Positions 1 to 22,076 of a stretch of DNA of 22,076 bases are shown piece after piece. The stretch lies in the IMG/VR virus record IMGVR_UViG_3300044714_000012, positions 1-22,076 of that record; one strand, written 5' to 3'. The notes beneath the pieces were generated by a model. The model was not told the origin of the DNA. It made no database searches and saw nothing but the letters and a program-made list of their open reading frames with translations. This DNA is from a virus. The translations under genes and the position numbers were made by a program. Numbering within the stretch: the first letter of the stretch is position 1; every line of letters begins with the position of its first letter.

Positions 1-1
1 T

Positions 2-880
2 CTGCCGCTCGCCGGCGGCCAGATGACCGGCGAAATCTACATGATCGGGACCACCGGGCCGCAGGTTGACGCCGGCGTGAGCTTTGGCGTGCGGCAAGCT
101 CGCATTCATTGGAGTGAGCCGGCTAATTCGCTCATTATCACGAAGGGCGCGGGCAACTACCCTATTGCTGTCAGAGACACGGATGGCAGTAATCAGCGGC
201 CGATCATCGATCAGACGCTCGGCGACGCGCGTTACTTGAAACTCGACGGCACCAATGACATCGCACAGTCGCTATTCATGGGCGAGGGCGGCGGCATTAT
301 CTGGCGCGAACCCGCGGCGCCGGGCGGGTTTGGCACAATCCTTTATGAAGACACGATCTCGGTAAATCCCGGCTTCACGATACGGCGGCGATCCGGTCAG
401 AATTACATTTACACCGAGGACGGGCAAACCTCGCAGCGCAACCGCATCCTGACCGATCTCGATCGCGCGGCGACCGTAATCATTCAACCGACCGGCATTG
501 ACGTGCCGGGTACGGCGGCATGGGGCAACTATTGGGCTGGAAGTTATCCGCTGGCGCGCAGCGGGTCGACACGCTTGCTGATCACAGTGGCGCTCAATAT
601 CGACATTCCCGGTACGCAGCCGATGGCGTGCGTCGGAGTGCGCTGCACCAGCGACAACGTCGAGCGGCGCTTTTTCTGTTACAAAGTCGGCGGGCTGACG
701 ACCGGCATCAACGCCGCGCTTTTTGTTGACGTGACGGGGCCGAACCCGCTTCTAGCCATACAAATCGCCTCGCTCGAATCTCCAGGTGTGGCTGGCTTGC
801 CGGGACCACCCTTTAGCGTGTTGGGCGGGGCAACCGTTGCCCGCTCGCAAATCATGATCAGCGACATGGGAGCAATCTGA
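2..880 (+). CDS. Tail-fibre-like protein, 3' part (start lies upstream of window)
   Basis: The reading frame is open from base 2, and the residues before the first in-window ATG (position 23) read LPLAGGQMTGEIY. This is the fibre motif LPLxGGxMxG that also occurs in the genes at 18505 and 19460. The gene therefore begins upstream and the ATG at 23 is internal; 292 residues are visible. A second motif (GDARYLKLDGTNDIAQSL, near residues 75-92) has the typical 'YLKLDG' look of fibre shaft segments. The C-terminal half is beta-rich with no motif I recognise, and may be a knob or receptor-contact domain. It sits upstream of the head-tail connector genes, about 17 kb from the other fibre genes, which is unusual for a Mu-type layout. 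Role in receptor binding or virion decoration is inferred. Confidence 0.7.
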   Translation: MPLAGGQMTGEIYMIGTTGPQVDAGVSFGVRQARIHWSEPANSLIITKGAGNYPIAVRDTDGSNQRPIIDQTLGDARYLKLDGTNDIAQSLFMGEGGGIIWREPAAPGGFGTILYEDTISVNPGFTIRRRSGQNYIYTEDGQTSQRNRILTDLDRAATVIIQPTGIDVPGTAAWGNYWAGSYPLARSGSTRLLITVALNIDIPGTQPMACVGVRCTSDNVERRFFCYKVGGLTTGINAALFVDVTGPNPLLAIQIASLESPGVAGLPGPPFSVLGGATVARSQIMISDMGAI

Positions 881-881
881 A

Positions 882-1340
882 ATGAGCGATCTAATTACGT
901 ATCTGGATTTACCTGACGATGTCGCCCTCGCGAGGGGGGATAATGATATTTTCCGATTTCACGTAACATTGCCGCCACGAAGTCACCGTTTATTAAGATT
1001 GACGGGGCGCGGACCGATTGCCAACCTCGGTTTTGCGGGCATCTTTCCACATTTACCCGTGCGAGCATTTGATGTTGCGCCTCATTGGAGCAGCGCATTG
1101 CCACAATATGATAAAGTGCCAGAACAAGAAACAGCGTGGCAGTTTACTTGGCTGAAAGTGACAGAATTATCGACGGCGCCGCTAGAAATAGCAATAACAG
1201 CAACTCTCGATGCTGACCCTAACCCGCTTTACCCATTTATTTTCCGAGGAAAAAGTGGCCCGCTTTCGCATCGGGCATGGTTTTGCTTTTTAGAAGATCT
1301 GGGCGACGCTTACGCTCACATACCAACGCCGCATGCCTGA
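882..1340 (+). CDS. Hypothetical protein, lower-GC orphan
   Basis: This 152-residue protein starts at ATG 882, one base after the stop of the fibre gene, and its last 8 bases overlap the next gene. I do not recognise a family. The sequence is rich in beta-prone stretches with no signal peptide or membrane segment. Base composition is clearly unlike its neighbours: sample lines inside it are about 45-53% GC against well over 60% around it, and AT-ending codons (att, aat, aga, tta) are common. That suggests recent acquisition from another source. Position between a fibre and a carbohydrate-binding-like protein suggests a virion-surface accessory protein, but this is inference from context only. 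Confidence 0.65.
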   Translation: MSDLITYLDLPDDVALARGDNDIFRFHVTLPPRSHRLLRLTGRGPIANLGFAGIFPHLPVRAFDVAPHWSSALPQYDKVPEQETAWQFTWLKVTELSTAPLEIAITATLDADPNPLYPFIFRGKSGPLSHRAWFCFLEDLGDAYAHIPTPHA

Positions 1341-2301
1341 TCCGTGGGGCGGCGGCACGCCGGGGACCACGCTGATGGATGACGATCTCGCCGCTGTCGC
1401 CGACGCTGTCGCCGACGCGCTCGCGCAACGTTTGGGGCCGTCGCAACAGCAGAATGGCCGGCTGATCGGGCTCGCGTCGCCGGCGCCGACCGAACCCGTC
1501 GAGATCGTCGAGATCGCGCGCGTCTGGCGCGAAGGGGCGATCTACGAAAAGGGGGCTGTCGCCGTCCACGATGGCGGGGTCTGGCAGGCGACGCAACCGA
1601 CCGCCGTCAAACCGCCAGGACGCACCGGGGAATGGCAGCTGCTGGTCGACGGCATCCGGAACGTGCTCGCCTATCAACAAACCGCGGACCCGCGTCACTA
1701 TGGGTTCCGCGTCGTCCTGACGTCGGGGAACTGGATCGATCTGCCGGTTCGCCTGCCGATGCCGCACCACCGCGGACCCTACGAAATCGACGAACGCTAT
1801 GCGCAGGGGGACGAGGTCGAATTCGAGGGCGCGACGTTCCGCGCCCGCCAGGATCGGCCGCCGCACGCGCCAGGATACGGCGACAACGGATGGGACCTTG
1901 TCTCTGCACGCGGCGAGCGGGGGTTCCAGGGTCCGACCGGCGAACGCGGCGAGACTGGATTGTGTGGCGATATGGGGCCGCAGGGCGCGCCAGGGCCGCA
2001 GGGGGAACCCGGACAGCGCGGGGTGCAGGGTCGGCCCGGACGTGGCATCCGTGCCGTGCGCGGGCTTGGTCGCGGTTTCGTGCAATTAGTCTATGACGAC
2101 GACGAGTTCTCCGACCCGATCGAGGTGTCGCCGTTCCGCTTCCGCGGGGCCTATGCCACGGGTGCGACCTATGACGACCGCGACATCGTCCGCCATCTCG
2201 GCAGTCTGTGGATCGCGCTGGTTCGAACCAACAACCTCCCTAGCGCCAGCAATCCGGATTGGGAATTGTTCCTTTCAGGGGGAGGGGACGCGGCGGCATG
2301 A
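1333..2301 (+). CDS. Collagen-like protein with carbohydrate-binding-like modules
   Basis: The protein is 322 residues, starting at ATG 1333. Around residues 64-105 it has a WREGAIYEKGAVAVHDGGVW pattern followed by W-Q-L. This resembles the small chitinase-type carbohydrate-binding modules (CBM5/12-like: Y-x-x-G-x-x-V...G-x-x-W/Y-x-A...P...W). Weaker copies occur near 149-190 and 268-316 (YATGATYDDRDIV...LW...NPDWELF). Residues about 194-238 are roughly fifteen Gly-X-Y triplets, a collagen-like trimerising segment as found in phage fibre and decoration proteins. It overlaps the previous gene by 8 bases and the next by 4 (ATGA). A trimeric surface protein that binds cell-surface or environmental glycan is the best reading. 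Whether it sits on head, neck or tail cannot be told. Confidence 0.75.
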   Translation: MPDPWGGGTPGTTLMDDDLAAVADAVADALAQRLGPSQQQNGRLIGLASPAPTEPVEIVEIARVWREGAIYEKGAVAVHDGGVWQATQPTAVKPPGRTGEWQLLVDGIRNVLAYQQTADPRHYGFRVVLTSGNWIDLPVRLPMPHHRGPYEIDERYAQGDEVEFEGATFRARQDRPPHAPGYGDNGWDLVSARGERGFQGPTGERGETGLCGDMGPQGAPGPQGEPGQRGVQGRPGRGIRAVRGLGRGFVQLVYDDDEFSDPIEVSPFRFRGAYATGATYDDRDIVRHLGSLWIALVRTNNLPSASNPDWELFLSGGGDAAA

Positions 2302-2921
2302 CCTGGATCGAGCGCTGGCGCTACACGCGCGCCGAATTGCAGGGCCGCGCACGCCGGACCCGCGCGCCGACGCTGTCGCCGCTGACACCCGCGGAAATCG
2401 TCCTGCATCTGCGACTTGAGCCAGGATCGGAAACCGGACCCGAAAAGGAGCTGCTCGATCGTCTGCTGGCGGCGATGGTCGGACACCTGGAACGCTATGC
2501 CTCGATCGCGGTGATGGATCAGGAATGGCGGGTGACGCTGAATTGCTGGCCGCCGCCGGGGGTTGCCCTGGAACTGCCTTATCCGCCGCTTGTCGAGATC
2601 ACCGACATCAGTATGCCGGACCCGGGTTTTGATCCCGCGGATTTTCAGGTCATCGCGAGCGAGGTGTCGCCCGGCATCCTCTACCCTGCCGAGGGTCATT
2701 TTTGGCCCGGCGGGGCCGGGCGCCAGGACATCGCGATCGCGCTGCGCTGCGGATACGAGGATCCCAAAGACGTGCCGCCCTCGATCAAACAGGCGCTGCT
2801 GACGGCGATCGCGACCGGCTACGAAAACCGTGAATCGCTGTCACAATACAATCTGACGCCAATCCTCGAATTGGGCTGGGAGAACCTGATCATGCCCTAC
2901 CGCGAAGCGGGGTTTGCCTGA
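2298..2921 (+). CDS. gp6-like head-tail connector (adaptor)
   Basis: This 207-residue protein matches the head-tail adaptor family (HK97 gp6-like / phiE125 gp8-like) in layout. It has an N-terminal helical part with a 'LTPAEIVLHLRLE' opening, a beta part with a 'P-x-P-P-L-V-E-I-T-D-I' segment, and a C-terminal helix (VPPSIKQALLTAIATGYENR) before a tail ending in MPYRE. Such proteins form a ring under the portal. I chose ATG 2298 because it overlaps the previous stop (ATGA) and gives the usual family length; an in-frame ATG at 2259 would overlap the upstream gene by 43 bases. The following genes continue the neck assembly, which supports the call. Confidence 0.82.
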   Translation: MTWIERWRYTRAELQGRARRTRAPTLSPLTPAEIVLHLRLEPGSETGPEKELLDRLLAAMVGHLERYASIAVMDQEWRVTLNCWPPPGVALELPYPPLVEITDISMPDPGFDPADFQVIASEVSPGILYPAEGHFWPGGAGRQDIAIALRCGYEDPKDVPPSIKQALLTAIATGYENRESLSQYNLTPILELGWENLIMPYREAGFA

Positions 2922-3157
2922 TGGCGGAACAGCCGCATACCGAGTCCGTCTGGGATGAATTCAACCGCTCGATCCCTGATCTGGTCAAAGCGCGCGTCGA
3001 ATTGGACGCATGGGCGAACGCCTGGAGGATTGTCCTCGAAATCGCCGATCATCATCCGGACGCGACCCCCGCGATGATGGTCCGCGCGTTCTATGTCGCG
3101 CTGCGCGACCGCGGGATGTCTGTTCCGTGGCCGCGCCGCTTTGGGAACCCGCCCTGA
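2921..3157 (+). CDS. Small hypothetical protein in neck cluster
   Basis: The protein is 78 residues, with its start overlapping the previous stop as TGATG and its own stop overlapping the next start the same way. It looks mostly helical (e.g. ELDAWANAWRIVLEIADHH) with a Trp/Pro/Arg-rich C terminus. No membrane segment or known motif is seen. Tight coupling between the gp6-like adaptor and the joining protein suggests a neck or head-completion function, but no specific role can be assigned. Confidence 0.6.
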   Translation: MAEQPHTESVWDEFNRSIPDLVKARVELDAWANAWRIVLEIADHHPDATPAMMVRAFYVALRDRGMSVPWPRRFGNPP

Positions 3158-3555
3158 TGCCGCTGCCAAAATCGCCGCCGATCGGCACCTTCCGCAACCT
3201 CGCGCTGATCCAGCTGTGGCGCGACGTCCCGGTGGACGACGAACAGTCCCTGCCGGGGTATGTCGACATCGCCTCGGCCTGGTGCTCGATCGTCGCGACT
3301 GCCGGCGACGTGTTGTGGTCCGGCGGGTTTGCGACTGCGGAGCGCCCGACGCATGTCCTGTCGATGCGCTATCGCGAGGACCTGACGCACGAACATCACA
3401 TCGTCGTCGCCGGACAGCGTTTCCGCATTCTGCGGGTGCAAAAGGACGATGCGCGCCGCTTCATCCGCGTCGACTGCGAACTCTATGGCGACGCCTCGAT
3501 GGTCGCCCGGCCGCCTGCGCTGCTCCCCGTCGCGCCGATCCCGGAGGATTTCTGA
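3157..3555 (+). CDS. Head-tail joining protein (stopper-like)
   Basis: This 132-residue protein resembles the phage head-tail joining family (SPP1 gp16-like stopper). It is a small beta-barrel with a segment giving W-C-S-I-V, a central R-Y-R-E-D-L-T-H-E-H-H-I-V-V-A-G-Q-R-F-R-I pattern, and a C-terminal strand. The 'H-x-I-x-x-x-G-x-x-F-x-I' pattern is the hallmark I used. ATG 3157 overlaps the previous stop; the longer frame upstream is a shadow over the preceding gene. In this family the protein plugs the portal channel after DNA packaging and gives the docking surface for the tail terminator. Confidence 0.78.
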   Translation: MPLPKSPPIGTFRNLALIQLWRDVPVDDEQSLPGYVDIASAWCSIVATAGDVLWSGGFATAERPTHVLSMRYREDLTHEHHIVVAGQRFRILRVQKDDARRFIRVDCELYGDASMVARPPALLPVAPIPEDF

Positions 3556-3556
3556 A

Positions 3557-3730
3557 ATGCCGCTCGGTCTGCTGTTCTGGGTCTTGATGATCCTGTGGCT
3601 CGTATTTGGGTTCTGGCAGTGGCGGCCGAACCTCCCAACGAATTACGCGCCGTTTGGCGGCCACATCCTGTTGTGGATTCTGTTGTTCATTATCGGCTGG
3701 CGCATCTTCGGTTTTGTGATCCAGGGGTAA
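3557..3730 (+). CDS. Small membrane protein with two transmembrane helices
   Basis: The protein is 57 residues, starting at ATG 3557, one base after the previous stop. Residues about 3-20 (LGLLFWVLMILWLVFGFW) and 36-55 are strongly hydrophobic, separated by a short polar, Pro/Asn-rich turn, so it should be a helical hairpin in the inner membrane. It is not a head or tail component by its nature. A membrane hairpin inside a neck cluster could be a superinfection-exclusion or holin-like accessory protein. No family is recognised, and the single-codon neighbours and good Trp/Leu content argue for a real gene. Confidence 0.6.
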   Translation: MPLGLLFWVLMILWLVFGFWQWRPNLPTNYAPFGGHILLWILLFIIGWRIFGFVIQG

Positions 3731-3736
3731 AGATCG

Positions 3737-4000
3737 ATGGTCGAGCAAATCCATCCGGAACCAATGCTGCAATTCTTTGCCTATGATCATCTGCCGTCGA
3801 ATTTGCAGATGGTTAGCCGTGAGTTCTACGAATTGGCTTGCATCGTCGCTCAGACTTTGCCGCGCAATCCGGAACGCACTGTCGCCTTGCGCAAGTTGTT
3901 GGAAGCCAAAGACTGCGCGGTGCGCGCCGCGATCTACAAAGACGACACCGGCGCGACTGCGCGAGCGGCGCTGTCCGGAGAGCCGTTCCTGAAAGGCTAG
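3737..4000 (+). CDS. Acb2/Tad1-like hairpin protein (candidate anti-CBASS/anti-Thoeris sponge)
   Basis: This 87-residue all-helical protein has F13-F14-A-Y16-D-H-L-P20, then a first helix near 24-41. A conserved-looking second helix follows, containing L41-P-x-N44-P-E46-R47-T-V-A-L-R52-K53-L-L-E56-A-K58-D59. The pattern 'LPxNxERTxALRKLLEAKDxAVRA' is one I associate with phage proteins of the Acb2/Tad1 helical-hairpin family. Characterised members form hexamers that soak up cyclic nucleotide signals of CBASS (Acb2, T4 Vs.4) or Thoeris (Tad1). The gene lies among capsid/neck genes, and other members have also been reported within late structural regions. Ligand-binding activity here is inferred from family resemblance. 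The alternative is an uncharacterised helical phage protein sharing only the hairpin. Confidence 0.68.
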   Translation: MVEQIHPEPMLQFFAYDHLPSNLQMVSREFYELACIVAQTLPRNPERTVALRKLLEAKDCAVRAAIYKDDTGATARAALSGEPFLKG

Positions 4001-4002
4001 GG

Positions 4003-4416
4003 ATGCAGCTGTCCGTCAAAATCGACGTTTCCTATGTCCAATTCGACCGCAAAGCGGTGCGCGCCGCGTCGCGCAAGGGCGGACAGCAGATGCGCGCCGA
4101 AATCCGCAAGCGCGGTGGCGGCCGCGGGGTGTCGCCGCCAGGATCACCGCCAGGACGCCGCACCGGGGCATTGTGGCGCTCGGTCTATGGCCGCGCGTCC
4201 GCCAGGGGCTACGCGATGGTCGCCGGGACCGCCGCCACGCACGGCCATTTCCTCGAATTGGGGACGCGCCGAATGGACGCCCGTCCGCTCGTTCAGCCCG
4301 CGTTCGCTGGCAAGCAAAGCGTCATCATCGGGCTTTACCGCGACGCGATCGGCAAGGGGATCACCGCGACCGTGGGCTCGCCCGGACAGCCGCCGTCCGC
4401 CGTCGAGATCGGATGA
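4003..4416 (+). CDS. HK97 gp10-like head-tail / neck protein
   Basis: The protein is 137 residues, beginning at ATG 4003 two bases after the previous stop. Hallmarks of the gp10-like family are present: a basic N-terminal helix (KAVRAASRKGGQQMRAEIRK), the loop S-P-P-G-x-P-P-G-R-R-T-G-A-L, then 'GHFLELGTRRMDARPLVQPAF'. The pattern H-x-x-x-x-E-x-G-T-x-x-x-x-A-R-P-x-x-x-P-A is very characteristic. Family members sit between head connector and tail terminator and are needed for completing the head-tail junction. The last 4 bases overlap the next small gene. The longer open frame upstream overlaps the Acb2-like gene and is not used. Confidence 0.82.
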   Translation: MQLSVKIDVSYVQFDRKAVRAASRKGGQQMRAEIRKRGGGRGVSPPGSPPGRRTGALWRSVYGRASARGYAMVAGTAATHGHFLELGTRRMDARPLVQPAFAGKQSVIIGLYRDAIGKGITATVGSPGQPPSAVEIG

Positions 4417-4565
4417 TGGATAAGCCGCGCGGCCCGCTGATCTACACGATCCGGAAGGGCGCGGACGTCATCCCGCGCCGAGTCTTCTATCTGATGGTCG
4501 CCGTCTTGATCGTCGTGGTGGTCGGCCTCGTCCTCGGCCTCGTCCTCTACCTGCGGCCGCGCTGA
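4413..4565 (+). CDS. Single-pass small membrane protein
   Basis: The protein is 50 residues. Start is ATG 4413 (overlapping the gp10-like stop as ATGA) or the immediately following ATG 4416. A basic N-terminal half (KPRG, RKG, PRR) precedes one long hydrophobic stretch at about 24-47 (Val/Leu/Gly-rich), ending in Leu-Arg-Pro-Arg. Positive charge on the N-terminal side predicts an N-in orientation in the inner membrane. It is the second tiny membrane protein in the neck cluster and does not resemble a structural subunit. Function is unknown; an effect on superinfection or membrane signalling would be speculation. Its stop overlaps the next start (TGATG). Confidence 0.55.
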   Translation: MMDKPRGPLIYTIRKGADVIPRRVFYLMVAVLIVVVVGLVLGLVLYLRPR

Positions 4566-4789
4566 TGGCGGCCGACCTTGCCTCGCTTTCCTCGCAACCC
4601 GGCAACCTGTCGTTCTGGGGGCCGGATCAGCGGATGATCATGATGATCCGCTTTGATACCGAACCGGTGCGGATCGAGGTCGCCGAGGGCGTCGCCGTCG
4701 ACGACGCCGCAAAAGCGGTGCTCGCCGCAATGGGGCATTTCATCGAACAGGCGGTCGAGGCCGCGGCAACCCGACGAATGGCGCGCTGA
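4565..4789 (+). CDS. Small hypothetical protein
   Basis: The protein is 74 residues, with ATG 4565 overlapping the previous stop and its own stop directly abutting the next start. The N-terminal part is polar, followed by a beta-like segment (MIMMIRFDTEPVRIEVAEGVAV) and an Ala-rich helix (AAKAVLAAMGHFIEQAVEAAA) with a basic end. No family is recognised. The tight packing between a membrane-protein gene and the tail terminator supports translation. It could be a small neck or tail-completion factor, but nothing in the sequence proves this. Confidence 0.55.
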   Translation: MAADLASLSSQPGNLSFWGPDQRMIMMIRFDTEPVRIEVAEGVAVDDAAKAVLAAMGHFIEQAVEAAATRRMAR

Positions 4790-5389
4790 ATGGCCGGCCG
4801 CCTCGACATGTCGGACCTGATCGCCAAGCTGCGCCGATCGACGCCCGCGCGCGCTTTCTTTGCCGACCGCATCGCCGGGGTCGCGGACGAAAACCGCGTC
4901 GCCGAATATGCCAATCTCGAACCGCCTTGCGCTTATGTCGCCTATGTCGGGGATAGCGCCGTCCCCTCCGATGCGATTAACGAGAACGTGCAATGGGTGA
5001 CGGAAACCTGGGCGATCCTGGTCAAGCTCGCCGCGCACGAAGAAATCCGCGGACAAGCGCCAGCAATGACAATCCCCGCGATCCGCCGCGCGATCTTTAA
5101 AGCGATCTTCAACTGGAGCCCGACGACAGGTTACACGCTCTTTGCCTATGGCGGTTCCAGCTGCATTGGGATCAGCCGCGACGTGACGATTTGGCGGTTT
5201 CTGTTTACGACGCGCACGCAAATCGACGAATGCGACGGCGAAACCGAAGAACAATTCGACCCGTTGCCAGGGTTCAAGGGGATCGATGTGATCGTCGACA
5301 CGATCGACCCCCACGATCCGGGCCTACCGCCCTCGGAAGAATATCGAGAATACTGGTTCGACCGCCGCGATCCGGAAGGGACACCGTAA
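4790..5389 (+). CDS. Tail terminator-like protein (Mu gp37-like)
   Basis: The protein is 199 residues. The middle has the terminator-family pattern P-P-C-A-Y-V-A-Y-V-G-D-S-A, then Q-W-V-T-E-T-W-A-I-L-V-K-L, a helix (TIPAIRRAIFKAIFNW) and a last beta hairpin. It follows the stopper and gp10-like genes, exactly where a tail terminator is expected, and in Mu gp37 occupies the equivalent place before gp38 and sheath. Terminators cap the tube when it reaches full length and dock to the head. The last ~40 residues are acidic and Pro-rich (DPLPGF...PPSEEYREYW) and look like an extension. Start ATG 4790 directly follows the previous stop. Confidence 0.72.
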   Translation: MAGRLDMSDLIAKLRRSTPARAFFADRIAGVADENRVAEYANLEPPCAYVAYVGDSAVPSDAINENVQWVTETWAILVKLAAHEEIRGQAPAMTIPAIRRAIFKAIFNWSPTTGYTLFAYGGSSCIGISRDVTIWRFLFTTRTQIDECDGETEEQFDPLPGFKGIDVIVDTIDPHDPGLPPSEEYREYWFDRRDPEGTP

Positions 5390-5881
5390 ATGGCCGATGC
5401 GACCCTGCCCGACAATTTGACTGCCGGCACACCCATTGCCGGGATCGACGTCACCATGTCGGACGGATCGCAGTTTATCGGCGATCTCGCCGCCGAACCC
5501 GCGACCATCGTCACGATCGCCGCAGGCAATCTGGTGCTCGCCCGCAACCTGACGCCCGCCGATGTCGGCCCGGACACCTGGGAGGTGACCGCGACGCAGG
5601 ACGGTTACACCGCGACGGGCGAACTCGATGTCGAGATCATCGCGACACCGATCGCCGTCACGTTCACGCCGGGGTCGGCCGACCTGCCGGACAACGCGCC
5701 AGCTGGCGCCTACATCGCCACCGTCTCGGTCACGATGTCGGACGGCAGTCCCTATGCCGGGGGCCTACTCGCTGCGCCGCCAACGATTGTCGAGATGGAT
5801 GGCGACGATCTGGTGACGGCGCGCCCGCTGACATCTGCCGATGTTGGGCCGCAGCAATTCAGCGTAACGACGGTCCCCTGA
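5390..5881 (+). CDS. Ig/cadherin-like repeat protein, second repeat shortened
   Basis: The protein is 163 residues. Two tandem copies begin with L-P-D-N at residue 6 and residue 99. Each continues with A-G-x-x-I-A-x-x-x-V-T-M-S-D-G-S, a G-x-L strand, then 'LxxADVGPxxxxVTxx'. The period is about 93 residues, but the second copy stops after about 65, exactly where the next gene starts (TGATG at 5879-5883). This 'SDGS...G' repeat is known to me from alphaproteobacterial phage surface proteins and looks like a beta-sandwich. It opens an accessory cassette between the tail terminator and the gp38-like gene, a place that is normally empty in Mu. A virion decoration or adhesion role is inferred. Confidence 0.7.
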   Translation: MADATLPDNLTAGTPIAGIDVTMSDGSQFIGDLAAEPATIVTIAAGNLVLARNLTPADVGPDTWEVTATQDGYTATGELDVEIIATPIAVTFTPGSADLPDNAPAGAYIATVSVTMSDGSPYAGGLLAAPPTIVEMDGDDLVTARPLTSADVGPQQFSVTTVP

Positions 5882-7497
5882 TGGCGATCGCTTTTGGCAA
5901 CGCCACTGATCTCGGCAATAACGGCTTGTCATTCATCGCCGCCGATCCTCCGATCATTGGGCCGCGCGTCACACACACCGCGCCCCATACATTGGGGACC
6001 GGCAGTAACGTTTTATTCGTCGCCGTCGAGGGCGCCTTTCCGCCAGTTGATGACATTACCAGCGTCACTTATGGCGGGTATTCGTTGGTTGAAGTCGCCA
6101 AATATGTGCCGCGTGTCGAAGATAATCAACGATGCCTCTACCTTTACGGATTGATTGATCCGCCCGCCGGCACTCATGATGTCATTACCGAATGTGATGG
6201 CAGTCATTACCTCGCGGTGCTGGCAATGGATTATTCGGGTGCTACCGCCGAGGATATTTCTGTAATTAGAAACGTCGCCCTTCAGGGCTCGACCGAATTG
6301 ACTACGACGATTGACGTCATTCGGCCGGACAGCTGGGTTGTGCTTCTGGAATCGGGTTACGACGAGGATGTCGCACGCGCTGGGCCTGGCGTAGTTGGGC
6401 CGCGGACTTACGGCGAGCAATGGGGCTCGCCTTCGTTTTTCGACAGTGGCGCAGCGGTGCCAGCTGGTGAGCACCAATTCACCACATACCGCACCCCGCC
6501 TCATGATACCTATCCGGGGATATTGCATCTTGCCATTGCTTTCGCGCCGGCTGACTCCGCACCACCTGCGCCAGGGTTCAACCGCGCTGCCGATCTCGGG
6601 CACAACAATTTTATTTCGACGGTGTTGCGGGCGTCCTACACCCTCGGCGCCGGCAGCAATCTGTTGTTTGTCGTCTTTGTCGGCGACCCGGTACGGGGCT
6701 TCACTTCGGGGGTGCTGCCACAAATGCCGGGGCGGCCCTCGCAGCCCTTGCCGGCAATAGATGATGTGCTTTGGGTACGGTGGGGCGGTCAAGACCTGTT
6801 GCTCGCGGCGAAGATTACGATGCCGTCGGAGGGCTGGCCGCCGGCAGTCACCGAGCATGAACGGTGGGGATATATTTATTACCTTGAAAACCCGCTGCCC
6901 GGCACGCAACAAATTGAAATACAATGCGGGACGGGACAAAGCTTTATCGCCGCCGTCGCCGCCGATTATCGAGGCGCGCGGCTGACCGGCATCAACGCAT
7001 GGCGCCAGAACTTTTTTCCCTATGCGCAAGACGCGCCATTTACCACCGAAATTGATACGACCGCCCCGAATTGCTGGGTATTTCTTTACACCGATCAGAA
7101 CCCTAATCCTCCCGACGATCCGGCGAACGCACCCCAACCCGCCGACGATTCGTGTGTATTCCGCATCCTCGGCGGCGGCTTTACGCCGGGGCCGAATCCG
7201 GGGCCTTGGGGGCGGCCTGGGATATTCGACAGCAACCGTACGGTGCCGGTCGGCACCTATGCGATATCAACCGCGCAGTCGAACCGTTATGACGGCACCG
7301 GTATCGTGCACCTAGCGGTCGCGTTTGAAGTCGAGGCGCCGGTCGCGCCGGCCGAGCCGGTCGCGGTTGACCTCGATCTTGCCCAGCATGCGCCGGTCGA
7401 AGTTTCCGGCAATCTGGCGGCGCGCGTTTTCCCGCGCCCGATCGGGGTTAGCCTCGACCCGGCGACGCATCCGCGCGTCGAGATATCGAGCCGCTGA
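5881..7497 (+). CDS. Large duplicated beta-sandwich protein ending in His-containing repeats
   Basis: The protein is 538 residues from ATG 5881 (TGATG); the open frame further upstream overlaps the Ig-like gene and is a shadow. Residues 2-225 and about 232-483 are two copies of one domain: 'F-x-x-A-x-D-L-G-x-N', 'TLGxGSNxLFVxxVG', 'I-x-x-V-x-Y/W-G-G-x-x-L', 'Y-L/E-x-P-x-x-G-T' and 'AVxAxDYxGA'. This pattern is widespread in bacterial and phage beta-sandwich surface proteins. After a Val/Ala/Pro linker, residues 493-538 hold the first two units of a 27-29-residue repeat that continues in the next gene. GC content is visibly lower than in the flanking genes (about 50% in sample lines). Likely a surface-exposed virion adhesin; inference. 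Confidence 0.72.
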   Translation: MAIAFGNATDLGNNGLSFIAADPPIIGPRVTHTAPHTLGTGSNVLFVAVEGAFPPVDDITSVTYGGYSLVEVAKYVPRVEDNQRCLYLYGLIDPPAGTHDVITECDGSHYLAVLAMDYSGATAEDISVIRNVALQGSTELTTTIDVIRPDSWVVLLESGYDEDVARAGPGVVGPRTYGEQWGSPSFFDSGAAVPAGEHQFTTYRTPPHDTYPGILHLAIAFAPADSAPPAPGFNRAADLGHNNFISTVLRASYTLGAGSNLLFVVFVGDPVRGFTSGVLPQMPGRPSQPLPAIDDVLWVRWGGQDLLLAAKITMPSEGWPPAVTEHERWGYIYYLENPLPGTQQIEIQCGTGQSFIAAVAADYRGARLTGINAWRQNFFPYAQDAPFTTEIDTTAPNCWVFLYTDQNPNPPDDPANAPQPADDSCVFRILGGGFTPGPNPGPWGRPGIFDSNRTVPVGTYAISTAQSNRYDGTGIVHLAVAFEVEAPVAPAEPVAVDLDLAQHAPVEVSGNLAARVFPRPIGVSLDPATHPRVEISSR

Positions 7498-7958
7498 TGG
7501 CTGTCGGAACGATCAATGTCCGCATCTTCCCGACGCCTGCCGCTGTCGCGCTCGCACCCGCCGCACATCCGCCGGTCGCAGCTGTGGGGACGATCAACGT
7601 CGCGATTGGCGAGGCCGTCCATCCGGCCGCCGTCCAGCTGATCCCGGGAACGCATCCGCTCCCCGCCGCCGGCGGCACGATCGCCGCGCGCATTCATCCG
7701 ATACCCGCCGCGCTCGGGCTCGCCCCGACGCCGCATCTGCCGCCGGTGCGGGTCGGCCGCATCCTCGTTCAGGTTGGCGCCGGGCTGTGGCCGACTGTCG
7801 TCGCGCTGGACCCGCTGCCGCATGCGCCGGTCACTGCGCGCGGCGACCTGCCGGTCGACATTCATTCACTGCCGATCGTCGCCCTCGATCCCGCCCGTCA
7901 TTCGATCCCGCCCAAGACCGGAACGATCAGGGTTATGGTCCGGGGGTCCTTCTGGGGG
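7357..7958 (+). repeat. Seven tandem coding repeats (81-87 bp) crossing a gene boundary
   Basis: At protein level, units start with Pro at 7357, 7438, 7536, 7623, 7704, 7791 and 7872. Each has a His at position 10 or 11. Units 1 and 2 lie at the end of the upstream gene; unit 2 is interrupted by TGATG at 7495-7499 and resumes in the next gene in another frame. The DNA copies are diverged, so this is an old expansion. Confidence 0.7.
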
Positions 7959-8078
7959 CCGCCGCCGTGGGCCTCGGGACCGGAAGGCCGGATCGAGGCG
8001 CGTTTTAGGCTCGACAATCTCGACACCATTCCGCCACCGTCCGCGCCAGGACGACGCGCAACCCGGAGGTACAAATGA
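7497..8078 (+). CDS. His-containing 27-29-residue repeat protein
   Basis: The protein is 193 residues from ATG 7497, which overlaps the previous stop by one base. Almost the whole length is tandem units of the form P-x-x-V-x-L-x-P-x-x-H-x-P-V-x-x-x-G-x-I-x-V, the first unit completing one begun in the previous gene. The unit lengths alternate 29, 27, 29, 27 residues. The C terminus changes to a basic tail (GRRATRRYK). I do not recognise the family. Regular hydrophobic spacing suggests repeated beta-strands, perhaps a beta-helix or stacked hairpins, and the strictly placed His could bind metal. It is coupled by overlap (ATGA) to the gp38-like gene and likely acts together with the upstream protein. 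Confidence 0.65.
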   Translation: MAVGTINVRIFPTPAAVALAPAAHPPVAAVGTINVAIGEAVHPAAVQLIPGTHPLPAAGGTIAARIHPIPAALGLAPTPHLPPVRVGRILVQVGAGLWPTVVALDPLPHAPVTARGDLPVDIHSLPIVALDPARHSIPPKTGTIRVMVRGSFWGPPPWASGPEGRIEARFRLDNLDTIPPPSAPGRRATRRYK

Positions 8079-8302
8079 CCTTTCATCCGTCGCGCCCGGA
8101 ACGCGGCGCGCCACCGCGCGAAACTGAGGGGTCGCGCCTCTTTGTCCGGCCGCGCGAGGGCTACCTGGTGCGCGACCCGACGACCGGGCAGCCGCTGCGC
8201 CCAGAAGGGCAGGAAATCAGACGCCACCGGATTTACTACGAGCGCCGGATCGCGACCGGCGATTGTGAGCGGATCGACGCGCCACCGAAAAAGGGGGAAT
8301 GA
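8075..8302 (+). CDS. DUF2635 / Mu gp38-like protein
   Basis: The protein is 75 residues. ATG 8075 has a strong ribosome-binding site (ggagg at 8065-8069) and overlaps the previous stop (ATGA). The core 'RLFVRPREGYLVRDPTTGQP-LRPEGQE' followed by 'YYERRIATGDCERI' is the DUF2635 pattern: F-V-x-P-x-x-G-x-x-V-R-D-P-x-x-x-x-x-L-x-x-x-G-x-x-V, then R-R-x-x-x-G-D. In Mu-type phages this small protein always sits immediately before the sheath gene. Its exact biochemical role is not established to my knowledge; a part in tail assembly is assumed. Confidence 0.8.
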   Translation: MTFHPSRPERGAPPRETEGSRLFVRPREGYLVRDPTTGQPLRPEGQEIRRHRIYYERRIATGDCERIDAPPKKGE

Positions 8303-8305
8303 CCG

Positions 8306-9871
8306 ATGGCGATCAGTTTCAATCAAATTCCGGGGAACCTGCGCGTCCCGCTCGCCTATTTCGAGATCGACCCGTCGCAGGCCGCGTCCTATCAGGAAAT
8401 CACCTATGCGTTGCTGCTGGGGACGCACAATCCGATGCGCGGCCCGCTACAGGTCAACACCCTGACGCGCATCCGCTCGCCGTTTGACGCGGAAGGGCAA
8501 TGCGGGGTCGGGTCCGCGCTGGCACGCGCCGCGGGGGCTTATTTCCGCAACAATCAATCTGTCCCGCTGTGGGTCATCGCCGCGCCCGAAACCGGATTTA
8601 CCGCCGGGGTCGGCCGCTTCGAGGTCAGCGGTGCCGCGACGCAAGGCGGAACGATCCCGCTTTACATCGGCGGCCGGATGATCCGGGTTTACGTCACTGC
8701 CGGAATGGACGACGACGCCGTCCTCGACGCGATGATCGAGGCGATCGATACCGACCCCGCGATCGGCGTGGTCGCGACGAAACAGGACGCCGATCCGGGC
8801 GATCCTGTGGGACCGCCGATCGTTCCACCGTCGCCGGGTGCCGTCATCGTGACGTCGGCCAATCCAGGCGTCGCTGGGGCATTGAGTCTCGCCGTCGCCT
8901 ACCGTGGACCCGCCTATGGCGAGATCGTCCCTGCGGGGCTGACAATCACCACCGTCCAGATGGACGCGACCGCCGGAGGCACCGCGCCGAGCGGGGTTCC
9001 GAACCTCGACACCTTGCTCGCAAACCTCGGCGACGAACTGTTCGACTACATCTCATCTCCTTGGTCGGATGCCGCGTCGCTCGATTCCCTGTCCGAACTG
9101 ATGAACGACATCACCGGACGCTGGTCGTGGCAGTCGCAGCTATACGGGCATGCGTTCGCCTATCAGGACGCGACGTTTGCCGCGCTCGCGACCTATGGCA
9201 ACACCCGCAACGATCAGCATGTCACGCTCGCCGGGATGGACGGGTGCCTCGCGCCAGTCTGCGAGATTTCCGCCGCCTGGACCGGGCAATGCGCCGGATC
9301 GCTGGTTGTCGATCCCGCCCGCCCGGTGCAGAGCCTGCCATTGCTCGGGATCTTGCCGCCGCCGGCCGAACGCCGCTTCGACATCCTCGATCGCCAAACG
9401 CTCTATTTCGACGGGATCGCCTGCACCTATGTCGACGCGGGCGGGGTGATCCGGATCGATCGCTCGATCACGACCTATCAGCGCAACGTCTGGGGGGCGC
9501 CGGATAACAGCTATCTCGACGTCGAAACGCTGTTCACGCTGGCCTATTTCAACCGGTTTATGCGCCAGCGCATCCTGACGAAATTCCCGCGCCACAAGCT
9601 CGCCAACGACGACACACGCTTTGGCGCCGGCCAGGCGATCGTGACGCCCGCGATCATCCGCAGTGAGATGATCGCCGCCTATGGCGAACTCGAGGTCGCC
9701 GGGATCATGGAAAACATGACCGCGTTCAAAGCGAACCTTATCATCGAGCGCAATGCGCAGGACCCGAACCGGGTCGATGCGCTACTGCCGCCGGACATGG
9801 TCAATCAACTGAGAATTTTCGCCGCCCTGACGCAGTTCAGGTTGCGGACGATATCCGTCGAGGCCGCCTAA
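8306..9871 (+). CDS. L: Tail sheath protein (Mu gpL-like)
   Basis: The protein is 521 residues from ATG 8306, three bases after the previous stop, with an aaggggga ribosome-binding site at 8291-8298. The N terminus (ISFNQIPGNLRVPLAYFEID) is a very clear match to Mu-type sheath proteins. Further sheath features include the 'AYQEITYALLLG' type opening, a variable inserted domain near 90-220, the 'DQHVTLAGMDG' type motif, and the C-terminal domain ending in 'ALTQFRLRTISVEAA'. The length is close to the family's usual ~500. It polymerises around the tube and contracts to drive the tube through the cell envelope. It is followed by the only intergenic gap of note, about 100 bases containing hairpins. 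Confidence 0.92.
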   Translation: MAISFNQIPGNLRVPLAYFEIDPSQAASYQEITYALLLGTHNPMRGPLQVNTLTRIRSPFDAEGQCGVGSALARAAGAYFRNNQSVPLWVIAAPETGFTAGVGRFEVSGAATQGGTIPLYIGGRMIRVYVTAGMDDDAVLDAMIEAIDTDPAIGVVATKQDADPGDPVGPPIVPPSPGAVIVTSANPGVAGALSLAVAYRGPAYGEIVPAGLTITTVQMDATAGGTAPSGVPNLDTLLANLGDELFDYISSPWSDAASLDSLSELMNDITGRWSWQSQLYGHAFAYQDATFAALATYGNTRNDQHVTLAGMDGCLAPVCEISAAWTGQCAGSLVVDPARPVQSLPLLGILPPPAERRFDILDRQTLYFDGIACTYVDAGGVIRIDRSITTYQRNVWGAPDNSYLDVETLFTLAYFNRFMRQRILTKFPRHKLANDDTRFGAGQAIVTPAIIRSEMIAAYGELEVAGIMENMTAFKANLIIERNAQDPNRVDALLPPDMVNQLRIFAALTQFRLRTISVEAA

Positions 9872-9872
9872 C

Positions 9873-9908
9873 CCGGACAAAAAAAGGGGTCCGGCCGAAC
9901 CGGACCCC
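9873..9908. terminator. Hairpin pair after sheath gene (terminator or attenuator-like)
   Basis: Bases 9886-9894 (ggggtccgg) and 9900-9908 (ccggacccc) form a perfect 9-bp stem with a 5-base loop. A run of seven A (9879-9885) lies upstream, so the U-tract of a standard intrinsic terminator would be on the - strand, not on the transcribed + strand. A second copy of ccggac at 9873-9878 can pair instead with gtccgg at 9889-9894, making the two stems mutually exclusive. It starts two bases after the sheath stop codon. Confidence 0.55.
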
Positions 9909-9975
9909 ATAGGGCTGTCTAGTCGCTCAGTAGCACCGTTGGGCACTCTAACCCGCCGGGATCGGAGCAGGCAAG

Positions 9976-10344
9976 ATGGCAGACCCTAATCACATTGGCG
10001 GTGTGGGCTCGATCAAGGTTGACGGACGCCAGCTGTCCGTCCGCGGAACCCTGACGATCAGCCCTAACCTCTGGACCCGCACCGGCGTCGGCGGGCCTGA
10101 CGGGGTGCATGGTTACACCGCAGCGAACCATGTTCCCTACATCGAGGCCGAGATTTCGAACCGGCCGCAGTTTTTCTCGATCGAGGAACTGGATCAAATC
10201 GTCAATTCGACGATCACCGCTTCGCTCGGCAATGGCGAAACCTGGACGTTGCGCAATGCCTGGAAAGCCGCGGACAGCGAACTCGACGCGCTCGAGGGAA
10301 CCGTGACGGTCCGCTTCGAAGGTCATGAATGCTACCGGAGTTGA
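9976..10344 (+). CDS. M: Tail tube protein (Mu gpM-like)
   Basis: The protein is 122 residues from ATG 9976, with ggag at 9964-9967 as ribosome-binding site. Mu-type tube features are present: an N-terminal G-x-G-x-I-K-V-D-G segment, 'VPYIEAEISNRPQFFSIEELDQI', and a C-terminal 'LEGTVTVRFEG' that gives the last strand. Length equals the family's usual ~118. It polymerises into the inner tube and co-assembles with the sheath. The gene follows the hairpin region after the sheath gene and precedes the tail chaperone, as in Mu. Confidence 0.9.
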   Translation: MADPNHIGGVGSIKVDGRQLSVRGTLTISPNLWTRTGVGGPDGVHGYTAANHVPYIEAEISNRPQFFSIEELDQIVNSTITASLGNGETWTLRNAWKAADSELDALEGTVTVRFEGHECYRS

Positions 10345-10348
10345 ACCG

Positions 10349-10666
10349 ATGCCGGAACGCACCGCGTCGCTCGTCCTCGCTGATCCGATCACCTTTGACG
10401 GGCACACCTATACCGAGATCAAATTGCGCACGCCGCGGGGCCGCGAAATCCGCGAGATCGCCGAATATGTGACCGACACGGACAAGCAATTCGCGATGCT
10501 GTCGAAGCTGTCCGGGGTGCCGATCGGGGTTTTCGACGAAATGCTGTGGCCCGATCTCGATGCGCTTAACGACCTGTTGTCCGAGGTCATGTCGAAGGTC
10601 CCTCGGATGCCGTCGAAGTCCTTGGATGGCTTGCGTATCGTTTCGGATTCCAGCCCTCGGAATTAG
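10349..10666 (+). CDS. Tail assembly chaperone, unshifted form (Mu gp41-like)
   Basis: The protein is 105 residues. ATG 10349 has ggag at 10337-10340 eight bases upstream; an alternative in-frame ATG at 10325 would overlap the tube gene. The sequence 'ITFDGHTYTEIKLRTPRGREIREIAEY' followed by 'LSGVPIGVFDEMLWPDLDALNDLLSEVM' is typical of Mu gp41-like / gpE-type tail assembly chaperones: a small beta hairpin, then L-R-x-P-x-x-x-x-I, then a helix with D-x-x-x-L. It binds the tape measure during tube assembly and is not part of the virion. A -1 frameshift product is predicted from the same start. Confidence 0.82.
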   Translation: MPERTASLVLADPITFDGHTYTEIKLRTPRGREIREIAEYVTDTDKQFAMLSKLSGVPIGVFDEMLWPDLDALNDLLSEVMSKVPRMPSKSLDGLRIVSDSSPRN

Positions 10667-10761
10667 ATGCGATGGACCTGGACGCGATCCTGTTTTGGCT
10701 TCGACGGCTGAACCACATCAGCCGCGTTGAACTGCGCAACGCACGGCGCGGGCGGTTCTGA
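10349..10761 (+). CDS. Tail assembly chaperone, -1 frameshift fusion form
   Basis: The -1 frame is open after a TAA at 10567-10569 and continues past the unshifted stop at 10664-10666 to a TGA at 10759-10761. There it encodes 'EVLGWLAYRFGFQPSELDAMDLDAILFW' type sequence, the helical C-terminal extension typical of these chaperones (F-G-x-x-P-S-E-L-x-x-M-x-L-x-x-I-L-x-W). This part has no good start of its own (the first in-frame ATG, 10672, is inside the conserved region). A -1 slip is therefore the best explanation, as in lambda G/GT and many phages. A plausible site is C-CCT at 10600-10603, giving a product of about 137 residues; the exact site is uncertain. Confidence 0.7.
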
Positions 10762-10764
10762 TCG

Positions 10765-13035
10765 ATGGCGCGCGGACGCGATCCTGGTTTCCGGGTCATA
10801 GCATCCCTGACGGATCGCTTTACTGCGCCGATCAAAAACATCAACCGGGGGATTGGCGAAGCGACTGCGAAGATGCGCGCCCTGGCCGCGGCACCCGCTG
10901 CGATCGCGCGATCCGCCGGCCTCGACAAGATCGGCGCCGCAGCCGCCAATGTCGGCCGATCGTTTGGGAACCTGCGCAATGCCGTCGCCTCGACGATCTC
11001 GCCCTTTGCCCGCCTTGCGGCGATCGGGGCTGGGGTCGGGCTCGTCTCGCTGACCGCGTCATCGGTTGGGCTCGGGGCCGAACTGGTCAAGCTGAACCGT
11101 CAAACCGGATGGTCGATCGAGGGTTTGCAGCGCTACGGATATGCCGCCGAACAAAGCGGCGTCGAAACCGGATCGTTCAATAGCTCGCTGATCAAGCTGA
11201 ACAAGGCGATTGCCGGAGGCCGCAGCGGCAATAAGCAATTAGTCGCCGCTTTCGGATCAATCGGACTGCGCGCCGCGGACCTGCGCAACATGAATGCGGA
11301 GCAGATTTTCAATCGGATTTCCGACGCTGTCGCGCGGATGCGCGACCCTGTCTTAAAAGCCGCCCTCGCCGAAAAACTGCTGGGGAAATCCGCCTCGGAA
11401 ATGATCGCGTTCCTCGAAGAGGGCAGCGGCGGAATTCAAAAACTCGGCAAAGACGCCGCGGTGATGGATGACGACACCGCGAAAGCCGCCAAGGGCTTCG
11501 GCGACACCATGACGAAGATGAAGCAACACGGAAAAGCGCTCGCCTTTTCGATCCTTAAAGAATTGCTGCCTGGAATGAACGGGGCCGCCGAGGGGATGGA
11601 CGGTTGGCTGACCGCGAACCGGAAATGGCTGACCGAGACGATCACGCCCGCCGTCCGCGGCATGGGCGAGGGGCTGAAAGCGTTTTACGAGATCATCAAA
11701 AACCGCGTCGTCCCGATTGTCAAAACCGTGCTCGGACCCGCCTGGAAAGGGCTGACAGCGACGATCGGCGAGGGTAACGCTGTCCTGCTAGCGTTTACCG
11801 GACTTGTCGCGCCGAAGATCATCACCGCACTAATCGGGATCGCCGGCGCGTTCAAAGGGTTGGGGATCGCGCTGCTGGCGAACCCGGTCGGCGCCGCGAT
11901 CGTCGCGATCGCGCTCGCGATGGGTTTCCTTGGATATTCGATCTATCAGGAACGCGAGACGATCGCGAAAGCCTGGGACGACGCCGGCACCACGATCACC
12001 AAGGGCGCGAACCTTGTCGCCGCCAACATCAAAGCGGCCGCCGCGGACGCGCCCAAATCGTGGGGCGAAGTCTGGGAGTCGATCACTTCGAAAGCCGGGA
12101 CAATCTGGAACGATCTCGCGACTAGCGCTAAGTCGGGCGCGGCCCTTGTCGGCAACAACATCAGAGAGGCCGGACCCGAGATCAAAGCCGAATGGGACTT
12201 CGTCTGGGGCGGGGTCAAAAGCACGTTCAACGACGCGACAACGTGGCTGGGCAGCTGGATACCGTCATTCGATTGGGAACCAATCGAACAGCAATGGGAC
12301 GACATGCCCGCATGGTTCTCGACGGACCTGTGGCCGCAGGTCGAGGGCACCTTCCGCGATCTCGGAACATGGTTCAAAGGCTGGCTTCCAGAATTCAGCA
12401 GCGACGACATTACGACCGCCTGGGGTGGGCTCAGTGAGCGCTTCCAGGCGAACGTCTGGACACCCGTCAAATCGACGTTCAGCGATCTCGGGACCTGGGT
12501 GAAGGGCTGGCTTCCAGAATTCAAATCGGACGACATCACGACCGCCTGGGGCGGGCTCAGTGAGCGCTTTCAATCGGACGTCTGGACGCCCGTCAAAAGC
12601 GGGTTCAGCGGAATATCCGGATGGGTCAAAAGCTGGGCTCCGGATTTCACGTCGCCACTGTCCTCGATCCCGGACGATTTGAGACGCTTTCTGACCGGTC
12701 CGATCGACTGGATCATGCAGCAATGGAACAAGCTGACCGCGTTCCTGTCGAATACCGTCGGTAAGATCGGCGGGTTCTTTTCCTCGATCGGAAACTGGTG
12801 GTCCGGCGGGGGTGGGGCAGCGCCTGCCGGAGCGCCGACCGGACCCGCGGTCATGCCGCAAATGCCGGCCGTCGCCGCAGCTGCAGGCGGGACGCAGGAA
12901 GTTCATGCCGGAATGGACGTGCGCTTTGCCAACGCGCCGGCCGGGATGCGCGCGTCGGTCCAGTCCGGGGGCAATATGGACGTCAATCTCGCGACTGATT
13001 ATGCGGGGTCCGCCGCCGCCGCCGCGAGCTACTGA
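10765..13035 (+). CDS. Tape measure protein
   Basis: The protein is 756 residues from ATG 10765. It has a basic helical N terminus, coiled-coil-like Ala-rich stretches, and the 'KLNRQTGWSIEGLQRYGYAAEQSGV' motif common to Mu-type tape measures. A hydrophobic block at about 345-395 could cross a membrane. Repeats of 42 residues follow at about 499-624. The C-terminal tail has 'GMDVRFANAPAGMRASV', which matches the conserved end of Mu-like tape measures. It sets tail length (by the usual rule of about 1.5 angstrom per residue, roughly 110 nm) and is ejected before DNA. It is the longest gene in the window and directly follows the chaperone, as expected. Confidence 0.9.
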   Translation: MARGRDPGFRVIASLTDRFTAPIKNINRGIGEATAKMRALAAAPAAIARSAGLDKIGAAAANVGRSFGNLRNAVASTISPFARLAAIGAGVGLVSLTASSVGLGAELVKLNRQTGWSIEGLQRYGYAAEQSGVETGSFNSSLIKLNKAIAGGRSGNKQLVAAFGSIGLRAADLRNMNAEQIFNRISDAVARMRDPVLKAALAEKLLGKSASEMIAFLEEGSGGIQKLGKDAAVMDDDTAKAAKGFGDTMTKMKQHGKALAFSILKELLPGMNGAAEGMDGWLTANRKWLTETITPAVRGMGEGLKAFYEIIKNRVVPIVKTVLGPAWKGLTATIGEGNAVLLAFTGLVAPKIITALIGIAGAFKGLGIALLANPVGAAIVAIALAMGFLGYSIYQERETIAKAWDDAGTTITKGANLVAANIKAAAADAPKSWGEVWESITSKAGTIWNDLATSAKSGAALVGNNIREAGPEIKAEWDFVWGGVKSTFNDATTWLGSWIPSFDWEPIEQQWDDMPAWFSTDLWPQVEGTFRDLGTWFKGWLPEFSSDDITTAWGGLSERFQANVWTPVKSTFSDLGTWVKGWLPEFKSDDITTAWGGLSERFQSDVWTPVKSGFSGISGWVKSWAPDFTSPLSSIPDDLRRFLTGPIDWIMQQWNKLTAFLSNTVGKIGGFFSSIGNWWSGGGGAAPAGAPTGPAVMPQMPAVAAAAGGTQEVHAGMDVRFANAPAGMRASVQSGGNMDVNLATDYAGSAAAAASY
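12259..12636 (+). repeat. Three 126-bp (42-residue) repeats in tape measure gene
   Basis: Units begin at 12259, 12385 and 12511. Units 2 and 3 share the protein core LPEFxSDDITTAWGGLSERF and long identical DNA stretches; unit 1 (IPSFDWEPIEQQW...) is diverged. Each ends in a D-L-G-T-W-x-K-G-W type pattern (G-I-S-G-W in the last). Whole-unit, in-frame copies could change tail length in discrete steps. Confidence 0.8.
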
Positions 13036-13052
13036 GGAGGGGCACTAAACCG

Positions 13053-13502
13053 ATGCTGTCGTTTGCCGGTGCCGGGGGCGTGCGGTCGCGGATCGGGTAT
13101 TTCCGCGACGTGCCGTTCCGTCTCGGAGGCTACGACCTGTCGGGCGGACGCCGCCACGAATTCCACGAATATCCGCTGCGCGACGAACCGCTCGCCGAGG
13201 ATCTCGGCCGCCGCGGCCGCCGCTACAAATTCGAAGCGCACGTTATCGGCGACGCCTGGGAAGCGCAGCGCGACGCGCTACTCGATGCGCTCGAGGCGGC
13301 CGGACCCGGACAGCTGTTGCATCCCTATCTTGGGGAACACAAGGTCCTTGTCGACAAATACGAATTGAGCGAAGGCGCGAATCTACGCATCGCGAATTTC
13401 GCCCTGGAATTTGTCGAGACGACCGAATTCCAGTATCCGTCCTCGCAACCCAATCAACAGCGCCAGCTGGAAAGTTCTCTGGGGCAGGTGTGGGACCCGT
13501 AA
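13053..13502 (+). CDS. N: DNA circularisation protein N-terminal part (Mu gpN-like, split)
   Basis: The protein is 149 residues from ATG 13053, with gaggagggg at 13035-13042. The sequence 'FRDVPFRLGGYDLSGGRRHEFHEYPLRDEPLAEDLGRRGRRYKFEAHV', followed by 'RDALLDALEAAGPGQLLHPYLGE', is a clear DNA_circ_N domain, which in Mu-type phages is the baseplate/tube-initiator part of gpN. It ends at the conserved 'FALEFVETTEFQYP' strand, where the full-length protein normally continues; here a TAA at 13500-13502 stops it. The remaining part is in the following ORF in a different frame. The name refers to older annotation; in Mu, gpN is a tail baseplate component. Confidence 0.8.
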   Translation: MLSFAGAGGVRSRIGYFRDVPFRLGGYDLSGGRRHEFHEYPLRDEPLAEDLGRRGRRYKFEAHVIGDAWEAQRDALLDALEAAGPGQLLHPYLGEHKVLVDKYELSEGANLRIANFALEFVETTEFQYPSSQPNQQRQLESSLGQVWDP

Positions 13503-14275
13503 CGCAATCCTTTGCCGCCGGCTGGCGCGTCCGGGGTTATGCGAACTTCGTCGCCGACGATGCGACCGAAATCTGGTTGCAGCTGATCTATGAAATCGAC
13601 CGCCAGCTGGATCGCGCCCAGGTCGAGCCCGACAGCGTCGCCCAGCTGCGCGCGATCACCGCGCGATTTTCGCCGTCCTTTGTCCGCCAGGACCCGACCG
13701 ACGTCGCGATCGCGGTCGAGCGCTACATCGCGACGATCGCCTGTCAAATATTGGTCGAGGACGACGCGGCGATCGCCACGATGAGCGTGCTGTCGCTATG
13801 GGACACGTCGCTTGCGCCGATCCCGCGGATCCGGTCGGGCGGATACACGCCGACGCGCCAGCGCCAGGTCGCGAACCGCACCGCGCAGATTGCCCTGGTG
13901 CGCCGCTCCGCGGTGCTCGCCGCCGCGACCCGCATCCTGCAATTCGCGCCGTTGTCGCCGCAGCGCGCGGCCCAGCTGCGCGACGCGTTCGCTTTGATGT
14001 TTGCGCCGGTCATTGACGCTGCCTCGATCGCCGACGACGGGGCTGTCGTCCGCGGCCTGCGCGCCGTCCTGACTGCCGCCATCAATCTGCTGACGGATCG
14101 CATCGGCCCGGTGAACGAACTGGCGGTGTTTACGACCGCGATCACACTGCCGGTGCATGTCGCCGCGCATCGCATCTATCAGGACGCCCGCGAGGCCGCG
14201 ATGCTCGCCGACGCGAACCCGGCCGCGCATCCGTCCTTTATGCCGCTGGTATTGCTGGCTCCCGCGCTGACGTGA
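13490..14275 (+). CDS. DNA circularisation protein C-terminal part (Mu gpN-like, split)
   Basis: The protein is 261 residues, starting from GTG 13490 (ggggcagg just upstream), which overlaps the previous ORF by 13 bases. It is helical, and the C terminus 'VAAHRIYQDAREAAMLADANPAAHPSFMP' matches the end of Mu-like gpN (Y-x-D-A-x-R-x-x-x-x-x-x-N-x-x-x-H-P-x-F-x-P). It therefore supplies the half of gpN missing from the previous ORF. Either two coupled proteins assemble together, or the locus is a single gene broken by a frameshift in the sequence or in the phage. The clean overlap with a start codon at the domain boundary favours a natural split. Its stop overlaps the next GTG start. Confidence 0.75.
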   Translation: MGPVTQSFAAGWRVRGYANFVADDATEIWLQLIYEIDRQLDRAQVEPDSVAQLRAITARFSPSFVRQDPTDVAIAVERYIATIACQILVEDDAAIATMSVLSLWDTSLAPIPRIRSGGYTPTRQRQVANRTAQIALVRRSAVLAAATRILQFAPLSPQRAAQLRDAFALMFAPVIDAASIADDGAVVRGLRAVLTAAINLLTDRIGPVNELAVFTTAITLPVHVAAHRIYQDAREAAMLADANPAAHPSFMPLVLLAPALT

Positions 14276-15438
14276 CGAGCCCGACGCCAAATCTGACTTT
14301 GACGCTGCGCGGTCGCGACTATGGCGGCTGGTTGCGCGTCCGCATCGAACGTGCCGCCAATCAGGCGACGATCCAGTGGGGCGTCATCGGGACGCGCGAC
14401 TGGCCGGGAATGGAAGCTCTGTGGGACTTCGCGCCCGGAGATGCAATCCGCGGAACCGTCGGCGACAAACCTGTCGTTGTCGGCTGGGTCGACACGATCT
14501 CGCCGGCCTATGGCGCGGAACAGCATCAAATCGAGATCAGCGGGCGCGGCCTGGTCAGCGATCTTTGCGACTGTTCGCCGGAAGGTGCCCCGACCGAATG
14601 GAAACAGACGCCGGCCGGGACGATCATTACACAGATTGCCGCCGTCTTTGGGATCGAGGTCCGGATCGAGGCGGACCTGTCGCCGCCGCTGGATTTCAAA
14701 CGCCAGCAGGGCGAGGCCGGATGGGAAAGCATCTCGCGGATATGCAAGCTGCGGCAATGTCTCGCCTATGAGGAACCGGACGGGACGCTGTTGGTGACGC
14801 GCGTCTCGCAGGAATATTGCGATACCGACCTGATCCAGGGCGAGAACATCAAGGACGCGACCGCCAAGCTGGACGATAAGGATCGGTATTCGGTCTACAT
14901 CGTCAAAGGGCAGCAACCCGCCGCGAAGAAAGCCGGGGTTGCACCCAAACAAGCCGCGCAGTCCGTCGCCCAGGTCGAGGACCCTTCGATCCGCCGCTTT
15001 CGCCCGATGGTCATCGTTCAGGGCGCCTCGACGAACAACGGCGAGGCGCTGGAACGCGCCAAATGGGAGATGCAAAAGCGCTGGGGCGCCGGGCGCGAGG
15101 CCGAGATCGTCGTCCAGGGCTGGCACACGAAAGCGGGGCTGTTGTGGCCGGTCAACCGGCTGTGCCGCCTGCAAGACACATGGCTCGGGATCGACCGCGA
15201 CATGTCGATCATCAAAGCGGCGCACGAACTCGGCGCGCGCGGGTCGATCACGACGCTTACCCTGCAACCGCCCGAAGCGCTGACACCGGAACCCGCCTCG
15301 CTCAGTGACACGAAGAAGGGCAAGGCGAAGGGCGGCAAGGGGAAAGGAAAGGGCAAGGGCGGCGGATCGTCGATCTGGGAGCAGGTCCGCGCCGACTATG
15401 TCGCCGGGGAGCGCCGCCGCACCGAAGCAAAACAATGA
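14272..15438 (+). CDS. P: Baseplate hub protein (Mu gpP / gp44-like)
   Basis: The protein is 388 residues from GTG 14272 (GTGA overlap with previous stop). Mu P-family features are present: the 'W' strand opening 'TLTLRGRDYGGW', 'ISGRGLVSDLCDCSPE', 'TIITQIAAVFGIEV', 'GEAGWESISRICKLRQCLAYEEPDGTLLVTR', and 'GENIKDATAKLDDKDRYSVYIV'. The hub trimer connects the tube to the central spike. A low-complexity Lys/Gly tract occupies about residues 349-366, followed by a final helix (SSIWEQVRADYVAGERRR). The tract is unusual for this family, and a basic flexible arm could contact DNA or membrane lipids. Confidence 0.85.
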   Translation: MTSPTPNLTLTLRGRDYGGWLRVRIERAANQATIQWGVIGTRDWPGMEALWDFAPGDAIRGTVGDKPVVVGWVDTISPAYGAEQHQIEISGRGLVSDLCDCSPEGAPTEWKQTPAGTIITQIAAVFGIEVRIEADLSPPLDFKRQQGEAGWESISRICKLRQCLAYEEPDGTLLVTRVSQEYCDTDLIQGENIKDATAKLDDKDRYSVYIVKGQQPAAKKAGVAPKQAAQSVAQVEDPSIRRFRPMVIVQGASTNNGEALERAKWEMQKRWGAGREAEIVVQGWHTKAGLLWPVNRLCRLQDTWLGIDRDMSIIKAAHELGARGSITTLTLQPPEALTPEPASLSDTKKGKAKGGKGKGKGKGGGSSIWEQVRADYVAGERRRTEAKQ

Positions 15439-15493
15439 TTTGAGGGTTGCCCGCCGATCCTGGGGGCCGTACACGGGCCGAGGAGGTTGGACG

Positions 15494-15712
15494 ATGGATG
15501 ATAGCAGTCGCGACGCTTTCCCTCATCAGACGGGCTCAGGCGGGGACCGCAGCCCCGTTGCGACCCGGTCCCTGCCGCCGATAATCCAGCCGATCCCGAA
15601 TTCCGCGGTCGTCTATTGCCGTTTCGGCTTTCGGGTCTGGGGACCCTACGAACCGATGGTTGCCGGCCGCACCCTGCCGCATTTCCGCCTGCATGCCTGG
15701 GACCTGCCGTGA
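15494..15712 (+). CDS. Small orphan protein between hub and spike genes
   Basis: The protein is 72 residues. ATG 15494 has a strong aggagg at 15481-15486, and the stop overlaps the next GTG start (GTGA). The N-terminal half is polar and Ser/Gly-rich, the C-terminal half has 'AVVYCRFGFRVWGPYEPMVAGRTLP'. No family recognised. Mu has no gene between gp44 and gp45, so this is an accessory insertion, perhaps a small baseplate accessory; only context supports that. The good ribosome-binding site is the main evidence for expression. Confidence 0.6.
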   Translation: MDDSSRDAFPHQTGSGGDRSPVATRSLPPIIQPIPNSAVVYCRFGFRVWGPYEPMVAGRTLPHFRLHAWDLP

Positions 15713-16242
15713 GCGAAGATCGCCGCTTAGCGCCCTTTATCCGCCGCATCAACATGATGATCAGCCGCGGCGCGCTCGAGGGCACGGCGGACGACGGCGA
15801 CATCCAGACAATGCAGGTCGCGCTGCTGGCGGATGAAACCGCCGACGACGTCGAGCGCATCCAGACCTATGGGCTGTCGACGAACCCCCCGAATGGCGGC
15901 GACGCGCTTGTCGCGTTCGTCGGAGGCAATCGCGATCACGGCGTCGTCCTTGCCGTCAACGACCGCGGATCGCGTCCGAAGGGGCTGAAATCGGGCGAGG
16001 TGGTGCTTTACAACGATCAAGACGTCCGGGTGAGCCTGACGACAGACGGCGACCTAAAGATCGCCACGCGGCGACATGTCGAGATCGAGGCGACGGAGGA
16101 AATCACCATCAAGGCGAAGACGATGGCGATTGAGGTCGAGGAAGCGGTGACGATCATTGCCCCGGACGGGGTCCATATCGACGGCGACCTTGTCGTCGAC
16201 GGCGACATCCGCGCGACCGGCTCGATCACGGGCGCGCCCTGA
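15709..16242 (+). CDS. Baseplate spike protein (Mu gp45-like)
   Basis: The protein is 177 residues from GTG 15709. The Mu gp45 N-terminal domain is clear: 'R-R-I-N-M-M-I-S-R-G' then 'MQVALLADETADDVERIQTYGLSTNPPNGGDALVAFVGGNRDHGVVLAV'. The rest is a beta-helix of short repeating strands ('ATRRHVEIEATEEITIKAKTM', 'VDGDIRATGSITG') as in the central needle. The trimeric spike punctures the outer membrane. The C-terminal tip has no obvious iron-binding HxH motif of the kind seen at some phage spike tips. Start overlaps the previous stop as GTGA. Confidence 0.85.
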   Translation: MSEDRRLAPFIRRINMMISRGALEGTADDGDIQTMQVALLADETADDVERIQTYGLSTNPPNGGDALVAFVGGNRDHGVVLAVNDRGSRPKGLKSGEVVLYNDQDVRVSLTTDGDLKIATRRHVEIEATEEITIKAKTMAIEVEEAVTIIAPDGVHIDGDLVVDGDIRATGSITGAP

Positions 16243-16718
16243 TGCCGGACATCGCGACCGTGTGGAATGCCGAAATCAGCCGCGGCGATTACGACCTGGT
16301 CCCGCCCGGGGTGCTGCGTTCCGACCAGGACCTTGGGACGGCGGTCATGCTCAGCTGGTTCACCGATCGCACCTGCGAACCCGACGACGTGCCGCCGGAC
16401 GGGGACGGACGCCGCGGATGGTGGGGCGACGCGTTCCGGACCTATCCGCTGGGATCGCGTCTGTGGTTGCTCGCCCGCGAAAAGGAAACCGAACAAACCC
16501 GCCTGCGCGCCGAAGCCTATGGCCGCGAAGCGCTGCGCTGGATGATCCGCGAAGAAATCGCGTCCGCGACCGAGGTATCCGCCGCCTGGACCGCGCCCGG
16601 ACGCCTGGAGCTGACCGCCGTCATCGTCTCGCCGCCAGGAACCCGGATCGGATGGCGATTTGCGATCGCCTGGGGGCAGCTGGCCGGCCTCGAACTGATT
16701 TCCGGGGTAATCATCTGA
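16242..16718 (+). CDS. Baseplate wedge protein (Mu gp46-like)
   Basis: The protein is 158 residues, with ATG 16242 overlapping the previous stop (TGATG). 'L-G-T-A-V-M-L-S-W-F-T-D-R' and 'RRGWWGDAF....GSRLWLLAREKETEQTRLRAEAYGREALRWMI' are the hallmark motifs of the GP46 family. This family corresponds to the gp25-type wedge component that initiates sheath polymerisation. The end 'RFAIAWGQLAGLELI' closes the fold. Position between gp45 and gp47 is the canonical one. Confidence 0.87.
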   Translation: MPDIATVWNAEISRGDYDLVPPGVLRSDQDLGTAVMLSWFTDRTCEPDDVPPDGDGRRGWWGDAFRTYPLGSRLWLLAREKETEQTRLRAEAYGREALRWMIREEIASATEVSAAWTAPGRLELTAVIVSPPGTRIGWRFAIAWGQLAGLELISGVII

Positions 16719-17809
16719 TGCCGGGGCCGAACAATTTTGCGCGGATGACGCTCCCCGAACTGATCGCGCAGGCGATCGCCGACATCGACGCGAACCTGCC
16801 CGCCGCAAACGCTCGCCTCGCGCAGAACAATTTGAACGTGCTAGCGATCATGTCGTCCGGACTGACGGATGAGCAGCTGGACGCGATCGAATATTACGCG
16901 ACGCAAATTCACGTCACGACCGCCAACGAATCGGGTCTGGAACGCCACGCGGCCGAATGGGGGGTGCCGCGCAAGGATGCGACCCGCGCCACCGGCCGCT
17001 TGATTGCCGATGTCATCGGCGCAGCACCATTGCCCGCGCGCGCGCTGTTCCGCGATCAGACGACGCTGATCGAGGTCCGGACGACCGCGGACGGGATCCT
17101 GGTCGGAGCGACCCGCGAGGCGCCGATCGAAGCGGTGGCACCGGGGGCCGCCAGCAATCTGAGCGCAGGGACCCGGCTGATCACCGTTAGCCCGATCACC
17201 GGAGTCACCGGTGCTGGTCTGCCGAATGACATGCGCGGCGGAACCGATCAAGAGGACGTCGAGGTCTGGCGCTCGCGCATCCTCGACCGTATCCAGCGTC
17301 CGCCGCAGGGCGGCGCCGATTTCGACTATCGCCGCTGGGCCCTCGAATTCCCCGGCGTTACCCGCGCCTGGGTGTATCCGCGCGAACAGGGGCTGGGCAC
17401 GGTCGTCGTCCGGTTTGCGATGGACAACACCTATCCGGGCGGTGTTCCGACGCAGGACGACGCCGCCGCCTTGCTCGCCTATATCGAGGCGCGCCGGCCG
17501 GTCACTGCCGAGATTTTCGTTTATGCGCCGGTCGCGCATCTCCTCGACGTCACAATCCGCGACCTGATCCCGCGCAATGAAACGACCGAGGCCGCAGTGA
17601 TCGACGAATTGACGGACATGCTGTTGCGCGAGGGCCGACCCGGAGGGACGATCGCAATCAACTGGATTTGGGAGGCGGTGTCGATCGCGTCCGGGGTGCG
17701 GACGCATAAGATCGACGCGCCACCGGACGACGTCGCGATCCCGATCGGGGGACTGCCGATCCTGGGGACCGTGAATTACGTCGCAACCCCGCCGATCCGC
17801 GCCCGATGA
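16718..17809 (+). CDS. Baseplate J-like protein (Mu gp47-like)
   Basis: The protein is 363 residues from ATG 16718 (TGATG overlap). Baseplate-J features are present: an N-terminal helix, 'GLERHAAEWGVPRKDATRATG', a variable middle, 'GTDQEDVEVWRSRILDRIQRPPQGGADFDYRRWALEFPGVTRAWVYP', and 'YIEARRPVTAEIFVYAP'. It forms the wedge frame of the baseplate and also connects to the fibre network through gp48. The longer upstream frame overlaps gp46 and is not used. Confidence 0.9.
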   Translation: MPGPNNFARMTLPELIAQAIADIDANLPAANARLAQNNLNVLAIMSSGLTDEQLDAIEYYATQIHVTTANESGLERHAAEWGVPRKDATRATGRLIADVIGAAPLPARALFRDQTTLIEVRTTADGILVGATREAPIEAVAPGAASNLSAGTRLITVSPITGVTGAGLPNDMRGGTDQEDVEVWRSRILDRIQRPPQGGADFDYRRWALEFPGVTRAWVYPREQGLGTVVVRFAMDNTYPGGVPTQDDAAALLAYIEARRPVTAEIFVYAPVAHLLDVTIRDLIPRNETTEAAVIDELTDMLLREGRPGGTIAINWIWEAVSIASGVRTHKIDAPPDDVAIPIGGLPILGTVNYVATPPIRAR

Positions 17810-18504
17810 GCGAGGAAACCCGTTCTGCGCAGGCTGTCCTGCGCAAGGAGGATTTCGACGAACAGGCAATGGCGATGCTGCCTTCCGGGATCGCCTGGAA
17901 CAACCATCGCGACGGCGTTCAGCCGCGACTCGTCAAGGCGCTGATCGGCAATCATTACCATGCTTATCGCCGCATCCTCGCGATGCTGAACGAGGCGGAC
18001 CCGCGGACGACCGTCGAGACGATCGCGATGTGGGAAACCGACTGCGGACTGCCGGACCCTTGCGTCGGCGAACTCGCGCCCTCCCTGGAACTGCGCCGTC
18101 GCGACATCGTCGCCAAGCGCCAATCGGGCGGCGTCGCCACACCGCAGCAATTCATCGAATTCGCCGCCGCGCTCGGCTGGCGGATTTCGATCGTCGAATA
18201 TCGTCCCTTTCGTGTCTGGTCGGAGTGCGACGCGTTTCTGAACCCGGAACCTGACTGGCCGCATACCTGGATGGTCGTGGTTCACGACGACGAACAGCGG
18301 ATCACCTGGTTCGACGTGAGCTCGCAATGCACCGAATTTATCGCGTCCTGGGGCTTCAATTCGCTGGAATGCGCGATCCTGGCGCTGGCACCGGCACAGA
18401 CGCGGGTATTGTTCGCTTATGCGCCGCTGATCGTGACGACGGTCTGGGATGGTGGTGCGACGATCTGGGATGGTGGTGCGACGATTTGGAAGGATCGAAT
18501 TTAG
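17806..18504 (+). CDS. Tail protein (Mu gp48-like, DUF2313)
   Basis: The protein is 232 residues from ATG 17806 (ATGA overlap). 'LPSGIAWN', 'DPRTTVETIAMWETDCGLPDPC', and 'RRRDIVAKRQSGGVATPQQFIEFAAALGW' are the DUF2313 / YmfQ signature. This protein links the baseplate-J ring to tail fibres. The C-terminal end carries two copies of T-I-W-D-G-G-A from a recent 21-bp tandem duplication and then 'TIWKDRI'. It is followed immediately by the fibre genes, as in Mu where gp48 precedes gpS. Confidence 0.88.
   Translation: MSEETRSAQAVLRKEDFDEQAMAMLPSGIAWNNHRDGVQPRLVKALIGNHYHAYRRILAMLNEADPRTTVETIAMWETDCGLPDPCVGELAPSLELRRRDIVAKRQSGGVATPQQFIEFAAALGWRISIVEYRPFRVWSECDAFLNPEPDWPHTWMVVVHDDEQRITWFDVSSQCTEFIASWGFNSLECAILALAPAQTRVLFAYAPLIVTTVWDGGATIWDGGATIWKDRI
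18443..18484 (+). repeat. Two exact 21-bp tandem repeats at 3' end of gp48-like gene
   Basis: The unit tctgggatggtggtgcgacg followed by a is repeated exactly at 18443-18463 and 18464-18484, with a degenerate third start after it. It keeps the reading frame (7 codons) and encodes a repeated WDGGATI motif at the protein's C terminus. Confidence 0.85.
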
Positions 18505-19455
18505 ATGAATTCGCAGATTGATCCGCTAATCCCGATTTCAGGGTCCGAACCTGGCCCGTCAAGCGATAGCGTGCGCCTCAATTTCCGACGTGCCAGGGAC
18601 GAAATAAACCAGCTGGACTCCAGCAAACTGCCGCTGAATGGCGGCGCGATGAATGGACCATTGCGGTTCATTCTGCCGATTGCCCCGCCGACGATGGGCG
18701 TCCGGTCGCCGGGAACCCGGATCGTTCTCTATGATTTGCTGGGCTTGGGTTCGGTCGACTACGCGATCGGGGTCGCCGCCGGCACCACATGGTTCTCGAT
18801 CCCTGGCGGCCGTTTCGACTGGTATTGCAACGAAGATGTGATCGCGACCCTCGACGCCAGCGGCAATTTCCTAGTGGGCGGGTATGTGAGCCTGGGCCGC
18901 GATCCTTTTGATCCGAACCATGCCGCGAACCTGCGTTATGTCGATGCCGCGATCGCCGCGATCCCGCCCGCCCTGCCATTGACAGGCGGGACCCTGACGG
19001 GCGCGCTCGCGGTCACGAGGGCGCTTGATCTTATTCCAGTGCAACCGACCGCCACGCGCTATGGCCTATGGAATGATGGGGCCTTTCTTGTTCTCGGCGT
19101 TCCGGGGTCTCCCGGAACAGCAATCATGTCGCTGGCCATTCACGAGGGCGAGAACAGCACCTGGTTCAATGGCGTCCTGGGATGCGAGTCCGACCTGCCA
19201 GTGATCTCGCTGATGACGGCCAAGCCCGGTGATCCTTTCGTCGGTTTGTGGAACCCCGGCGACGGACTGCATATCGGCCTGACGGACGAATGGGGCAGGC
19301 CGGACACCTCGATCGTCACGATCACCGCGGCCGGCGCTCAATTCGAACTGCCGGTTATCCTGCCGGACGATCCGACTGCGCCGCTCGAGGCCGCGACCAA
19401 ACAATATGTCGACGACGCGATCGCCGCGCTGCGCGCCGAATTACGAGGGGGATAA
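18505..19455 (+). CDS. Tail fibre protein
   Basis: The protein is 316 residues from ATG 18505, directly after the previous stop. The N terminus ('SSDSVRLNFRRARDEINQLDSSKL') is a common fibre anchor. Then come 'LPLNGGAMNGPL' and 'LPLTGGTLTGAL' fibre motifs, each followed by a beta domain of the type 'G-x-R...A-I-G-V...TTWFSIPGG...W...VIATLDASGNFLVGG...LGRDPFDPNHAANLRYVD'. The C terminus 'PLEAATKQYVDDAIAALRAEL' is the usual closing helix. The two domains resemble each other and a domain in the next gene. It lacks an S74 chaperone. Probable receptor-binding fibre attached through gp48. Confidence 0.8.
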   Translation: MNSQIDPLIPISGSEPGPSSDSVRLNFRRARDEINQLDSSKLPLNGGAMNGPLRFILPIAPPTMGVRSPGTRIVLYDLLGLGSVDYAIGVAAGTTWFSIPGGRFDWYCNEDVIATLDASGNFLVGGYVSLGRDPFDPNHAANLRYVDAAIAAIPPALPLTGGTLTGALAVTRALDLIPVQPTATRYGLWNDGAFLVLGVPGSPGTAIMSLAIHEGENSTWFNGVLGCESDLPVISLMTAKPGDPFVGLWNPGDGLHIGLTDEWGRPDTSIVTITAAGAQFELPVILPDDPTAPLEAATKQYVDDAIAALRAELRGG

Positions 19456-19459
19456 GACC

Positions 19460-20962
19460 ATGCAAAGGATCGCGACCGACACGCGCCAACGCGACAAATT
19501 CGGCCCCGGTAAGGATGGGTTCACCGCCGGCAACATCGCAACGGGCCTATCGTCGACGCAGCTGGAACCCGACTGGTTCGACAACCTCCAAGAGGAAGTT
19601 TCGAACGTCGTCGAGATCGAACTGGGGCCACTCGATGGCGCCGACAAATTCCAGCTATGGAAAGCGATCGACGCCCAAATCGGCCGCAGCATTTCCGGCA
19701 TCCCACCCTTGCCCGGTTTTGTGCTGCGCGCCGGCGACACGATGACCGGACCCCTCAGCTTTAATGCCGGGCTTGCGCCACCGACCACGGGATCGATTGG
19801 ATCACGCTTAGTGTTGTTTCCGGGTGGGGGCGCGCCTGGAAGCGCCGATTTGGCGCTCGGTATTATGCCCGGTGGGATGTGGTTCAGCGCTCGCACCGTC
19901 GCAGATACCTTTTCGTGGTATGGCGGTGAAGCGGTCATCGCCACTCTGGGCGGGAATGGGACGCTATCCCTCGTTGGCACTGCCGTATTAGGACGCGATC
20001 CGCTTGTGCCGGCTGAGGCCGCGACCAAGCGCTACGTTGACGATCGGGTGGATCTGAGCGGCTACCTGCCGCTGACCGGCGGCACGATTACGGGCGGGCT
20101 CACCGTCAACGGCCAGTTCGCTGCGATGAGCGGTGTGCAGATTACCGGCGCGGGCGTGCTGTACGCGAATTATAGCGGTAACTGGATCGGCTTTGGCTGG
20201 GATGGGACTAACCTGAACGCATATATCGACAACGGCTATGTGGGCCGAGCGGTAATTGCTAATCCTGGCGCAGTCATCGGCGGCAATCTGGAAGTCGGTG
20301 GCAATGGCAACTTTAGCACCCTCGGCTGCTTTAACAACGCGACAATCAATGGCAGCGTTTCAACAGCCTATCTCGTTTGTAGCGGCGGTGCCGACATTAC
20401 CGGAATGATCAATTGCTCGCACGTCCAACTGAACGCCTTTGACCTGATACTAAACCAGCCGGGCGAGGCGGGGTGTATATCGCGGGCGGGCTACTCGAAA
20501 ATTGTGCTTCAATCGACCGGCGGTGCACCGCTCGCCGAAGTATCGATCAGCGCCCAGGATTTCAATTTCACCGGCGCTTGGGCTGGCCGATTCTCAAACC
20601 CCAATTGGGACACCATCTCCGACGTCCAGCTAAAAAAAGACATCGAACCCTATCGGCAAGGGCTTGCTGCGATCCGCGGGCTTGCCCCGGTGTCCTACGC
20701 CTTCAACGGGCTCGGCGGAACAACCGACGACGGTCGCCGCTTCGTCGGATTCCTGGCGAACGATTGTATCCAAATCATGCCCGAACTCGCCGTCGGCGAG
20801 CGCAGGGTGAAATTGTACGCCGACGATGCCGAGGATACGCCAGTGCAGGGGCTCAACCTCTCACCCGTCACTTTCGCGCTGGTGAACGCGATCAAGGAAC
20901 TCGCCGACCGCATCGAGGCGCTGGAAGACGATCGCGTCGGCCCGCCAACACCGCGCGTTTAA
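19460..20962 (+). CDS. Tail fibre/spike with C-terminal S74 self-cleaving chaperone
   Basis: The protein is 500 residues, ATG 19460 with gagggg upstream. The N terminus 'FGPGKDGFTAGNIATGLSSTQLEPDWFDNLQEEV' is a baseplate-anchor domain I recognise from many proteobacterial phage fibres. Then 'AGDTMTGPL', a domain homologous to one in the previous gene, and 'LPLTGGTITGGL' follow. The C-terminal 114 residues are an S74-type intramolecular chaperone: S387-D-V-Q-L-K392-K-D-I with the catalytic Ser and Lys five residues apart, then 'GLAPVSYAFNG' and 'FVGFLANDCIQIMPELAVG'. It should trimerise the fibre and cleave itself off just before Ser387. The middle part (20100-20550) has lower GC, as usual for a diversifying receptor-binding region. 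Confidence 0.85.
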   Translation: MQRIATDTRQRDKFGPGKDGFTAGNIATGLSSTQLEPDWFDNLQEEVSNVVEIELGPLDGADKFQLWKAIDAQIGRSISGIPPLPGFVLRAGDTMTGPLSFNAGLAPPTTGSIGSRLVLFPGGGAPGSADLALGIMPGGMWFSARTVADTFSWYGGEAVIATLGGNGTLSLVGTAVLGRDPLVPAEAATKRYVDDRVDLSGYLPLTGGTITGGLTVNGQFAAMSGVQITGAGVLYANYSGNWIGFGWDGTNLNAYIDNGYVGRAVIANPGAVIGGNLEVGGNGNFSTLGCFNNATINGSVSTAYLVCSGGADITGMINCSHVQLNAFDLILNQPGEAGCISRAGYSKIVLQSTGGAPLAEVSISAQDFNFTGAWAGRFSNPNWDTISDVQLKKDIEPYRQGLAAIRGLAPVSYAFNGLGGTTDDGRRFVGFLANDCIQIMPELAVGERRVKLYADDAEDTPVQGLNLSPVTFALVNAIKELADRIEALEDDRVGPPTPRV

Positions 20963-20976
20963 GGGAGACAGTGACC

Positions 20977-21222
20977 ATGCGCAGCAATGGAACCCTGGGC
21001 TATGGCGACAACAGCGTCTCGGTGCAACTCGACGCGTCGCAGCCGATCGAGATCACGTTGACTGCCGGCGGCTGGAATGCGGTCCTGAGCATGATCGCGA
21101 AAGCGCCGTGGGACGTCGCTGATCCCTTTATGCAAGCGATCCGCCGCCAGATAGCGATCGCCGTCACGCCACCGTCCGGCGCCGCGGAGCAGACGCAAGG
21201 CGGGCCGAGCAACGACCGATGA
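20977..21222 (+). CDS. Small hypothetical protein
   Basis: The protein is 81 residues from ATG 20977, with aaggga at 20961-20966. Beta strands ('SVSVQLDASQPIEITLTAGGWNAVLSMIAK') precede a helix and a Gly/Pro/Gln tail. No family recognised. Its stop overlaps the next start (ATGA), so it is co-translated with the HNH gene. Its position after the fibres could suggest a fibre assembly or accessory function, but nothing else supports that. Confidence 0.6.
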   Translation: MRSNGTLGYGDNSVSVQLDASQPIEITLTAGGWNAVLSMIAKAPWDVADPFMQAIRRQIAIAVTPPSGAAEQTQGGPSNDR

Positions 21223-21563
21223 GGAACGCGCGCCCGCCGCGGTTCCGCGCGCCGTGGCTACCCTCGCGCGCTGCCTCGCTCGCCGCCTTCCGCCAGGAGC
21301 AACGCCGCTGGAACCCGCAACCGCCCGCAGCTGCACGCGGGTACGATCCAGCCTGGAGCGCGCTGCGCGCCCAACATCTCGCCGTCGAGCCCAACTGCCG
21401 AAAATGCGCGCTGCGGGGCGTCGAGACGTCCGCCAGGATCGTCGATCACGTCGTCCCGGTGCGCGTCGCCCCCGAGCGCCGCCTCGATCCGACAAACCTG
21501 CAATCGCTCTGCTGGCCGTGCCACAACGCCAAAACTCAACGGGAAGTACGCGCGCGACGATAG
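21219..21563 (+). CDS. HNH endonuclease
   Basis: The protein is 114 residues from ATG 21219. Two Cys pairs (C60/C63 and C98/C101) frame 'V75-D-H77', 'NLQSLCWPCHNAKT' with N93, H102 and N103: the classic HNH metal-binding fold with zinc knuckles. Residues before about 40 are a basic, Pro-rich leader. In many phages (e.g. HK97 gp74) an HNH nuclease lies next to terminase and helps packaging; here it follows the fibres and the terminase may be outside the window. A stand-alone homing or packaging nuclease are both possible. Confidence 0.85.
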   Translation: MRNARPPRFRAPWLPSRAASLAAFRQEQRRWNPQPPAAARGYDPAWSALRAQHLAVEPNCRKCALRGVETSARIVDHVVPVRVAPERRLDPTNLQSLCWPCHNAKTQREVRARR

Positions 21564-21587
21564 CGCCGCAATATCTCGACATGGTAA

Positions 21588-21614
21588 GGGCTGGCGGGCA
21601 AACCCGCCTAACCC
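21588..21614. other. GC-rich hairpin after the HNH gene
   Basis: ggcggg (21593-21598) and cccgcc (21603-21608) form a 6-bp stem with loop caaa, and flanking ggg (21588-21590) and ccc (21612-21614) could extend it across a small internal loop. There is no U-tract, so termination is doubtful. It lies in the 66-base gap before the proline-rich gene. Confidence 0.4.
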
Positions 21615-21629
21615 ACAAAGGGGATATGC

Positions 21630-22076
21630 ATGCCGCGCAGACCGCAACTCGGTTATTTCTTCCCGGTCCATCGGCCGGGACATGGGCTGCCTTGGCCGGA
21701 ACGTCCGACCGATCCCGGATGGGGCGTCGAGGAGGGCGAACTTCCCGAGGTCGAACCGCCGGAACCGGGCGAGCCCGGACATCCCCTGCCACCGAACCCG
21801 CCCGGAATTTGGCCGCCGCTCGATGGGGCGGGTCCGTCGCATCCGATTTTCCCGGTCGAGCCCGATGACGGACCCTGGGAACCGGGTGAGATATGGCCGC
21901 CGATCCGTCCGCCGGGCGGCGGTCGCCTGCCGACAGCGCCGGGGCAGCCACTACCCAAACAGCTGTTTTGGGCGCTCGTCCATCTGACCGGATACGGGTT
22001 CCGCTGGGTCGTCGTCGACCTTAACGCGGTTCATCGTCCGACACCGCCCGCCGGTGGCATCGTCGGGCGTCCGCCG
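21630..22076 (+). CDS. Proline-rich protein (3' end beyond window)
   Basis: The frame is open from ATG 21630 to the last base (149 codons) with no stop, so the gene is partial. An aaagggg at 21617-21623 gives a ribosome-binding site. About the first 115 residues are a Pro/Gly/Trp/Glu-rich, low-complexity stretch (e.g. 'PEPGEPGHPLPPNPPGIWPP') followed by a more ordered part 'PKQLFWALVHLTGYGFRWVVVDLNAV'. I recall similar proline-rich phage proteins of unknown function in alphaproteobacterial phages. It may be a flexible linker-bearing structural or lysis-region protein; no function can be assigned. Confidence 0.7.
   Translation, partial: MPRRPQLGYFFPVHRPGHGLPWPERPTDPGWGVEEGELPEVEPPEPGEPGHPLPPNPPGIWPPLDGAGPSHPIFPVEPDDGPWEPGEIWPPIRPPGGGRLPTAPGQPLPKQLFWALVHLTGYGFRWVVVDLNAVHRPTPPAGGIVGRPP

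Follow-up and report, generated by a model that had tools for sequence, protein, structure and literature searches.

Between positions 3737 and 4000 of the window, by which we mean the whole stretch of 22,076 nucleotides analysed here (IMG/VR virus record IMGVR_UViG_3300044714_000012), lies a small gene embedded among genes for head completion and the neck. Its 87-residue product contains LPRNPERTVALRKLLEAKD, and the open reading frame and motif singled out by the initial annotation are therefore both present. The features of the locus are as follows.

3157..3555, plus strand: head completion / head closure protein (context; PF05521, 6.8e-11; phrog_25)
3557..3730, plus strand: membrane-like open reading frame of 57 aa, just upstream, without a match in Pfam or PHROG
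3723..3727, plus strand: AGGGG, a likely ribosome binding site that lies 9 bases ahead of the ATG, read from the sequence
3737..4000, plus strand: Acb2/Tad1-hairpin-related gene (phrog_1761 family), 87 aa, ATG start, TAG stop
4003..4416, plus strand: neck / HK97 gp10-like protein (context; phrog_5, 2.4e-12; PF04883, 0.038, below cut-off)

The gene is tightly packed, with gaps of 6 bases upstream and 2 bases downstream. It had been placed between a joining protein and a gp10-like gene, and both of these flanks can be identified (by PF05521 and phrog_5), but the 57-residue membrane-like frame at 3557-3730, which had gone unmentioned, intervenes after the head completion gene. Operon position makes late expression likely in the window phage; a promoter-like site was looked for near the gene and none was found. 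Other members of the family occupy early or accessory regions, and timing is consequently not a family trait.

Several further observations concern the neighbourhood. Loci L038, L040, L045, L046 and L070 resemble the window (3557-3730) in encoding, close to the family gene, a small membrane-like protein with two helices (GLLFWVLMILW...LLWILLFIIGWRIFGF). A fixed module with this upstream protein was considered and rejected, since its homologues were found near the family gene in only five of 80 relatives' loci. Elsewhere in the window, the product of 1333-2301 combines a CBM_5_12 carbohydrate-binding module with a collagen-like repeat and is probably a tail or receptor-binding accessory. The product of 4790-5389 falls in phrog_209, labelled 'portal protein', yet matches the Pfam Phage_tail_terminator model at 3.2e-17, and the PHROG label looks wrong for this family. 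Near the right end, 21219-21563 encodes an HNH endonuclease (PF01844, 1.9e-10), in a record that also has Mu-like gp45, sheath and tube proteins.

The 87-residue protein belongs to a large family without an assigned function. It matches phrog_1761 (E 3.9e-28) and phrog_5120 (E 7e-20), its own family, for which PHROGs gives no function; these matches establish that 3737-4000 is no chance reading frame. A tblastn search at E <= 0.01 matched 308 phage records, and one pattern scan confirmed the family in at least 312 viral contigs. Its hosts are tailed phages of different types that infect Proteobacteria and Actinobacteria, where the gene adjoins lysis genes, stands near capsid, baseplate or structural genes, or occupies the early and accessory regions mentioned above. 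One member, in Ochrobactrum phage vB_OspP_OH (MT028492, 40098-40289), is annotated as an 'anti-TRAP domain-containing protein', which is probably a misannotation.

The family has a near-invariant core. Residues 42-54 are invariant in 70 distinct relatives while nearly all synonymous codons are in use (for example, six Arg codons and four Pro codons), a combination that indicates strong purifying selection on the protein. The invariance at residues 43-50 is inflated, because relatives were fetched partly by a pattern inside that stretch, but residues 51-54, 56, 58, 59 and 63, which lie beyond the pattern, are equally invariant. The invariant residues of helix 2 include R52, K53, E56, K58, D59 and R63.

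The initial annotation had linked this protein to the Acb2/Tad1 family of signal sponges. As a statement of membership the link is not supported. A Pfam search with the window protein returned no match at E <= 1, including to PF24729, the Acb2/Tad1 hairpin model (cut-off 27 bits), and PF24729 matched none of 52 close relatives. In a sister subgroup (LPDGPEKSAGLRKLLEAKDC), seven of 31 sequences match the model, the best at 20.1 bits (E 7e-4), below the cut-off of 27. The same model readily recognises its positive controls, giving T4 Vs.4 (Acb2) 71.4 bits (E 7e-20) and a Tad1-like consensus 92.7 bits. When PDB sequences were searched with the single protein and with three alignments of the family, the only matches were to designed proteins or were coincidental helical ones, and a PADLOC search gave no match for the window protein. 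A Dps-like identity suggested by NCBIfam (E 0.006, far below cut-off) was rejected as helix composition. Acb4, a tetramer-forming protein with a beta-sheet at its centre (PMC11722364), was likewise set aside as unlike the all-helical window protein.

As a statement of remote homology, the link holds up better. PF24729 contains a Tad1-like, hairpin-only core with the consensus FTYHPP...SREQSLALTKLEEAVMWANAAIARNE (PF24729 E 1.6e-26). Against the PDB, this consensus matches Tad1 entries at E 0.23 and, more strongly, 9ptq, 'Acb2 homolog 43' (E 0.005); we take 9ptq, together with Tad1 itself (7uav, 8smd, 8kbe), to be the solved relatives of this branch. Queries of the PF24729 type, drafted from a consensus, served as leads only, the sequences compared being real loci; the core alignment comprised 35 Tad1-like hairpins and the PF24729 protein of locus L040. 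In profile-profile comparison, the window family matched this core with a probability of 92.5% (E 4.9e-7) and the sister subgroup with 91.5%. Canonical Acb2 reached 21% against the same core, a value that is itself weak, because among 200 shuffled versions of canonical Acb2 one scored above Acb2 itself. When the columns of either the window-family or the sister-subgroup alignment were shuffled, none of 200 shuffles reached the observed score, and further controls (60 shuffles, a reversed alignment and a few unrelated small families) fell far below it.

Individual sequences tell a similar story. Against phrog_1454, the PHROG of the Tad1-like core (core E 2e-28), the window protein scores E 5e-4, and T4 Acb2 is about as good at E 7e-4. 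The first bridge seen to PF24729 was a sister-type gene of Brevibacterium phage AGM3, and a search of the records of PF24729 carriers with the family profile found a Tad1-like hairpin gene at E 7e-5 (the record of locus L290). Common ancestry of the window family with the PF24729 core is thus supported at the level of sequence profiles. The link to canonical Acb2 is seen only through the Tad1-like core, because hhalign of the window family directly against canonical Acb2 gave 0.3% and 0.1%.

The likeness to the Tad1-like branch (phrog_1454) extends to hairpin length and to the N-terminal start, where an aromatic-x-aromatic pair with His and Pro reads FAYDHLP in the window protein and FTYHPP in the branch. 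Both share the helix 2 motif P-x2-x-E-[KR]-[ST]-x-A-L-x-K-L-x-E-A, across which the profile alignment is ungapped. The two differ at the end, which is a conserved WANAAIARNE in the Tad1-like branch and DCAVRAAIYK in the window protein. Further, a conserved Thr of the branch is Arg52 in the window protein, and the window protein stays below the PF24729 cut-off. With Acb2 (Pseudomonas phages PaP2 and PaMx33; T4 Vs.4; phrog_717), it has in common a short N-terminal helix followed by a two-helix hairpin, a Tyr at the GY position and an invariant Arg near the end of helix 2. In contrast, the GYR and NxIK motifs of Acb2 are absent from the window protein.

The helical hairpin that had been read from the sequence is borne out as a prediction. 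AlphaFold2 with the family alignment places helices at residues 9-14, 21-40 and 45-79 (mean pLDDT 88.5), the same arrangement as the short helix and hairpin described for the Acb2 protomer (PMC12043709). Tad1 carries an N-terminal beta-sheet domain before its hairpin (PMC12043709); AlphaFold2 predicts no beta-strands in the 87-residue window protein, and a Tad1-type domain is accordingly absent from the model. When the model was compared with a viral structure library, ranks 1-6 were taken by what look like members of the family, several coming from phages that the family search had also found; 13 of the best 50 matches carry Acb2/Tad1 hairpin names, at probabilities of up to 1.00. Structural comparison with Acb2/Tad1, which had been proposed as a check, was thus positive in the viral library, but Foldseek and VIA-align searches of the PDB listed unrelated hairpins for the window model, with Acb2/Tad1 missing among the matches listed. 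A control model of canonical Acb2 found the solved Acb2 and Vs.4 structures in the PDB (8h2x, 7uq2, 8h2j) and, in the viral library, an overlapping set of viral Acb2/Tad1 proteins. Helical hairpins readily match one another, and the missing PDB match is no evidence of a different fold.

Genomic position provides a separate line of comparison. In three pairs of viruses, the window family and canonical Acb2 occupy the same slot. The first lies between tail sheath and tail tube, with the family gene in L027 and Acb2 in L202. The second follows the portal gene and precedes two small genes, a scaffold-like gene and a major capsid-like gene (L056 and L212, respectively). In the third, topoisomerase and a small gene precede the slot and rnlB lies further downstream, with the family gene in ZZ1 and Acb2 in Ac42, both T4-like Acinetobacter phages. 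The sheath, tube, portal and capsid names in the L loci are our own reading of the sequences. Random positions in the same loci gave a mean of 0.57 loci sharing a slot, and 1.8% of trials reached three; as the criteria were set after the cases had been seen, slot sharing is suggestive only.

The two kinds of gene can also occur in one genome. In L040, a PF24729 gene (4601-4822, 34.9 bits) stands two genes upstream of the family gene (4995-5204), in an interval after the major capsid-like gene and with a small DUF3309-like membrane protein between the two hairpin genes. This phage may carry two different hairpin sponges together. A separate PF24729 gene above the cut-off was present in one of 50 records carrying the window family, and the window family in none of 50 PF24729 records, where the sole match was the PF24729 gene itself; these base rates are too low for exclusion to be called. 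At L167:3001-3261 (Pseudomonas phage PaMx41, NC_055711), the acb2 frame has an internal stop and only a short open reading frame is annotated, which fits the loss of Acb2 reportedly published for this phage.

In the dinucleotide pocket of T4 Acb2, Phe82 stacks on the base and the substitution Y8A disrupts binding (PMC12657218), while T68M lowers affinity (PMC12657230). T4 Acb2 also triggers Panoptes (VnOptSE) by taking away its nucleotide (PMC12657218). Aligning T4 Acb2 with the window protein through the Tad1-like core gives the following counterparts.

3782..3784, plus strand: codon of Tyr16, aligned with T4 Acb2 Tyr8; aromatic in 70 of 71 sequences
3890..3892, plus strand: codon of Arg52, aligned with T4 Acb2 Thr68; Arg in 71 of 71
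3923..3925, plus strand: codon of Arg63, aligned (less certainly) with T4 Acb2 Arg79 and with the Arg that is invariant in canonical Acb2; conserved as Arg in 71 of 71
3935..3937, plus strand: codon of Tyr67, one residue past the T4 Acb2 Phe82 position (a less certain assignment); aromatic in 63 of 70

Of the T4 dinucleotide pocket, therefore, the aromatic at Tyr8 is kept, Thr68 has become an invariant Arg and Phe82 is shifted by one. The Phe82 position aligns with Ile66 and is aliphatic, the aromatic following one residue later, although the end of helix 2 was aligned by hand, ungapped, beyond the confident part, which leaves the counterparts of Phe82 and Arg79 less secure. A pocket that is conserved but rebuilt would argue for a related binding mode with a different ligand range. 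In particular, replacement of a conserved pocket Thr by an invariant Arg suggests a ligand range unlike that of T4 Acb2.

On the tests applied, the family falls within neither Acb2 nor Tad1 and is best seen as a new sister branch of that kind. Profile-profile comparison, structure comparison and shared genomic slots argue for kinship, while PF24729 returns no match, direct comparison with Acb2 fails and two of the three T4 pocket positions are changed. The window protein is thus supported as a relative of Acb2/Tad1 that probably works like them. We favour, with some reserve, the view that it belongs to a sister family of the Acb2/Tad1 sponges that has so far gone unrecognised, has an altered pocket and probably sequesters a nucleotide signal of immunity. 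On the superfamily pattern, the small all-helical protein would form an oligomeric ring of hairpins, probably with six copies, whose conserved Arg, Lys and aromatic residues would bind a small anionic nucleotide signal from a bacterial defence system. Candidates are a cyclic di- or trinucleotide of CBASS or an ADP-ribose signal of Thoeris. Sequestering the signal without cleaving it would keep the effector of CBASS, Thoeris or a similar system switched off.

The altered pocket also allows for an Acb2/Tad1-descended hairpin that has been repurposed, so that its partner is no nucleotide signal but a host protein or a nucleic acid; it might, for instance, inhibit a defence enzyme directly. The change of two of the three pocket positions, Thr68 to invariant Arg among them, speaks for such a protein, and helix 2 is polar and unusually rigid in sequence, as a protein interface could be. 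We nevertheless think repurposing unlikely: the aromatic at the Tyr8 position is retained in all but one sequence, slots are shared with canonical Acb2, and a core that stays near-invariant over such a breadth of hosts is more readily explained by a small ligand that does not change than by a host protein that diverges.

That the protein plays a minor part in the virion, or in assembly of the head-tail neck, is suggested by the setting of the window gene, closely spaced inside the head completion-neck cluster, and by the capsid, baseplate or structural neighbours of the gene in other phages. This appears distinctly improbable, as relatives adjoin lysis genes and occupy accessory regions across tailed phages of different types, one is found in the interval from topoisomerase to rnlB in a T4-like phage, and Pfam and PHROG searches found no match to known neck families. 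The resemblance to Acb2/Tad1 might, lastly, reflect convergence of generic helical hairpins in an unrelated phage protein, as the want of a direct sequence match to PF24729 or solved Acb2/Tad1 and the unrelated hairpins listed by Foldseek would allow, but we hold this to be very doubtful, given that no column shuffle attains the observed profile score, that the profiles align without a gap across the helix 2 motif, that bridging sequences exist and that Acb2/Tad1 proteins are specifically enriched in the viral structure search.

Returning to the sponge reading, we speculate on a bolder form of it, which we regard as possible though somewhat unlikely: that the family is a third large branch of hairpin sponges beside Acb2 and Tad1, in which an invariant Arg52/Lys53/Arg63 pocket would sequester a signal that neither of them binds, and which has passed for a hypothetical protein in hundreds of Proteobacteria and Actinobacteria phages. 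The link to sponges provides a direct and cheap hypothesis for hundreds of unannotated hypothetical proteins. If their ligand differs from those of Acb2 and Tad1, the family could point to an undiscovered immune signal or defence system.
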